64,000 nucleotides of DNA from Streptomyces candidus (GTDB lineage: Bacteria; Actinomycetota; Actinomycetes; Streptomycetales; Streptomycetaceae), in assembly GCF_014207445.1 (NCBI RefSeq), contig NZ_JACHEM010000004.1, positions 62,001 to 126,000 of the forward strand, written 5' to 3'. Under the pieces are notes generated by a model. It saw nothing but the letters and a program-made list of their open reading frames with translations, had not been told where the DNA came from and did no database searches. The position numbers were made by a program, and so were the translations under genes. Shown here piece after piece: positions 1 through 64,000 of the stretch (positions are counted from its first letter, which is position 1; each line of letters starts with the position of its first letter).

Positions 1-1426
<1,426 letters not shown>

Positions 1427-1457
1427 GGGTGCCTCCTGATCGCGGGCATGAGGTTGT

Positions 1458-1482
1458 TATTCACATCCTGGCCATCTGAATA
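1458..1482. promoter_or_regulatory. Inverted repeat upstream of hutU, candidate operator
   Basis: TATTCA at 1458-1463 and TGAATA at 1477-1482 form a perfect 6-bp inverted repeat with a 13-bp spacer in the hutU leader. It stands out because the surrounding sequence is GC-rich. A related single half, CTATTCA, occurs near 5174-5180 in front of the RpiR-type regulator. Operator function is inferred; the rest of the 336-bp gap 1427-1762 shows no gene. Confidence 0.35.
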
Positions 1483-1762
1483 GGTCTAGTCAACACCCGC
1501 GCCGACGAGTCCCAGGCCCGGCACGGGAACTTCGCGCCGCTCCCCGGGACTCGGCGGGCCGCCCGCTCGGCGCGAGCCCCCGGGCGTGACGGCCGCCTCG
1601 GCACCCCCTGCGGCGGACGCACGCGACACACGGGGGCCGACACACTAGTGCGGAACCTGCCCCTCCGTTGGAATATGCCGGAACTCACCGTTCCTGCACG
1701 GCAGTTGCGTAATCTCACCCCATCGAGCGAACCCGGAGAGGACCCGGGGAGGGGAGTTCTGC

Positions 1763-2152
1763 GTGTCCGGAATCGACGCGTGCCTGGTCGAAGCGATGCA
1801 GTTGCCCGGAGCACGCGGGGCGGCCCTCGTCGACTGGACCAGCGGACTCGCCCTGGGGACCGCGGGCGAGGCGGCGGGCGGAGACGGCGAGACCGCGGCC
1901 GCCGAGTCCGCCGAGCTGGCCCGGATGGCGGCGGAGCACGGCACGTTCGCCCCCGGGGGCGGCCAGGACAAGGGCCTGCCCGTCGAGGACGTCATCATCA
2001 CCACCCGCACCGACTACCACCTCCTGCGGTACGTCGAGACCTCGTTCGAGAGCAGCGTCTTCCTCCACCTCTGGCTCGACCGCGACCAGGGCAACCTCGC
2101 CCTCGCCCGGCTGCGCCTCGCCGACCTCGCCGAACGGCTGGTACTGGGATGA
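1763..2152 (+). CDS. Roadblock/LC7-like protein 1
   Basis: The 129-residue product has the block RGAALVDWTSGLALGTAG and a later IITTRTDYHLLRYVET, closely matching the equivalent blocks of the Roadblock/LC7 protein encoded at 3563-3937. Roadblock/LC7 proteins are small scaffold or GTPase-partner proteins; in Streptomyces they are best known from conservons. GTG at 1763 follows a GGGGAGGGGAG stretch at 1747-1757. The stop overlaps the ATG of the next gene (ATGA at 2149-2152), so the two are translationally coupled. No GTPase gene is adjacent, so the partner is unknown. Confidence 0.8.
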   Translation: MSGIDACLVEAMQLPGARGAALVDWTSGLALGTAGEAAGGDGETAAAESAELARMAAEHGTFAPGGGQDKGLPVEDVIITTRTDYHLLRYVETSFESSVFLHLWLDRDQGNLALARLRLADLAERLVLG

Positions 2153-2928
2153 GCACAGCGACCCTGGGGGACGCCTCGCCCTCCCTCTCCCCGATGCTCG
2201 CCCGGCTCGCCGAGGAACGCGCCACCGGCGCCCTGCTGCGCGACCACGGCACGCTCTACCTCCTGGACGGGCAGGTCGTGCACGCCGAGAGCCCCGCCGC
2301 CCCCGGCCTCGACGTGCTCCTCGCCGACCGGCTGCCCCGCGAGGGCTGGCAGGAGGCGTTCGACCGGGCGGGGCCGTACGGCAGGGTCGGCCGCTTCCTG
2401 GTCGACAGCGGGCGTCTCGCGGACGGCGAGCTCGAACTCGCCCACCTGGGAGCCCTGTTCGACGCGGCGTACTTCGCGCTCGCGCCGGGCAGCGGCCCGA
2501 CCCGGTTCCGGCACGGCGTCGCGCACTGGCTGGGCCCGGTGCGGCCGGTCTCCGCACGCCTGGTGGCCCGCGAATGCCTGCGCAGGCGAGAACTGCTGGA
2601 CACGCTGTGGCCGTACCCGGACACCGACAGCTCCCCCGTCGTACGCGAGGACCTGGACGCTCCCGCGCCCGTCACCCGGCGCCAGCGGGACGTGCTCGAC
2701 CTGGCCGACGGGACGCGCACCCCGCCCGACATCGCGCGGGCGCTCGGCAGGCCCGCGTTCCACACGCTGATCGACGTACGGCGGCTGGCGGCGGCCGGCG
2801 CGGTGACGACGCCCCGCGAGGAGACCGGGCCGGCCCCCGTCGCCGTACCGCGCTGGGTGGCGGACGTGTCGCAGGACCCGGACATCGCCCTGCTGCGCAG
2901 ACTCCGCAACGCACTGGAGGCCCTGTGA
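2149..2928 (+). CDS. DUF4388-like protein with C-terminal winged-helix-like segment
   Basis: The 259-residue product starts with a segment of DUF4388/PATAN type: LARLAEERATGALL, then LYLLDGQVVHAESP, a pattern typical of proteins that signal through adapter domains. The C-terminal third (RRQRDVLDLADGTRTPPDIA then LGRPAFHTLIDVRRLAAAGAV) resembles a winged helix. I chose ATG at 2149 because it overlaps the upstream stop in an ATGA arrangement; the reading frame stays open further upstream but that would run through the previous gene. Role is inferred: an adapter or regulator working with the flanking Roadblock proteins. Confidence 0.7.
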   Translation: MSTATLGDASPSLSPMLARLAEERATGALLRDHGTLYLLDGQVVHAESPAAPGLDVLLADRLPREGWQEAFDRAGPYGRVGRFLVDSGRLADGELELAHLGALFDAAYFALAPGSGPTRFRHGVAHWLGPVRPVSARLVARECLRRRELLDTLWPYPDTDSSPVVREDLDAPAPVTRRQRDVLDLADGTRTPPDIARALGRPAFHTLIDVRRLAAAGAVTTPREETGPAPVAVPRWVADVSQDPDIALLRRLRNALEAL

Positions 2929-3049
2929 CGACCGCGGGGGCCGCGAGGCCCCGCACGACCGCGAGAACGGAGAGGCATTCACGGTGAGACGCGCCCTTCG
3001 CACCCGGACCGTACGGGCCGCCGACAAGCGCACGGAGAGGAGGCCGCCG

Positions 3050-3505
3050 ATGCCGCAGTCCAGACCTCCCGACCCGGAGGTCCTGGCGGAGCTCCGGCGG
3101 TTGCGGGCCCGCCTCCCTTCGCTGACGGGAGCCGTCGCCGCGAGCGTCGACGGCCTCGTCCTGGCCGGGGACACCGCACCCGGTGTCGAGCCGGAGGGCG
3201 TCGCGGCCCTCACCGCCGCCGCGCTCGGCGTCTCCGTGCGGCTCGCCGACGCCACTGGTCAGGGCGACTTCAGGGAACTCCTCGTGCGGGGCGCCGAAGG
3301 GTACGTCGCTACGTACGCCGCCGGCGGCTCGGCCGTCCTCACGCTGCTCGCCGAACCCCGCGTCAACGTGGGACGGCTGCACCTGGAGGCGCGCCGGACC
3401 GGCGCCCGCATCGGCGAACTCGTCGACCGTACGAACCGGACGCACCCGCCGCCCGGGACCGGCGCCACCGCCCCCACGACCCGCCCCGCGGAACCCGGCG
3501 CCTGA
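3050..3505 (+). CDS. Roadblock/LC7-like protein 2
   Basis: The 151-residue product (ATG 3050) contains LPSLTGAVAASVDGLVLAGD followed by a beta/alpha pattern and RVNVGRLHLEARRTGARI, the layout of Roadblock/LC7 proteins. Start choice is uncertain: ATG 3050 has a strong GGAGAGGAGG site six bases upstream, but GTG 2984 in the same frame also has GGAGAGG eight bases upstream and would add 22 mostly basic residues. It follows the DUF4388-like gene by about 120 bases. The tail is rich in Pro and Thr. Function is probably a protein-interaction module. Confidence 0.7.
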   Translation: MPQSRPPDPEVLAELRRLRARLPSLTGAVAASVDGLVLAGDTAPGVEPEGVAALTAAALGVSVRLADATGQGDFRELLVRGAEGYVATYAAGGSAVLTLLAEPRVNVGRLHLEARRTGARIGELVDRTNRTHPPPGTGATAPTTRPAEPGA

Positions 3506-3562
3506 GCCACCACAGCCCTTTTTGACACACCCGTTCACCACACCGAAGGAAGTGCGTACCTC

Positions 3563-3937
3563 ATGGCCAACACCGAAGCCGCCCTCAAAGAGATCATGAC
3601 CAGCATCGAGGGGACCATCGGCGTCGCCCTCGTCGACTACACCAGCGGCATGGCCCTGGGCACCGCGGGCGGCAGCAAGGAACTCGACCTGACGGTCGCC
3701 GCCGCCGGCAACACCGACGTCGTGCGCGCCAAGGTCCGCACGATGGAGCACCTCGGCCTCAACGAGGACATCGAGGACATCCTCATCACCCTGGGCACCC
3801 AGTACCACATGATCCGGCTGCTCAGGGGGCGTGGCACCAACGGCCTGTTCCTCTACGTGGCGCTCGACAAGGGCCGCGCGAACCTGGCGATGGCACGGCA
3901 CCAGCTCCGCAAGATCGAGAACGAGCTGGAGGTCTGA
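3563..3937 (+). CDS. Roadblock/LC7 protein 3
   Basis: The 124-residue product is the cleanest Roadblock/LC7 member here, with IEGTIGVALVDYTSGMALGT near the N-terminus and a regular alpha/beta pattern ending in LAMARHQLRKIENELEV. It shares the VDYTSGMALGTAG and ILITLGTQYHMIRLL blocks with the protein from 1763-2152, so the two are paralogues. ATG follows GAAGGAAG. It is the last gene of the cluster; the next gene is convergent. No GTPase of the MglA or conservon type lies in the window. Confidence 0.85.
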   Translation: MANTEAALKEIMTSIEGTIGVALVDYTSGMALGTAGGSKELDLTVAAAGNTDVVRAKVRTMEHLGLNEDIEDILITLGTQYHMIRLLRGRGTNGLFLYVALDKGRANLAMARHQLRKIENELEV

Positions 3938-4043
3938 GGCGGCAGCGGGTGGGGCGCGCCCCGGGGCCCCACGCCCCACGCCCCACCCGTCACCTGAGCA
4001 CCCCGAACGCTGCGGAGGCCCCGACAACCCCCGCAGCCCCACC

Positions 4044-4111
4044 GCCACCGGGGTGGCCCGTACGCCGACGTCACCGGGCCGTCCCCCGGCCCCCGCCACC
4101 GGGGTGGCCCG
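4044..4111. repeat. Two copies of a GC-rich palindrome in a convergent gap
   Basis: GCCACCGGGGTGGCCCG occurs identically at 4044-4060 and 4095-4111. Each copy contains the self-complementary core CCACC-GG-GGTGG. They lie between the convergent Roadblock gene and the RpiR gene, so bidirectional termination is a possible role. Nothing else is recognisable in 3938-4175. Confidence 0.5.
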
Positions 4112-4175
4112 CACGCAGCGGTCGCCGGTCGTGCGCCTCCCCGGTGTCCCGCAGGTACCGCCCGCCGCCCCCGGT

Positions 4176-5018
4176 TCACTCCACGAACAGGCCGCGCGCG
4201 CTCGCCCGTGCGTCGAACTCCTCCAGCCGCGCCTGCGCCTGCGGCAGCCCGTCGCACATCGCCTCCAGCAGCACCCGCCCCAGCAGCATCGGCGCGCACG
4301 CCGTGTCGAAGGCGAGTCCGGTGCCGACCGCCGCCGGGATCAGCAGGTCGCTGTGCCCGGCCACCGGCGCGAACGCGGAGTCCGCGACCGTCACCACGGT
4401 CAGCCCCTGCTCCCGTGCGTAGGCCAGTGCCTCGACCACTTCCCTCGGGTGACGCGGCAGGGCGAAGCACAGGAGTACCTCCGCACCCGCCCGCCGGGCC
4501 GCGTCGATGCGGTCGGCGAGCATCGAACCGCCCTCGTCCAGCAGCCGCACGTCCGGGTGCACCTTCGCCGCGAAGTACGCGAAGCCGCGCGCCTGCGAGG
4601 ACGCGGCGCGCAGCCCGAGCACGGGCAGTACCGCCGACGCGGCGAGGAGCCGGCCCGCCCGTTCGACGGGGGCCGGGTCGGCCAGCAGTTCGGCGAGGTG
4701 CCGCAGGTTCTCGATCTCCCCCAGCACCGCCTGCTGGTACTCGTTGTACGAGACGGCCTCCTCGTCGGCGGCGCTCGCGGGTGCGACCTCCCGCAGGTGC
4801 CTGCGCAGTGCCGGATACCCGTCGAAGCCGAGCGCGACCGCGAACCGGGTCACCGACGGCTGGCTGACCCCCGCCAGTTCCGCCAGCTCCACGCTGGAGA
4901 GGAACGGCACGTCGGCTGCCCCGCGCACCATGCTGTGCGCGATGCGCCGCTGGGTGGGCGTGAGCCGCCGCCCCTCGAAGAGCTGGTGAAGCCTGGCGGC
5001 GGGGCTGCTGTCGCTCAT
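4176..5018 (-). CDS. MurR/RpiR-family transcriptional regulator with SIS domain
   Basis: The 280-residue product has an N-terminal helix-turn-helix of RpiR type (LSSVELAELAGVSQPSVTRF, about residues 40-60) and a C-terminal SIS domain (about 110-245) that in this family binds a phosphorylated sugar or other small ligand. ATG at 5016-5018 follows AGGAGA; the frame stays open upstream to 5129 but lacks an equivalent site. Target and ligand cannot be read from sequence. Proximity to hutU and a shared ATTCA half-site make hut control conceivable, but this is a guess. The upstream region carries three direct repeats. Confidence 0.9.
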   Translation of the reverse strand: MSDSSPAARLHQLFEGRRLTPTQRRIAHSMVRGAADVPFLSSVELAELAGVSQPSVTRFAVALGFDGYPALRRHLREVAPASAADEEAVSYNEYQQAVLGEIENLRHLAELLADPAPVERAGRLLAASAVLPVLGLRAASSQARGFAYFAAKVHPDVRLLDEGGSMLADRIDAARRAGAEVLLCFALPRHPREVVEALAYAREQGLTVVTVADSAFAPVAGHSDLLIPAAVGTGLAFDTACAPMLLGRVLLEAMCDGLPQAQARLEEFDARASARGLFVE

Positions 5019-5060
5019 CCCGTCGTCTCCTGTCTCGGTGATTGCACGCTCGGGCGATTC

Positions 5061-5140
5061 CACCATCCGGTCCGTGTCGCGGTCCGGCCGATCCCACGAT
5101 CCGGTCGGTGCGACGGCCCGGCACGTCACGATCCGGTCCG
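5061..5140. repeat. Three 14-bp direct repeats upstream of the RpiR gene
   Basis: CACCATCCGGTCCG (5061-5074), CACGATCCGGTCGG (5095-5108) and CACGATCCGGTCCG (5127-5140) recur at 34 and 32 base intervals, about three DNA turns apart. They lie directly upstream of the RpiR start at 5018 and so could be regulator binding sites. Confidence 0.5.
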
Positions 5141-5292
5141 CGACCGGTTGCGGGCGGACCGGACCACGCAGATCTATTCATCCACCCGAAGTCCTGCATG
5201 ACCATATACAGACCGTCCCGGGGGTGGGCCGCAGGGGGAAGACGGGGGTTAGCCCCAATGCCGGGGTCAACGGCGCTCCGTACCGTCGAAGC

Positions 5293-5739
5293 ATGGAAGC
5301 ATCCAGCCGGGCCCGCGATCCCGAGCTCAAGAAGGACCTGGACGCCACCGTGGACGCCCGCCGGGAGCTCGGGGCGGACTACGAGACGGCGCTGGTCGAA
5401 TCGTTCCTGGAGAAGGTCGAGCAGCGGCTCGACTCCACGGTCGACCGCCGGGTGCGCCGGCAACTGGCCGAACAGCAGATGGCCGTCGCGCGGGACGCCT
5501 CCCGTCCCGCCAGGGCCTCGTCGGGGGACGGCGGGTTCGGCGAGAGGTTCGGGTTCGCGATCATCTCGCTGATCCTGGCGATACCGCTGTCCGCGATCGG
5601 GGTGGCGAACGCCGGCCTGCCGGGTCTGCTCGTCGCGTGGGCGGGCATCCTCGCCGTCAACACGGTGCACGCGGCAGGCGGGTGGCCCTGGCAGCCACCC
5701 GGTCGCGGCCGGGAGCGGGTGTCCGACTGGGAGGGCTGA
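5293..5739 (+). CDS. Small membrane protein of unknown function
   Basis: The 148-residue product has a charged N-terminal half with likely helix (KKDLDATVDARRELGADYET and LVESFLEKVEQRL) and two hydrophobic segments near residues 90-125 (FAIISLILAIPLSAIGVANA and LLVAWAGILAVNTVHAAGG), then a short tail. It resembles small actinobacterial membrane proteins with an N-terminal helical region, but I do not know a function. There is no convincing ribosome site before ATG 5293, so a leaderless or near-leaderless transcript is likely. Confidence 0.75.
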   Translation: MEASSRARDPELKKDLDATVDARRELGADYETALVESFLEKVEQRLDSTVDRRVRRQLAEQQMAVARDASRPARASSGDGGFGERFGFAIISLILAIPLSAIGVANAGLPGLLVAWAGILAVNTVHAAGGWPWQPPGRGRERVSDWEG

Positions 5740-6148
5740 CCGCCGCCCGTCGACGCCCCGGCGGTACGCACCGCGGGCACCGCACGGAGCAGGCTGACGC
5801 GGGGACCGCCGCACCCCGGCTGCCCGGGGGCGGGACGACGGCGGTCCCCGCGGGGACACGGCCGCCCGGGGTCAGGACCGGGCGCTTGCGTGTCCGTGGC
5901 GTCCGCGGAGGTCCGGGAGCCGCTCCGGTGGTCCGTGACGCCGATGACCATCACTGTGCCGGGGGCATGTTAAGCGCGTGCTGCGCGAGCGTGTCCTGCC
6001 CGTACCGTTCGCACGAAGTCCGCGCCTCGCGCCTGCGCGAACTGCCGCCCCGCACCGCGCCCCGCCGGAAACCCCGCGGATCGCGGAACCGGAACCGTGC
6101 GGCCCTCTTCGCGGCTCCCGGCCGGGCCGGCACCGGAGCCTCGTCCGT
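5740..6148. other. Gap without recognisable gene
   Basis: This 400-bp stretch sits between a plus-strand gene end and the terminator of cystathionine beta-synthase. Open frames exist on both strands but none has a ribosome site with plausible protein character. I see no RNA gene. Confidence 0.4.
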
Positions 6149-6179
6149 CCTCCCGGCCGCGTCGGGCCCGGCCGGGAGG
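6149..6179 (-). terminator. Terminator after cystathionine beta-synthase
   Basis: CCTCCCGGCCG at 6149-6159 pairs perfectly with CGGCCGGGAGG at 6169-6179 across a 9-base loop, 13 bases past the stop codon of the minus-strand gene. Confidence 0.7.
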
Positions 6180-6191
6180 GCGGACGCCCGC

Positions 6192-7589
6192 TCACTGCTC
6201 CGGACGCGCCAGGTACGCCAGCAGGTCCTGCCTGCTCACCACGCCCGTCGGCTTGCCTTCGACCAGCACGATCGCCGCGTCCGCGCCGCCCTTGCCGCCG
6301 AGTACCGCCATCAGGTCCTCCACCGGCTCGCCGGAGCCGACCTGCGGCAGCGGGGCCGACATGTGCCTGTCCAACGAGTCGCCGAGCGAGGCACGTTGGG
6401 CGAAGAGCGCGTCCAGCAGCTCCCGCTCCACGACCGACCCGATGACCTCGGCGGCCATCACGTCCGGGTGGCCCGCGCCGGGCTTCACGATCGGCATCTG
6501 CGAGACGCCGTACTCGCGCAGCACCTCGATGGCCTCGCCGACGGTCTCCTCCGGGTGCATGTGCACGAGGTGCGGCATGGACCCGCCCTCCTTGAACTGG
6601 AGCACGTCGCCGACCCTGGCCGGGTGGTCGCCCTCGCCGAGGAACCCGTACGAGGCCATCCACTCGTCGCTGAAGATCTTGCTCATGTAGCCGCGTCCGC
6701 TGTCCGGCAGCAGAACGACCACGACGTCGTCGGGACCGAGCCGCTCCGCCACCCGCAGCGCGCCCACGACCGCCATGCCGCAGGAGCCGCCGACGAGCAG
6801 CCCCTCCTCCTTGGCGAGCCGGCGCGTCATCTGGAACGAGTCCTTGTCGGACACCGCGACGATCTCGTCCGTCACGCTCTTGTCGTACGCGGACGGCCAG
6901 AAGTCCTCACCGACGCCCTCGACGAGGTACGGACGCCCCGAGCCGCCCGAGTACACCGAGCCCTCCGGGTCGGCGCCGACGACGGTGACCTTCCCGCCGC
7001 TGACCTCCTTGAGGTACCGGCCGGTGCCGGAGATCGTGCCGCCGGTGCCGACGCCCGCGACGAAGTGGGTGATCCTCCCGTCCGTCTGCTCCCAGAGCTC
7101 GGGGCCGGTCGTCTCGTAGTGCGAGCGCGGGTTGTTGGGGTTGCTGTACTGGTCGGGCTTCCAGGCGCCCGGCGTCTCCTGGACCAGCCGGTCGGAGACG
7201 TTGTAGTACGAGTCGGGGTGCTCGGGGTCGACGGCCGTGGGGCAGACGACGACCTCCGCGCCGTACGCACGCAGCACGTTGATCTTGTCGAGGGACACCT
7301 TGTCGGGGCAGACGAAGATGCACTTGTAGCCCTTCTGCTGGGCCACGATCGCCAGACCGACACCGGTGTTGCCGGACGTCGGCTCGACGATGGTCCCGCC
7401 GGGCTTGAGCGCCCCGCTCTCCTCCGCGGCCTCGATCATGCGGACGGCGATCCGGTCCTTCACGGAGCCGCCCGGGTTGAAGTACTCGACCTTCGCCAGA
7501 ACGGTCGCCTGAATGCCTTCGGTCACTCTGTTCAGCTTCACCAGCGGGGTGTTGCCGACGAGGCTGATCATCGAGTCGTGAAATCGCAC
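6192..7589 (-). CDS. cbs: Cystathionine beta-synthase
   Basis: The 465-residue product joins serine or O-acetylserine and homocysteine to cystathionine (PLP-dependent, reverse transsulfuration, cytoplasm). The N-terminal fold-type II PLP domain has the Schiff-base lysine in NPGGSVKDRI (Lys44), the TSGNTG substrate loop near residue 70 and the phosphate-binding GTGGTISGTG. Two CBS domains follow from about residue 340 (MHPEETVGEAIEVLREYGV and LVEGKPTGVVSRQDLLAYL). The CBS pair and full length favour cystathionine beta-synthase over plain cysteine synthase. The start is GTG 7589 with GGAGAA just upstream. It is divergent from the SGNH hydrolase. Confidence 0.93.
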   Translation of the reverse strand: MRFHDSMISLVGNTPLVKLNRVTEGIQATVLAKVEYFNPGGSVKDRIAVRMIEAAEESGALKPGGTIVEPTSGNTGVGLAIVAQQKGYKCIFVCPDKVSLDKINVLRAYGAEVVVCPTAVDPEHPDSYYNVSDRLVQETPGAWKPDQYSNPNNPRSHYETTGPELWEQTDGRITHFVAGVGTGGTISGTGRYLKEVSGGKVTVVGADPEGSVYSGGSGRPYLVEGVGEDFWPSAYDKSVTDEIVAVSDKDSFQMTRRLAKEEGLLVGGSCGMAVVGALRVAERLGPDDVVVVLLPDSGRGYMSKIFSDEWMASYGFLGEGDHPARVGDVLQFKEGGSMPHLVHMHPEETVGEAIEVLREYGVSQMPIVKPGAGHPDVMAAEVIGSVVERELLDALFAQRASLGDSLDRHMSAPLPQVGSGEPVEDLMAVLGGKGGADAAIVLVEGKPTGVVSRQDLLAYLARPEQ

Positions 7590-7775
7590 GTCTTCTCCGG
7601 GGTCTCCGTGATGGTGCGGCCCAGCCTAGGCCCGTGCGGACCGCCCTTCCACCACTGGTATTCACCGTTCGGCGTGATTGAGCGACACCCGGTAACGGGC
7701 AGTTAGCAGGAGTACGGACAGACATCCGCACGGACGTTCCAGCGCGCAAGGTTCTTCGAGGAGGTGGCTGCGACT

Positions 7776-8783
7776 GTGTCGAGGGCGAGGGTGGCACGAC
7801 GGATCGCCGCGGGCGCGGCGTACGGCGGCGGCGGCATCGGGCTCGTCGGGGCCGCCGCGCTCGGCCTGGTGATCGCCGAGGTGCAGCTGGCGAAACGGTC
7901 GGTGGGCGGCGGGGTCGCCCCGATCGCCCCACCGGCCGACGGGCTGTACGGGACGGCCTTCGCGGGCCGTACGGACCTCCCCGCGCTGCGCCTGGGCGTG
8001 CTCGGCGACTCCACGGCGGCGGGCCAGGGCGTACGGCGCGCGGGGCACACGCCGGGCGCGCTGCTCGCCTCCGGTCTCGCGGCGGTCGCCGAGCGTCCGG
8101 TGGAGCTGCGCAACGTGGCCCTGCCCGGCGCGATGTCCGACGACCTGGACCGCCAGGTCTCACTGCTCGTACGGGACCCGCTCAGCCCTCCGGACGTGTG
8201 CGTGATCATGATCGGCGCGAACGACGTGACGCACCGGATGCCTCCCACGCAGTCGGTACGCCATCTGGCCACGGCGGTCCGCAGGCTGCGCACCGCCGGT
8301 GCGGAGGTCGTCGTCGGGACCTGCCCTGACCTGGGCACGATCGAGCCGGTCTACCAGCCGCTGCGCTGGCTGGCCCGCCGGGTCTCGCGGCAGCTGGCCG
8401 CCGCGCAGACGATCGGCGTGGTCGAACAGGGCGGACGCACCGTCTCCCTCGGCCACCTCCTCGGCCCGGAGTTCGAGGCCAATCCGAGGGAACTGTTCGG
8501 CCCGGACAACTACCACCCGTCCGCCGAGGGGTACGCGACGGCGGCCATGGCCGTTCTCCCCACCCTGTGTGCGGCGCTCGGACTGTGGCCGGAATCCGAC
8601 CGGCTGGACGGCTCCCGCGACGAGGGCATGCTGCCGGTGGCGCGGGCCGCGGCGGAGGCCGCGGCGGAAGCGGGCACGGAGGTCACGGGCGCCCGCGCCC
8701 CGTGGGCCCTCCTCAAGCACCGCAGGCGCCGCCGCATCCCGGCGGCCCCGGACCCGGCCCAGCCGTCGTCGGCAGGACACTGA
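7776..8783 (+). CDS. SGNH/GDSL-family hydrolase, membrane anchored or secreted
   Basis: The 335-residue product shows SGNH esterase/lipase blocks: GVLGDSTAAGQGV with the nucleophile serine (block I), the IGANDVT asparagine block, and DNYHPSAEGY with the C-terminal Asp and His. An N-terminal hydrophobic stretch (AAYGGGGIGLVGAAALGLVIA) suggests membrane anchoring or export. I start at GTG 7776, eleven bases after GAGGAGG; GTG 7764 overlaps that site and is less likely. Substrate is unknown. It is divergent from cystathionine beta-synthase. Confidence 0.87.
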   Translation: MSRARVARRIAAGAAYGGGGIGLVGAAALGLVIAEVQLAKRSVGGGVAPIAPPADGLYGTAFAGRTDLPALRLGVLGDSTAAGQGVRRAGHTPGALLASGLAAVAERPVELRNVALPGAMSDDLDRQVSLLVRDPLSPPDVCVIMIGANDVTHRMPPTQSVRHLATAVRRLRTAGAEVVVGTCPDLGTIEPVYQPLRWLARRVSRQLAAAQTIGVVEQGGRTVSLGHLLGPEFEANPRELFGPDNYHPSAEGYATAAMAVLPTLCAALGLWPESDRLDGSRDEGMLPVARAAAEAAAEAGTEVTGARAPWALLKHRRRRRIPAAPDPAQPSSAGH

Positions 8784-8991
8784 ACGAAGCCCCGTGTCGC
8801 GGGCGGGGCGCGCCCCCGCCCGCCCACTCACCCGCCCGCAACCCTCCGCCCAAGCCCCGCCGCCACCTGAGCGCCCGCTTAGAATTGCGGCCCGCATCAC
8901 ACCGCCCACCCGGTGACCCCACCCGGTACGGACCGGTAACTTCGAAACAAGCCCGCCCAGTTCACTCGCCCCCGTATCCCCAGGAGCCCCG

Positions 8992-10212
8992 ATGCCCGAA
9001 GCCGTCATCGTCTCGACCGCCCGCTCCCCCATCGGCCGCGCCTTCAAGGGCTCGCTCAAGGACCTCCGCGCCGACGACCTCACCGCGACCATCATCCAGG
9101 CCGCCCTCGCGAAGGTTCCCGAGCTGGACCCGCGCGACATCGACGACCTGATGCTCGGCTGCGGCCTCCCCGGCGGCGAGCAGGGCAACAACCTGGGCCG
9201 CGTCGTCGCCGTGCAGATGGGGATGGACCACCTCCCCGGCTGTACGGTCACCCGCTACTGCTCCTCCTCCCTCCAGACCTCGCGGATGGCACTGCACGCC
9301 ATCAAGGCGGGCGAGGGCGACGTCTTCCTCTCGGCCGGCGTCGAGATGGTCTCCCGCTTCACCAAGGGCAACTCCGACTCGCTCCCGGACACGCACAACC
9401 CGCTGTTCGCCGACGCCGAGGCCCGTACCGCGGCCGTCGCCGAGCAGGAGGGCGCCACCTGGCACGACCCCCGCGAGGACGGCCTGGTGCCCGACGCGTA
9501 CATCTCCATGGGGCAGACCGCGGAGAACCTGGCCCGCCTCAAGGGCGTCTCGCGCCAGGAGATGGACGAGTTCGGCGTCCGCTCGCAGAACCTCGCCGAG
9601 GAAGCGCTCAAGAACGGCTTCTGGGAGCGGGAGATCACGCCGGTCACCACCCCGGACGGCACGGTCGTCAGCAAGGACGACGGCCCGCGCGCCGGCGTCA
9701 CCCTGGAGGGCGTCCAGGGCCTGAAGCCCGTCTTCCGCCCCGACGGCCGGGTCACCGCGGCCAACTGCTGCCCGCTCAACGACGGCGCCGCCGCCCTCGT
9801 GATCATGTCCGACACGAAGGCCGCCGAGCTGGGCCTGACCCCGCTCGCCCGCATCGTCTCCACCGGCGTCTCGGGGCTGTCCCCCGAGATCATGGGCTAC
9901 GGTCCGGTCGAGGCCAGCAAGCAGGCGCTGAAGCGCGCCGGGCTGACCGTCGGCGACATCGACCTCGCGGAGATCAACGAGGCGTTCGCCGCCCAGGTCA
10001 TCCCGTCCTACCAGGACCTGGGACTCGACCTGGACAAGGTCAACGTGAACGGCGGCGCCATCGCGGTCGGCCACCCCTTCGGCATGACCGGCGCCCGCAT
10101 CACCGGCACGCTCATCAACAGCCTGCAGTTCCACGACAAGCAGTTCGGCCTGGAGACGATGTGCGTCGGCGGCGGCCAGGGCATGGCCATGGTCATCGAG
10201 CGCCTCAGCTGA
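8992..10212 (+). CDS. Acetyl-CoA acetyltransferase (thiolase)
   Basis: The 406-residue product is a full-length thiolase of FadA/AtoB type, acting on acyl-CoA in fatty-acid breakdown or acetoacetyl-CoA formation. The acyl-accepting cysteine is in VTRYCSSSLQT (Cys90), followed by the NEAFA block, GGAIAVGHPFGMTGAR with the catalytic His, and CVGGGQG with the second catalytic Cys. ATG 8992 lies after CAGGAG. No partner hydroxyacyl-CoA dehydrogenase is adjacent, so pathway is not defined by context. A strong hairpin follows. Confidence 0.93.
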   Translation: MPEAVIVSTARSPIGRAFKGSLKDLRADDLTATIIQAALAKVPELDPRDIDDLMLGCGLPGGEQGNNLGRVVAVQMGMDHLPGCTVTRYCSSSLQTSRMALHAIKAGEGDVFLSAGVEMVSRFTKGNSDSLPDTHNPLFADAEARTAAVAEQEGATWHDPREDGLVPDAYISMGQTAENLARLKGVSRQEMDEFGVRSQNLAEEALKNGFWEREITPVTTPDGTVVSKDDGPRAGVTLEGVQGLKPVFRPDGRVTAANCCPLNDGAAALVIMSDTKAAELGLTPLARIVSTGVSGLSPEIMGYGPVEASKQALKRAGLTVGDIDLAEINEAFAAQVIPSYQDLGLDLDKVNVNGGAIAVGHPFGMTGARITGTLINSLQFHDKQFGLETMCVGGGQGMAMVIERLS

Positions 10213-10286
10213 TCACGCCGCACCACCACCGCACGGCCGACGACGCCGGCACCACGGCGGCACGACAGCCGTACGACCGCACCACC

Positions 10287-10326
10287 ACGGGGCGCCTCCG
10301 GCACGCAAGCCGGGGGCGCCCCCGTG
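10287..10326 (+). terminator. Terminator after the thiolase
   Basis: A long GC-rich hairpin: CACGGGGCGCC-TCCGGC on the left pairs with GCCGGGGGCGCCCCCGTG on the right around ACGCAA, about 75 bases past the thiolase stop. Confidence 0.7.
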
Positions 10327-10697
10327 TGGAACAGCTCACGAATCCCCCCAATCAGCGCGCGCGCCGCTTCCGCGAAGCGCACAATCGACTGAGCGCACCG
10401 GAGCACCACACGCTCCCCCGCGCCCCGTGAACCGCCTCGCGTCCCTGCCGTGACCCAATCTCCCCCAGGATGTGACCTGTCTCCCCGGGGAACCGGATTC
10501 CCGCAGGTCAAAGCTGTACGGGAGCAAATGGCCAGGACCAAAGACCTGTCCGTTTCATGACGTTATGCACTGACGGCGAGCAGAGGCACACGGGAAGCTG
10601 AGGTAGGAAGTCCGGGGGATCGGTCGGGGGACCGATGCCGTCAGGGCGCACCCGCACGGAGCGCCCGGGGGATCGCAACGAATTCAGGAGTACGTCA
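10327..10697. other. Unexplained 370-bp leader with an inverted repeat
   Basis: No open frame here has a ribosome site and plausible protein. It is less GC-rich than its surroundings in parts (around 10510-10570). ATCGGTC at 10619-10625 and GACCGAT at 10630-10636 form a perfect 7-bp inverted repeat with a 4-base loop, 62 bases before the next start, and could be a hairpin or operator. I tried to fit a ydaO riboswitch and it does not match. Confidence 0.4.
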
Positions 10698-11600
10698 GTG
10701 AGCGCCATGTCTGTTGCCCTGCTGCTCGCCACCACTGCCACCGCAGTCGTGGGCGGCGCCGTCCTGCACACCGTTCGCGGACTCCACCAGGAGGTTGCCG
10801 CCCTGCGCGCCGAACGTGCGGCCGACCGCATCCGGGCCGCCGAGCTGCGGCACCGGGACGCGCTCGCCGCACTCCCCCACCAGACCCGTACCAGCGAGTC
10901 CCCGCTCACCCCGGCCGCCGAGATACGGGCCGCGGTGAGCGAGGCGCTGGCCGAGGAGCGGGAGCGCGAGCTGGCCGAGGCGAGGGCGTTCTGGGCCGCG
11001 CAGGAGGCCCGTGACGCCGCGGACGCCCCGTCGCTGCTCGGCGGCCTCACCGGCACCGAGGACCTCTCGTACTACCTGCCGGGGACGAACGACTTCCTGG
11101 CGGCCGACTTCGCGACGGCCTTCGAGGACGGCGAGTTCCACAAGCTGCTGGAGCGCGCCCAGGAACGGGTCGACGCGGAGGACGCAGCCGAGGACGACGA
11201 GGACGAACTGCTGGAGGACTCCGCCGAACTGGCCGCCGCCCGCCGCCGCCACCCCTCGCACCCCGACTTCGTCCCGCGTCCGGCGAACGGCTCCGTCGAC
11301 CACGACTCGACGATGCGCCGCCTGGAAGAACTGGCCGCGGAGCGCGTGATCCTCTCCGACATCCGTCCGGGCCCGCTGGGCACCCTCGACGTGTACGTCT
11401 TCACCGACGGCACGACGCTGGGCATGACCCCCGGCCACCGCGAGACGGCGGAGCTGCTGGGCCAGGCGCTGCGCGACGGGAAGCCCCCGGTGCTGATGGG
11501 CGGCTCCAGCCTGTCGGGCGCGTACGCACTGACCTTCTCCTGCGGCGACGAGAGCGTCTACATCCTCGCGGACCGCGTCATCGCGTCGTCCCCGGAATAG
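10698..11600 (+). CDS. Uncharacterised protein with N-terminal membrane segment
   Basis: The 300-residue product opens with a hydrophobic segment (SVALLLATTATAVVGGAVLHTV), then a charged, probably coiled-coil region (HQEVAALRAERAADRIRAAE; LAEERERELAEARAFWAAQE), an acidic stretch (DAEDAAEDDEDELLEDS) and a conserved-looking C-terminal domain (VYVFTDGTTLGMTPGHRETA ... YALTFSCGDESVYILADRVI). GTG 10698 is seven bases after CAGGAG; an in-frame ATG at 10707 is possible. I do not recognise the family. Its C-terminus resembles no enzyme I know. Confidence 0.7.
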   Translation: MSAMSVALLLATTATAVVGGAVLHTVRGLHQEVAALRAERAADRIRAAELRHRDALAALPHQTRTSESPLTPAAEIRAAVSEALAEERERELAEARAFWAAQEARDAADAPSLLGGLTGTEDLSYYLPGTNDFLAADFATAFEDGEFHKLLERAQERVDAEDAAEDDEDELLEDSAELAAARRRHPSHPDFVPRPANGSVDHDSTMRRLEELAAERVILSDIRPGPLGTLDVYVFTDGTTLGMTPGHRETAELLGQALRDGKPPVLMGGSSLSGAYALTFSCGDESVYILADRVIASSPE

Positions 11601-11618
11601 CCGGACGCCCCAGGGCCC

Positions 11619-11930
11619 CTACAGCCTCTTCTCCACCGCCTCCACCAGCGCCACGGCCTCGTCCAGGGAACCGGACGGGGCCGTTCCGATGACCAGCGCC
11701 AAATCTCTCCCGGCGACAGCCAGTTGATCGGCGACGGCGAAGACCCCCGCGTCCCGCAGTTCGGCCGGCTGCCGCCCGGGGAACTCGATCCGCTGTGCCC
11801 GCAGCGCGAATTCCCTGGCCAGCGCCAGCGCTTCGGCGGCGGCGCCGCGCCGCAGTCTGCTCTCGGGGAGGGCCCGCAGCCGGTCGGTGAGCCGCTCCAG
11901 GGCGGTCAACAGGGGTGTCGTATCAAGCAC
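11619..11930 (-). CDS. Small uncharacterised helical protein
   Basis: The 103-residue product is alanine/leucine-rich and predicted helical (LLTALERLTDRLRALPESRL and AAAEALALAREFALRAQRIE). No motif is recognisable. The start is GTG 11930, with no clear ribosome site, so it may be leaderless. It is convergent with the preceding gene (18-base gap) and divergent from the DUF4287 gene. Confidence 0.6.
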   Translation of the reverse strand: MLDTTPLLTALERLTDRLRALPESRLRRGAAAEALALAREFALRAQRIEFPGRQPAELRDAGVFAVADQLAVAGRDLALVIGTAPSGSLDEAVALVEAVEKRL

Positions 11931-12030
11931 GTCGCGACCCTACGCGCCTCCCCGGGCCTGTTGCCAACGGGCGAACGCTCAGGCACGGTGGCGTGAAGGA
12001 CCAGCACGCGCAACGCCTCCGGAGGCGCCG

Positions 12031-12261
12031 ATGTCCCAAGTCTTCTCCGAAGAGACCCACCGCAATCTGCTCTCCCGCATCCCACAGTGCACCGGTCGTG
12101 AAGTGTCCGACTGGCTGCGCGCCGTCGACGACGGCCCCTCCCTCTTCCGCTTCGAGGAAAAGGTGAGCTGGCTCCGCAGCGAGCACAACCTCGCGCACGG
12201 TCACGCCAAGGCGATCATCCACGAGTACGACCTCAGGCGAGCCGCCCGCAAGTTCCGGTAA
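12031..12261 (+). CDS. Small DUF4287-like protein
   Basis: The 76-residue product (MSQVFSEETHRNLLSRIPQC onward) with LRSEHNLAHGHAKAIIHEYD is of DUF4287 type, a small helical family of unknown function often found alone in actinobacteria. ATG 12031 follows GGAGGC. The ribosome site lies inside a perfect palindrome CGCCTCCGGAGGCG at 12014-12027, so the site could be hidden in a small hairpin. The gene is followed by a strong bidirectional terminator. Confidence 0.75.
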   Translation: MSQVFSEETHRNLLSRIPQCTGREVSDWLRAVDDGPSLFRFEEKVSWLRSEHNLAHGHAKAIIHEYDLRRAARKFR

Positions 12262-12319
12262 ACGGGCACACCCCTCCGACAAGGACCCCCGCCCCTACTC
12301 ACCCGACCCCTCGACACGC

Positions 12320-12362
12320 GAAAGGGCCCGCAGACCGCCGAAAACGGTCTGCGGGCCCTTTC
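12320..12362. terminator. Bidirectional terminator
   Basis: GAAAGGGCCCGCAGACCG at 12320-12337 pairs perfectly with CGGTCTGCGGGCCCTTTC at 12345-12362. The A- and T-rich ends on either side and the convergent genes suit termination from both directions. Confidence 0.9.
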
Positions 12363-12377
12363 CGTACGCCGGGCCTG

Positions 12378-13241
12378 CTAGTCGTCGCCGCTCAGGATCG
12401 CGACGAGCCGCAGCATCTCCAGGTAGATCCACACCAGGGTCATGGTGAGGCCGAAGGCCGCCAGCCAGGACTCCTCGCGGGGAGCGCCGTAGGCGACGCC
12501 GTCCTCGACCTGCTTGAAGTCCATGGCGAGGAAGAACGAGCCGAGCAGCACGCCCACCACGCCGAACAGGATGCCCATGCCACCGCTGCGGAAGCCGAGG
12601 CCGTCACCGCCGCCGAACACCATGAACAGCAGGTTCACGGCGGTGAGCACCATGAAGCTGATCGCGGCGATCATCACGAAGCGGGTGAAGCGGGCCGTGA
12701 CCCGCACGATGCGGGTCTTGTACAGCACGAGCATGGTGGCGAAGACCGCCATCGTGCCCAGCACCGCCTGCATGGGCGCGCCGGGCACCCACTGGTTGAC
12801 GTAGTTGCTGATCGCGCCGAGGAAGAGGCCCTCGAAGCCGGCGTACGCCAGGATGACCGGCGGCATCGGCTTGCTCTTGAACGCCTGGATCAGGCCGAGC
12901 ACCATCGCGACGAGCGCCGCGCCGATGGCCAGACCCAGACCCATGTCGGTCACCCAGGCGACGGTCGCGCCCGCGACCACGACGCCGAGCGTGATCGCCG
13001 TACGGGTGACGACGTCGTCCATCGTCATCACGCTGCCGCGCGGCGGCGCCACTGGGGCGCCGTACTGGTCCTGCTGTGCGTACGGGTTCGTCGCGTACGG
13101 GTTCTGCGCGTCCTGGGCGTACGGGTTGCCCTGAGTCCCGACGGCGGGGCCCCCGGCCTGCGGCTGCTGCGCGTTGAAGCCCGCGTAGCCGTTGTCGCGG
13201 CTGAACCCCCGTCGCGAGAAGACCGGGTTGCTGCTCCTCAT
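12378..13241 (-). CDS. Bax inhibitor-1/YccA-family membrane protein
   Basis: The 287-residue product has a Gln/Pro/Tyr-rich cytoplasmic N-terminus with repeated NPYA units (about residues 24-65), then about seven membrane segments and the family's C-terminal LAAFGLTMTLVWIYLEMLRL. Bax-inhibitor-1-like proteins are proposed calcium or proton channels; the bacterial role is not settled. ATG 13241 follows GGAGTGAG. It lies downstream of bldA on the same strand. Confidence 0.9.
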   Translation of the reverse strand: MRSSNPVFSRRGFSRDNGYAGFNAQQPQAGGPAVGTQGNPYAQDAQNPYATNPYAQQDQYGAPVAPPRGSVMTMDDVVTRTAITLGVVVAGATVAWVTDMGLGLAIGAALVAMVLGLIQAFKSKPMPPVILAYAGFEGLFLGAISNYVNQWVPGAPMQAVLGTMAVFATMLVLYKTRIVRVTARFTRFVMIAAISFMVLTAVNLLFMVFGGGDGLGFRSGGMGILFGVVGVLLGSFFLAMDFKQVEDGVAYGAPREESWLAAFGLTMTLVWIYLEMLRLVAILSGDD

Positions 13242-13454
13242 CTCACTCCTCCATGGCCACCGTGTGCGACCTTGCTGTCAAGAGTAATGGGGTCGCAAAG
13301 AAAGCACCCCTGTACCAGAGGAGGATCTTTCCCCCGGATCATGAACAACGCACGACGGACCCGGGATGTTCCACCCTCCCGCGGGACCCCCCGCCGGGCG
13401 GACGTGTCCCCGGCCGGGCTTTTCGGCGGGGGCCTGAAGGAGGGTGCGCGAATG

Positions 13455-13537
13455 TGCCCGGAACCGGACTCGAACCGGTACGCCCCCGAGGGGCAGCGAG
13501 GTTTAAGCTCGCCGTGTCTGCATTCCACCATCCGGGC
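13455..13537 (-). tRNA. bldA: tRNA-Leu(UAA), bldA
   Basis: The minus strand gives a complete class II tRNA: acceptor GCCCGGA pairing with TCCGGGC, D-arm GTG/CAC, anticodon stem GCGAG/CTCGC around the loop CTTAAAC (anticodon TAA, reading the codon UUA), a long variable arm, T-arm ACCGG-TTCGAGT-CCGGT, and discriminator A. The 3' CCA is not encoded. A tRNA-Leu reading UUA matches bldA, the sole UUA-reading tRNA in Streptomyces, which controls development and secondary metabolism. A possible -10 TAGGCT lies on the minus strand at 13567-13572, giving a short leader. A hairpin (CCCCCGCCG 13388-13396 with CGGCGGGGG 13424-13432) follows. Confidence 0.95.
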
Positions 13538-13933
13538 AGGCCGCGCGGCCGCGACAATGGCTCAGAGCCTATCCGCAGAGGTCGCCCGAACAGCGGGGGA
13601 TCGATCCAACGCTGTCTTATTTTATGGGCGCTTGATGGAGCGTCAGTACACGGACCAGGTCATCGGCACATGCCGGGGCGGGTACGGAGGCGTACCGTCC
13701 GGTGTCGGAGCGTGCACGGGATTGACGGAAACTCGACGTCTTGTGCCCAGGTGGCGGACTGTCCAGCGTCCGGGAACGCCCTCAGGGTCGCCGTCATACC
13801 TGAGGAGGACCGCGGTGGGCGCGGGTCAGACCCGAGTCGGCCCCCGGAACGGGCACGCGGACTGATTCGGGAACGTAAAAGCGACGTGAGGATGGGAAGC
13901 GTCCCCCCGAAGCGTCTCGACAGGAGCACCACC
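13538..13933. other. Divergent intergenic region between bldA and the ABC operon
   Basis: About 400 bases hold the bldA promoter on the minus strand and presumably the promoter of the ABC operon on the plus strand. The run TTATTTTAT near 13616-13624 is strikingly AT-rich for this genome. Open frames cross the region but none looks like a gene. Confidence 0.5.
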
Positions 13934-14707
13934 GTGACCACGTTCCCCCACGCCACGCACCGCACCACCACGGTCGCCGCCCGCGCCACCGAGCTGTCCA
14001 AGGTCTACGGACACGGAGAGACGCAGGTCGTCGCGCTGGACCGGGTGTCGGTGGAGTTCCGGCAGGGCGAGTTCACGGCGATCATGGGCCCGTCGGGTTC
14101 CGGCAAGTCGACGCTGATGCACTGCGTGGCCGGGCTGGACTCCTTCTCCTCCGGGTCGGTACGCATCGGCGACACCGAGCTCGGGACGCTGAAGGACAAG
14201 CAGCTCACCCAGCTGCGCCGGGACAAGATCGGCTTCATCTTCCAGGCGTTCAACCTGCTGCCGACGCTGAACGCGCTGGAGAACATCACGCTGCCGATGG
14301 ACATCGCCGGCCGCAAGCCCGACCAGGCCTGGCTGGACAAGGTCATCGAGATGGTCGGCCTGTCCGGCCGCCTCAAGCACCGCCCCTCCGAGCTGTCCGG
14401 CGGTCAGCAGCAGCGCGTGGCCGTGGCCCGTGCACTGGCCAGCCGGCCGGAGATCATGTTCGGCGACGAGCCGACCGGAAACCTGGACTCGCGCTCGGGC
14501 GCCGAGGTACTGGGCTTCCTGCGCAACTCCGTTCGCGAGCTGGGCCAGACCGTGGTCATGGTGACGCACGACCCGACGGCCGCCTCCTACGCGGACCGCG
14601 TGATCTTCCTGGCCGACGGCCGGGTGGTCGACGAGATGCTGCACCCCACCGCGGACGGCGTCCTGGACCGGATGAAGGACTTCGACACCAAGGGCCGTAC
14701 GAGCTGA
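13934..14707 (+). CDS. ABC transporter ATP-binding protein (MacB/LolD type), copy 1
   Basis: The 257-residue product is a full ATPase: Walker A GPSGSGKST, signature LSGGQQQRVAVARAL, Walker B with GDEPTGNLDS, and switch VMVTHD. The block FIFQAFNLLPTLNALENI is typical of the MacB/LolD/FtsE group, whose members drive mechanotransmission-type transporters. GTG 13934 follows CAGGAG seven bases upstream; the longer open frame upstream crosses bldA and is not real. It is followed after 64 bases by its permease. A close paralogue of the pair lies at 48668-52029. Confidence 0.95.
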   Translation: MTTFPHATHRTTTVAARATELSKVYGHGETQVVALDRVSVEFRQGEFTAIMGPSGSGKSTLMHCVAGLDSFSSGSVRIGDTELGTLKDKQLTQLRRDKIGFIFQAFNLLPTLNALENITLPMDIAGRKPDQAWLDKVIEMVGLSGRLKHRPSELSGGQQQRVAVARALASRPEIMFGDEPTGNLDSRSGAEVLGFLRNSVRELGQTVVMVTHDPTAASYADRVIFLADGRVVDEMLHPTADGVLDRMKDFDTKGRTS

Positions 14708-14771
14708 TCCGCCGCCCTCGCGCCGCGCCCCGTTCCGTACTCGCCACACTCTCCCCCAGGACGTAACCGCC

Positions 14772-17309
14772 ATGTTCCGCACCGCCCTGCGCAATGTGCT
14801 CGCGCACAAGGCCAGGCTGCTGATGACCGTGCTCGCCGTCATGCTCGGCGTCGCCTTCGTCTCCGGCACCCTCATCTACAGCGACACCCTCCACAACGCC
14901 TTCCGCCAGCAGTCGAGCAAGGGGCTCGCCAACGTGGCCGTCGGCGTCACCGACCACGGCAGCCGCTCGGACGCCGCCGAGAAGCGGCCCGGCCTCAGCC
15001 AGGCCCAGCTCGACAAAATCGCGGCCTTGCCCGGCGCGGACACCGCCACCGGCGTCGTCAGCGGCTTCGCGGGAGCCGCCGACCGCGACGGCAAGCTCAT
15101 CGCGCAGGGCTGGTCCAACAGGGGCGGCAACTTCTTCCCCGGCGAGGACGGCCAGGACCGGCGCTACACCTTCACCGGCGGTCACGGCCCGGCCGGCCCC
15201 GGGGAGATCGCCCTCGACCGCGGCACCGCCGACAAGGGCGGCTACAAGGTCGGCGACAAGGTGCGCGTCGCCACCAACCGGCCGGTGAAGGAGTACACCC
15301 TCAGCGGTGTCTTCACCTCCGACCAGGGCGACGTCAACGCGGGCGGCAGCCTGGTGCTGTTCGACACGCGGACCGCCCAGGAGCTGTTCCTGAAGCCCGG
15401 CTACTTCGAGTCGGCCACCGTGACCGGCAAGCCCGGCGCCGACCAGGAGGCCATGCAGGAGGCGATCATTCCGCTGGTGTCCAAGGACGCCACCGTGCAG
15501 ACCGGCCGGCAGCTCGCCGCCGACGAGGAGCGCAACCTCGCGGAATCGACGAAGACGCTCACCCAGATCCTGCTGGGCTTCGCCGGGATCGCCCTGTTCG
15601 TCGGAGTCTTCCTGATCTCCAACACCTTCACCATGCTGGTCGCCCAGCGCACCAAGGAACTCGCGCTGATGCGCGCGGTGGGCGCGTCCCGCAAGCAGAT
15701 CACCCGGTCGATCCTGGCCGAGGCCGGCATCGTCGGCCTGATCGCCTCGGTGATCGGCTTCGCCCTCGGTCTGGGCATGGCCGCGGGGCTGAGCCCGCTG
15801 ATGGACGCCATGGAGGCCCAGCTTCCGTCCGGTCCGCTGATCGTCGGCGCGACGCCGGTCCTCGCCTCGCTGGCCGTCGGCGTACTGATCACGATGTTCG
15901 CCGCCTGGCTGCCCGCCCGCCGGGCCGCGAAGATTCCGCCGGTCGCCGCAATGAGCAGTGTGCACGCCACCCCCTCCGTGAAGTCCCTGGTGGTACGGAA
16001 CGTCATCGGCGCCCTCGTCACGGGCGCGGGCGCGGCGACCGTCGTCGGCGGCGCGGCCCTGGGCAAGGACACCGGCCGGATGCTGATCGGCGGCGGCGCG
16101 TTCCTGGCCCTGATCGGCGTCATCATCCTGATCCCGCTGCTGTCGCGCCCGGTGATAGCCCTGGTCCGCCCGCTGCTGGACGGGGTGTTCAAGGTCTCCG
16201 GCAAGCTGGCGGGACTGAACTCGGTCCGCAACCCGCGCCGTACCGGTGCCACCGCCTCCGCGCTGGCCATCGGCCTCACCCTGGTCACCGGGCTGACCGT
16301 GCTCGGCGTGACGATGGGCCGGGCCATCGACAAGCAGACCACGGACGTCGTCAAGGCCGACTACATGGTGACCATGGCGAACCAGTCCTCGATGGACAAG
16401 TCCGTCATCGAGGCGCTCGCCGGGGCGAAGGGCGTGACCGCCTCCTCCCCGCAGCAGTTCGCGTCCCTGGAGGGCTCCGACGACTCGTTCCTGAACGCTG
16501 TCGGCGTCACCCCGGGCGACGTCGAGCGCGTCCTGAACCTCAAGGTGGTCGAGGGCTCGCTGAGCGGTCTGGCGCGCGGTGAGATCGCCATCGACGAGAA
16601 GGCCGCCGCGAGCAAGGGCTACCGGGTGGGCCAGACCCTGGACATGGCCTTCGAGGACGGTACGAAAACCAAGCTCACCATCGGTGGCATCTACGGCAGC
16701 AACGAGTTCGTCTCCGGCGCCATGATCGACACCGGGATCCTCAGCCGGCACACCCCCGAACCGCTGTTCTACTCGGCGTACGTCGCCATGGACGGCGGCC
16801 CGACCGCGGCCAACGAGCAGTCCCTCGTCGACTCCCTGGGCAAGAACCCGGCGATCGTCGTGATGGACAGCAACGACATCCGCAACCAGTTCGGTGGCAT
16901 CGTCAACCAGATGCTCAACATCATGTACGGGCTGCTCGCCATGGCCCTGATCATCGCGGTCCTCGGCGTCGTCAACACCCTCGCGATGTCCGTCTTCGAG
17001 CGGCAGCAGGAGATCGGCATGCTGCGGGCGATCGGCCTGGCGCGCAGCAAGGTCAAGACAATGATCCGTCTGGAGGCCGTGGTGATCTCGGTGTTCGGCG
17101 CGGTGGTCGGCGTGGTCCTCGGTACGTTCCTGGCCTGGGCGATCGGGCAGACCGTCAAGGACCAGATCACCGGCTACTCGCTGGTCGTCCCGTGGGACCG
17201 GATCGGCATCTTCCTGCTGCTGGCGGCTGTCGTCGGCGTCCTGGCCGCCATGTGGCCGGCCCGCAGCGCGGCGAGGCTGAACATGCTCAGCGCCATCAAG
17301 GCCGAGTAG
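14772..17309 (+). CDS. FtsX/MacB-type ABC transporter permease, copy 1
   Basis: The 845-residue product has two FtsX-like halves: an N-terminal membrane segment (LLMTVLAVMLGVAFVSGTL), an extracytoplasmic domain, a three-segment membrane block around residues 260-400, a second extracytoplasmic domain and a final block ending in ARSAARLNMLSAIKAE. It should form an exporter or mechanotransmitter with the ATPase upstream. ATG 14772 follows CCAGGACG. The substrate is unknown. A 22-bp stem terminator follows. Confidence 0.93.
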   Translation: MFRTALRNVLAHKARLLMTVLAVMLGVAFVSGTLIYSDTLHNAFRQQSSKGLANVAVGVTDHGSRSDAAEKRPGLSQAQLDKIAALPGADTATGVVSGFAGAADRDGKLIAQGWSNRGGNFFPGEDGQDRRYTFTGGHGPAGPGEIALDRGTADKGGYKVGDKVRVATNRPVKEYTLSGVFTSDQGDVNAGGSLVLFDTRTAQELFLKPGYFESATVTGKPGADQEAMQEAIIPLVSKDATVQTGRQLAADEERNLAESTKTLTQILLGFAGIALFVGVFLISNTFTMLVAQRTKELALMRAVGASRKQITRSILAEAGIVGLIASVIGFALGLGMAAGLSPLMDAMEAQLPSGPLIVGATPVLASLAVGVLITMFAAWLPARRAAKIPPVAAMSSVHATPSVKSLVVRNVIGALVTGAGAATVVGGAALGKDTGRMLIGGGAFLALIGVIILIPLLSRPVIALVRPLLDGVFKVSGKLAGLNSVRNPRRTGATASALAIGLTLVTGLTVLGVTMGRAIDKQTTDVVKADYMVTMANQSSMDKSVIEALAGAKGVTASSPQQFASLEGSDDSFLNAVGVTPGDVERVLNLKVVEGSLSGLARGEIAIDEKAAASKGYRVGQTLDMAFEDGTKTKLTIGGIYGSNEFVSGAMIDTGILSRHTPEPLFYSAYVAMDGGPTAANEQSLVDSLGKNPAIVVMDSNDIRNQFGGIVNQMLNIMYGLLAMALIIAVLGVVNTLAMSVFERQQEIGMLRAIGLARSKVKTMIRLEAVVISVFGAVVGVVLGTFLAWAIGQTVKDQITGYSLVVPWDRIGIFLLLAAVVGVLAAMWPARSAARLNMLSAIKAE

Positions 17310-17331
17310 CCCGCCCCGGCGGCAGGGGACA

Positions 17332-17380
17332 CGGGGGCGGCCCCCACGACGTGACACACACGTCGTGGGGGCCGCCCCCG
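17332..17380. terminator. Bidirectional 22-bp stem terminator
   Basis: The arm at 17332-17353 (CGGGGGCGGCCC...ACGTG) is the perfect reverse complement of 17359-17380 with loop ACACA. It sits between convergent genes. Confidence 0.9.
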
Positions 17381-17418
17381 TTCGTACGGGGCCGGTCAGG
17401 AGCCCTCGCGTACGCGGG

Positions 17419-18636
17419 TCAGGAGCCCTCGCAGAAGGTCATGATCTCCGTGTGGTTGGCCTTGAACTGGTCGTAGAGCGCCGCGTTGTCGATCTTCAGC
17501 AGCGTCTCGTCATTGGCGCGCAGCGCCGCGTACGAGTAGTTGTGGCTGCCCGTGAAGACCAGCTTGCGGCCGGTCCTGCCCTCGTACGTGCCGTTGATCA
17601 GAACGTACTTGGAGTGCAGGCCGACCTTGCGGTCGCCGACGCTCTCCGCGCACTGGACACGTTCGGTCATCTTCCCGGCGACGATGCCGGACACGTCGTC
17701 ACTCATCGACGTGCCGCCGTCGTTGGCGAGGATCACCTTGCAGCCCGCCGACTTCATCGCCACCAGCTTCTCGGCGACCTCGCGGCGCGAGAAGAGGTTC
17801 GCGGCCATCCGCACCTCGGTGCCTGCCCCGCAGTCGACGTTGCCGAGGATGAGGGAGACCGTGTCGGTGGAGGCGTCGTCGTTCCACGGCTTCCCTGCGG
17901 CTTCCTTGCGCGGGAAGAAGTACGTCTTGTACGCGCCCGCCGTCGGCGTCCGGTAGTAGTCGTTGTTCACCTGACGCTTGGCGAGGTCGGCGAAGTAGTC
18001 GCGGTAGACGCCGTAGAGCCCGGCGTCGACGATCGTCACCGCGTTGTTGAAGTAGTCGGTGCGCTGGGTGCTGGTCATGTTGGCCGAGGACTGCACGACG
18101 ACGCTCTTGCTGCCGCCGGTCTCGGAGAACAGCCAGAACTTGTTGTGGTTGATCGAGCCGTCGTCCGGCTTGGAGGGCATCAGCACGCGGTCGCCGATGC
18201 AGCCGCGGTTGACGCCGCAGTTCGTCACGTAGGAGCCCTTGGACTGGTCCGTGCCCAGGGCTGCCTTCAGCGCGGCGTACTGGCCGCCCTCGCCGGTCGC
18301 CGCGTTGTCGACGACGATCCGCACGTCGACGCCGCGCCGCTTGGCGTCCGCGAGGGCGCCGGAGACCTGGGTGTCGGTGAACGAGTAGAGCCCGGCACTG
18401 ATGGTGGAGCCCGCCGCCGCCCCCTCGATCAGACCCTTCACGTGGTCGCGGATGCGGCTCTGGGCGGCGCTGTCGCCGGACGGGTCGTTGAACGTCGCGG
18501 TCGTCGTCACCGCTGCCGCCTGTGCCTCGCCCGGCACCCCCGCATGGGCGGTGACCGGCACCGCGAGGGCGAGCGCGGCGGCCCCCGCTCCCCATGTCCA
18601 CATCCGTCCGGCCCGCGTGTGCTTGCTGTGCTGCAC
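17419..18636 (-). CDS. Secreted phospholipase-D-like protein
   Basis: The 405-residue product has a signal peptide (basic start, then WTWGAGAAALALAVPVTAHA) and two PLD half-domains. The first shows INHNKFWLF with a following SSANMTSTQRTD; the second shows GLHSKYVLING then TGSHNYS. These are the HxK and downstream Asn/Ser blocks of PLD-superfamily phosphodiesterases, though the Asp of the full HKD motif is not obvious. I start at GTG 18636, after GAGGGGAC, rather than the longer open frame. It probably cleaves a phosphodiester substrate outside the cell; lipid versus nucleic acid cannot be told. Confidence 0.85.
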   Translation of the reverse strand: MQHSKHTRAGRMWTWGAGAAALALAVPVTAHAGVPGEAQAAAVTTTATFNDPSGDSAAQSRIRDHVKGLIEGAAAGSTISAGLYSFTDTQVSGALADAKRRGVDVRIVVDNAATGEGGQYAALKAALGTDQSKGSYVTNCGVNRGCIGDRVLMPSKPDDGSINHNKFWLFSETGGSKSVVVQSSANMTSTQRTDYFNNAVTIVDAGLYGVYRDYFADLAKRQVNNDYYRTPTAGAYKTYFFPRKEAAGKPWNDDASTDTVSLILGNVDCGAGTEVRMAANLFSRREVAEKLVAMKSAGCKVILANDGGTSMSDDVSGIVAGKMTERVQCAESVGDRKVGLHSKYVLINGTYEGRTGRKLVFTGSHNYSYAALRANDETLLKIDNAALYDQFKANHTEIMTFCEGS

Positions 18637-18769
18637 GCCCCGTCCCCTCTTCTCGCGTGTACGTACGTGACGGAGCCCCGCGCCCGGTCCGCGGGGGCCA
18701 GGCACGGAGCTCCGCGAGAAATCAACGTATCGTCACACCATCGGACTTGGGACCGCCCCCTTCAGTCGG

Positions 18770-20113
18770 TCACTCACTCCTCCCGTTCCACACACGGGTC
18801 CGGAGCGGCATGCGGGACACACCGGACGGGCCGGGCCTGACGGCCAGCACCTGGTTGACGCCGATCGTGTTGTGCTCGAAGGAGAGCGCGGAGGCCGCCA
18901 TGTAGAGCCGCCAGACCCGGGCCCGGCCCGGGGTCACCGTCCGCAGCGCCGCGTCCCAGTTCTTCTCCAGGTTGGCGACCCAGTGACGCAGGGTCAGCGC
19001 GTAGTGCTCGCGGATCGACTCGACGTCGCGCACCTCGAAACCCGCCTGCTCCAGCTGCCCGACGGTACGGCCCAGCGGAGCGAGTTCCCCGTCGGGAAAG
19101 ACGTAGGAGTCGATGAACGGGTCGACCTGGTACGTCTCCTCGTCCGGGACGGGGCGGCGGGCGATCTGGTGGTTGAGCAGCCGGCCGCCCGGCTTCAGCA
19201 GGGCGTACAGGTCGGCCGCGTACTCGCCGTACTGGACCGCCCCGACGTGCTCGGCCATCCCGACGGAGGCGATCGCGTCGTACGGTCCGAATGGGGCATC
19301 CCCTGCTCGAGCGGAGCCGAGAGCTTGGGGAAGCACGTCGCGGTAGTCCTGGACGCGGATCTCGACCCGGTCGGTGAGGCCCGCCCCGGCGATGCGCTCG
19401 CGGGCGAAGGCGGCCTGTTCGGTGGAGAGCGTGACGCCGGTGACCCGGACCCCGTACGTGCGGGCCGCGTGCAGGGCCAGGGAGCCCCAGCCGCAGCCCA
19501 CGTCGAGCAGCCGCTGCCCGGGCCGGAGGTCGAGCTTGCGGGCGATCAGGTCGAGCTTGTCGTGCTGGGCGTCCTCGAGAGGGGCGGTGGGGTCGGAGAA
19601 ATAGGCGCAGGAATAGACCATGGAGGGGCCGAGGACCAGGGAGTAGAAGTCGTTGCCCACGTCGTAGTGGTGGCTGATGGCCTCCTTGTCCCGGCGTTTG
19701 CTGTGCGGCCGGCCGGTGTGGCGGCGCAGTTCCTCGGGGGGCGGGGGCGGCGGCGGGAGCGGACCGCCCAGCCTGAGCAGAGCGCGGGCGGCGGCCCGTT
19801 TCCTGCGGTCGAGGACCGGGTGGACGGTGTCGCCGCCGTCGTCCTCGCGCTCCCAGATCAGGTCGGCGAGCTTGTCCAGGGCCTCGTACAGGTCCCCTTC
19901 GAAGTCGATCTCACCGGCCACCCAGGCGCGGGCGAGCCCCAGCTCCCCGGGCTTCCAGAGCAGTCGGCGCAGGGCCCGGCGGCTCCGGATCACGAGGACG
20001 GGGGCGCCGGGCGGTCCCGCTTCGCTGCCGTCCCAGGCGCGGATGCGGACGGGGAGCGGGGTGGCGAGGAGATCCTCGGCAAGAGTGGTCAGCCGCTGCG
20101 CGGCATCGGCCAT
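18770..20113 (-). CDS. Cyclopropane-fatty-acyl-phospholipid synthase-family methyltransferase
   Basis: The 447-residue product carries the SAM-binding LDVGCGWGSLALHAA, the CFA synthase hallmark AISHHYDVGNDFYSLVL with YSCAYF, and VGMAEHVG. The family adds a methylene from SAM to unsaturated membrane lipid chains. An N-terminal domain of about 170 residues, with a proline run (PLPPPPPPPEELRR), precedes the catalytic part, as in other actinobacterial members. ATG 20113 is eight bases after GGAGGTGA. No TTA codon is present. Confidence 0.92.
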   Translation of the reverse strand: MADAAQRLTTLAEDLLATPLPVRIRAWDGSEAGPPGAPVLVIRSRRALRRLLWKPGELGLARAWVAGEIDFEGDLYEALDKLADLIWEREDDGGDTVHPVLDRRKRAAARALLRLGGPLPPPPPPPEELRRHTGRPHSKRRDKEAISHHYDVGNDFYSLVLGPSMVYSCAYFSDPTAPLEDAQHDKLDLIARKLDLRPGQRLLDVGCGWGSLALHAARTYGVRVTGVTLSTEQAAFARERIAGAGLTDRVEIRVQDYRDVLPQALGSARAGDAPFGPYDAIASVGMAEHVGAVQYGEYAADLYALLKPGGRLLNHQIARRPVPDEETYQVDPFIDSYVFPDGELAPLGRTVGQLEQAGFEVRDVESIREHYALTLRHWVANLEKNWDAALRTVTPGRARVWRLYMAASALSFEHNTIGVNQVLAVRPGPSGVSRMPLRTRVWNGRSE

Positions 20114-20262
20114 GGTGCTCACCTCCGTGACGTACGACGTGGAGCTACGTACTGGGATTAACACCGGAGCCGGGCCGCCGCATCCCCGAATCGCCGCACG
20201 GGACGACGGAGCACGTGGCGGAAGGACGCACCGGCGACCGCGGGCACTTCGTGGCGGGAACG

Positions 20263-20306
20263 CCGGAGGGGCCGCCCGCACCACGGATGGCGGGCGGCCC
20301 CTCCGG
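20263..20306 (-). terminator. Terminator after ndh
   Basis: CCGGAGGGGCCGCCCGC at 20263-20279 pairs perfectly with GCGGGCGGCCCCTCCGG at 20290-20306, 40 bases past the ndh stop. Confidence 0.85.
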
Positions 20307-20345
20307 ATGGGGCTGCGACAGCTGGAACGCGTTACTGGTGAAGCG

Positions 20346-21752
20346 TCAGGAAGCCTTGGCCCCGGTCTTCTTCGGCTCGGCCGCGGCCGGCACCTTCACC
20401 GCGTCGGCCGGGGCCGGGGCGGGGCGGGCGGCCTCGTAGAACTCCTCGCGGGGAGTCTCGATGGCGCCCAGCGAGACGACCTCGCGCTTGAGGAACATCC
20501 CCAGCGTCCAGTCGGCCAGTACGCGGATCTTGCGGTTGAACGTCGGCATGGCCATGCCGTGGTAGCCGCGGTGGGCGTACCAGGCGAGACGGCCCTTGAG
20601 CTTGATCTTCATCTTGCCCATGACGATCATCGCGACGCCCTTGTGCAGGCCGAGACCCGCGACGGCGCCCTTGTTGGCGTGGCTGTACTCCTTCTGCGGG
20701 AAGCCCCGCATGCCGGAGACCACGTTGTCGCCGAGGACCTTGGCCTGGCGCAGCGCGTGCTGGGCGTTGGGCGGGCACCAGGCGTTGGGGTTGCCGTTCT
20801 TGCGGCCGACCAGGTCCGGCACCTGGGCGTTGTCGCCCGCGGCCCAGATGTAGTCGGTGCCCTGCACCTGGAGGGTGGCGGCGGTGTCGACGTGACCGCG
20901 CGGGCCCAGCGGCAGGCCGTAGCGGGAGAGCACCGGGTTGGGCTTGACGCCGGCGGTCCACACGATGGTGCTGGAGTCGACCTCGACGCCGTTGTTCAGC
21001 TTGACGTGGCCGTCGATGCAGGAGTCCATGCCGGTCTTGAGGTAGACCTCGACGCCGCGGCTCTCCAGGTGCTTGCGGCCGTACTCGCCGAGCTTGGGAC
21101 CCACCTCGGGAAGGATCTTGTCGGCGACGTCGACGAGCAGGAAGCGCATGTCGTCGCGCGAGACGTTGCTGTACTGCTTGGCCGCGTCGCGGGCCATGTC
21201 CTCGACCTCGCCGATGGTCTCCGCGCCTGCGAAGCCACCGCCGACGAAGACGAAGGTGAGCGCCTTGCGGCGGACCTCCTCGTCGGTCGTGGAATCTGCC
21301 TTGTCGAGCTGCTCGATGACGTGGTTGCGCAGGCCGATGGCCTCCTCGACACCCTTCATGCCGATGCCCTGTTCGGCGAGGCCGGGGATCGGGAAGGTAC
21401 GGGAGACCGCGCCGAGCGCGACGATCAGGTAGTCGAAGGGCAGCTCGTAGGCCTCGCCGACGAGCGGGGAGACCGTGGCGACCTTGCGGTCCTGGTCGAT
21501 GGTGGTGACCCGACCGGTGAGCACCTCGGCCTTGGGAAGGACGCGTCGCAGTGGTACGACGACGTGCCTCGGCGAGATGTTGCCGGCGGCGGCTTCGGGC
21601 AGGAAGGGCTGGTAGGTCATGTACGAGCGGGGGTCGACGACCGTGACGGTCGCTTCCGCATAGCGCATCTTCTTGAGAATGCGCTTTGCCGCGTACAGGC
21701 CTACGTACCCACCGCCTACTACGAGGATCCTGGGACGCTCCGTGGTGCTCAT
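20346..21752 (-). CDS. ndh: Type II NADH dehydrogenase
   Basis: The 468-residue product is a two-dinucleotide-domain flavoprotein. The FAD site is ILVVGGGYVGLYAAKRI at the N-terminus, and the NADH site is FVFVGGGFAGAETIGEVEDM near residue 170. The second FAD contact is DYIWAAGDNAQVPD. Length and motifs fit NDH-2, which passes electrons from NADH to quinone at the inner membrane face without pumping protons. The C-terminal amphipathic stretch plus an Ala/Pro/Lys-rich tail fits membrane association. ATG 21752 has no strong ribosome site. Two Rex-operator-like palindromes lie upstream, so control by the NADH/NAD ratio is likely. Confidence 0.92.
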   Translation of the reverse strand: MSTTERPRILVVGGGYVGLYAAKRILKKMRYAEATVTVVDPRSYMTYQPFLPEAAAGNISPRHVVVPLRRVLPKAEVLTGRVTTIDQDRKVATVSPLVGEAYELPFDYLIVALGAVSRTFPIPGLAEQGIGMKGVEEAIGLRNHVIEQLDKADSTTDEEVRRKALTFVFVGGGFAGAETIGEVEDMARDAAKQYSNVSRDDMRFLLVDVADKILPEVGPKLGEYGRKHLESRGVEVYLKTGMDSCIDGHVKLNNGVEVDSSTIVWTAGVKPNPVLSRYGLPLGPRGHVDTAATLQVQGTDYIWAAGDNAQVPDLVGRKNGNPNAWCPPNAQHALRQAKVLGDNVVSGMRGFPQKEYSHANKGAVAGLGLHKGVAMIVMGKMKIKLKGRLAWYAHRGYHGMAMPTFNRKIRVLADWTLGMFLKREVVSLGAIETPREEFYEAARPAPAPADAVKVPAAAEPKKTGAKAS

Positions 21753-21786
21753 GCAATCGAGTATCCACCCCGTCCCGGGGGGTACC

Positions 21787-21804
21787 TCGTGAGCCCCTTC
21801 ACAA
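21787..21804. promoter_or_regulatory. Rex-operator-like palindrome, proximal to ndh
   Basis: TCGTGAG-CCCC-TTCACAA matches 12 of 14 arm positions of the known actinobacterial Rex operator TTGTGAA-N4-TTCACAA. It lies 35-52 bases upstream of the ndh start, where a repressor would block transcription. Rex senses NADH; ndh is an established Rex target in S. coelicolor. Confidence 0.75.
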
Positions 21805-22033
21805 GGTCTCTCGACCCCTCTGCTACACTCCGCCGCCCACGCGACACAGGTCATGCTCCCGGCGGGGAACCGGAGGACCTCCGGACACGTTGGAAACCCC
21901 TTCCCAACTGGCCCGATGGCCCTTCGCGGGCACTGGACCACTTACTCATTTCATACGCCCGACATCCGTCCGGAACCGTCCGTTATGCGCGGCCCCGGGG
22001 GCGGTGGAGCACCCGCCGTGCCAAGGGGCGCGA

Positions 22034-22058
22034 AAAAGGGGCCCATCGGGCCCCTTTT
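22034..22058 (-). terminator. Terminator after ppx
   Basis: AAAAGGGGCCC at 22034-22044 pairs perfectly with GGGCCCCTTTT at 22048-22058 around a 3-base loop. The A/T flank on the minus strand gives a U-tract. Confidence 0.85.
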
Positions 22059-22060
22059 CC

Positions 22061-22078
22061 TTGTGAAGAACTTCACGA
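22061..22078. promoter_or_regulatory. Second Rex-operator-like palindrome
   Basis: TTGTGAA-GAAC-TTCACGA matches 13 of 14 arm positions of the Rex consensus. It is about 310 bases upstream of ndh, just past the ppx terminator. It could be a distal Rex site or mark a second promoter. Confidence 0.6.
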
Positions 22079-22112
22079 ACTTGGTCCGGCGCGGCGTTCC
22101 GCCAGGTCCGGC

Positions 22113-23030
22113 TCAGGCCACGCTCCAGCCGATTCCGTCCAGAATGTCGTGTTCCGAGACCACCACTTCGGCGGCCCCGGCCCGCTCCATCAGCGCCAGC
22201 AGGATGAGCGCGCCGGAGACGATGACGTCCACCCGGCCCGGGTGCATGGCGGGCAGGGCCGCCTTCTCGTCGTGGGTGGCCGCGACGAGCCGCTCGGTGA
22301 CCCGGCGGACCTCGTCGTACGGGATCCGGGAGTGGTGAATGGCCGCGGAGTCGTACTCCGGCAGGCCCAGCGCGAGGGCGGCGACCGTCGTCACCGACCC
22401 GGCGAGACCGACCAGCTTGTGCGCCTCGCGGAGCGGGACGGTCTCCTCCGCCAGGTCCAGCGCCGCCTCGATGTCGGCACGGATCGCGGCGACCTGCTCG
22501 GGCGTGGCCGGGCTGGACGGCCGGTGGCGTTCGGTGAGGCGTACGCAGCCGATGTCGACGGAGCGGGCGGCACGGACCGCATCGCCCCCGACCACCAGTT
22601 CGGTGGAGCCGCCGCCGATGTCGACGACGAGGTACTCCCCCGCCCGGTGCGCGAGTTCCTTGGTGGCCCCGGTGAAGGAGAGCTGCGCCTCCTGGTCACC
22701 GGTGACCACCTCGGGCTCGACGCCCAGGATGTCCAGGACGCCGCCGACGAACTCGTCGCGGTTCTCCGCGTCCCGGGAGGCGGAGGTGGCGACGAAGCGC
22801 ACCTTCTCGGCCCCGTGCGCCTCGATGACCGTCGCGTACTCGCGGCAGGCGGCGAACGTGCGCTCCAGCGCCTCGGGGGCGAGCCGGCCGGTCCTGTCCA
22901 CGCCCTGGCCGAGCCGGACGATCGCCATCCGCCGGTCCAGGTCGACCAGCTCGCCGGTCGCGGGGTCGGCGTCCGCGACGAGCAGGCGGATGGAGTTCGT
23001 ACCGCAGTCGACGGCGGCGACCCTGGTCAC
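22113..23030 (-). CDS. Ppx/GppA-family phosphatase
   Basis: The 305-residue product has the ASKHA-fold blocks of exopolyphosphatase / guanosine pentaphosphate phosphatase: AAVDCGTNSIRLLVAD at the N-terminus, GDQEAQLSF, and VVDIGGGSTELVVGG. It is the short form, lacking the C-terminal HD-like domain of E. coli Ppx, which is common in actinobacteria. The GTG start at 23028-23030 overlaps the DUF501 stop (GTGA), so the genes are coupled. The long open frame upstream is an artefact. It probably hydrolyses polyphosphate or pppGpp. Confidence 0.92.
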   Translation of the reverse strand: MTRVAAVDCGTNSIRLLVADADPATGELVDLDRRMAIVRLGQGVDRTGRLAPEALERTFAACREYATVIEAHGAEKVRFVATSASRDAENRDEFVGGVLDILGVEPEVVTGDQEAQLSFTGATKELAHRAGEYLVVDIGGGSTELVVGGDAVRAARSVDIGCVRLTERHRPSSPATPEQVAAIRADIEAALDLAEETVPLREAHKLVGLAGSVTTVAALALGLPEYDSAAIHHSRIPYDEVRRVTERLVAATHDEKAALPAMHPGRVDVIVSGALILLALMERAGAAEVVVSEHDILDGIGWSVA

Positions 23031-23569
23031 TGGGCGCTCCCCGGGGACGGGTCGGCGCACGGGGTGACGCAGGGGCCCTTGGCCCACCACTCCGGCAGCA
23101 GCGCCAGCGCCTCGTCGCCGAACGGGTTCACCCCGGGTCCCGCGACCAGCGAGTGGCCCACCAGCACGTGCAGGCACTTCACCCGGTCGGGCATCCCGCC
23201 CGCACTGGGGAAGCCCACCAGTTCCTCGATCGCGTCGCGCCGCTTCAAGTAGTCCTCGTGCGCCGCCCGGTACTGGTCGGCCAGCGCCTCGTCCGTGGAC
23301 AGCCGGGCCTGCATCTCCTTCATCAGACCGGAACCCTCCAGGGTGCCGATCGCGCCCGTGGCCCGGGGGCAGGTCATGTAGTACAGCGTCGGGAACGGCG
23401 TCCCGTCCTCCAGCCGCGGGGCCGTCTCGACCACGTCCGGGTTGCCGCAGGGGCAGCGGTGCGCGATCGCGCGCAGTCCGCGCGGCGGGCGGCCGAGCTG
23501 GAGCTTGAACGCCTCGATGTCCGTCCCGGTGGGCTCGGAGCGCGGCGTGGTCGGGGGCGGTGTGTCCAT
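23027..23569 (-). CDS. DUF501-family protein
   Basis: The 180-residue product has the DUF501 blocks: LQLGRPPRGLRAIAHRCPCG, TLYYMTCPRATGAIGTLEG, and VGFPSAGGMPDRVKCLHVLV. Two Cys in a CxCG pattern (CPCGNP) and a further Cys suggest metal binding, which is inferred. It sits between the FtsB-like gene and ppx, the order usual in actinobacteria. ATG 23569. Function is unknown. Confidence 0.9.
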   Translation of the reverse strand: MDTPPPTTPRSEPTGTDIEAFKLQLGRPPRGLRAIAHRCPCGNPDVVETAPRLEDGTPFPTLYYMTCPRATGAIGTLEGSGLMKEMQARLSTDEALADQYRAAHEDYLKRRDAIEELVGFPSAGGMPDRVKCLHVLVGHSLVAGPGVNPFGDEALALLPEWWAKGPCVTPCADPSPGSAQ

Positions 23570-23608
23570 GCGTGCCTTCTGTCGTGACTGATGCTCTGTA
23601 GGTGGGGT

Positions 23609-24103
23609 CTACGGTTCCCTGCGGTCGGCCTCGTCGACGCCGCGCCAGACGTGGGAGTACCAGGGCTGGTCGGCGCTCTTGCCGCCGTCGGGGTGCGGCG
23701 AGGAGCCGGACGCCTCCGGGTCGTACATGGTGAAGCCGGTCTCGCCCGGCTTCACGTAGTGCAGGTGCTCGCGCGAGAGGCGCACGATGTGCGCGTCGTC
23801 CTGGAGGCGCGCCTTGGCGTCGCGGAGCTGCTCCACCCGGCGCTCGGCCTCGTTCTTCGCGCGCTCCTGGCCGGCGATCTCGGTGCGCTGCGACACGTAC
23901 TGCCGTATCGGGTACGCGAGAGCGACCACCAGCGTGCACACCACCAGGACCAGCAGCGCCGCCCGCCCGGTGAGGCGGGAGCGGCGGGCCTGGCGGCGGG
24001 TCTGGGAACGGTAGACGCGGGCCGCGGTCTGCTCGCCGAGCAGCCGCAGCCTGGTCGTGGTGGAGAACCGGTCGCGGTTGCCCTTCGAGCCCTTCGCGGC
24101 CAT
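23609..24103 (-). CDS. FtsB/DivIC-family septum formation initiator
   Basis: The 164-residue product has a basic cytoplasmic N-terminus, one membrane segment (ALLVLVVCTLVVALAYPI, about residues 50-67), then a coiled coil (RTEIAGQERAKNEAERRVEQ onward) and a YVKPGETGFTMYD block typical of DivIC/FtsB proteins. In Streptomyces this family acts at sporulation septa. ATG 24103 follows a GGCGGGACAGG stretch. It is directly downstream of enolase. Confidence 0.9.
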   Translation of the reverse strand: MAAKGSKGNRDRFSTTTRLRLLGEQTAARVYRSQTRRQARRSRLTGRAALLVLVVCTLVVALAYPIRQYVSQRTEIAGQERAKNEAERRVEQLRDAKARLQDDAHIVRLSREHLHYVKPGETGFTMYDPEASGSSPHPDGGKSADQPWYSHVWRGVDEADRREP

Positions 24104-24132
24104 GTGCCTGTCCCGCCTCCCCGTTACGCGCG

Positions 24133-24173
24133 TACGTCCCCGGACACGGTACGGGACCGTGGCCGGGGACGTA
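24133..24173 (-). terminator. Terminator after enolase
   Basis: TACGTCCCCGG at 24133-24143 pairs with CCGGGGACGTA at 24163-24173, with an inner ACGGT/ACCGT pairing. It may leave partial read-through into the FtsB-like gene. Confidence 0.75.
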
Positions 24174-24213
24174 GGGACGACTGGCGTGCCAGCCGGGGCT
24201 ACCGGAGCCCGGA

Positions 24214-25738
<1,525 letters not shown>

Positions 25739-25824
25739 ACCCCGGCCGGGCGCGAACGGGGGGACGTCGCGTCCGGCCGGGGTCCGGCGTGCGGGGGCGG
25801 CGGGGGTGGGCCGCCGCCCCGCAC
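25739..25824 (-). terminator. Double hairpin terminator after rpfA
   Basis: Two adjacent GC-rich hairpins follow the rpfA stop: GTGCGGGG...CGGCGG with CCGCCGCCCCGCAC (25789-25824), then ACCCCGGCCGG (25739-25749) with CCGGCCGGGGT (25773-25783). Confidence 0.7.
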
Positions 25825-25829
25825 GGGGG

Positions 25830-26819
<990 letters not shown>

Positions 26820-26856
26820 TCACCGGTGGCGAGCGATGTCGACCGTAAACACAGGA

Positions 26857-26888
26857 GTCCCCGATGTTCAAAGGCGAACATCGGGGAC
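26857..26888 (-). terminator. Hairpin between the two rpf genes
   Basis: GTCCCCGATGTTC at 26857-26869 pairs perfectly with GAACATCGGGGAC at 26876-26888 around AAAGGC. It lies 173 bases past the second rpf gene and upstream of the riboswitch. Termination of the rpf transcript is the likely use, but an operator is possible. Confidence 0.5.
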
Positions 26889-27060
26889 ATCTCACCCCTA
26901 CTTGCCCTTCCGACGCGGTTGTTTACGCAGGTCAGAGGGGACGCGCCGGGAGCTCACGGGCGGGACACACCAGTTGGAGCGAAGAGACTCATGTCTCACT
27001 TGCACAGAACCGGACATAAGGCACTGAACTACCCGTATTTTGTGTCCGTTTCGCGGTCTT

Positions 27061-28197
27061 TCAGTGACCGGCAGCCGGTTGGCCCGTGCCCGTCGCGTCT
27101 CCCAGAACGAGGTTCTGGCCAGGGCGGATGAGGTCCGGGTCGGCACCGACGGCCGAGCGGTTCGCCTCGTAGAGGGCGGGCCAGCCGCCGGGCACCTTCG
27201 CCTCGTCCGCGATGTGCGAGAGATTGTCGCCGGCGCGGACCGTGTACGGCTTGTCCGGCTCGGGCGCCCCGCCGGACCGCTCGGCCTTCCCGCCGCCGCG
27301 GGAGGCGTGCCGGCTGGACTCGCGGCCGTCGGTCACGGACGGGTCGGCGGCGGACGGGTCGGTGCCCGGCGGGACGGACGGGTCGAGGCTCGCGCCCGCC
27401 GTCGAGTCCATGCCCGGTTCGACCGAACTGCCCGATTCGGGGGAGGTGTTCTCGGGGGCGGGCTCACCGCGGTGCTTGCCCCGGCTCGCGCCCTGCCCGG
27501 GGTCCTGGCTCCGGTCGGCGGTGGCCGAGGGGTCCGCGGAGCCGGCCGTGGCGCCGTTCCCCGCACCCGGGGTGCCCTGCCCGGTGCCGGCGCTCGGACC
27601 GGTGCTGGGGGTGACGCTGGTGCCCGGCGTGGGCTCGGTGGGGGTGACGGCGCCCGCGGAGGCCGCCGGGGTCCCGCGCTCCGGGCTCTGCGTGCCGCCC
27701 TCGGGCGCGTCGCGCTTCACGGAGCCCGCGGGAGCCTTGGGCGGCGCACTGGCGTCCGTACCGGGGTCGGCGGCGTCCACACCGCCGGAAGCGCCCGAAG
27801 CGGAACCGGAGCCGGAGCCCCCGTCGGCGGCCAGCCCGGATATGACGGCGCAGCTGGGCCACGCCTGCCGGCCCTCCGCCGCGAACACCTTCTCGGCGAC
27901 CTTGATCTGCTGTGAGCGGCTGGCGAGGTCGGCACGCGGGGCGTAGTCGAGGCCCCCGTACCGCTGCCACTTCTCCTGCGAGAACTGGAGCCCGCCGTAG
28001 TGCCCGTTGCCCAGGTCGGCACTCCACATGCCGCCGCTCTCGCACTCGGCGACCCGGTCCCAGGTGTTCGCGTCGGCCGCCGAGGCGCTCGTCGCACCCA
28101 GAAGCGGAATCGCGATGGCGGACCCGGTCACCCCTGCCGCGACGAACAGAGCGGGGGCCTGACGCGGGCGGCGGTGTTTACCGTTCCCGGAACGCAT
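27061..28197 (-). CDS. Second resuscitation-promoting factor with long linker and LysM
   Basis: The 378-residue product has a signal peptide ending SASA, an Rpf domain ([36 protein letters not shown]), a 200-residue Gly/Ser/Pro/Thr-rich linker and a C-terminal LysM (YTVRAGDNLSHIADEAKV). It is a secreted peptidoglycan hydrolase paralogous to the neighbouring rpfA product, with a longer low-complexity linker that may span the cell wall. I start at ATG 28197 after AAAGGC. I do not find the ydaO blocks upstream of this copy. Confidence 0.92.
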   Translation of the reverse strand: MRSGNGKHRRPRQAPALFVAAGVTGSAIAIPLLGATSASAADANTWDRVAECESGGMWSADLGNGHYGGLQFSQEKWQRYGGLDYAPRADLASRSQQIKVAEKVFAAEGRQAWPSCAVISGLAADGGSGSGSASGASGGVDAADPGTDASAPPKAPAGSVKRDAPEGGTQSPERGTPAASAGAVTPTEPTPGTSVTPSTGPSAGTGQGTPGAGNGATAGSADPSATADRSQDPGQGASRGKHRGEPAPENTSPESGSSVEPGMDSTAGASLDPSVPPGTDPSAADPSVTDGRESSRHASRGGGKAERSGGAPEPDKPYTVRAGDNLSHIADEAKVPGGWPALYEANRSAVGADPDLIRPGQNLVLGDATGTGQPAAGH

Positions 28198-28344
28198 GCG
28201 GTTGCCTTTCAGCTGACGGTGACTCGGCTTCCGTCCGTAACTGCCGAGTCGCCCGTGAACGTAGCCGTACTCGAACACCCGTCACAAGTCGATGCAGTGG
28301 AGATCACGCGAAGGTCACATTGCTGAGGTCCCGTCACTTCCCCT

Positions 28345-29628
28345 TCACGTACGGGCGTCCCCGAACTCGACGGGGAGCGTGCGCAGTCCGCGCATGATGA
28401 GACCGCCGCGCCACCGCAAATCAGCAGGATCTTCCGCGAGCCGCAGGTCAGGAAGGCGGGTCAGGAGGGCGGCGAGCGCGGTCCTGGCTTCGAGCCGTGC
28501 GAGCGGCGCACCGAGGCAGTAGTGGATGCCGTGGCCGTAGCCCAGGTGCTGGTTGTCCCGCCGGCCGAGATCGAGACTGTCCGCATCCTGGAACCTCTCG
28601 GGGTCCCGGTCGGCCGCCGCGAGCACGACGAGCACCGGGTCGCCCGCGGCGATGTCCTGCCCGCCCAGGGTGAGTGCCTCGGTGGCGTACCGCCAGGTGG
28701 CGAGCTCCACCGGGCCGTCGTAGCGCAGGAGTTCCTCCACGCCGGTGGCGAGAAGGCCGTCCGGGTCGCCGTCGGCGAGGGCCTGCTGGAGGCGGGCGCG
28801 CTGGCCGGGGTTGCGCAGCAGGGCGTACACGCCGTTGCCGATGAGGTTGACGGTGGTCTCGAAACCCGCGAAGAGAAGGATGAAGGCCATGGCGGCGGCC
28901 TCGTTCTCGGTGAGGTGCTCGCCGTGGTCGCCGGCCCGGATCAGGTTCGAGATCAGGTCGTCGCCGAGGTCCTCGCGCTTGCGGTGGATCAGCTCGGCGA
29001 GATACGCCCGCATCTTCTTGACGGAGCGTGCGACGCCGCCGCGCGGCCCGCCGCCGTGGCGGATCATCATGCCCGCCCAGTCCCGGAAGTCGTCCTGGTC
29101 CTCGCGCGGCACGCCGAGCAGGTCGCAGATCGCGTAGATGGGGAGCGGGAAGGCGAACTCGTGGATGAGGTCGGCGGAGCCCTTCGCCTCGAAGGCGTCG
29201 ATGAGCCGGTCCGTCAACTCCCGCACACGGGGCTCGAACTCGGCCACCGTACGGGGGGTGAACGCCTTGGCGACGAGCCGGCGCAGCCGGGTGTGGTCCG
29301 GCGGGTCGATGTTCAGCAGGTGCGTCATCAGGTCGGCGCTGCGCTCGCCGGGGATGCCGGTCCTGCCCTTGGCGTGCGCGGATCCGGCGTGGTTCGCCGG
29401 GTTCTTGCTCAGACGCTGGTCGGCGAGGGCCTGACGGGCGTCCGCGTACCGGGTGACCAGCCAGGCCTCGACGCCGCTGGGCAGTTCGGTGCGTTGCACG
29501 GGTGCGTGCTCACGCAGCCACGCGTAAGCGGGGTAGGGATCGGTGGCGAACTCCCAGGTGAAGAGCGGGGGCTGCGGGCCGCGGGGGGCGTCGGACCCGG
29601 CGGCGGCCTCGTGTGCGGCGTCGGTCAC
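28345..29628 (-). CDS. Cytochrome P450
   Basis: The 427-residue product is a soluble actinobacterial P450. The heme-cysteine loop is LGYGHGIHYCLGAPLARLE, the I-helix oxygen-binding site FAGFETTVN, and the ExxR helix EELLRY. It resembles the CYP107-type group by its overall pattern, but substrate cannot be read from sequence. GTG 29628 overlaps the mazG stop (GTGA), so it is coupled to mazG. No ferredoxin gene is adjacent. Confidence 0.93.
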   Translation of the reverse strand: MTDAAHEAAAGSDAPRGPQPPLFTWEFATDPYPAYAWLREHAPVQRTELPSGVEAWLVTRYADARQALADQRLSKNPANHAGSAHAKGRTGIPGERSADLMTHLLNIDPPDHTRLRRLVAKAFTPRTVAEFEPRVRELTDRLIDAFEAKGSADLIHEFAFPLPIYAICDLLGVPREDQDDFRDWAGMMIRHGGGPRGGVARSVKKMRAYLAELIHRKREDLGDDLISNLIRAGDHGEHLTENEAAAMAFILLFAGFETTVNLIGNGVYALLRNPGQRARLQQALADGDPDGLLATGVEELLRYDGPVELATWRYATEALTLGGQDIAAGDPVLVVLAAADRDPERFQDADSLDLGRRDNQHLGYGHGIHYCLGAPLARLEARTALAALLTRLPDLRLAEDPADLRWRGGLIMRGLRTLPVEFGDART

Positions 29629-30884
29629 TGCTGGGCGTCCGTCCGGGGCGGGCGGGCTTCGGTCCGGTGCGGTGGGGCGTCCGTCCGGGGCTGGTGCGGG
29701 GCCGGGGTCTGTGCTTGTGGCCGGGTCTGCGGCGCCGTTCGTGGGGCTGCCCGCGCCCCCTCGGCCACCAGGATCGCGTCGCGGTACGCGCGGGCGGCGG
29801 CGCGCAGGGCGGTTTCCGGGTCCGTGCCTTCGGCTTCGGCGCGGGCGGCGAGGGCGAGGAGTTCGTAGCCGACGCGGTTTCCGGCGCCACCGGCTTCACT
29901 GCTGGTGGCCGCGGCGTCGGCACGCGCGCCGGTGGTCGCGCCGGCGCCACTGCCGCTGACTTCGCTGCCGCCGTCGCCGTCGGCCGGGGGTACGACGTCC
30001 AGGCCCGCGCTGCGTACCCGGGAGGCCAGTTTGGCGGCGAGGGCCAGAGCGGGCTGCGCGAGCGGGATGCCCTCCGTGACCGAGGCGCGCTGCTTCTCGA
30101 CGGCCTTGGTGCGCAGCCAGGTGGCCTTGACCTCCTCGGGCGTCTCGGCGGTCTCGTCGCCGAAGACGTGCGGGTGGCGGTGGATGAGCTTGTCGATGAG
30201 CGTGGCGGCCACGTCGTCGATCGAGAAGGGCGCGTCCGCCCCGTCCTCGTCCTCGTCCTCCCCGGGCGCTTCCTGCGCGATGCGGGCGTGGAAGACGACC
30301 TGGAGGAGTACGTCGCCGAGTTCCTCGCGCAGTTCCGTGCGGTCACCGGTCTCGATGGCCTCGACGAGTTCGTACGCCTCCTCGATGCCGTACTTGGCGA
30401 GGCCCTCGTGCGTCTGCCGGGAGGACCACGGGCACTCGCGGCGGATCCGGTCCATGACGTGGACCAGGTCGAGGAGGCGGGCCCCGGGCAGGTCGTACGA
30501 ACCGGGCAGGAGCTCCAGGTCGGGCATCTGGACCCTGTTCGACCCGGCGAGGCGGGCGAGACCGTCGGTGAGGCGCTGGTCTCCCTCGCCCGAGGGGAGG
30601 ACCACGGCGGTGCGCCCGCCCGCGCAGAACGCCACCAGTTCGTCGGCCGCCGGGACGTGCTGCTCGACGGCGACGCCCGCCTCCGCCAGGTACGGCAGCT
30701 GCGGGTGCCCCGGGTCGGCGCACAGCACCCGGTCCGCGGCGCGCAGCGTCTGCCAGGCGGGCCAGGACAGCAGGCCGGGGGCGACCCGGTGGCTGGCGGT
30801 GAGCAGGACGATGCGGCCGGGGGCGGACGCCGCGTCGGGTGCGTCCGGTGCGTCGTCAGGTGCGTCAGGTGTTTCTGTGGTCAC
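29625..30884 (-). CDS. mazG: MazG-family nucleoside triphosphate pyrophosphohydrolase
   Basis: The 419-residue product has a central MazG domain: RRECPWSSRQTHEGLAKYGI, EEAYELVEAI and LREELGDVLLQVVFHARIA, with the EExxE/ExxD metal ligands. The family hydrolyses non-canonical NTPs, and possibly regulates ppGpp. The N-terminal 120 residues are an extra domain typical of actinobacterial MazG; the extreme start is a DAPDDAPDAPD repeat. The C-terminal 80 residues are low complexity (Pro/Arg/Thr). The GTG start at 30884 directly abuts GAAGG, so a leaderless start is possible. Confidence 0.9.
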   Translation of the reverse strand: MTTETPDAPDDAPDAPDAASAPGRIVLLTASHRVAPGLLSWPAWQTLRAADRVLCADPGHPQLPYLAEAGVAVEQHVPAADELVAFCAGGRTAVVLPSGEGDQRLTDGLARLAGSNRVQMPDLELLPGSYDLPGARLLDLVHVMDRIRRECPWSSRQTHEGLAKYGIEEAYELVEAIETGDRTELREELGDVLLQVVFHARIAQEAPGEDEDEDGADAPFSIDDVAATLIDKLIHRHPHVFGDETAETPEEVKATWLRTKAVEKQRASVTEGIPLAQPALALAAKLASRVRSAGLDVVPPADGDGGSEVSGSGAGATTGARADAAATSSEAGGAGNRVGYELLALAARAEAEGTDPETALRAAARAYRDAILVAEGARAAPRTAPQTRPQAQTPAPHQPRTDAPPHRTEARPPRTDAQQ

Positions 30885-31027
30885 CCTTCGACGTTACCCG
30901 TGGGGCACGACGGGCCGGCCGCCCGGTCGCGCCGCACAACCCGCCCGGTCGCGCGGCCGGGTCGGGGTCCGCTCGCGTGACCGTACGGCGGGGGTGGCCG
31001 GTCCCGGGTTGGGGCGCCGGTTCCGGG

Positions 31028-31717
31028 TTACGGGGCCGGTTCCGGGGCGGGCTGGGCGCCCGCGTCCTGTGCGGCCTGTGCCTCGCTGTCCTTGGTCTTC
31101 TGGTTGATCCACGGGGCGCGGTGTTCGACGAGGCCGATCTTCGCGTCGTCCCAGTCGCCGTACCGCGGGTTGACGTCGATCTTCAGGGACTTCGACGCCT
31201 CGGCGAGGATTTGGGTGACCTTCTGCTGGCCCGCCGGGTCGGCGAGGTTGGCGCCGTTCGCGACGGCGATCTTGTTGAGCAGGATCTCCTGGCGGACGGC
31301 CTGCTCGATCTGGTCCGGCGCGATGCCGCGCTGGAGCAGCATCGCCTCCAGCTTGTCCGCTCCCTGCGCCTGCCCGACGGCGGCGTCGCGCGCCTGCTGG
31401 ATCTCCTTGCGGGAGGCGGTGACCCCGGCGTCCGCGGCGGCGCGCTCGACGACCCGGCCGAAGATCATGCTGTGCAGCTTGGCACGGCCCATCTGTCCGG
31501 TGCCGCTGATGGCCTGGTCGCCCTGCGGCGACTTCGCCTGTGCGTTCCGTACGTCCCTGACCTGTCCCTGGAGCGAGGACACCTCGATGCGGTCGCCGTC
31601 CACGAGGGCCGCCGCGCCGGGGTGCGCCTCGCCGCCGCAGGCCGTGAGGAGGGGGGCTGCGGCGAGCAGTCCGGCGGAGAGGAGGAGCGAGGTGCGGGTG
31701 CGCGTACGGCGGTGCAA
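31028..31717 (-). CDS. SurA N-terminal-like lipoprotein
   Basis: The 229-residue product has a lipoprotein signal (SLLLSAGLLAAAPLLTAC, lipobox LTAC) and a helical SurA/PrsA-like N-terminal domain (RAKLHSMIFGRVVERAAADA; VRQEILLNKIAVANG). It should act as an extracytoplasmic chaperone anchored to the membrane. It lacks a visible rotamase domain. The start is TTG 31717, five bases after GGGAGG; no ATG or GTG in frame is better placed. Confidence 0.85.
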   Translation of the reverse strand: MHRRTRTRTSLLLSAGLLAAAPLLTACGGEAHPGAAALVDGDRIEVSSLQGQVRDVRNAQAKSPQGDQAISGTGQMGRAKLHSMIFGRVVERAAADAGVTASRKEIQQARDAAVGQAQGADKLEAMLLQRGIAPDQIEQAVRQEILLNKIAVANGANLADPAGQQKVTQILAEASKSLKIDVNPRYGDWDDAKIGLVEHRAPWINQKTKDSEAQAAQDAGAQPAPEPAP

Positions 31718-31779
31718 AGGGTGCCTCCCGGGTGGCGGTGATCGTGCGGCGTTGCACAACAGCCTTGCGGTTGTTGATG

Positions 31780-32796
31780 TTAGGCAGCCGGAGTGGTCCG
31801 GGCCACTGGTTCGACCAACGAGTCGTTCATGAGTTGGGATGCGGCGGGGCCCGGGTACGGCCGGGTGTGGGGCTCGCCGTCGGTCTCGCTCACCAGGAAG
31901 TGCGGGCGGCGCTTGGTCTCGTAGTAGATCCGGCCGACGTATTCGCCGATGACGCCGAGCATCACCATCTGCACCCCGGAGAACGCGGTGACGGCGACGA
32001 GCAGGGTGACGTAACCGGGGGTGTCCACGCCGTTGACCAGTGCGTCCCCGACGATCCACGCGGTGTACAGGCCGGCGACGGTGAGCAGGGCGAGTCCGAG
32101 GTAAAGGGCGGCACGCAGCGGCTTGTCGTTGAAGGAAAGGACACCGTCGAGGCCGTAGTTGAGGAGTTTTCCGAAGGTGTATTTCGAGCGGCCCTGTGCA
32201 CGGACCTCGTTTTCGTAGGAGAAGGTCGCGGTGGGAAATCCTATCCAGGCGAAGAGGCCTTTGGAGAAACGGTTGTACTCGGTGAGCCGGAGGACGGCGT
32301 CCACCGCGCGGCGGGAGAGCAACCGGAAATCACCCACACCGTCGACGAACTCCACGTCGACGAGGCGGTTGACCAGCCGGTAGTAGGCGCGGGCGGTGAG
32401 GGCACGGGTGAAGCGGTCTCCGGTGCGGTTGCGGCGGGCGACGACCTGGTCGTGGCCCTGGGCGTGCAGGGAGATCATGCGGCCGATGAGTTCGGGCGGG
32501 TGCTGGAGGTCCGCGTCCATGATCACCACGGCGTCTCCCGTGGCGTGCCGCAGGCCCGCCAGCATGGCCGCCTCCTTTCCGAAGTTCCGGCTGAAGGAGA
32601 CGTAACGGACGCGGGCGTCGGTGGCGGCCAGCTCACGGATGTGCGTGAGGGTGTCGTCCCGGCTGCCGTCGTCGACGTAGACGAATTCGAATGCGGTGGT
32701 GGGGGCGAGGGGGCCGATTTCCCGTGTGACGCGGTCGTGGAATCGCCGGACGGTGTCCGCCTCGTGGAAACAGGGCACGACGAGGGAGATGAGCAT
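31780..32796 (-). CDS. Family 2 glycosyltransferase, polyprenyl-phosphate type, copy 1
   Basis: The 338-residue product has the GT2 fold: SLVVPCFHEADTVRRF, the VDDGSRDDT nucleotide site, SFSRNFGKEAAMLAGLRHAT, the metal-binding IMDADLQHPPELI, and two C-terminal membrane segments (ALYLGLALLTVAGLYTAWIV; VAVTAFSGVQMVMLGVIGEY). It matches GtrB/DPM1-type enzymes that load a sugar onto undecaprenyl phosphate. Start is unsure: ATG 32796 fits the family, GTG 32832 would add 12 residues, and neither has a ribosome site. It is divergent from a YfhO-like gene. Confidence 0.9.
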   Translation of the reverse strand: MLISLVVPCFHEADTVRRFHDRVTREIGPLAPTTAFEFVYVDDGSRDDTLTHIRELAATDARVRYVSFSRNFGKEAAMLAGLRHATGDAVVIMDADLQHPPELIGRMISLHAQGHDQVVARRNRTGDRFTRALTARAYYRLVNRLVDVEFVDGVGDFRLLSRRAVDAVLRLTEYNRFSKGLFAWIGFPTATFSYENEVRAQGRSKYTFGKLLNYGLDGVLSFNDKPLRAALYLGLALLTVAGLYTAWIVGDALVNGVDTPGYVTLLVAVTAFSGVQMVMLGVIGEYVGRIYYETKRRPHFLVSETDGEPHTRPYPGPAASQLMNDSLVEPVARTTPAA

Positions 32797-32918
32797 GTGC
32801 CATGGCAGCGCGCGGAGATGACGTTCTCTCACGGGGGAGGTGACGGGCGGCGGGCGATTCGGTTAACGGAATCGCGGGACGGTGGTGGAGCGCCATCCGC
32901 CTGTTTAGGTTCGGTTCC

Positions 32919-35480
32919 ATGCTCATTCGGCTTCCCGGAAAACGCCCCGTCGCGGCTTCTGCCCTGCTCGCCGCCCTCGTGGCGGGTTTCACCCACTGTC
33001 TGGGGTCGGCGCTGGCCGGAAGCCGGCCGTTCGGCTCGATGAACCGGAACGTGAACGACCTGGGAACGCAGTTCGTCCCCTTCCACACGTATCTCTGGGA
33101 CCTGCTGCACGGCCGTGCAGACGGCGGCTGGCTGATCAACTGGCAGGCCGGATACGGCTCCAGTTTCCTGCCGGACCTGGGCACCTACCTGTCGAGCCCG
33201 TTCGCCCTGCTGGTCGCGTTCTTCCCGCGGGATCGAATAGACCTCGCGGTGTACGTGGTGTCGGTGGCCCGGATAGCGGTGGCGGCGGCGGTGATGGCCT
33301 GGCTGCTGATGACGATGCGCCCGAAGGGGCGCTGGTGGCTCGCCGGGACACTGGGTTCCGCGTACGCGCTGTGCGGCTGGGCGGTGACCGAGGCGTCGTA
33401 CAACCCGATGTGGCTGGACGGGCTGATCGCGTTCCCGCTGCTGTGCGTGGTGGGCGAGTGGGTGCATGCGGGGCGCGGGCTGCGGGTGTGGTTCGTGGGC
33501 GGGGTGCTGCTGGTGGCGCTCGTGTGGACGGCGAACTTCTACACGGCGTACATGGCGACCCTCGGGGCGGGGCTGGTGCTGGGGGCGCGGCTGCTGATGG
33601 AGGGGGGCCCGCGTCCGCTGCGTACGGCGGCACGGGCGTGCGCGGTGGTGGCGCTGGGAATCGGGCTGTCCGCGCCGGTGCTGCTCACGGTGTTCGCGGG
33701 GACCCGGCACGCGTATCCCGGGATGGGCCTGACGTTCCGGCCGGCCGGGTGGGGCGAGGTGCTGGCACGGCTGATCCCGGGGACGTACGCCTTCAGCTCC
33801 CCCGCCATGTACGTGAGCTCGGCGGTCCTGGTCCTGGCCCTCGCGCTGCCCTTCCACCGGGGGGTGGCGGTGCGGATACGGGCGGGGTGGTGCGTGCTCG
33901 TGGTGGCGGTGCTGGTGTCGATGCAGTGGGGGCCCACCCATCTGGCGTGGCACGCGTTCGCGGAGCCCAACGGGAGCCCGTACCGGCAGACGTTCGTCCT
34001 GTCCGGGGTGCTGGTGATGGCCGCGTGGGCGGCGGTGTGCGGCGGCGCGCCGGGGCGGCGGGCGCTGACGGGCGCTGCGGGCTCCGTGGTGCTGCTGGGG
34101 CTGGCCGGACTGGGGAGTTCGGATACCGGAAGGGGGGCGTGGCTGGGCTGGGGGGCCGGGCTGGTGGCGGTGGTGGGTGCCCTGGTGCTGCTGAGGAGGG
34201 CGGCGCCGGTGGGGCCCGCGGCACGGCGCCGGTACCTGGCGGCGGCGGCCGTCCTGCTGGTCGGGTGCACGGTCGGGCAGTCGGCCCTGACCACGGCGTG
34301 GGCGGCGCAGCGCCGGGTGGCGACGCAGGACGACCACGCGCCGTACGGGGAGCGCCAGGCGGTGCAGCGCGCGGTGATCGCGGACGTCGGCGGCTGGCCG
34401 CGGTGGCGTACCGACCCGGGGCGGACGCAGACCGTGCACAACGACGCGCTGGTGGTCGGCGGTCAGGGCGTCTCGTACTACAGCAGCATGACCTCCGACG
34501 TGCTGACCCGGACCCTGACCGCGCTCGGCGACGGCTGGAACGGCAGCGGACGCGCGCCGCACAGTCTGGACAACCCGGTGACCGACGCGGTGTTCGGGGT
34601 CGGCGCCCGGCTGCGGTCGACGTACCGGCAGGGGCGGGACACGGAGTTCGAGGTGGTGCGGAGGCAGGCGGGACCGCTGGTGGGGATACGGCCGGCCGGC
34701 GGCCCGGCCGCGTACGGACACTCCGCCTTCGCCAACCAGGAACTGCTGCTGGGGGCGCAGGTCTACGAGCGGCTCGCGGGGACCTCGGGGGCGTGCACGC
34801 CGGGGACGCCGGTGTACGTGTGGGCGCCCGGTCTGAAGGGCACGGCGCGGCTGGCCGGCGGTCCCGCGGTCCGCTTCGAGGCCAAGAAGGGGCGGGTGCG
34901 CGCGCCGATGCAGGGCGTGGGGGCGGCCCCGGCGGACGGCAGGGTGCGCGTCGAGCTCCGGGGCACGGGGGCGCGGGGCGCGGAGGTGGCGTGCTTGCGG
35001 GAGGACCGGCTCGCCACGGCGGTACGGGAGCTGAGGGCGACGGCGGCGGACACCGTGGAGGTGGGGGACGGGACGGTACGGGCGCGGTGGGCGAGCGGCC
35101 GGGCGGCCGACGGGACCGCGGTCCTGGCGATTCCGCGGATCGCGGGGTGGCGGTGCGCGGTGGACGGCGGCGGGCTGCGGCCGGCCGACGCGTACCTGGG
35201 GCTGGTGGCGGTGCCGGTGGGGGCGGGAACCCGGGAGGTCCGGTGCGCGTTCCGGCCGCCGGGGCTGCGGGCGGGGGTGGTGGTGGGCGCCGGGGCGTTG
35301 GCAGCCGTGGCGACGGTCGCGGTGGTGGGCGCTCTGCGGCGCAGACGCGAGGACGCGGGTCCGCACGGGGAGGCGCCCTCGACGGGGGACGGCCCGGCCG
35401 CGCTTTCGCGGCCCTCGACGGGCACCGGGCGGGAAGCCACGGACACCGGGCGGGCCGAAGCGGTCCGGCCCGCCCGGTGA
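32919..35480 (+). CDS. YfhO-like giant membrane protein, copy 1
   Basis: The 853-residue product has about twelve membrane segments in the first 450 residues and an extracytoplasmic C-terminal half, the YfhO layout. The block NDLGTQFVPFHTYLWDLLHG then INWQAGYGSSFLPDL is characteristic of the family. YfhO proteins are GT-C type glycosyltransferases that move sugars from a polyprenyl carrier to a cell-surface polymer. It is paralogous to the C-terminal part of the GtrA fusion that converges on it 18 bases away. ATG 32919 has no strong ribosome site. Confidence 0.88.
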   Translation: MLIRLPGKRPVAASALLAALVAGFTHCLGSALAGSRPFGSMNRNVNDLGTQFVPFHTYLWDLLHGRADGGWLINWQAGYGSSFLPDLGTYLSSPFALLVAFFPRDRIDLAVYVVSVARIAVAAAVMAWLLMTMRPKGRWWLAGTLGSAYALCGWAVTEASYNPMWLDGLIAFPLLCVVGEWVHAGRGLRVWFVGGVLLVALVWTANFYTAYMATLGAGLVLGARLLMEGGPRPLRTAARACAVVALGIGLSAPVLLTVFAGTRHAYPGMGLTFRPAGWGEVLARLIPGTYAFSSPAMYVSSAVLVLALALPFHRGVAVRIRAGWCVLVVAVLVSMQWGPTHLAWHAFAEPNGSPYRQTFVLSGVLVMAAWAAVCGGAPGRRALTGAAGSVVLLGLAGLGSSDTGRGAWLGWGAGLVAVVGALVLLRRAAPVGPAARRRYLAAAAVLLVGCTVGQSALTTAWAAQRRVATQDDHAPYGERQAVQRAVIADVGGWPRWRTDPGRTQTVHNDALVVGGQGVSYYSSMTSDVLTRTLTALGDGWNGSGRAPHSLDNPVTDAVFGVGARLRSTYRQGRDTEFEVVRRQAGPLVGIRPAGGPAAYGHSAFANQELLLGAQVYERLAGTSGACTPGTPVYVWAPGLKGTARLAGGPAVRFEAKKGRVRAPMQGVGAAPADGRVRVELRGTGARGAEVACLREDRLATAVRELRATAADTVEVGDGTVRARWASGRAADGTAVLAIPRIAGWRCAVDGGGLRPADAYLGLVAVPVGAGTREVRCAFRPPGLRAGVVVGAGALAAVATVAVVGALRRRREDAGPHGEAPSTGDGPAALSRPSTGTGREATDTGRAEAVRPAR

Positions 35481-35498
35481 AGAGGCGCGAGGCGGCTG

Positions 35499-38400
35499 TC
35501 AGCCCACCCGGGCGACGGCCCGTACGCCGCTTTCCGTCCCCGGTGCCGCGTCGGTGACCACCGTGCCGGTGCGCCCCGTGTCGCGCCCGCCACGGCGCCC
35601 CCGGGTGCGGGACCGCACCGCGACGCCCGCCAGCACCGCCAGTCCCGCTGCGCTGCCCAGCAGTCCGGGCGTCAGGCCCGCCTGGGTGTACGTGCAGGTG
35701 AAGCGGGACGCCCGTTCCCCGAGCGGGACGGCGATCAGGCCCTGGAAGGCGGCCGCGGGGCGCGGCGCTCCGCCGTCCACGGCGCACTGCCAGCCCTTCA
35801 CGGCGGGCGCCGCCACCACCGCGGTGCCTCCGGTGCGCTCGCGCAGCGTGGCGCGGATCTCATGTCCGGACATGGTGAGCTGGGCCGGGGCGGAGACCCG
35901 CAGGGCGGAGATCGCGCTGTTCAGCCTGCCGCTGTCCAGGCAGCCCACCGGGCGTTCCGGGATCCACTGCCCCTTCCTGGTCGGGACGAAGGACACCGTG
36001 AGGCGGCCGTTGCCCGGCACCTGTGCCAGTTCGCGCACCGGAGCCGCCGTCATCGTGCTGCCCCGGCCGAACCACGCCCGGTCGGGACCGCCCGAGACGC
36101 CCACCCGCCCCGCGAACCACGGTGCGTGCGCGTACGCCGTACTGCCGGGAGAGCACCGCACCTCGAAGACGCTGCGGTGGCCCTTGCGGACCGGCCAGCC
36201 CTCGGGGCCCGGCCGTTCCCCGTTCGCCGCCCGCAGTCCGGGCACCTGGTACACGGGAGCGCCGATCGCACTGTTCAGCCGGTCGAAGGCGGTGTCGGCG
36301 GTGTCCGCGGTGTCCGCGCCCACCGGGGCCCCTGAGGTGTCCGTGCGCACGCCCTGCGGTCGTACCGTCACCACCGGCGCCGCTTCCGCCCGGCGGATCT
36401 CGGCGTTGCGGGTGCCCACCGGATTCGCGGCGACGTAGGTCGTGGAACCCATCAGCGCCAGGCCGACGGGCTCTTCGAAGCTCTTGGTGTGACGGCCCTC
36501 GATGTACCAGCCCGCGCCCAGCCGCTGAAGGGTGCGCGCCGTCTCCACGGGCAGGTGACTGCTGTAGTACGCGCCGCCCTGACCGCCGAGCAGCATCGGG
36601 TCGTTGTTGGCGTACTCGTGCGGCCCCGGGTCGCTGCGCTGCCAGGGGAGGCCGTCCCCCGCGCGCAGCGCCTCGCGCGTCCTGAGCGTCTCGGCGTCGT
36701 AGGTGCGCTTGGGGTGGTACCAGGGGATGCGGTCCTTGATGGCGGTCACCGAGAAGACGGTGTACGCGCAGGACAGCAGCACCGCGCAGCCGAGCCCGGC
36801 GGCGACCAGCGCGCGTGCCGTGCGCGCGCCGGGAAGTCCCGGCCGCCCGTACCGGTGCAGCAGCCACAGTCCCGCCCACATCACCGGGATGCCGCCGAGG
36901 GACAGCACCAGGGTGGAGGTGCCCACCGTCTTCTGTCCGGCGGTGAACAGCACCGCGGCGGCCAGCACGGCCGCCCCGCGCAGGAGTTCGCGCGGTTCGG
37001 GTACGCGGGAGAGCGCCAGCCACGCCACCATCGTGAGGATGCCGCTGAGGACGAACGTCGCCCGGTACGGGCTGCCGTTGGGCAGTGCGAACGCGTGCCA
37101 CAGCAGTACGCCCGGTTCGAGCACGAAGGACACCGCGACCAGCAGGACGAGCCCCCACCACAGCACCCGCTCACGCACCGGCGCCGACTTCTGGAAGAGG
37201 TACGTGGCGACCAGGACCAGCCCCAGGAGCCCGAAGCAGATGCCGGGGGCCACCATCGAGGTGCGGCCGCCGGGGAAGATCTGGGCGAGGTAGAGCACCG
37301 GGTCCGGTGGGCCCTTGTACGGGCGGGCCGTGACCGGCTGCGACGCCTTGCTGGAGAGGTACGAGACGGTGAGCGCGGGCGCGACCAGCAGCAGTGACGT
37401 CGCGGCCATGCCGGCCGCCCGCAGCAGTACGCGCGTGCGCGCGCGCCAGGACAGGTCGTCCCGCAGCAGCAGCCGTACGACCAGTACGAGTGCCGCGCCG
37501 AGGGTGGCCATGGCCGCGGTGTAGAAGTTCGCCGCCCAGCACAGGGCGACGAGCAGGGTGCCGAGGACCCAGCGGCGCCCGTGCAGGCACCAGTCGGCGG
37601 CGATGCCGATGAGCGGCAGCGCGATGGGCCCCCACATCCACATGGGGTCGGCGGCACCGTCGCTGATCACCCAGGCGCACAGGGCGTACCCGACCGCCAG
37701 CAGCCCGCGCTGCCAGGCGGGGCCGGGGCGCAGCCTGGCCAGGAAGACCGTCATGGCGGTGGCGGCGAGGCCGAGGCAGAGCAGGGTGACCAGGAAGACG
37801 GGCAGCTCGACCATGTCGCGCGGGAACAGTGCGACGAGGAACGAGAGGGGGTTGGTGAGGTAGGTGAAGAAGTCGGGGAGGAACGGGACGCCGTATCCGC
37901 TGTTCCAGTTGTAGAGCAGGTCGCCCTGCGCCTCGCCGTGCAGCAGGTCCCGCAGGTGCGCGTGGTACGGCACGAACTGGTTGCCGAGGTCGTTGACGGC
38001 CCTCGACTTCGGCCCGAAGGGGTACACACCGTTCAGCGCCAGGCCCAGGCTGTAGGCGGCCATGGCGACGACTCCGGCGAGGGCGGCGACCGGCCGTTCG
38101 GCGGAGAGCAGGCGACCGGCGCGCTGCTGCCACGCGCGCGCACGCGCGGGCGTGGCGGGGGTGACGCGGGTGGCACCGGCGGTGGCGGTGCCCGGAGTCG
38201 TGCCGGGGCCGTTCGCCGTGCGGCCGTTCTCCGCGGGGCCGTTCTCCGCGGGGCCGTTCTCCGCGGGGCCGTTCTCCGCGGGGCCGTTCTCCGCGGGGCC
38301 GTTCTCCGCGGGGCCGTTCCCGGCCGCGGTTGCGTCCTCGCGGGTCAGGATCCGCCGCGACAGTACGAACGTCACGGGGATGGCCGCCGCAGCCGCCACC

Positions 38401-38705
38401 AGCGGCGCGATCCGCTCGTCCATGTCGCACCACTCGACGAGCACGAAAACGCCCACCGAGGTGACGACGAAGTTCGTCAGGTTGGTGAGCGGGAACAGCA
38501 GGAACTTCCGCCAGGTGGGGCGGGTGCGATAGGTGAAGTAGGTGTTCAGGAAGAACGAACCCACCATGCTGAGCAGGAACGCCACCACGTAGGCGGGGTA
38601 GTACGGCAGCCACTGGTGCAGGACCAGGTAGAAACCGTAGAACGTGCCCGTGTTGACCGCGCCCACCAGCGCGAACCGGAGCACCTGAAGGATCTGCGAA
38701 CTCAC
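35499..38705 (-). CDS. GtrA-YfhO fusion membrane protein
   Basis: The 1068-residue product begins with a GtrA domain (about residues 5-125: VLRFALVGAVNTGTFYGFYL, FLLSMVGSFFLNTYFTYRTR, four membrane segments). A linker follows with six tandem NGPAE units, then a YfhO-like protein (VNDLGNQFVPYHAHLRDLLH; YNWNSGYGVPFLPD) with many membrane segments and an outer C-terminal domain. GtrA is usually a separate flippase-like protein that works with a GT2 enzyme, so the fusion joins flipping and transfer. I start at GTG 38705, which overlaps the upstream glycosyltransferase stop (GTGA); GTG 38726 is an alternative. Confidence 0.9.
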   Translation of the reverse strand: MSSQILQVLRFALVGAVNTGTFYGFYLVLHQWLPYYPAYVVAFLLSMVGSFFLNTYFTYRTRPTWRKFLLFPLTNLTNFVVTSVGVFVLVEWCDMDERIAPLVAAAAAIPVTFVLSRRILTREDATAAGNGPAENGPAENGPAENGPAENGPAENGPAENGRTANGPGTTPGTATAGATRVTPATPARARAWQQRAGRLLSAERPVAALAGVVAMAAYSLGLALNGVYPFGPKSRAVNDLGNQFVPYHAHLRDLLHGEAQGDLLYNWNSGYGVPFLPDFFTYLTNPLSFLVALFPRDMVELPVFLVTLLCLGLAATAMTVFLARLRPGPAWQRGLLAVGYALCAWVISDGAADPMWMWGPIALPLIGIAADWCLHGRRWVLGTLLVALCWAANFYTAAMATLGAALVLVVRLLLRDDLSWRARTRVLLRAAGMAATSLLLVAPALTVSYLSSKASQPVTARPYKGPPDPVLYLAQIFPGGRTSMVAPGICFGLLGLVLVATYLFQKSAPVRERVLWWGLVLLVAVSFVLEPGVLLWHAFALPNGSPYRATFVLSGILTMVAWLALSRVPEPRELLRGAAVLAAAVLFTAGQKTVGTSTLVLSLGGIPVMWAGLWLLHRYGRPGLPGARTARALVAAGLGCAVLLSCAYTVFSVTAIKDRIPWYHPKRTYDAETLRTREALRAGDGLPWQRSDPGPHEYANNDPMLLGGQGGAYYSSHLPVETARTLQRLGAGWYIEGRHTKSFEEPVGLALMGSTTYVAANPVGTRNAEIRRAEAAPVVTVRPQGVRTDTSGAPVGADTADTADTAFDRLNSAIGAPVYQVPGLRAANGERPGPEGWPVRKGHRSVFEVRCSPGSTAYAHAPWFAGRVGVSGGPDRAWFGRGSTMTAAPVRELAQVPGNGRLTVSFVPTRKGQWIPERPVGCLDSGRLNSAISALRVSAPAQLTMSGHEIRATLRERTGGTAVVAAPAVKGWQCAVDGGAPRPAAAFQGLIAVPLGERASRFTCTYTQAGLTPGLLGSAAGLAVLAGVAVRSRTRGRRGGRDTGRTGTVVTDAAPGTESGVRAVARVG
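38222..38322. repeat. 15-bp minisatellite inside the fusion gene
   Basis: The unit GGGCCGTTCTCCGCG repeats head to tail about six times and encodes NGPAE units on the minus strand. Being a multiple of three, copy-number change lengthens or shortens the linker without breaking the frame. Confidence 0.9.
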
Positions 38706-39736
38706 TGACCGACAGTCCTGTTCCACGTCGCCGACAGCGGTACCCCGGTGCTCGCCACCGCGCCCGCTTCGGTCGCTCCGGACCGCGTGCGTATCGGTGA
38801 AGCGGAGTCAGCGCCCGACGCGTTCGTTTCCTTCACCAGGAAGTGCGGGCGGCGCTTCGTCTCGTAATAGATCCGGCCGATGTATTCGCCCACCAGTCCC
38901 AGCATCACCATCTGTGCGCCGCCCATTCCGACGATCGCCGCCAGCAGGGTCGCGTATCCGGGGGTGCGCACGCCGAACGCGAGGGTGCTGACGACGGTCC
39001 ACGCCGCGTAGAGAGTGGCCAGGCCCGCCAGTAGGAGACCGAGGTGAATGGCGACCCGCAGCGGCCGGTTGTTGAACGAAATGAGACCGTCGACGCCGTA
39101 GTTGACGAGGGCGCCGAAACGCCATTTCGTCTCGCCGGCCTCCCGCGCCACATTGGTGTAGTCGAAGGTGACGGTGTCGAAGCCGATCCAGGAGAACAGC
39201 CCCTTGGAGAAGCGGTTCTGCTCGGGCATCGACAGGAGTGCGTTGACGGCCCGTCGTGACAGCAGCCGGAAGTCGCCGACGCCGTCGACGAGCTCGACGT
39301 CCACCCAGCGGTTGACCATGCGGTAGTACGCCTTGCCCAGGGCCTTGCGCAGACGCGACTCGCCGCTCCGGTCGCGCCGGGCGATGACCTGGTCGTGGCC
39401 GACGGCGTGCAGCTCCAGCATGCGGCCGATGAGCTCCGGCGGGTGCTGGAGGTCCGCGTCCATGATCACCACGGCGTCACCCGTGGCCTCGCGCAGGCCG
39501 GCCAGCATGGCGGCCTCCTTGCCGAAGTTCCGGCTGAAGGAGGTGTAGCGCAGCCCGGCGGGGTTCTTCTTCGCGAGCGCGCGCAACAGGTCGAGCGTGC
39601 GGTCGGAACTGCCGTCGTCGACGTAACAGATTTCGTAGTCGACGGGCAGGGAATCGAGCAATGCTCTGGTTTTCGCGTCGAAGGACTCGATCACCATTTC
39701 TTCGTTGTAACAGGGCACCACCACCGACAGGCGCAT
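38702..39736 (-). CDS. Family 2 glycosyltransferase, polyprenyl-phosphate type, copy 2
   Basis: The 344-residue product is a clear paralogue of the enzyme at 31780-32796: SVVVPCYNEEMVIESF, VDDGSSDRT, SFSRNFGKEAAMLAGLREAT, IMDADLQHPPELI and two C-terminal membrane segments. It should attach a sugar to undecaprenyl phosphate at the inner membrane face. ATG 39736 is chosen because GGAAG lies about nine bases upstream; GTG 39745 overlaps it. Its stop overlaps the start of the GtrA-YfhO fusion, so the pair is coupled and likely works on one sugar. Confidence 0.92.
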   Translation of the reverse strand: MRLSVVVPCYNEEMVIESFDAKTRALLDSLPVDYEICYVDDGSSDRTLDLLRALAKKNPAGLRYTSFSRNFGKEAAMLAGLREATGDAVVIMDADLQHPPELIGRMLELHAVGHDQVIARRDRSGESRLRKALGKAYYRMVNRWVDVELVDGVGDFRLLSRRAVNALLSMPEQNRFSKGLFSWIGFDTVTFDYTNVAREAGETKWRFGALVNYGVDGLISFNNRPLRVAIHLGLLLAGLATLYAAWTVVSTLAFGVRTPGYATLLAAIVGMGGAQMVMLGLVGEYIGRIYYETKRRPHFLVKETNASGADSASPIRTRSGATEAGAVASTGVPLSATWNRTVGQ

Positions 39737-39826
39737 GGGTGTCACTTCCGGTCTGTACGGGAGAGGCTGTTGGTCGCCTATCGAGACAGTGATTCCCGGA
39801 ACTCGGTTGCCTCACTGTGAGGTACA

Positions 39827-40783
39827 TCACATATGACGAAGAAAAGCGGAAGTAGCCACCACTCCTTCGAGAACAAGCTTCGAACGGCCGTCGCCCAGAT
39901 GTGTTTCCAGCGCCTCCCGGACACCGGGCCAGGCCGCGTCGCCGTAGTCGTCGAGCACGACGATTCCGCCGTCCGCGACGATCTCCTCGGCCCACCGGAG
40001 ATCGGCGAGAACACCCTCCCTGGAGTGGTCGCCGTCCACCACGATCACCCCGTAGCGCCGGTCGGACACGGACGCACGTATGTGCGAATCCTGTGAGAAA
40101 CCCTTGTAGATACGGGCCGTTGCGGTCGGCGACCCGGCCGCTTCGAGTGCGGTTCCGGCCAGGGCGAGGTTGGCGCGCACGACGTCCTCGCGCACCGGCG
40201 TACCGGTGGGGTCGGCGTGGTCGTGGGTCGCGTCGGGCTGGAGCTGCGAGCCGGCGAAGGGGTCGACGATGGTCAGCCGCGGCTCGATCCCCTCGCGGTG
40301 CAGCATGCGGGTCAGGGCGGTCGCGAACAGTCCGTGGAGGGTCCCTATTTCGAGCACTTCGGGGTTCGGCGGAGCCATAAGCGGAATGGTGGCGAGTTTT
40401 CCGCAGACGTTGGACGTGCCGCCCGCGAGACGTCCGACGCCCAGCGCTTCGAGCGCGACGACGGTCCGGAAGGCGGAGGTCACCGCCCGCCGCGCGTGCG
40501 CGCTGCCGCTGACCTCCGCCACCTGGCCGACCAGTGCGGTGATCTGTCCCGCGGACGGCATGCGGTGGGCACCCCGGCCGGTGCGGTCGAGCAGCATCCC
40601 GACGGCGTGGCTCTGCTTCTTCAGCACGTCGAGTTCGGCACGGAGGGCGGCGACCTCGCTCTGGGTCGCGCGGGCCTGGGCGCGCACGCGCTGGTCGACC
40701 CGCTGGTCGACGAGGGCCGCGAGCGGGCGCAGGGCACGGCGGGCGAGGGGAAGGGTCCGCAAGGGGCGGGTCAGCAGGGGCAT
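39827..40783 (-). CDS. SAM-dependent methyltransferase of Methyltransf_24 type
   Basis: The 318-residue product has a likely coiled-coil N-terminus (about residues 28-60), a SAM-binding block (VLEIGTLHGLFATALTRM) and IVVDGDHSREGVLADLRWAE then GGIVVLDDYGDAAWPGVREA, typical of class I O-methyltransferases of the Methyltransf_24 group. ATG 40783 has no ribosome site; the frame is open for a long way upstream but overlaps the kinase gene and is not credible. It may methylate the glycan made by the genes downstream. Transcription is in line with them after a 90-base gap. Confidence 0.8.
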   Translation of the reverse strand: MPLLTRPLRTLPLARRALRPLAALVDQRVDQRVRAQARATQSEVAALRAELDVLKKQSHAVGMLLDRTGRGAHRMPSAGQITALVGQVAEVSGSAHARRAVTSAFRTVVALEALGVGRLAGGTSNVCGKLATIPLMAPPNPEVLEIGTLHGLFATALTRMLHREGIEPRLTIVDPFAGSQLQPDATHDHADPTGTPVREDVVRANLALAGTALEAAGSPTATARIYKGFSQDSHIRASVSDRRYGVIVVDGDHSREGVLADLRWAEEIVADGGIVVLDDYGDAAWPGVREALETHLGDGRSKLVLEGVVATSAFLRHM

Positions 40784-40874
40784 GGGCGGGACGGTATGCG
40801 GCCCGCCGTATGAAGGCGTGGCCCCCGGGCGACGCGGGGGCGAACCGGGGATGACGGGCACCTCCGAGCTTTGT

Positions 40875-40938
40875 CCGGACAACCGGACAACCGGACACCA
40901 GGGCAACCGGACAACCGCACGTCGGGACATCGGGACAT
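40875..40938. repeat. 8-bp tandem repeats between kinase and methyltransferase genes
   Basis: CCGGACAA occurs at 40875, 40883 and 40907 with CCGGACAC at 40891; CGGGACAT follows at 40923 and 40931. The 8-bp phase is kept through most of the array. It lies in the presumed promoter region of the methyltransferase. Confidence 0.7.
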
Positions 40939-40974
40939 CATGGCGACATCGGGGCGACGGGGCCGGTTTCCCGC

Positions 40975-42552
40975 TCAGCCCCGGCCGCCGCCCAGTTGCC
41001 GCTGGCGCTCCAGCGCCCGGCGCACCTCGCCCACCAGCGGGTGGTACCCGCCGTACGCACGCTCCGCGTCGTACAGTAGTGCCTGCAGCTGCCGGACCGC
41101 TTCCCCGTGGCCGCCCGTCGCCAGCAGCAGTTGGGCGGCGCGCAGGCGCAGCTCGAAGGAGCGCGCGGGGTCGTTGCCCGAGACGTAACTGTTCTCGTAG
41201 TAAGGAAGCAGCGCCCGGTACTCGGCGAGTGCCGCCGCCGGTTCGCCGAGCTGTTCCAGGCACTGGGCGGCGTCGTACCGGAACTGGAGGGCCTGAGGGT
41301 CCGCCGGGCCGCTCTCGGCGGCGCGTTCGTCGGCGAGGCGGCGCAGCTCGGGCAGGGCACGCCGGTACTGGCCGTCGTCGAGCAGCGTCGCCGCGTACTG
41401 CTTGCGCAGGATGCGCACCACCGGGGAACGCTCGCCGTGTTCCGCCGCGGCGGCCGGGAGGATGTTGCCGAGGATGTCGACCGCCTGGGTGATCCGGCCC
41501 TCGCCGAGGAGCTGTTTGACCTCGTCGACGGCTCCGGCGACGTCGGGCCGCGACGGTGGCGGCGGCGGAGTCCGCGTCGGCGGCACGGGCGGTACGTGGA
41601 CGGGCGGGGGCACGGCCGCCGCCCGGTCGGGCCACGGGGCGTGCGGGCGCAGGAAGGGCCGGGTCGGGTCGAGCGGGCCCGCGGGGGCCACGCCGTACGG
41701 GGCCGGGTGCGGGCCGCGGGCCGGCAGCAGCGGTGCGAGGCGCTCGTACACCTCCTGGGCGGAGCCGGGCCGGTACTGCGGGTCCTTGGCGAGCAGGTGC
41801 AGGACGAGCGCTTCGAGTGCGCCGGGGACCTCGGGCCTGTTCCGGCGCACCGGCAGCGGCGGCTCGTAGAGGTGACGGTGCAGGATGCCCAGCGCGGTGC
41901 TCCCGGCGAACGGGACGTCCCCGGTGAGGAGCTCGTGCAGCAGGACGCCCAGCGCGTAGAGGTCGGTGTACGGGCCGACCGCGCCGCCCATCGCCTGCTC
42001 CGGCGCCATGTACGCGGGCGTACCGATGGGGGTGCCGGTATGGGTGAGGCGGGTGGTGTCGGTGTCGAGCACGGAGGCGATGCCGAGGTCGAGCACGGTG
42101 ATGGTGCCGTCCGGTCGCACCATGACGTTGCGGGGCTTGAGGTCGCGGTGCACGATCGGGACGGCGTGCACGGCGGAGAGCACCGCGCACAGCTGGGCGG
42201 CGACGGAGACGGCCCACTGCCAGGGGTAGGGGGCCGTCTCGGCGTGGTGGTCGGCGAGGTCGGCGCCCTCGACGTACTGCATGACCAGGTACAGGTCCTC
42301 GGTGTCGCTGCCCGCGTCGTGCACGGTGACCAGGCCGGGGTGGTCGACCTGAGCGGTGACGCGGCACTCGCGCACGAAGCGGCGCCGCAGGTCCTCGGCC
42401 TCGGCGGCGGCGGCCATCCGGTCGGGGCGCAGCAGTTTGACGGCGACCCGGCGGTCCAGGCGCTGGTCGTAGGCCGTCCAGACCTGGCCCATGCCGCCCT
42501 GGCCGATGAGGGTGGAGAGCTCGTAGCGGCCCGCGACGACACGGCCGTTCAC
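40975..42552 (-). CDS. Serine/threonine protein kinase with C-terminal TPR-like region
   Basis: The 525-residue product has a complete Hanks-type kinase domain (residues 8-265): LIGQGGMGQVW, AVKLL with the ATP lysine, IVHRDLKPRNVMV, DLGIAS (DLG in place of DFG), and GTPAYMAPEQ. A Pro-rich stretch (about 285-345) joins it to a helical TPR-like region (YRRALPELRRLADERAAESG; YDAAQCLEQLGEPAAALAEY). There is no membrane segment. GTG 42552 overlaps the stop of the upstream membrane-protein gene (GTGA), so the two are coupled; GTG 42555 is an alternative. Confidence 0.93.
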   Translation of the reverse strand: MNGRVVAGRYELSTLIGQGGMGQVWTAYDQRLDRRVAVKLLRPDRMAAAAEAEDLRRRFVRECRVTAQVDHPGLVTVHDAGSDTEDLYLVMQYVEGADLADHHAETAPYPWQWAVSVAAQLCAVLSAVHAVPIVHRDLKPRNVMVRPDGTITVLDLGIASVLDTDTTRLTHTGTPIGTPAYMAPEQAMGGAVGPYTDLYALGVLLHELLTGDVPFAGSTALGILHRHLYEPPLPVRRNRPEVPGALEALVLHLLAKDPQYRPGSAQEVYERLAPLLPARGPHPAPYGVAPAGPLDPTRPFLRPHAPWPDRAAAVPPPVHVPPVPPTRTPPPPPSRPDVAGAVDEVKQLLGEGRITQAVDILGNILPAAAAEHGERSPVVRILRKQYAATLLDDGQYRRALPELRRLADERAAESGPADPQALQFRYDAAQCLEQLGEPAAALAEYRALLPYYENSYVSGNDPARSFELRLRAAQLLLATGGHGEAVRQLQALLYDAERAYGGYHPLVGEVRRALERQRQLGGGRG

Positions 42553-43379
42553 CACGCCCGGCCGCCCTCACCGTTCCGGCGGTCCTCGCCGTCGCGGCCG
42601 CTCTCGCCGTTGCGGCCGTCCTCGCCGTTGCGGCCGCTTCCACCGTCGCGACCGCTTTCGCCCTTGCGGTTGCGGCTGTCGCGGTATCCGGGCTCCCTGC
42701 GCAGCAGCTCGCTCAGCTCGTCGAGCTCGGCGCGCACCTGGTCGATGCGGGGCGCGGACGGCAGCGGCTGCCGGGTAGGCGGTCCGGGCTGCGGTGCGGA
42801 GTGCTGCGGGCGGGACTGCGGCGGGGAGGGCTGCGGGTGGGAGTGCGGTTCGGGCTGCTTTGGCGGGGCGGCCGGGTAGCCGTAGGCGGGCCCCGGCGCG
42901 CCGTCCGGGACGGTCGGGCGGTCGTACGGGCCGGGCTGCTCGGGGTGCTGCGCCGGCGGGAACGGCCGGTGCTGCGGTACGGCGGAGACAGGCCCCCACG
43001 CGTGGGGCTGCGGCCGCGGCGTCCGGTAGTGGGTGATGTCCGCGATCAGGAAGTACGTCGCCACCCCGACGGAAAGGACGGCGAGAGCCAGCACACCCAC
43101 CGTGTCGACGGTGTTGAATTCCGCCGGCGCCGCAGAATCGTCCGAGGGCGGCGCCCCGTACAGCCCGACGATGGCGAGCAGGGTGTAGCCGAGGACCAGC
43201 ACGGTCGAGAAGACCACCCAGTCGGCGGCGCGCTTGCGCAGGATCGCGATCCGCAGCGGCGCCGCCCACGTCAGCAGCCCGCAGCTGCACAGGGCGCACA
43301 CGGTGAACAGCACCCGCAGCGCGACCAGCACGGCGGGGCTGGGCTGACTGCGCGGCGGCGCGTGGCCGGAGCCGGGCAT
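42549..43379 (-). CDS. Membrane protein with Pro-rich region and charged repeat tail
   Basis: The 276-residue product has three likely membrane segments (VALRVLFTVCALCSCGLLTW; VFSTVLVLGYTLLAIVGLYG; VGVLALAVLSVGVATYFLIA), a Pro/His/Gln-rich cytoplasmic region and a C-terminal tail of RNGE/RDGE repeats. A short helical segment (IDQVRAELDELSELLRREPG) precedes the tail. ATG 43379 follows AGGAG. It is coupled to the kinase and may be its membrane partner or substrate; I do not recognise the family. Confidence 0.75.
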   Translation of the reverse strand: MPGSGHAPPRSQPSPAVLVALRVLFTVCALCSCGLLTWAAPLRIAILRKRAADWVVFSTVLVLGYTLLAIVGLYGAPPSDDSAAPAEFNTVDTVGVLALAVLSVGVATYFLIADITHYRTPRPQPHAWGPVSAVPQHRPFPPAQHPEQPGPYDRPTVPDGAPGPAYGYPAAPPKQPEPHSHPQPSPPQSRPQHSAPQPGPPTRQPLPSAPRIDQVRAELDELSELLRREPGYRDSRNRKGESGRDGGSGRNGEDGRNGESGRDGEDRRNGEGGRAW

Positions 43380-43512
43380 GGCTGCTCCTGAGGCGAGGGC
43401 ACGAAGAACGCGGCGTGCTGGAGGTGGACGTACGACGAGCGTATACAGCGACTCCCGCGTGGGCCTCAGGGTTGTACGGACCCGGCCGACTCCTTGCCCC
43501 TCGTGGCCCGGC

Positions 43513-44268
43513 TCACCTGCCGGTCTTCGCCTCCGTCGGGTTCCCGCCGGTGGGCAGCCGCTGCTCGGGGCAGCCGCCCAGCACCTCCTTCATGGCGGTC
43601 TTCTCGGCGGCCGTCACCCACACCCCGTACTTCTTCTTCACCGCCACCTGCGAGGCCACGTACGCGCACCGGTACGACTTGTTCGCGGGCAGCCAGGTGG
43701 CGGTGTCCGCGTCGCCCTTCTGCCGGTTGGCGGAGGCCTCCGCGGCCAGCAGGTTCAGCGGGTCGTTGGCGAAGGCGAGGCGTTTGCCGGGCTTCCACTG
43801 CTGGGCGCCCTTCTGCCAGGCGTCGGACAGCGCCACCAGGTGATCGATGTCGACCTTGCTGCGTCCACGCGCGTACTCGACGCGTCCGCCGGTGTACGGG
43901 TCGGGTTCCAGCACCCCGGAGGACACCTTGCACTGCCCCTTGCTGAACTTCACGTTCTTGAGGTCCCGCTTGAGTATGTCGTCGCGGGTCCCGCAGCCGT
44001 TGTCGTCGGTGTCGGCCCAGGCGCGGCCGAACGCGCTCCGCTCGTAACCCGTCTTGGGGGCGCGCCCCTTGACGGTCAGTTCGTCCACGGCGGCCAGGGC
44101 GGAGCCGCCCTTGCCGACCGGACCGCCCTGTCCGCCGGCCGTGCCACTGCCACCGCCCGCGCCGCATGCCGCCGTCCCGAGCACCAGCACGGCCCCAAGT
44201 CCCGCCGCGCACGCGGACCTCCGCGTGTGTCCTGCCGTACGAGTTGTCAAGGGAAGCCGTCCCGCCAT
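43513..44268 (-). CDS. Secreted HNH-family nuclease lipoprotein
   Basis: The 251-residue product has a lipoprotein signal (GLGAVLVLGTAAC) and a DUF1524/HNH-type domain: VDIDHLVALSDAWQKGAQQW, then FANDPLNLLAAEASANRQKG with the conserved Asn and Arg/Lys. The DIDHLVAL block supplies the catalytic His. It should act on DNA outside the membrane, perhaps in nutrient scavenging or competition. ATG 44268 has a weak AAGGGA upstream. Confidence 0.88.
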   Translation of the reverse strand: MAGRLPLTTRTAGHTRRSACAAGLGAVLVLGTAACGAGGGSGTAGGQGGPVGKGGSALAAVDELTVKGRAPKTGYERSAFGRAWADTDDNGCGTRDDILKRDLKNVKFSKGQCKVSSGVLEPDPYTGGRVEYARGRSKVDIDHLVALSDAWQKGAQQWKPGKRLAFANDPLNLLAAEASANRQKGDADTATWLPANKSYRCAYVASQVAVKKKYGVWVTAAEKTAMKEVLGGCPEQRLPTGGNPTEAKTGR

Positions 44269-44489
44269 GTGTTGAGTACTGGATGAAGAACCGGATTTCC
44301 CACCGTAGGAACGGCTTCCCCGAACGGGCGATCGCGACCCGCGACATACCGCCGAAATGTGGCCCGCCGCACACCAGGAAGACAGCCGGGCCCGATCCTT
44401 CGCCGGCCCTCGGCATCCGGCGCGCGCATTCCGCCCCTCCGGCGTACGGTCTGAAATGTCCCGATCTCTTCTGCGGAAGGAGCCCGCCC

Positions 44490-44594
44490 GTGGGGATCTG
44501 CCACAGGTTCAGGAACCGGTTCGAGGACTGGTTCGAGGACCGGGTTCGGCAGGACGCGCCAGGCACTCCCGCACAGGGGAGCCGGGCCTCCTGA
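44490..44594 (+). CDS. Possible 34-residue peptide gene
   Basis: GTG 44490 is seven bases after AAGGAG and opens a 34-codon frame ending TGA at 44592-44594. The peptide begins MGICHRFRNRFEDWFEDRVR and is amphipathic, with the near-repeat NRFEDW / WFEDRV, one Cys and no membrane segment. A perfect terminator starts five bases after the stop. The unit lies alone on the plus strand between two minus-strand genes. The peptide is too short for family recognition. A role as a regulatory or exported peptide is possible but unsupported. Confidence 0.55.
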   Translation: MGICHRFRNRFEDWFEDRVRQDAPGTPAQGSRAS

Positions 44595-44598
44595 ACCC

Positions 44599-44635
44599 CC
44601 GCCCGCGAGGCCGATCGTTCCGGCCTCGCGGGCGG
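44599..44635 (+). terminator. Terminator of the small peptide unit
   Basis: CCGCCCGCGAGGCC at 44599-44612 pairs perfectly with GGCCTCGCGGGCGG at 44622-44635 around a 9-base loop. Confidence 0.85.
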
Positions 44636-44680
44636 TGAGTTGTGCGGGCGGCTGCCGCAGGCGCGCCCCGGGTAGCCGGA

Positions 44681-44740
44681 GACGGCCCGGGGCGGCGGGA
44701 GACGGCCCGGGGTCGCCAGGGACGGCCCGGGGTCACGGGA
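44681..44740. repeat. Three 20-bp tandem repeats
   Basis: GACGGCCCGGGG starts at 44681, 44701 and 44721, exactly 20 bases apart, with variable 8-base tails. The array lies just downstream of mfd, outside any gene. Confidence 0.8.
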
Positions 44741-44761
44741 GTCGACCCATGGCCCCCGGAG

Positions 44762-47700
44762 TCAGTTCAAAATCGTCGTCAGGAACTCGCCCGTCCACGA
44801 CAGCAGTTCGCGGCCCACCACCGGCTTTCCGCCGATCTGGCCCGGACTCGGGCGCGGCACCAGGATCTGGTGGGCCGTGCCCTTGATGACCGTGCGCGGG
44901 TAGAGCCTCTTGAGGCGCAGCTCCTGGGACTCGCGGAGCTCGACCGGGGCGAAACGGATGTTCGGCCCCTGGAGGACGATCTCGCCGACCCCGCAGGCGC
45001 GGGCCAGCATGCGCAGACCGGCGACCAGCAGGAGGTTCTCGACGGGCTCGGGGAGCTTGCCGTAACGGTCGGTGAGTTCCTCCCGTACGGCCGCGATGTC
45101 GGCCTCCGTGTTGGCGGAGGCGATGGCGCGGTACGCCTGGAGGCGCAGGCGCTCGCCGGGGGCGTAGTCGTGCGGGACGTGGGCGTCCACCGGAAGTTCG
45201 ATCTTGACTTCGAGGGGTGCCTCGGGCTGCTCCTCGCCGCCTTCGACGGCCGCCCGGTAGTCGGCGACGGCCTCGCCGACCATGCGGATGTACAGGTCGA
45301 AGCCGACGCCGGCGATGTGCCCGGACTGCTCCCCGCCCAGCAGGTTGCCCGCACCGCGGATTTCGAGGTCCTTCATCGCCACGTACATGCCCGCGCCCAT
45401 CTCGGTGTGCTGGGCGATGGTGGCCAGGCGCTCGTGGGCGGTCTCCGTGAGGGGCTTCTCCGGCGGGTAGAGGAAGTAGGCGTAACCGCGGTCGCGGCCG
45501 CGGCCGACACGGCCGCGCAGCTGGTGCAGCTGGGAGAGGCCGAAGTTGTCGCCGCGCTCGACGATGAGGGTGTTGGCGTTGGAGATGTCGATGCCGGACT
45601 CGACGATCGTCGTCGACACGAGGACGTCGAACTTCTTCTCCCAGAAGTCGACGACCACCTGTTCCAGGGCGGTCTCCGACATCTGTCCGTGCGCGGTCGC
45701 GATGCGCGCCTCGGGGACGATCTCGCGGAGCTTGGCCGCCGCCCGGTCGATGGACTCGACTCGGTTGTGGATGTAGAAGACCTGGCCCTCGCGCAGCAGC
45801 TCACGGCGGATGGCCGCGCCGATCTGCCTCTCCTCGTACGGGCCGACGAAGGTGAGCACCGGGTGGCGCTCCTCCGGCGGGGTGGTGATGGTCGACATCT
45901 CACGGATGCCGGTGACCGCCATTTCGAGCGTGCGGGGGATGGGTGTCGCCGACATTGTCAGTACGTCGACATTGGCCCGGAGCTTCTTCAGCTGCTCCTT
46001 GTGCTCGACGCCGAAGCGCTGCTCCTCGTCGACGATGACCAGGCCGAGGTCCTTGAACCTGGTCTCCTGCGAGAACAGCCGGTGGGTGCCGATGACCAGG
46101 TCGACGGAGCCGTCCTTCAGTCCCTCCAGGGTCGCCTTCGACTCGGACTCGGTCTGGAAGCGCGACAGCGCCCGTACGTTGACCGGGAACTGGGCGTAGC
46201 GCTCGGTGAAGGTTCCGAAGTGCTGCTGCACGAGGAGCGTGGTGGGGACCAGGACGGCGACCTGCTTGCCGTCCTGGACCGCCTTGAAGGCGGCCCGCAC
46301 CGCGATCTCCGTCTTGCCGTAACCGACGTCGCCGCACACCAGCCGGTCCATCGGGACGGACTTCTCCATGTCCTCCTTCACCTCGGCGATGGTGGACAGC
46401 TGGTCGGGCGTCTCCACGTACGGGAAGGCGTCCTCCAGCTCGCGCTGCCAGGGGGTGTCGGGGCCGAAGGTGTGGCCGGGGGCCGCCATGCGCGCCGAGT
46501 ACAGCTTGATGAGGTCGGCGGCGATCTCCTTGACGGCCTTCTTGGCGCGCGCCTTCGTCTTCGTCCAGTCCGCGCCGCCGAGCCGGTGCAGCGTCGGGGC
46601 CTCGCCGCCGACGTACTTCGTCACCTGCTCCAGCTGGTCGGTGGGGATGTAGAGGCGGTCACCCGGCTGGCCGCGCTTGGCGGGCGCGTACTCGACGAGG
46701 AGGTATTCACGGGTCGCGCCCTGCACGGTGCGCTGCACCATCTCGATGTAGCGGCCCACACCGTGCTGCTCGTGCACGATGAAGTCGCCGACCTGGAGGG
46801 TGAGCGGGTCGACGGACTTGCGGCGGCGGGCCGGCATCCGGCCCAGTTCCTTGCTGGCCGTGCGCTGGCCGGTCAGGTCGGTCTCGGTGAGGACGGCGAG
46901 CTGGAGCGCCGGGTCGACGAAGCCGTGGTCGAGCACGCCGCAGGCGACGTGGACGACGTTCGGCGACAGGGCGGCGAGGTCGGCGTCCAGGCGCGCCGCG
47001 ATGCCTTCGCCGGAGAGGACCTCGACGGTACGGGCGGCCGGACCGTGGCCCTCGGTGATGAACACGACGCGCCAGCCGTCGGCCAGCCAGCCCTTGCTGT
47101 CGGCCAGGGCCTTGGCGGTGTCGCCCCGGTACAGCTCCGGCGCGTGCATGCCGAGCTGGAGGGTGTCCGCCTCGCGCGTGGCGTCGTCGGCGGCGAACGG
47201 GGACACCGACCACCACATCATGCCGAGGTCGCGAGCGTGGTCACGGACGTCGGCGATACCCCACAGGGACGCCGCGCCGACGTCGATGGGGGCCACGCCC
47301 CCGCCGGCGCTCGCCGCCCACGACGCCTGGAGGAACTCCTGGCTGGTGGCGACGAGGTCGGCGGCCCGGGTGCGCACCCGCTCGGGGTCGCAGACCACCG
47401 TCATGGACCCCTCGGGCAGGACGTCGAGCAGCAGTTCCATGTCGTCGACGAGCACCGGGGCGAGGGATTCCATGCCCTCCACCGCGATCCCCTCGGCGAT
47501 CTTGTGCAGCAGTTCCCCCAGCTCGGGGTGGGCCTCGGCGAGCGCGGCGGCCTTCTGCCGCACCTCGTCGGTGAGCAGCAGCTCACGGCAGGGCGGCGCC
47601 CACACGCCGTGCTCGGCGACCTCCAGGGACCGCTGGTCGGCGACCTTGAAGTAGCGGATCTCCTCGACGTCGTCGCCCCAGAACTCCACCCGCAGCGGGT

Positions 47701-48295
47701 GCTCCTCGGTGGGCGGGAAGACGTCCAGGATGCCGCCGCGCACGGCGAACTCGCCGCGCTTCTCGACCAGCTCGACCCTGGCGTACGCAGCCGCCGCGAG
47801 CGCGTCCGTCAGCTCGCCCAGATCGGCGCTCTGCCCCGACCTGATCGACACCGGAACCAGGTCGCCGAGCCCCTTGACCTGCGGTTGGAGCACCGACCGA
47901 ACGGGAGCCACGACCACGCTCACCGGGCCCGCCGACGGGTCGTCGTCGCGTGGGTGCGCGAGACGCCGCAGTACGGCCAGACGACGGCCGACGGTGTCGG
48001 AGCGCGGCGAGAGCCGCTCGTGCGGCAGCGTCTCCCAGGCCGGGAACTCCGCCACGGAGTCCTCCGGCAGGAGGGTGCGCAGGGTCGCGGCCAGTTCCTC
48101 CGCCTCCCGGCCGGTCGCGGTGACGGCCAGCACCGGGCGGCCCGCGTCGCGGGCGAGGGCGGCGAGGGCGAAGGGGCGGGCGGCGGAGGGGCCGACGAGG
48201 TCGACGTGCATGCGGTTGCCGTCGACCGCGGCCTTCACCGCTTCGGCGAGCGCCGAATCTCGTACCACTGCATCCAGCAGGCCGTGCAGACTCAT
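44762..48295 (-). CDS. mfd: Transcription-repair coupling factor
   Basis: The 1177-residue product removes stalled RNA polymerase and recruits nucleotide excision repair. An N-terminal UvrB-like part (about residues 20-340), the RNA-polymerase-interacting domain (about 480-560, with [20 protein letters not shown]), and RecG-like translocase motifs are visible: [20 protein letters not shown] (Walker A), [38 protein letters not shown], and [20 protein letters not shown]. ATG 48295 matches the family ([11 protein letters not shown]); ATG 48304 would add three residues. A -10-like TAGGCT lies upstream on the minus strand. Confidence 0.97.
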   Translation of the reverse strand: [1177 protein letters not shown]

Positions 48296-48667
48296 GAAGG
48301 GCATCCATCCGAACGCTGAGAACTCTGGGGTCCGGCCGCGCGGGGACACCTGCCGGTGCGGCGGGTGGGCAACGCGAGCCGCCCGACACGTCGCACGGGC
48401 CGGGGGCTTCCAGCCTACGACGGGTGGCGCGCGCGTGCGGGAAACGGCGGCGGGCCTGGCCGAAAGCGGGGGTCCGGTGGAGCGGGCAGCCGGCCGCCCG
48501 GCCACCGGGGGAACGGCCGGACGCCGATCCCCGCGAGGGGCCGGACGTCCGTTCCGCACGAGGCGCCGGACGCACGCATCCGGGAAGGGACGGGCGCCCG
48601 GCCCCGTGCGGATCCGGACGCACGTCCCGTCCTGGGGCCGGGCCGGCTCGCGCCGCCCCGTTCGGTC
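48296..48667. other. Gap upstream of mfd
   Basis: About 370 bases without a recognisable gene separate the ABC permease stop from mfd. TAGGCT on the minus strand near 48411-48416 could be the mfd -10. Imperfect GCCGGACG-type repeats occur from 48530 to 48625. Confidence 0.4.
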
Positions 48668-51244
48668 CTACTCCGTCGCGATCGCGTTCAGCACGTTCAT
48701 CCTTCCGGCGCGGAACGCCGGGACCAGTGCCGCCAGCAGGCCGACCAGCGCGGAGGCCAGGAACACCGTGACGATCGTGGTCCACGGGATCTCCAGGACG
48801 CCGATGCCCTCCAGGGCGAGCAGCTTCTGGGCGGACATCCCCCAGGCCAGCCCGAGCGCCAGGCCCAGCAGCGCGCCGAAGAGGGCGATGACCACCGACT
48901 CCAGCCGGATCATCCGCCGCAGCTGGCGGCGCGACAACCCGATGGCCCGCATGAGTCCTATCTCGCGCGTCCGTTCGACGACGGACAGGGCGAGGGTGTT
49001 GACGACGCCCAGGACCGCGACGATGATCGCCAGCCCCAGCAGCCCGTAGATGATGTTGAGCAGCTGGTCGATCTGGGCCTTGAGGTCCTTCTTGTAGTCG
49101 GTGGAGTTGAGCACCCGGTACTGCGGGTACTTCGCGACCGCCGCCTTCAGTGAGGCGTACGCCTGCTCCGCCTGGCCCTCCGCCGCCTTCGCGAAGAGGG
49201 CCATGTCCTGCGGCATCCGCTCCGCGGGGGTGTGCGCGGCGGCCGTCGCGATGTCGAGGTACATCGCACCCTTGTCGACATTGACGTCGTCCGAGGTGAT
49301 CGCGGCGACCTTGAGCTTCGTGCTCTTCCCGCCGGGGAACGCGACGGTCAGCTCGTCGCCGACCTTCACCTTGCGCTTCTCGGCGTATTCGTCGCCGACG
49401 GACATCGCTCCCGGCGCGTACGCGTCGGCGAGCTTTCCGGCCACCGTCTCGCGGCGCAGATCCTGCATGTACGAGGGGTCGGTGGCGGACAGGGTGGTGC
49501 GTTCCGAGGTGCCGTCCGGGGCGGTCACCGTGGCGGTGACCAGCTTGTAGTGGGTGAGCCGGGCGATCCCCTCGGCCTTCGCGAGGGCCTGCTGCGCCTG
49601 CGGCAGTACGGGCATCCCGGTGTTCGACCGTACGGTGAAGTCGGCGCCCACCGACTTGTCCAGTTCCTGGTTGGCCGAGGCGACCATCGAGGACGCGGCG
49701 ACCGACAGGCAGGCCACCAGCGCGAGCCCGATCATCAGCGCGGAACCGGTCGCTCCGGTACGCCGGGGGTTGCGCAGCGCATTGCGTTCGGCCATCCGCC
49801 CGACCGGGCCGAAGAGCCGCAGCACCACCGCGCTGAGCCCCTTCACCACGAAGGAGACGAGCAGCGGCCCGACGGCGACGAACCCGATGAGGGTGAGGAC
49901 GACCCCCGCCGCGAGGAAGAGCGAGCCCTGGGCGGCCTCGTCCGCCCGGGCCGCCGCGAACAGTCCGGCCGCGCCGAGCGCGGTGAGCGTCAGGCCGATC
50001 CCGGCCCGTATCCGGCCCGCCCTGCCGTCGCCGGGGGTCCCCGCGTCGCGCAGGGCCGCCATCGGGGAGACCGTGCCGGCCCGGCGGGCCGGGAGGTAGG
50101 CGGCCACGACGGTGACGACGACGCCGAGAACGAACCCGACGACCGGGGTGACCCAGGTGACGGTCAGGTCGTCCGTGGAGAGGTTCATGCCGATCGCGTT
50201 CATGAACTGCATCAGTCCGACGGCGAGTCCGATCCCCGCCCCGATGCCGAGCAGCGAACCGAAGACACCGAGCAGTACCGCTTCCAGCAGCACGGACCGG
50301 TTGACCTGCCTGCGGCTGGCACCGAGTGCGCGCATCAGGCCGATCTCGCGGGTGCGCTGGGCGACCAGCATGGAGAAGGTGTTGATGATCAGGAAGATGC
50401 CGACGAGGAGGGCGACCCCGGCGAAGCCGAGCATGGCGTACTTCATCACGTCGAGGAAGGACGCGATGTCGTTCTTGCTCTCCTCGCTCGCCTCCGCCTT
50501 GGTCTGGATCCTGTACGAGTCGGCGCCCAGCGCTGCCGCGACGCCGGCCTTGAGTTCTTCCTCGCCGACGCCCTCGCGGGCGGTGACGTTGACGCCGGTG
50601 TAGCGGTCCGGGCCGCCGAGCAGCTTCTGCTGCGCGGTCTTCTCGTCGTAGAAGACGACGGTGGCACCGGGGTTGGTCGCCCGGAACGTGGCGATGCCGC
50701 TGATCCTGGCGGTGAAGTCGCCGGTGACGGCTATGGTCCGCAGTTCGTCGCCGAGCTTCAGCCCGTGCTTCTCCGCGGTGTCCGCGTCGACCATGAGGTC
50801 GGTGGGCCCGCGCGGCTCGCGTCCGGAGGTGATGTCCATGAGCCGGGCGTCGGCGGAGGACCAGTTGCTCGCGATGGTGGGCGCGCCCGTGTCGGAGCCC
50901 ATGTTCTTGTTCTCGCGGTCGACGACGGTCACCGACATGCTGCTGACCGTGCCCTCCGCGGCCTGCACGCCCTCCGCGCCGGCGATCGTGCGCAGGAGGG
51001 AGGCGGGCAGGGTGACGGGGCGTCCGGCGTGCGTCTCGGAGTTGTCGTTCTTCTCCTTCTCCGGCGTGACCGTGACGTCGGCGGAAGAGGTGGCGAAGAG
51101 TTTGTCGAAGGTGGTGTTCATGGTGTCGGTGAAGACGAGCGTCCCGCAGACGAAGCCCACCGAGAGGAGGACGGCGACGGCGGAGAGCGCCATGCGTCCC
51201 TTGTGCGCGAAGAAGTTGCGCATCGAGGTCTTCCACACGGTCAT
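48668..51244 (-). CDS. FtsX/MacB-type ABC transporter permease, copy 2
   Basis: The 858-residue product has the same two-half FtsX design as the permease at 14772-17309, sharing blocks such as LLVGIFLIINTFSMLVAQRT and ILGVVNTLALSV-type membrane segments and ending in FRAGRMNVLNAIATE. ATG at 51244 overlaps the stop of the ATPase gene (ATGA), so the two are coupled. It should be a lipid, peptide or drug exporter or a mechanotransmitter for cell-wall enzymes; substrate unknown. Confidence 0.93.
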   Translation of the reverse strand: MTVWKTSMRNFFAHKGRMALSAVAVLLSVGFVCGTLVFTDTMNTTFDKLFATSSADVTVTPEKEKNDNSETHAGRPVTLPASLLRTIAGAEGVQAAEGTVSSMSVTVVDRENKNMGSDTGAPTIASNWSSADARLMDITSGREPRGPTDLMVDADTAEKHGLKLGDELRTIAVTGDFTARISGIATFRATNPGATVVFYDEKTAQQKLLGGPDRYTGVNVTAREGVGEEELKAGVAAALGADSYRIQTKAEASEESKNDIASFLDVMKYAMLGFAGVALLVGIFLIINTFSMLVAQRTREIGLMRALGASRRQVNRSVLLEAVLLGVFGSLLGIGAGIGLAVGLMQFMNAIGMNLSTDDLTVTWVTPVVGFVLGVVVTVVAAYLPARRAGTVSPMAALRDAGTPGDGRAGRIRAGIGLTLTALGAAGLFAAARADEAAQGSLFLAAGVVLTLIGFVAVGPLLVSFVVKGLSAVVLRLFGPVGRMAERNALRNPRRTGATGSALMIGLALVACLSVAASSMVASANQELDKSVGADFTVRSNTGMPVLPQAQQALAKAEGIARLTHYKLVTATVTAPDGTSERTTLSATDPSYMQDLRRETVAGKLADAYAPGAMSVGDEYAEKRKVKVGDELTVAFPGGKSTKLKVAAITSDDVNVDKGAMYLDIATAAAHTPAERMPQDMALFAKAAEGQAEQAYASLKAAVAKYPQYRVLNSTDYKKDLKAQIDQLLNIIYGLLGLAIIVAVLGVVNTLALSVVERTREIGLMRAIGLSRRQLRRMIRLESVVIALFGALLGLALGLAWGMSAQKLLALEGIGVLEIPWTTIVTVFLASALVGLLAALVPAFRAGRMNVLNAIATE

Positions 51245-52029
51245 GACGTACGCCCCCGGCCGTCGAAGGCCTTCATCCGGTCCAGCACCAGCTCGGCGGT
51301 GGGACGGCGCATCTCGTCCACGATCCGCCCGTCCGCCAGGTACAGCACCCGGTCCGCGTACGCGGCGGCGACGGGGTCGTGCGTGACCATCACGATCGTC
51401 TGACCGAGCTCGTCGACCGAGCGGCGCAGGAAGTCCAGCACCTCCGCGCCGGAACGGGAGTCCAGGTTCCCGGTCGGCTCGTCACCGAAGATGATCTCCG
51501 GGCGGGAGGCCAACGCACGTGCCACCGCGACCCGTTGCTGCTGCCCGCCGGACAGTTCGGACGGGCGGTGGTGGAGCCGGTCGGCGAGTCCGACGGTGTC
51601 CACGATCCGCCGCAGCCAGTCCGCGTCCGGCTTGCGTCCCGCTATGTCCATGGGCAGCGTGATGTTCTCGATCGCGTCGAGCGTCGGGAGGAGGTTGAAG
51701 GACTGGAAGATGAACCCGACCCGGTCCCGGCGCAGTTGGGTGAGTTTCTTGTCCTTGAGCCCGGTCAGCTCGGTGTCGGCGAGGAAGACCTGCCCCGACG
51801 TCACCGTGTCCAGCCCGGCCAGGCAGTGCATCAGCGTCGACTTGCCGGACCCCGACGGGCCCATGATCGCGGTGTACTCGCCCTGAGCCATGTCGACGTC
51901 CACGTGGTCGAGCGCGACGACCCGCGTCTCGCCCGCCCCGTACGCCTTGACGACCTGCCGCGCGCGGGCGGCGACGGCCGTTCGCCCGCCTGTGCCTCCG
52001 TGCTGGGAGACGTCCATCGCCGTAGTCAT
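51241..52029 (-). CDS. ABC transporter ATP-binding protein (MacB/LolD type), copy 2
   Basis: The 262-residue product has Walker A GPSGSGKSTLMHC, signature LSGGQQQRVAVARAL, Walker B IIFGDEPTGNLDS and VMVTHD. It closely resembles the ATPase at 13934-14707. ATG 52029 is seven bases after GAGGGG; the frame stays open upstream to 52152, but that part has no ribosome site. Upstream lies an inverted repeat in a divergent promoter region shared with the MFS gene. Confidence 0.94.
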   Translation of the reverse strand: MTTAMDVSQHGGTGGRTAVAARARQVVKAYGAGETRVVALDHVDVDMAQGEYTAIMGPSGSGKSTLMHCLAGLDTVTSGQVFLADTELTGLKDKKLTQLRRDRVGFIFQSFNLLPTLDAIENITLPMDIAGRKPDADWLRRIVDTVGLADRLHHRPSELSGGQQQRVAVARALASRPEIIFGDEPTGNLDSRSGAEVLDFLRRSVDELGQTIVMVTHDPVAAAYADRVLYLADGRIVDEMRRPTAELVLDRMKAFDGRGRTS

Positions 52030-52120
52030 GCCAATTCCCCTCGTTCGGCCGGGTGCTGCACGCACCCCGTCGTCGGTCCAGGGTGTGTAAGTCCAAGCTA
52101 AGGAAACGGCCGGATCAGCA

Positions 52121-52135
52121 CCTCGCCCCGAGGTA
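52121..52135. promoter_or_regulatory. Inverted repeat in the ABC/MFS divergent promoter
   Basis: ACCTCG-CCC-CGAGGT is a perfect 6-bp inverted repeat with a 3-bp spacer, about 95 bases upstream of the ABC operon start and 160 upstream of the MFS start. A regulator site for one or both genes is possible. Confidence 0.35.
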
Positions 52136-52297
52136 CCAACCCCTGACTGCACCTGAGTAGGGGGATCCGTCAGGGTTCCTCAACCCGTGGGTGGAGCACA
52201 GGGTGGGGACATCTCCTCCCTCTCCGCGCCCTCCCCCGCCCGACCTGCGGATGAGACGCTGGGGCACACCACATACGTGCAGGGGGAAGGGACTTCG

Positions 52298-54044
52298 GTG
52301 GACAGGAAGGATGCAAGGGGCACGGACACGGGGAACGCGGACATCCGCCGGGGACCCGTCGTCGCGGCCCTCATGCTCGGCATGGCGCTCGCCGCACTCG
52401 ACGGGACCATCATCGCCACCGCCGTGCCGCAGATCGTCGGCGACCTGGGCGGGTTCACGGTCTTCTCCTGGCTGTTCTCCGGATATCTGCTGGCCGTCAC
52501 CGTCACCCTCCCGGTGTACGGGAAACTCTCCCGACACGTTCGGCCGCAAACCGGTCCTCATCACCGGCATAGCCCTCTTCCTCCTCGGCTCCGTGCTGTG
52601 CGCGCTCTCCTGGAACATGCCTGCTCTCATCGCCTTCCGCATCGTGCAGGGCCTGGGCGGCGGCGCCATCCAGGGCACCGTCCAGACCGTCGCCGCCGAC
52701 CTGTACCCGCTCAGGGAGCGCCCCAGGATCCAGGCGAGGCTGTCCACGGTCTGGGCGGTGTCCGCGGTCGCGGGCCCCGCCGTGGGCGGAGCGCTCGCCG
52801 GATACGCGGACTGGCGGTGGATCTTCCTGATCAACCTCCCGGTGGGCGCGGTGGCGATGTGGCTGATCGCGAAGTACCTGCGGGAGCCGGGACGGGTGCC
52901 GCCGCCGGCCCGGCAGCAAGCAGACCCGAAAGAAGCGGGGCGGGAGACCCCCGCCTCCGGGGCGGCCGGGCACGAGACGGCCTCGCAGGAAGCGGCGGGC
53001 CGGACATCGGCGGGGCGGGAACGCAGCGCGCCCCGCGTTCGTTCTCGTATCGACTGGGCCGGTGCACTCGCCGTATTCGCCTGCGGGGGGCTGCTGTTGA
53101 CGGCGCTGGTGCAGGGCGGGGTGGTCTGGCCGTGGCTCTCCGCCCCGTCGCTGGCGCTGTTCGCGGCGAGCGCCGTACTGGTCGTGGTCGTCGTACTGAT
53201 TGAACGGCGCGCCGCCGAGCCGATCCTCCCCGGCTGGGTGTGGCGTCGCCGGACGATCGCCGCGGTCAACGTCGCGCTGGGCGCGCTCGGCCTGCTGATG
53301 GTCGCCCCGATGGTCTTCCTGCCGACGTACGCCCAGTCGGTACTGGGCCTGAACCCGACGACCGCCGGGTTCGTGCTGTCCGTGATGACGCTGAGCTGGC
53401 CGCTGTCGGCGGCACTGAGCCAGCACGTGTACCGGCGGATCGGCTTCCGGCAGACGGCGATCGTGGGGATGTCGCTCGCGGTGCTGGTCCTGGCCGCGTT
53501 CCCGCTGCTCCCCTTCCCCGGGGAGGCGTGGCAGCCGGCGCTGATCATGCTGTTGCTGGGGGCCGCCCTCGGGCTCTTCCAGCTGCCGCTCATCGTCGGA
53601 GTGCAGTCGACGGTGGGCTGGTCGGAGCGCGGGACGGCAACGGCGTCGATCCTCTTCTACCGGCAGTTGGGGCAGAGCGTCGGGGCGGCGGTGTTCGGCG
53701 CGGTGGCGAACGCGACGCTGGCGTCGCGGCTGGCAGCGGCACCGGCGGAGATACGGGACGGACTGCCGGACGACCTCGACTCGGTCTCGCACGCGCTGAC
53801 CGACCCGGCGTCGACGCTGCCCACCGCGGCGGCGGACTACCTGCGGCGTGCCGTGGACGTGGCGGTGGACCACGTCTACGTGGGGGCAGCAGGGGCGGGG
53901 GTGCTCGCACTGGTGGCCCTGGTGGTACTGGCCCCCCGCAGGTTCCCGGTCCTGACCGACCCGGAACCCGGCCCGCTCCCGGAACCGAAGCAGGAGCCGG
54001 CTCCGGGGGCGGGCCGGGCGACGTCTCGGCAACGGGAGCGGTAG
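52298..54044 (+). pseudogene. DHA2-type MFS efflux transporter with +1 frameshift
   Basis: Read across a frameshift, the product would be about 581 residues with some fourteen membrane segments. The drug-H+ antiporter motif LDGTIIATAVPQIVGDLGG is in frame one. At 52530-52532 the run CTCTCCCGAC carries one C more than expected: frame one continues as SRHVRPQ, whereas frame two resumes the family motif FGRKPVLITGIALFL. Without the extra base the text reads GKLSDTFGRKPVLI. GTG 52298 follows GGGGGAAGG. Either this strain has lost the pump or the base is a sequencing error. Confidence 0.85.
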
Positions 54045-54049
54045 CGGCA

Positions 54050-54068
54050 GCGGGACGTGCCGTCCCGC
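54050..54068. terminator. Short bidirectional hairpin between convergent genes
   Basis: GCGGGACG at 54050-54057 pairs with CGTCCCGC at 54061-54068 around TGC, between the ends of the MFS and coiled-coil genes. Confidence 0.6.
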
Positions 54069-54114
54069 CCCCGGCGAATCCGCACGCGAGGCCCCGCACC
54101 CGAGCCCCCGGGCC

Positions 54115-55005
54115 CTACCCCTCCTCCGCCGCCGTCCTCCCCGTCAGCGTCGCCAGGCTGTTCCGTACGTGTGCCATGTGCGCGTGCATCTCCTCGCGCG
54201 CCTGTGTGTGCTCCCGCAGCACCCGCTCCGTCTCCCGGGCGACCCGTTCCTCCCGGGTTCGGGCCTGCGCGAGCAACTCCGCGCCCCGCGCCTCGGCGTC
54301 CTCCTGGGCGTGGCGCGCTTCCTCCGCCGTCTTCACCAGGGCCCGCTCCGCCGAGGCGAGCAGCGCCTCCGCCCGCCCCGTCAGCGCGGCGAAATGTTCG
54401 TCCTTCTCCGCCTCGCGCCCGGCGAGCTCCCGCTCCGCCGCCTCCCAGCGTTCGGCGTGCTCCTTCTCCTGGGCCGCGAGGATGCCGTGCGTGCGCCGAC
54501 GCGTGTCCTTCAGCGCCGCCTCGGCCTCCGCCCGCCACTGCCCGGCGTCCGCCCGCGCCGCGGCACGCCGTTCATCGGCCTCGCCCCTGGCCAGCTCCAG
54601 CAGCCGCCCGGCGGCCTCCTCCGCCTCCGCACGGACCGCGTCCGCCTCCGCACGCGCCGCGTCCCGCATCGCCCGCGCCGCCGCTGCGGCCTCCTCCCGT
54701 ACGGAAGCCACGTCCTCCACGGCGGTCTCCCGCAGTTCTTGGGCCTCCTCCTGCGCGAGGAGGAGGAGCGACCGCGCGCGCTCGCCCAGCGACTCGTACG
54801 TCTGCGGGGCCAGCCGCGCCACCCGCTCGCGCAGGGTCTCCGCCTCGGCCTCCCGCTGCTGGACGAGGACGGCCAGCCGGGCTGCCCGCTCCCGGGCGTC
54901 GTCGCGGTCCCGGGACAGTCCGGCGATCCGGTGCTCCACCTGTTCCGGTCGGTAGCCGCGGCCCCGCACCTTGGTGAAGCCCTGGGGTGACGTCGATGAA
55001 TCCAT
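54115..55005 (-). CDS. Long coiled-coil protein, DivIVA/cellulose-binding-protein-like
   Basis: The 296-residue product begins with a short DivIVA-like entry (FTKVRGRGYRPEQVEHRIAG) and then is almost entirely Ala/Glu/Arg coiled coil to the end. Such proteins, often named cellulose-binding protein in Streptomyces, help organise polar growth in the cytoplasm; Scy and FilP are related scaffold types. ATG 55005 follows AAGGGGACAACAGGG. It is not an obvious partner of the toxin-type genes upstream; it is separated from them by a terminator. Confidence 0.75.
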   Translation of the reverse strand: MDSSTSPQGFTKVRGRGYRPEQVEHRIAGLSRDRDDARERAARLAVLVQQREAEAETLRERVARLAPQTYESLGERARSLLLLAQEEAQELRETAVEDVASVREEAAAAARAMRDAARAEADAVRAEAEEAAGRLLELARGEADERRAAARADAGQWRAEAEAALKDTRRRTHGILAAQEKEHAERWEAAERELAGREAEKDEHFAALTGRAEALLASAERALVKTAEEARHAQEDAEARGAELLAQARTREERVARETERVLREHTQAREEMHAHMAHVRNSLATLTGRTAAEEG

Positions 55006-55134
55006 CCCTGTTGTCCCCTTACATCCGGTACTGCGATGCCCGGCCGAACCCCGGCACATCCTGGTGGACCGGTTCCAAGTGTCCACAAAGCGACACTCCA
55101 CCCCATACCCAGCCCCGGGGGCAACCACGGGAAA

Positions 55135-55178
55135 AGGCCGGGACGCACGGCCCGTCAACGGGTCGCGCACCCCGGCCT
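55135..55178 (-). terminator. Terminator after the deaminase/SUKH giant gene
   Basis: AGGCCGGG at 55135-55142 pairs with CCCGGCCT at 55171-55178, with an inner CCCG/CGGG stem around TCAA. It lies 30 bases past the stop. Confidence 0.65.
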
Positions 55179-55205
55179 CCACTCGCGGCGGCGGAAGAGA
55201 AGCCG

Positions 55206-57926
55206 CTACAGGAGCCCGTCCCACATCTGTTCCAGCAGCACCGACCACCAGCTCTCCGGCGAAGCCAGCGCCGCCGGATCGAGGGCCGCCAGCTGCGCCT
55301 GGAAGTCGACCGTCCAACGACCCGCCTGCTCGGGGTTGAGCCCGAACCGCAACCGCCACATCCGCCCCAGCAGAGCCAGGCACCGCACGAACTCCGGCAG
55401 ACCGGTGTTCACGAACTGCGGCGGTACGGGCTGCCCGCCGGGCCCCGCCTCGACCGGCACGGCCACGATGTTCGCCGTCCCGTACTGCACGCAGATCGCC
55501 CGCCCGAAGTCCGAGCCCATGACGAGGTACGAACCCGCGTCCGACGCGGGCTGCACACCGCGCTGCTGCGCCAGCTCGGCCAGCGTCGGCACGGGCTGCC
55601 CCGGCACCGCCTGCGCCCAGAAGAACGGGCCGAAGTCGACCGGCAGCCCCGCCCACATCAGCGTCACCGCCACGGCCTCCGGCACGCCCTGCCGCGACAC
55701 CGCACCCTGGTCGAACCGGAAGACCGCCTGCGGCCCGAACGCCGAGACCAGCTCGTGCGCCACCCCGTCGGGCGGGATCGGCGGCAGCTGCGGCAACTGG
55801 CTCGGATGCGGCAACGGCGCCCGCACCGGAGCGGGCCGCGCCGGACCGTCCGCGACCTGGTGCAGCTCGCCCTGGTGGGTGAGCAGGTGCTGCATGCCCT
55901 GCTGACGCGACGCGTGATCCGTGCCGTACGGAGCGACGCACGTGATCCGTACCTGCGGCCAGGTCTCCCGGATCATGCGCGCACAGTAGCCACCCGGCAG
56001 CTCGCAGGACGCCAGCTCCGTGTGCAGCTCCAGCACCTGCTGCGGCGGCACCTGCATCGCCCGCAGCTCGTGCAGCATCTGCCACTCGGGGTGCGGGGTG
56101 CCCGGCGCGGAACGTCGGATGAGCTGCTGCTCGGAACCGTCCTGCGCCCGGTAGCGCAGGACGGCCTGGTAGCCGGGGCCGACCGTGGGCAGCCCTGACG
56201 GCTGCTGCGGATAGCCGTACGCGGGCGGCGGGCCGGGCTGCGGCTGCCGCGCGTGCGGCGGCGGCATGTGCGGCGGCGGCTGCTGGGCGTGCGGGGGCGG
56301 CATGTGCGGCGGCGGCTGCTGGACATGCGGCGGCGGCCCCGGCTGCGGGTGCGGGGGTACGGCACCGGGCGGACCCGGCGGCTGCGGCGCGCCGGGGCCA
56401 CCCGGCGGCGGGCTCGCGAGCATCGTCGCCGCATGGTGGACTCCCCCGCCGGGAGGCGGAGTCGAGCCGGGCGCGCCGGGTGCACCAGGGGCGCCGGGCG
56501 GGCCGGGCGGCCGAGGAGCCCCCGGGACGCCCTGACCGCCGTGGCTCGGGTCGGCGAGCATGGTCGCCGCGTGGTGGACTCCCCCGCCCGGAGGCGGAGT
56601 CGAGCCCGGCGCGGACGGCGGACCCGGCGGGCCCGGCGGCTGAGACGCACCCGGGCCGCCCTCGGCCCCGAGGTGCGGAACCATGGCCGTCGGTACGTAA
56701 CCACCCGGTGCCCCGGGCGCCGACGGCGGCGGCGTCGCACCGGGCCTGGCGCCCGGCGTGCCGGGAGCGCCGGGCGGCGGCGGAGTCGTCGCACCGCCGC
56801 CCCGGCGGGCGCCAGGCGGCAGGGTGGCCTTGCTGGTCGCGGCGTCGGCGATGTCCTCCGCCCCCGCGGACAGGCCGGGCCGGCGGGCACCACCCGGCGG
56901 GGGCGAGGCCGCACCGGGAGCCCCGGGCGGCGGTGTGCCGGAACCCGAAGCGGAACCAGGCGCACTGTCCGCGTCGGCCCCCGGCCCGGAACCGGCGTCC
57001 GTGCCCGGCCCCGAGCCCGGCAGCGGCTGCGGTTGCTGCGGTCCCGACGGGTCCGTCAGGGCCGGCGACACCGCGGTCCGCGGCAGCCGGCTGCCGCCCT
57101 GGATGAGCGAGGTCTTCGCCTCGGGTCCCACACCGGGCGGCGGCGTGTCGTCGTCGTCCGCGCCCACCAGCGGCGGCGCGAACACGGTGGCGGGCAGCGG
57201 AACACCTCCCGCGTCACCGGAGTTGGTGTCGGTACCGGCCCACGGGGTCGCCCCCGCGGGCGGCGTACCGGCCGGGCCCGGGGTCCCACCCGTACCGCCG
57301 CCGGCCCCGGACGCCGTCGCAGGCACCCCGTCCGCGGCCGTCGGCTCGTACTCGTCGGAGGCATCCCCACCGGCGGCCGGCCACGGCACGCCGACGGAAC
57401 CGGAACCGGCGGAACCCGCTACCCCGCCCCCGCCCGCGCCCGACGGGGCCGCCGCGCCCGCCGGGGAAGCCGAGACGGAACCCGAAGCGGAGGACGAACC
57501 GGAACCGGACGCCGACGTACCCCCCGACGTGCCTCCGCTCCTGCGACCGGGAATACCGATCTTGTCCGCCGCCTCCTGCAACCACTCCGGCGGCGTCAGC
57601 AGGAACGACGTCTGCTGCAGGTCCACGCTCTGCGACGGCGCCGGAGCCGGCTCGGCCGGCCCGACGGGCGTCCCGTACTCCTCCTCGTACCGGCGAATCA
57701 CCTCACCCACCGGCATCTCCGGCCACAGCGTGGCCTCACCGCTGTCGCGGGCGACGACCAGACGCTGCCGCCCACCGTCGGAGACCGGACCGTTCTCCCG
57801 GTCCTCGGCCCACACCACGAACCCGAGGTCGAACTCCCGAACCCGCACCTCCCGGTGCTGGTAGGCGGGCACGTCACCGTTGACCCACTCGTCGCCGCGT
57901 TCCTGCGCCTGCGCGAAAGTCACCAT
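55206..57926 (-). CDS. Chimeric protein: Imm35-like, Pro/Gly-rich linker, deaminase-like and SUKH-like domains
   Basis: The 906-residue product has four regions. Residues 1-86 (FDLGFVVWAEDRENGPV...VVARDSGEATLWPEMPV) look like an Imm35/YrhB immunity domain. About 105-590 is a Pro/Gly/Ala-rich linker with internal repeats. About 595-690 resembles nucleic-acid/nucleotide deaminases of polymorphic toxins: HPEWQMLHELR, then TELASCELPGGYC with paired cysteines, but SC instead of the usual PC. About 720-906 (LMWAGLPVDFGPFFWAQAVP; YLVMGSDFGRAICVQYGTAN) resembles SUKH-4 proteins. No signal peptide. ATG 57926 lies 7 bases past the stop of the SMI1/KNR4 gene. Domain calls are by eye; activity is not proven. 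Confidence 0.75.
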   Translation of the reverse strand: MVTFAQAQERGDEWVNGDVPAYQHREVRVREFDLGFVVWAEDRENGPVSDGGRQRLVVARDSGEATLWPEMPVGEVIRRYEEEYGTPVGPAEPAPAPSQSVDLQQTSFLLTPPEWLQEAADKIGIPGRRSGGTSGGTSASGSGSSSASGSVSASPAGAAAPSGAGGGGVAGSAGSGSVGVPWPAAGGDASDEYEPTAADGVPATASGAGGGTGGTPGPAGTPPAGATPWAGTDTNSGDAGGVPLPATVFAPPLVGADDDDTPPPGVGPEAKTSLIQGGSRLPRTAVSPALTDPSGPQQPQPLPGSGPGTDAGSGPGADADSAPGSASGSGTPPPGAPGAASPPPGGARRPGLSAGAEDIADAATSKATLPPGARRGGGATTPPPPGAPGTPGARPGATPPPSAPGAPGGYVPTAMVPHLGAEGGPGASQPPGPPGPPSAPGSTPPPGGGVHHAATMLADPSHGGQGVPGAPRPPGPPGAPGAPGAPGSTPPPGGGVHHAATMLASPPPGGPGAPQPPGPPGAVPPHPQPGPPPHVQQPPPHMPPPHAQQPPPHMPPPHARQPQPGPPPAYGYPQQPSGLPTVGPGYQAVLRYRAQDGSEQQLIRRSAPGTPHPEWQMLHELRAMQVPPQQVLELHTELASCELPGGYCARMIRETWPQVRITCVAPYGTDHASRQQGMQHLLTHQGELHQVADGPARPAPVRAPLPHPSQLPQLPPIPPDGVAHELVSAFGPQAVFRFDQGAVSRQGVPEAVAVTLMWAGLPVDFGPFFWAQAVPGQPVPTLAELAQQRGVQPASDAGSYLVMGSDFGRAICVQYGTANIVAVPVEAGPGGQPVPPQFVNTGLPEFVRCLALLGRMWRLRFGLNPEQAGRWTVDFQAQLAALDPAALASPESWWSVLLEQMWDGLL
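56250..56620. repeat. Repeats coding the Pro/Gly-rich linker
   Basis: Two near-identical blocks coding STPPPGGGVHHAATMLA lie near 56410-56470 and 56545-56605, and tandem copies coding QQPPPHMPPPHA lie near 56255-56325. The linker has grown by in-frame duplication. Confidence 0.7.
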
Positions 57927-57933
57927 CGGACAT

Positions 57934-58917
57934 TCACCCCTCGTCCGAGACCGCGACCGCGCGCGCGAAGCCGCCGTCCACCATCAGATCCGCCACTGTC
58001 TGCAACTCCGGCGGGCTGCCCGCCAACCGCTGCAGGAACTCGTCGAAGTCGTCGCCGCAGGGCAGCAACAACCGCTCCACCCGCTCCTGCACCGACCAGC
58101 CGTCCTGGTCGCGCGCGTCGTCGTACGCGCAGAACCACACCGACCCGGTGCTCTCCCCCCGCACCTTCACGGCAAGGATCCCGCCCTGCACGAACGCGAC
58201 GCCGAGATAGTCCTTCGTGAGGTGATCGCGCAGACACTTGTTGACGTAGACCAGGTCATTGACACCGGCCTCGTCGCGCACCGTGAAGAACGGCTGGTCC
58301 ACCAGCAGACCCAGCTCCGGATCCAGCGCCGCACCCACCGGCGCACAGCCGCCCGCCGCCTTCAGGAAGGAGCGGTACGCACCTGGCAGCCGGTATCCCA
58401 GATCCTCCTCCACACCGAGCACCTGGGACTCCGACACCGCCACCGCCCCCCTGGGCAGACCGAAGTGGACCGGCCGGGTCTCCTGGAGCGGACGGGTACC
58501 GCGCTTCTCCTGGTCGACGGCCGTCGTCGCGAGCCCACCGTGGTGGCGCAGCAGCGCCTTCACCTCCACCGGCACCAACTGCATGCGGCGGGTGTACGGA
58601 ACGTGGTGCCACGTCCAGCCGTGCGGGGTCGCCACCGGGTCCAGCGTCTCCCACAACGCGTGGCCCTCGGCGTGCAGAGCGGCGTTGGCCGACACGTAGT
58701 CGGTCAGCCTCAGCTCGTCCACACCGAAGCCCTCGGGGGGTTCGGCGATCTCGGCGGCGGCACGCGCGTAGGGCGTGAAGTCCGGGTAGCCGTCCTCGTC
58801 CACCCGCACACCCCGGGGGTGACGGGCGGCCCGGACCGGGTCCGGAAAGTTCACGAGCTGCCCGGCGTAGGCCGCGTTCGGTGGCGCGGCTTGCTGCCCG
58901 AGCCGACCTGAAGTCAT
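57934..58917 (-). CDS. SMI1/KNR4 (SUKH superfamily) protein
   Basis: The 327-residue product has the SUKH core in its second half: VSESQVLGVEEDLGYRLPGA, YRSFLKAAGGCAPVGAALDP, and FFTVRDEAGVNDLVYVNKCL. SUKH proteins often neutralise polymorphic toxins by binding them, although many act as general scaffolds. The N-terminal 90 residues are a less clear extension (FPDPVRAARHPRGVRVDEDG). ATG 58917 follows CAGGGGGC. It opens the operon with the giant gene downstream and is divergent from the YwqJ-like gene. Confidence 0.88.
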   Translation of the reverse strand: MTSGRLGQQAAPPNAAYAGQLVNFPDPVRAARHPRGVRVDEDGYPDFTPYARAAAEIAEPPEGFGVDELRLTDYVSANAALHAEGHALWETLDPVATPHGWTWHHVPYTRRMQLVPVEVKALLRHHGGLATTAVDQEKRGTRPLQETRPVHFGLPRGAVAVSESQVLGVEEDLGYRLPGAYRSFLKAAGGCAPVGAALDPELGLLVDQPFFTVRDEAGVNDLVYVNKCLRDHLTKDYLGVAFVQGGILAVKVRGESTGSVWFCAYDDARDQDGWSVQERVERLLLPCGDDFDEFLQRLAGSPPELQTVADLMVDGGFARAVAVSDEG

Positions 58918-59271
58918 GGCGGTTGCCCCCTGCTGCGTCTGGCTGGATCCACCACAGCCTATGCGGTGGTGCAACAGCGGGTCCCGCCCCCGGACAGCCT
59001 CCGAGACACCCCCAGCCGCACCCCGTGACGGGGGGTCCACCGCCGGTCCACGGGCGGTCACCCGCACCCGCCCCAACCCGCTCCCCCACCCCGCCCGTCA
59101 CCGCACAGCAACCCCTCCGCCACCCGGCCCGCACACCACCCACCGACCGCTCCACGACCGCCCCCGCACGGGTGACGCGCCCGAACCAGTGCCCCAGCTT
59201 CCCCAGCACAGGGCACATTTGGCAGGCTGTCCCCCGCAACTCGGGGGATTGCAGGGAGGGAACGCACCACC
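58918..59271. promoter_or_regulatory. Divergent promoter region of the toxin/immunity-type cluster
   Basis: No gene is seen. CACCAC at 58950-58955 and GTGGTG at 58966-58971 form an inverted repeat just upstream of the SMI1/KNR4 gene. CCCCCG at 59231-59236 and CGGGGG at 59242-59247 form a hairpin in the likely leader of the YwqJ-like gene, with a -10-like CAGGCT at 59223-59228 upstream of it. Confidence 0.4.
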
Positions 59272-60291
59272 ATGCGCACTGCACATACAGGAAATCCGCA
59301 CACGTCGCGGACCACGGGGCCGAACAGCACGACAGGAGCAACGGGGACAACAACAACAGCAACGACAGCCGGACCGACGCCGACGCCCACCGGACCGACC
59401 GCCGGTGCCGCGCCCTCCCGTACCCCGGCACCCGCCTGGGCGCCCCCCTCGGCCCCGCCCCACACCTCCGCCACACCGGCCCCGCTCGGAACCCCGAGCA
59501 CACCCGGCCGACCGAGCACATCCAGCACCCCAGGCACTCCGGACCCGTCCGGGACACCCGGCCGACCGGACGCATCCCGCACCCCCGGCACATCCGGCAC
59601 ATCCAGCCACCCGAGCACCCCCGGCACCCAGGACCCGTCCGGCACTCCCGGCACATCCGGCCGACCGAGCACATCCCGCCCACCCGTAACGCCCGGCACA
59701 CCTGGCACGCCCCGAACCACAGACACCCCCGGCACGCCCACCTCGGCCGGCGCACCCCGCACCCCCAGCACCGCCGACACGCAGAACCCGTCGGCCGCCC
59801 CGGGCGCCCCCGGCGACCCCCGGCTCACCTGGAGCGCCACCACCGAAGCGCCACCCCCCGTCCTGCGCCACCGCCGCGACGGCATACTGCCCGCCGTCGC
59901 CGCCGCTCTCTCCGTACGCGGCGCGGACACCCTCACCTGCACGGCCGGCCGGGCCGACCGGCCCCCCACCCTGCACCCCCTCGTGCAGGACTTCCTCGAC
60001 ACCCTCAGCACCAGCCAGCGCACCCGCTTCACCGGCCGCTGCCCCGAAGCGATCCTGCTCTCCCGGCACCTGTCCGCCGCCGCGGCCGGACGCTCCAAGC
60101 GCGCGGCCCGCAAACCGCTCACCGCGAACGAAGCACGCCGCTCCCTCAAGCACTCCAAACTCACCGCCCGCCGCATCCGCGAGGACGGCGACCCCCTGCA
60201 CGGCAGCTACGCACCACCCTGCCGCTCCTGCGCACCGCTGCTCGCCCACTTCGGCGTACGCCCGGTCGACCCCACCGCCGAGAAGGGCTGA
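59272..60291 (+). CDS. YwqJ-like putative deaminase with Thr/Pro-rich N-terminus
   Basis: The 339-residue product has a Thr/Pro/Ser/Gly-rich N-terminal half (to about residue 190) and a C-terminal domain of YwqJ type: CTAGRADRPPTLHPLVQDFL, RFTGRCPEAILLSRHL with Cys-Pro-Glu, and APPCRSCAPLLAHFGV with the PCxxC zinc-binding pair. This is the expected layout of a toxin-type nucleic acid/nucleotide deaminase. No export signal is visible. ATG 59272 follows AGGGAGGGAACG. The gene downstream encodes SUKH-3, its probable immunity partner. Confidence 0.82.
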   Translation: MRTAHTGNPHTSRTTGPNSTTGATGTTTTATTAGPTPTPTGPTAGAAPSRTPAPAWAPPSAPPHTSATPAPLGTPSTPGRPSTSSTPGTPDPSGTPGRPDASRTPGTSGTSSHPSTPGTQDPSGTPGTSGRPSTSRPPVTPGTPGTPRTTDTPGTPTSAGAPRTPSTADTQNPSAAPGAPGDPRLTWSATTEAPPPVLRHRRDGILPAVAAALSVRGADTLTCTAGRADRPPTLHPLVQDFLDTLSTSQRTRFTGRCPEAILLSRHLSAAAAGRSKRAARKPLTANEARRSLKHSKLTARRIREDGDPLHGSYAPPCRSCAPLLAHFGVRPVDPTAEKG

Positions 60292-60301
60292 CCCGCACCT
60301 C

Positions 60302-60847
60302 ATGCCCCCCAGCTCCACCACGCCACCCACCGCCGACCCGGCCCACCACCTCAACACCAGCACCACCCGCTTCCCCGTCGCCGTCGACGCCGCACTCCGC
60401 GAGGCGGGCTGGCAACCGGGCCGCTGGGACATAAGGCAGGCCGAGCACTGGGCCGACACCCTCCGCGCCCACGTCTCCCCCGCAGGCCACCGCCACAGCG
60501 TCTTCCCCGCGGCGGTCGAAGCCTGGGCCGAATTCGGCGGCCTGCACATCAACCCACCCAGCGCCGGACGCCAGCTCGCCCCCAGCCCCCTGGTCCTCGA
60601 CCCGCTGCACGGCCTCCACCTCGCCCGCACGTTCGCGGACCTGGGCCGCGCCCTGGGCACCGAGGTGTGCCCGCTGGGCCAGGAGAACCACCCCGGCGGC
60701 GAGGCGCAGGCCATCCTCGCCATCGACACCGGGGGCCGCGTCTACAGCCTCGACCACACCGGCGACTGGTTCCTCGGCCACACCCTCGGCCAGGCCCTCG
60801 CCACCCTCGTCACCGGCGCCCAGCCCCACCGCCTCACCACCGGCTGA
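60302..60847 (+). CDS. SUKH-3 domain protein, probable immunity protein
   Basis: The 181-residue product has the SUKH-3 pattern: AALREAGWQPGRWDIRQAEH, EAWAEFGGLHINPPSAGRQL, and CPLGQENHPGGEAQAILAID followed by GGRVYSLDHTGDWFLG. SUKH-3 proteins accompany YwqJ-family deaminases in toxin/immunity loci. It starts at ATG 60302, 10 bases after the stop of the deaminase gene and without its own ribosome site, so translation is probably coupled. Confidence 0.88.
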   Translation: MPPSSTTPPTADPAHHLNTSTTRFPVAVDAALREAGWQPGRWDIRQAEHWADTLRAHVSPAGHRHSVFPAAVEAWAEFGGLHINPPSAGRQLAPSPLVLDPLHGLHLARTFADLGRALGTEVCPLGQENHPGGEAQAILAIDTGGRVYSLDHTGDWFLGHTLGQALATLVTGAQPHRLTTG

Positions 60848-61000
60848 ACCACCCGCCACCCCCACCACCACCGACCCGCACGCCTCCCCCGCCCCAGCGG
60901 AAAGCTCCGCCCAGCACCCACCGGACCCCCGCCCGGCACCCACCGGCAAGTCGCAGAACTCGCAGGAAAAAGGGCGCGCCCCGCCCGTAGGCTGGTCCGT

Positions 61001-62338
61001 ATGACCGTTACGGGGGCAGACCGGAGCGACTCGGACCTGACCAGTCCGAGTCCGCGTTTCTGGTGGTGGGAACGACGCCGCAGCGTCGTACTGGACGCAG
61101 GACTGGCGGCGGCCTCGGCCGTCGAGTGCGCGCTGGAGGGAATCGACTTCGCCCAGGAGACCAGGGCGCCCCTCGCACTGGGCGTCCTCCTCGGCCTGCT
61201 CGCGGGCTCCTCACTGCTCGTACGGCGCCGCTGGCCGATCGCCGTCGTCCTGGTGTCCATCGCCGTCACCCCCGCCGAGATGGGCTTCCTGCTCGGCCTG
61301 GTCGGCCTCTACACCCTGGCCGCCTCCGAGGTCCCCCGCCGCATCATCGCCGTCCTGGCGGCCATGTCCTTCACCGGGACCCTCATCGTCTCCCTCGTAC
61401 GGATGCGCTCCCTCGCGGGCCAGGAGGGCGACGCCGACTTCGACCCCGGCACCGGCTACACCCTCACCATCTCCTTCGTGCTCGCCCTCGGCATGTCCGC
61501 CCCGCCCCTCCTCCTCGGCCTGTACATAGGAGCCCGGCGCCGCCTCATGGAGAGCCTGCGCGAACGCGCCGACTCCCTGGAGCGCGAACTCTCCCTCCTC
61601 GCCGACCGCGCGGAGGAACGCGCCGAGTGGGCCCGTACGGAGGAACGCACCCGCATCGCCCGCGAAATGCACGACGTGGTCGCCCACCGCGTCAGCCTCA
61701 TGGTCGTCCACGCCGCCGCCCTCCAGGCCGTGGCCCTCAAGGACCCCCAGAAGGCCGTCAAGAACGCCGCCCTCGTCGGCGACATGGGCCGCCAGGCCCT
61801 CACCGAGCTCCGCGAGATGCTGGGCGTCCTGCGTACCCCGGTAACCACCACACCCGCACCCTCCGCCACACCGATCCCGCTGGCAGCCGTCGGCGCCGCC
61901 GCGGCAGCCGCCGCCGAAGCCGCCGAGAACGGCCCCTGCCTCGCCGACGTGGACGCCCTCGTCGAACAGTCCCGGGCCACCGGAATGGCCGTCGAACTCT
62001 CCGTGGACGGCGACCCCGCCCCCTGCGGCGCCCTCGTCGAACAGACCGCCTACCGCGTCATCCAGGAAGCACTCACCAACGTCCACAAACACGCCCCCGG
62101 GGCCAAGACCTGGGTGCGCATCGCCCACCGCGAGGGCACCGAGATCGCCATGCAGATCGAGAACGGCCCCTCCGACACCGACGCCGCCCAGGCCGGCCTC
62201 CCCAGCGGCGGCAACGGACTCGTCGGCATGCGCGAACGCGTCCAGACCCTCGGCGGAGTCTTCGTCGCCGGCCCCACCGACCCGGGCGGCTTCCGCGTCT
62301 CGGCGGTCCTGCCGGTCAAGGGGCCGGGGGCGGAGTAA
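61001..62338 (+). CDS. Sensor histidine kinase, NarL/DesK-like group
   Basis: The 445-residue product has five to six membrane segments (about residues 28-180), a coiled-coil link, a HisKA_3 dimerisation domain with phospho-accepting His224 in REMHDVVAHRVSLMVV, and an ATPase domain (QEALTNVHKHAPGAKTWVRI; GGNGLVGMRERVQTLGG). No response regulator gene is adjacent, so it is orphan in this window. TAGGCT at 60987-60992 sits so close to ATG 61001 that the transcript is probably leaderless. Its 3' end overlaps the vapC 3' end by 23 bases, convergently. Confidence 0.93.
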   Translation: MTVTGADRSDSDLTSPSPRFWWWERRRSVVLDAGLAAASAVECALEGIDFAQETRAPLALGVLLGLLAGSSLLVRRRWPIAVVLVSIAVTPAEMGFLLGLVGLYTLAASEVPRRIIAVLAAMSFTGTLIVSLVRMRSLAGQEGDADFDPGTGYTLTISFVLALGMSAPPLLLGLYIGARRRLMESLRERADSLERELSLLADRAEERAEWARTEERTRIAREMHDVVAHRVSLMVVHAAALQAVALKDPQKAVKNAALVGDMGRQALTELREMLGVLRTPVTTTPAPSATPIPLAAVGAAAAAAAEAAENGPCLADVDALVEQSRATGMAVELSVDGDPAPCGALVEQTAYRVIQEALTNVHKHAPGAKTWVRIAHREGTEIAMQIENGPSDTDAAQAGLPSGGNGLVGMRERVQTLGGVFVAGPTDPGGFRVSAVLPVKGPGAE

Positions 62339-62759
62339 CTCCGCCGTCCGGCCGGAAGCCCTCCCTCAGCATCACCGTGGGCTGCCCGGTGTGCCGCGCG
62401 ATCGCCTCGAAGTCACGGTCGCAGTGCAGCAGAGAGAGTCCGGACAGTTCGGCCGCCGCAGCGATGAGGAGGTCGACAGGTCCGGCGCTGCGGTGCTCGC
62501 CGTGTTCCACGAGGATCTGCTGGACCTGCCGGGCCCTCCGAAAGGTGCTCTCCGGGACCGGCGCCCAGGCGTAGAAGCCGCTCAGGTACTCCTGCATCTG
62601 CCGGTAGTGCACGGCTGACCGTGCGGAGCGCAGAACCTCCAACTCGGTGATCTCGCACATGCCGACCACACCGGAGTCCAGTGCTTCCCCCCACCCCCAG
62701 GCGTCCGCGCCGTGCTGCAGGAAGCGCGCCACCGCCGAGGTGTCGACCAGGTACTTCAT
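62316..62759 (-). CDS. vapC: PIN-domain toxin, VapC family
   Basis: The 147-residue product has the PIN ribonuclease acidic residues: Asp6 in YLVDTSA, Glu39/Glu41 in ITELEVLRS, Asp96 in GPVDLLIAAAA and Asp114/Asp116 in HCDRDFEAIA. VapC toxins cut tRNA or rRNA when free of antitoxin. ATG at 62757-62759 overlaps the antitoxin stop (ATGA). The neighbouring tRNA-Gln gene is not evidence about its target. Extra Pro tail (GGVTPPPAP) at the C-terminus. Confidence 0.93.
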   Translation of the reverse strand: MKYLVDTSAVARFLQHGADAWGWGEALDSGVVGMCEITELEVLRSARSAVHYRQMQEYLSGFYAWAPVPESTFRRARQVQQILVEHGEHRSAGPVDLLIAAAAELSGLSLLHCDRDFEAIARHTGQPTVMLREGFRPDGGVTPPPAP

Positions 62760-63004
62760 GCAACGTGCTCCTGGTCGTCCGCTCCGCCGTGGCTCGGACG
62801 GTATGCGGCCTTGTCCGTGAGAGCGGCGAGATTCAGCGCCTCTGCGGCCAGGCGTTCCGCGGCCATGCGGGCCTCATGGCGCTTGACCCGGTCACTGACC
62901 TCGCGCAGAGCCCGGTTGACGGTGTCCTTCTTGGTCTTCGTGCCGAACGCATCCTGCGCCACCGCCAGTGCGTCCTCATCGATTTCGATCAGCGTCTTGC
63001 CCAA
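62756..63004 (-). CDS. vapB: VapB-type antitoxin
   Basis: The 82-residue product starts GKTLIEIDEDALAVAQDAFG and has a short ribbon-helix-helix-like N-terminus with TKTKKDTVNRALREV, then a charged tail that should wrap the toxin. This is the usual VapB (DUF2191-type) antitoxin. The start is TTG 63004, after GGGGTGAGGAC; no better ATG or GTG is in frame. It binds and silences the VapC encoded downstream and probably represses its own promoter. Confidence 0.88.
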   Translation of the reverse strand: MGKTLIEIDEDALAVAQDAFGTKTKKDTVNRALREVSDRVKRHEARMAAERLAAEALNLAALTDKAAYRPSHGGADDQEHVA

Positions 63005-63021
63005 GTCCTCACCCCTTCATA

Positions 63022-63043
63022 TATCCAAAATCTTACACGGATA
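63022..63043. promoter_or_regulatory. AT-rich inverted repeat upstream of vapBC
   Basis: TATCC at 63022-63026 and GGATA at 63039-63043 bracket an AT-rich stretch that includes a likely minus-strand -10. This is 18-40 bases upstream of the vapB start and fits autoregulation by the VapBC complex. Confidence 0.45.
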
Positions 63044-63130
63044 CATCGTCGCATTCGTGGGTGGCGATGCGGCATAGTGTTGGGGTCGCCGTCAGCAGCC
63101 TGACGCGATGTCCGATTTAGTCGGCAATAG

Positions 63131-63202
63131 TCCCCCGTGGTGTAATTGGCAGCACTGTGGCTTTTGGTGCCATCTGTTCGGGTTCGAGTCCTGACGGGGG
63201 AG
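63131..63202 (+). tRNA. tRNA-Gln(UUG)
   Basis: The 72-base sequence folds as a tRNA: acceptor TCCCCCG/CGGGGGA, anticodon stem GTGGC/GCCAT around TTTTGGT (anticodon TTG, reading CAA), T-loop TTCGAGT. Discriminator G; the CCA end is not encoded. Confidence 0.95.
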
Positions 63203-63214
63203 CTGTCACCTTTG

Positions 63215-63245
63215 GCGGGTCCCGGCCTCCCCGGTCGGGACCCGC
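63215..63245 (+). terminator. Terminator after tRNA-Gln
   Basis: GCGGGTCCCG at 63215-63224 pairs perfectly with CGGGACCCGC at 63236-63245, 13 bases after the tRNA. Confidence 0.8.
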
Positions 63246-63316
63246 ACTCGTTTCCCTCCCGTAACCCCCCGGTATCCTGCGGAAGTCCACCCCCGTAGTA
63301 GCCGAAGGGCCCCACT

Positions 63317-64000
63317 GTGAGCGCCAATAACCCGGCAGCCGTCGTCGTCCTCGCAGCGGGTGAGGGCACCCGTATGAAGTCGGCCACCCCGAAGGTCCTG
63401 CACGAGATCAGCGGGCGTTCGCTCGTCGGCCACGTGGTCACCGCCGCCCGCGAGCTGGACCCGGCCGACCTGGTCGTCGTCGTGGGTCACGCCCGCGAGA
63501 AGGTCTCCGCGCACCTCGGCGAGATCGACGCCGAGGCGCACACCGCCGTGCAGGAGCGGCAGCTCGGTACGGGTCATGCCGTACGGATGGGCCTCGAAGC
63601 CCTGGGCGGCAGTCCGTCGGGGACGGTCGTCGTGGTCTGCGGCGACACCCCGCTGCTGACCGGCGAGACGCTGAAGGCGCTGGCCGCCACGCACTCCGCC
63701 GACGGCAACGCCTGCACCGTGCTGACCGCCGAGGTCCCGGACTCGACCGGGTACGGGCGCATCGTGCGGGACGCCGGGACGCAGGCGGTGACCGCGATCG
63801 TCGAGCACAAGGACGCGAGTGACGCCCAGCGGGCGATCCGTGAGATCAACTCCGGTGTCTTCGCCTTCGACGGCGAGCTGCTGGCCGACGCGCTGGGCAA
63901 GGTGCGTACGGACAACAGCCAGGGCGAGGAGTACCTGACCGACGTCCTCGGCATTCTGCGCGAGGCGGGCCACCGGGTGGGGGCGTCGGTGGCCGGCGAC
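63317..64000 (+). CDS. glmU: Bifunctional GlmU, N-terminal part (runs off window)
   Basis: The first 228 residues of GlmU, which acetylates glucosamine-1-phosphate and couples it to UTP to give UDP-GlcNAc for cell-wall synthesis. The uridyltransferase domain shows VVVLAAGEGTRMKSATPKVL, QLGTGHAVRMGLE, VVCGDTPLL, YGRIVRDAG and INSGVFAF. The left-handed beta-helix acetyltransferase domain lies outside. GTG 63317 follows GAAGGG. The tRNA-Gln gene immediately upstream is normal for Streptomyces. Confidence 0.96.
   Translation, partial: MSANNPAAVVVLAAGEGTRMKSATPKVLHEISGRSLVGHVVTAARELDPADLVVVVGHAREKVSAHLGEIDAEAHTAVQERQLGTGHAVRMGLEALGGSPSGTVVVVCGDTPLLTGETLKALAATHSADGNACTVLTAEVPDSTGYGRIVRDAGTQAVTAIVEHKDASDAQRAIREINSGVFAFDGELLADALGKVRTDNSQGEEYLTDVLGILREAGHRVGASVAGD

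Follow-up and report, generated by a model that had tools for sequence, protein, structure and literature searches.

A GtrA-YfhO fusion in Streptomyces candidus: a three-component glycosylation system probably packed into two genes

In Streptomyces candidus, a GtrA domain, a linker and a YfhO domain form one chain of 1068 residues, encoded on the reverse strand at 35499-38705 of the window (the whole stretch of 64 kb that we analysed). Together with the GT2 gene that it overlaps, this gene probably makes up a three-component transmembrane glycosylation system of the CsbB/GtcA/YfhO kind in which the components are packed into two genes. The fusion is known in S. candidus only, that is, among the genomes searched, a set that may omit near relatives of this species. 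The features of the two genes are as follows.

38702..39745, reverse strand: GT2 gene for a synthase of a polyprenyl-phosphate sugar (CsbB/GtrB/PgfS kind), the DxD motif of which reads DAD (residues 96-98)
35499..38705, reverse strand: gtrA::yfhO fusion, encoding 1068 aa, with a GTG start that shares bases with the stop codon of the GT2 gene
38349..38678, reverse strand: GtrA domain, residues 10-119 of the 1068-aa chain, Pfam match, four predicted membrane helices
38151..38348, reverse strand: linker, residues 120-185 approximately, modelled with low confidence
38204..38319, no strand: 15-bp tandem repeat, 7.7 copies, in frame, encoding NGPAE repeats in the linker
36510..38069, reverse strand: YfhO / GT-C membrane core, residues 213-732, best Pfam stretch, from the model
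37989..37991, reverse strand: codon of Asp239, a residue shared by all 33 aligned proteins and placed by the model just behind the first YfhO helix
35937..36257, reverse strand: beta-rich domain, residues 817-923, with a middling resemblance to carbohydrate-binding modules
35574..35675, reverse strand: C-terminal YfhO helix, residues 1011-1044, from the model

Results

One reading frame across the junction

The original prediction placed GtrA and YfhO in one chain that is translationally coupled to a GT2 enzyme, and the single chain holds. The open reading frame was confirmed, and both Pfam domains score above their cut-offs (GtrA_DPMS_TM, PF04138, 75.8 bits with a cut-off of 26.1; YfhO, PF09586, 232.4 bits with a cut-off of 28.5). 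The listed frame begins at 38726, and the GTG at 38703-38705 fits the coordinates of the fusion. Coupling is supported as a start/stop overlap (GTGA), since this GTG lies on the TGA at 38702-38704 of the GT2 gene.

The third-position GC content stays between 0.88 and 0.98 in all 60-codon blocks of GtrA, linker and YfhO. We scanned codons 118-235 for a start of a separate YfhO. There is no ATG, GTG or TTG in codons 118-214, and the earliest one is the ATG at codon 215. Since the model has this codon within the first helix of YfhO (186-224), it is unlikely that a complete YfhO is made from its own start; CTG codons at 120 and 199 remain. The linker is probably cytoplasmic, because a basic stretch comes before the first YfhO helix. 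Among 164 fetched loci, the exact 15-bp unit of its repeat was seen in four, all of them the fusion's own place, and no second place was found within the window.

Conserved gene block around the fusion

The fusion sits within a gene block that is conserved in relatives, and both flanks match. The remaining members of the block are the following.

40975..42555, reverse strand: Ser/Thr protein kinase, which forms one flank of the block
39827..40783, reverse strand: Methyltransf_24 methyltransferase, inverted with respect to its orientation in the 8 loci where it occurs
32919..35480, forward strand: YfhO2, a second, unfused YfhO, convergent with the fusion gene
31780..32832, reverse strand: GT2b, a second GT2, divergent from YfhO2; the gtrA that usually comes next in relatives is missing
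28345..31711, reverse strand: genes of a SurA-like lipoprotein, MazG and a cytochrome P450, the other flank

This arrangement bears on whether two genes have been misjoined at the repeat. The genome is a draft of 64 contigs, there is a repeat at the joint and the gene order differs from that of the relatives, all of which would fit an assembly artefact. On the other hand, the locus is embedded about 100 kb deep in a contig of 514 kb, the exact repeat unit was found at its own place only (within the window and the 164 fetched loci) and the coding bias runs on across the joint. In addition, the kinase and the methyltransferase on one side and YfhO2, GT2b, SurA-like, MazG and P450 genes on the other belong to one block in relatives. 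We consider a misassembly very improbable. It had been suggested that the fusion would fall if homologues were separate genes and the junction an assembly error; the homologues are indeed separate genes, while the error finds no support.

Rarity of the fusion and arrangement in relatives

In relatives, the same three genes adjoin one another. The view that GtrA and YfhO are normally encoded apart proved right for the relatives examined, as gtrA and yfhO share a frame in 0 of the 50 fetched loci that hold both. GT2 and GtrA, by comparison, were found in one frame in 4 of 82 loci with both (L102, L103, L105 and L107).

The whole-genome searches for fusions covered genomes of the same phylum. Among the 150 places listed for GtrA, which come from all but 10 of the 160 matching genomes, open frames of more than 800 aa outside S. 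candidus were seen in G117, G020, G332, G387 and G341, in each case with separate genes; in four of the other ten genomes, no frame exceeds 523 aa. YfhO matches (E<=1e-15) occur in 14 of 396 genomes of the phylum. The sole YfhO frame longer than 1100 aa outside S. candidus (G440, locus L132) is a long YfhO that has no GtrA match. Plasmid and phage records yielded no match to the two parts within a single chain (6 and 11 records with a match), and no close relative carrying the fusion was found among the genomes searched. Nor did we find a GtrA-YfhO fusion in the titles and abstract openings of the literature that we searched, mostly outside subscription journals.

The closest arrangements are YfhO-GT2-GtrA operons of Streptomyces (L009, L010, L013, L014, L015, L070, L079, L092, L126 and L130; the proteins of L010 and L126 are identical), which hold class-A relatives of all three parts (identities of 46-53% for YfhO, about 70% for GT2 and 60-70% for GtrA). 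These operons consist of three separate genes with YfhO first, whereas S. candidus has the GT2 in front, followed by GtrA::YfhO as a single gene. A plasmid of Priestia megaterium (NZ_CP151786.1) has the order of S. candidus, GT2-GtrA-YfhO, but the genes are unfused, with a gap of 91 bp between gtrA and yfhO, and its GtrA is 44% identical.

Phylogenetic trees place the fused GtrA, the fused YfhO, and GT2 and GtrA taken together in class A. As source of the fusion they leave either a YfhO-GT2-GtrA operon or a GT2-GtrA pair. Support stays below 80 at 43 of the 81 forks of the GtrA tree, for which columns are few and the bootstrap had not converged; in the YfhO tree this is true of 12 of 63 forks, and in the joint tree of 24 of 75. 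A mixed alignment of GtrA and YfhO was set aside, since the N-termini of YfhO were misplaced. Probably, a class-A gtrA with its GT2 was joined to a class-A yfhO in this lineage; the joining would have taken place beside an existing class-B GT2b/YfhO2 locus, whose gtrA would then have been lost.

Functional assignment of the parts

A GT2 synthase, a GtrA-type carrier protein and a GT-C transferase are all present at the locus. The nearest solved relative of the GT2 is Synechocystis sll0501 (E 1.8e-77 over residues 4-306, that is, the catalytic domain and a C-terminal part), followed by undecaprenyl-phosphate-Ara4FN transferases.

The GtrA part is predicted to have a GtrA-like fold with four membrane helices (mean pLDDT of 91.3 for the best model, 69.6-83.1 for the other four). 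It resembles the membrane domain of dolichyl-phosphate-mannose synthase (DPMS, 5mm1; Z 16.9, 122 aligned residues, rmsd 1.7), and the next unrelated structure has a Z of 6.4. A GtrA profile search against PDB sequences also found DPMS (E 2.6e-6); rows of Integrator subunit 13 in this search (E 0.014 and above), as well as one row of the YfhO profile (E 0.92), were taken as chance matches. The fused GtrA matches all 26 strongly conserved columns in an alignment of 24 rows, counted with the distant row L109 left out. In Listeria GtcA, R95 and N132 are reportedly required for function.

The YfhO part is predicted to have a GT-C fold: its model matches AftD over 548 residues with a Z of 16.2 and an rmsd of 5.2, and reaches Z values of 11.4-15.7 with oligosaccharyltransferases and 12.0 with ArnT. 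Asp239 opens the model helix 238-255, which follows the helix 186-224, and lies in the first outer loop; we take it as a candidate catalytic base. The beta-rich domain matches CBM6, CBM35, CBM86 and other beta-sandwiches with Z values of 6.5-7.0, a range that possibly reflects just a common arrangement. Of 116 columns with strong conservation, the fused YfhO matches 107, fewer than any other of the 31 rows (the two distant rows L144 and L145 were left out), and therefore a drift of the YfhO half is possible, judging from the alignment. In a model of both halves together, the GtrA half is poorly predicted and the model is uninformative on a GtrA-YfhO contact.

These numbers bear on whether the fusion is a chance read-through that became fixed in one strain, in which case the parts would work as they do when apart, the joining would bring no benefit and the linker repeat would result from slippage. 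The single genome with the fusion among those searched, the slippage-prone 15-bp repeat at the joint and the departure of the fused YfhO from the conserved columns could all be read in this way. We nevertheless find it rather unlikely: no stop interrupts the 1068 codons, which show a constant coding bias, the conserved columns of GtrA are intact, and the genome seems reliant on the fused copy because the free gtrA of the block has gone.

Sharing of the fused GtrA

Next to the GT2b/YfhO2 pair, S. candidus lacks the gtrA that is usually found there, and therefore the fused GtrA is left as the only close member of its subfamily in the genome. In general, one GtrA (E<=1e-36) was found in each of the 160 matching genomes (of 392), and at least two YfhO loci were present in 17 of 22 genomes checked, most of which had been picked for a lone GT2-GtrA pair. 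Where the GT2b/YfhO2 pair has no gtrA beside it, a gtrA is found elsewhere in the genome (3 of 3 genomes). One GtcA or CflA serves several GT-A/GT-C pairs in Listeria and Lactococcus, according to PMC8035078. The fused GtrA probably serves both GT2/YfhO pairs, but two more, distant GtrA genes elsewhere in the S. candidus genome might serve the second pair instead.

We can offer, as a tentative and less likely idea, that the fused protein, as the genome's sole carrier of its subfamily, supplies the two YfhO enzymes alike: the one in its own chain by direct hand-over, and YfhO2 in trans, for example in a mixed oligomer. If this is true, the fusion would be a natural covalent complex of flippase and transferase, and direct evidence of GtrA and GT-C working in contact rather than via a free pool of sugar-lipid.

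Discussion

The three families and the inferred order of steps are the same as in the CsbB / GtcA / YfhO multi-component transmembrane glycosylation system of B. subtilis, S. aureus and Listeria. There, the components are separate polypeptides, whereas in S. candidus GtrA is inside one GT-C chain. On this reading, GT2 would take a sugar from a nucleotide donor and load it onto polyprenyl phosphate at the inner membrane face. The GtrA domain would then move or present the sugar-lipid to the outer face, where the attached YfhO GT-C domain would pass the sugar on to an extracellular polymer; the carbohydrate-binding-like domain may hold this polymer. An earlier proposal had such a two-gene unit combine loading, flipping and transfer. 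The families do fit loading by GT2, handling by GtrA and transfer at the outer face by YfhO; the flipping itself is inferred, and so are the sugar and the acceptor.

Whether members of the GtrA family act as flippases or as anchors is disputed and without biochemical proof (PMC7389260). As an anchor, GtrA would dock the GT2 synthase, which is what the homologous membrane domain does in DPMS, and tie it through the fusion to the GT-C, and the lipid would be handled by another protein or by the GT-C. Several observations point this way. The predicted GtrA structure can be superposed on the DPMS membrane domain, which is joined to a GT2, and GT2::GtrA genes exist in the four loci named above. Moreover, PMC7389260 reports the argument that Rv3789, a mycobacterial GtrA protein, acts as an anchor and recruits AftA, and an anchor would predict a fusion to a GT-C. 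While DPMS and the GT2::GtrA genes likewise have GtrA covalently joined to a partner from the pathway, that partner is the synthase, from the opposite end of the pathway, and in S. candidus it is the outer-face transferase. However, channelling from a flippase fits a fusion equally well. Furthermore, Listeria monocytogenes and Bacillus subtilis lose the sugars on their LTA when GtcA is lost, and the authors who studied Listeria GtcA favour flipping, though they state that biochemical proof is lacking (PMC7389260). An anchor therefore appears to us possible, and the less likely of the two roles.

As acceptor of the proposed three-component system, a glycerol-phosphate teichoic acid or some other glycopolymer of the wall is the most likely. 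Known systems of this kind add sugars to LTA, WTA and further wall polymers (PMC8035078, PMC7389260). A teichoic acid is indicated since a match to CDP-glycerol glycerophosphotransferase adjoins some GT2-gtrA pairs (one product scanned, L056); within the 64-kb window, we found no pointer to an acceptor or a sugar. Alternatively, the acceptor could be a protein, as in the Pgf system of Streptococcus mutans, which provides the nearest NCBIfam models for the GT2 and YfhO parts (PgfS for GT2, PgfM2 and PgfM1 for YfhO). An epimerase-family gene adjoins gtrA in L160 and L162, and the Pgf operon has an epimerase, too (PMC5856776). But every Pgf match stays under its equivalog cut-off (379.9 of 500 bits for PgfS; 73 of 1400 and 95.7 of 1500 bits for PgfM1/PgfM2), the glycerophosphotransferase match speaks for a wall polymer, and we regard protein glycosylation as improbable. 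The word GtrA is absent from the main text of the paper on the Pgf operon (PMC5856776).

We see the GtrA::YfhO chain as a new wiring of a known pathway, the parts of which are kept separate in the relatives examined. Because both parts have a fixed ratio and neighbourhood in a natural GtrA::GT-C chain, splitting the chain or mutating one half would be a clean test of the hand-over. With one purified fusion protein and its GT2, it might be possible to reconstitute the entire pathway in liposomes. Since GtrA is tied to one GT-C and lies beside a second pair that has no gtrA of its own, both specificity and sharing can be addressed in a single locus. In this way, the protein could help to decide whether GtrA flips or anchors.

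The fusion gene

As the original prediction held, GtrA and YfhO form a single chain: one frame of 1068 codons carries the Pfam domains GtrA_DPMS_TM and YfhO, each well over the cut-off. The genes discussed here are the following:

35499-38705, minus strand: gtrA::yfhO open frame, 1068 codons and stop
38204-38319: core of the linker between GtrA and YfhO, a 15-bp tandem repeat encoding NGPAE repeats
38702-39745: GT2 gene, upstream of the fusion
31780-32832: GT2b, of the second pair in the window
32919-35480: YfhO2, of the second pair, convergent with the fusion gene

The GTG start of the fusion overlaps the TGA of GT2 (shared letters GTGA). Overlaps of this kind are usual where translation is coupled. 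Every 60-codon block, the linker's too, has a third-position GC of 0.88-0.98, and for a separate YfhO start ATG, GTG and TTG are all absent from codons 118-214. The fusion is real and unusual. The basic stretch ahead of the first YfhO helix suggests that the linker is cytoplasmic, and such a placement would seem to suit both halves.

Fused and separate relatives

A GtrA match at E<=1e-36 was found in 160 of 392 genomes of the genus (its own counted in), one match each. We compared reading frames in 117 loci, excluding the own genome; some genomes were entered twice, and two overlapping stretches of a Priestia plasmid are included. None of the 50 loci holding both GtrA and YfhO has them in a shared frame, in agreement with the expectation that they are normally encoded apart. 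The Priestia plasmid has the order of the window (GT2, GtrA, YfhO), but unfused. The rarity of the fusion holds among the genomes sampled, with frame length seen for all but 6 of the 160 matching genomes, while close strains may be missing.

GT2 and GtrA share a frame in 4 of 82 loci, and in each of the four Pfam confirms the two domains. These joins (L102, L103, L105, L107) are opposite to that of the window, and their GtrA, 39-42% identical to the fused one, belongs to a more distant group.

We also surveyed arrangements in 89 loci (E<=1e-15, the window's own included), a set that over-represents gtrA loci because many were picked by a GtrA hit. GT2-GtrA without a neighbouring YfhO occurs in 21, YfhO2-GT2b-GtrA in 14 and YfhO-GT2-GtrA in 10. 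Some GT2-GtrA pairs adjoin an apparent proB and a GT2/CDP-glycerol glycerophosphotransferase gene (L056 alone scanned by Pfam). Seven loci (L134-L136, L140, L149-L151) carry a third Streptomyces YfhO class, a clade of its own (37-40% to the fused YfhO); in the stretches fetched for them, neither GT2 nor GtrA has a match. In L015, L082, L085 and L127, relatives of GT2 or YfhO2 are broken over at least two frames, by sequencing error or decay.

Origin of the locus

A full block of kinase, methyltransferase (reverse), YfhO2 (reverse), GT2b, gtrA, SurA-like, MazG and P450 genes was found in 5 loci, and the SurA-like/MazG flank with parts missing in 24 more. Between the same flanks the window has kinase, methyltransferase (turned), GT2, gtrA::yfhO, YfhO2 (reverse), GT2b and SurA-like. 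Since flanks of one block lie on both sides of the fusion, a misjoin in the assembly, which would have made the fusion an artefact, is argued against. The Methyltransf_24 gene (39827-40783) is opposite in direction to that of the 8 block loci having one.

In the trees, the fused GtrA lies outside the 46-row clade of class B, the class of the GT2b/YfhO2 loci (support 98/98); the fused YfhO falls within class A (SH-aLRT 98), as do GT2 and GtrA jointly (support 98). The class-B gtrA, which in relatives usually follows GT2b, is absent (31711-31780), and the SurA-like gene follows directly. From these sequence comparisons, a class-A GT2-gtrA::yfhO unit appears to have entered the block and the class-B gtrA to have been lost. 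In L147 and L148 the block has YfhO2, with neither GT2b nor GtrA shown; their genomes (G134, G042) hold a GT2-GtrA pair elsewhere.

Three further loci (L018, L020, L021) have the GT2b/YfhO2 pair likewise without an adjacent gtrA. Each of their genomes (3/3) holds one GtrA elsewhere, and two of these GtrA genes (L160, L162) have no GT2 of this kind beside them. It therefore seems common in the genus for one GtrA to serve several pairs, as is described for Listeria GtcA and Lactococcus CflA (PMC8035078). Directly upstream of these two lone gtrA genes lies an epimerase-family gene (L160 4799-5791, L162 4725-5864), which may hint at the sugar. Two more GtrA genes, both distant, occur in the own genome, one of them near a UbiA-family gene and further genes that resemble those for decaprenyl-phosphate arabinose. 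This genome also encodes a 1242-residue protein (L108 5470-9198; C4, near 15033) that contains a GT2 domain and, at its C terminus, matches YfhO weakly (20.4 bits, below the cut-off).

Predicted structures and conservation

The GtrA part, predicted from 25 sequences, reached a mean pLDDT of 91.3 in the best model (69.6-83.1 in the other four). Overlaid on 5mm1, the dolichyl-phosphate-mannose synthase membrane domain, it scores Z 16.9 over 122 residues (rmsd 1.7); Z falls to 6.4 at the next unrelated row. All 26 of 26 strongly conserved columns are retained (row L109 dropped before the count), which would count for a healthy protein. GT2 has a DAD motif, and its nearest solved structures are Synechocystis sll0501 and undecaprenyl-phosphate sugar synthases.

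For the chain as a whole, the prediction used 33 rows, its own and 32 of YfhO. Most residues from about 200 onward reach pLDDT >=90. The GtrA part had no aligned relatives in this prediction and came out poorly, and the model is therefore uninformative on contact between the halves. The YfhO model matches the GT-C enzymes AftD (Z 16.2, rmsd 5.2 over 548 aligned residues), oligosaccharyltransferases (Z 11.4-15.7) and ArnT (Z 12.0). Since helical models may reach about Z 13 through common arrangement alone, AftD and the top oligosaccharyltransferase rows bear the weight. Predicted residues 817-923 resemble carbohydrate-binding modules at a middling Z of 6.5-7.0. Asp239, just past the first YfhO helix, is invariant in 33 proteins; the proposed catalytic Asp of GT-C enzymes sits at a similar position (PMC11127046). 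On the other hand, the fused YfhO retains 107 of 116 strongly conserved columns, the lowest among 31 rows (L144 and L145 dropped beforehand), which would count against a healthy enzyme.

Proposed function

GT2 would load a sugar onto polyprenyl phosphate, the GtrA part would bring the sugar-lipid to the outer face or present it there, and the YfhO part would pass the sugar to a polymer. Such a pathway is already known in kind; what is new is the fused form. Here a presumed flippase is bound to its user, which sharpens the dispute on whether such proteins are flippases or anchors.
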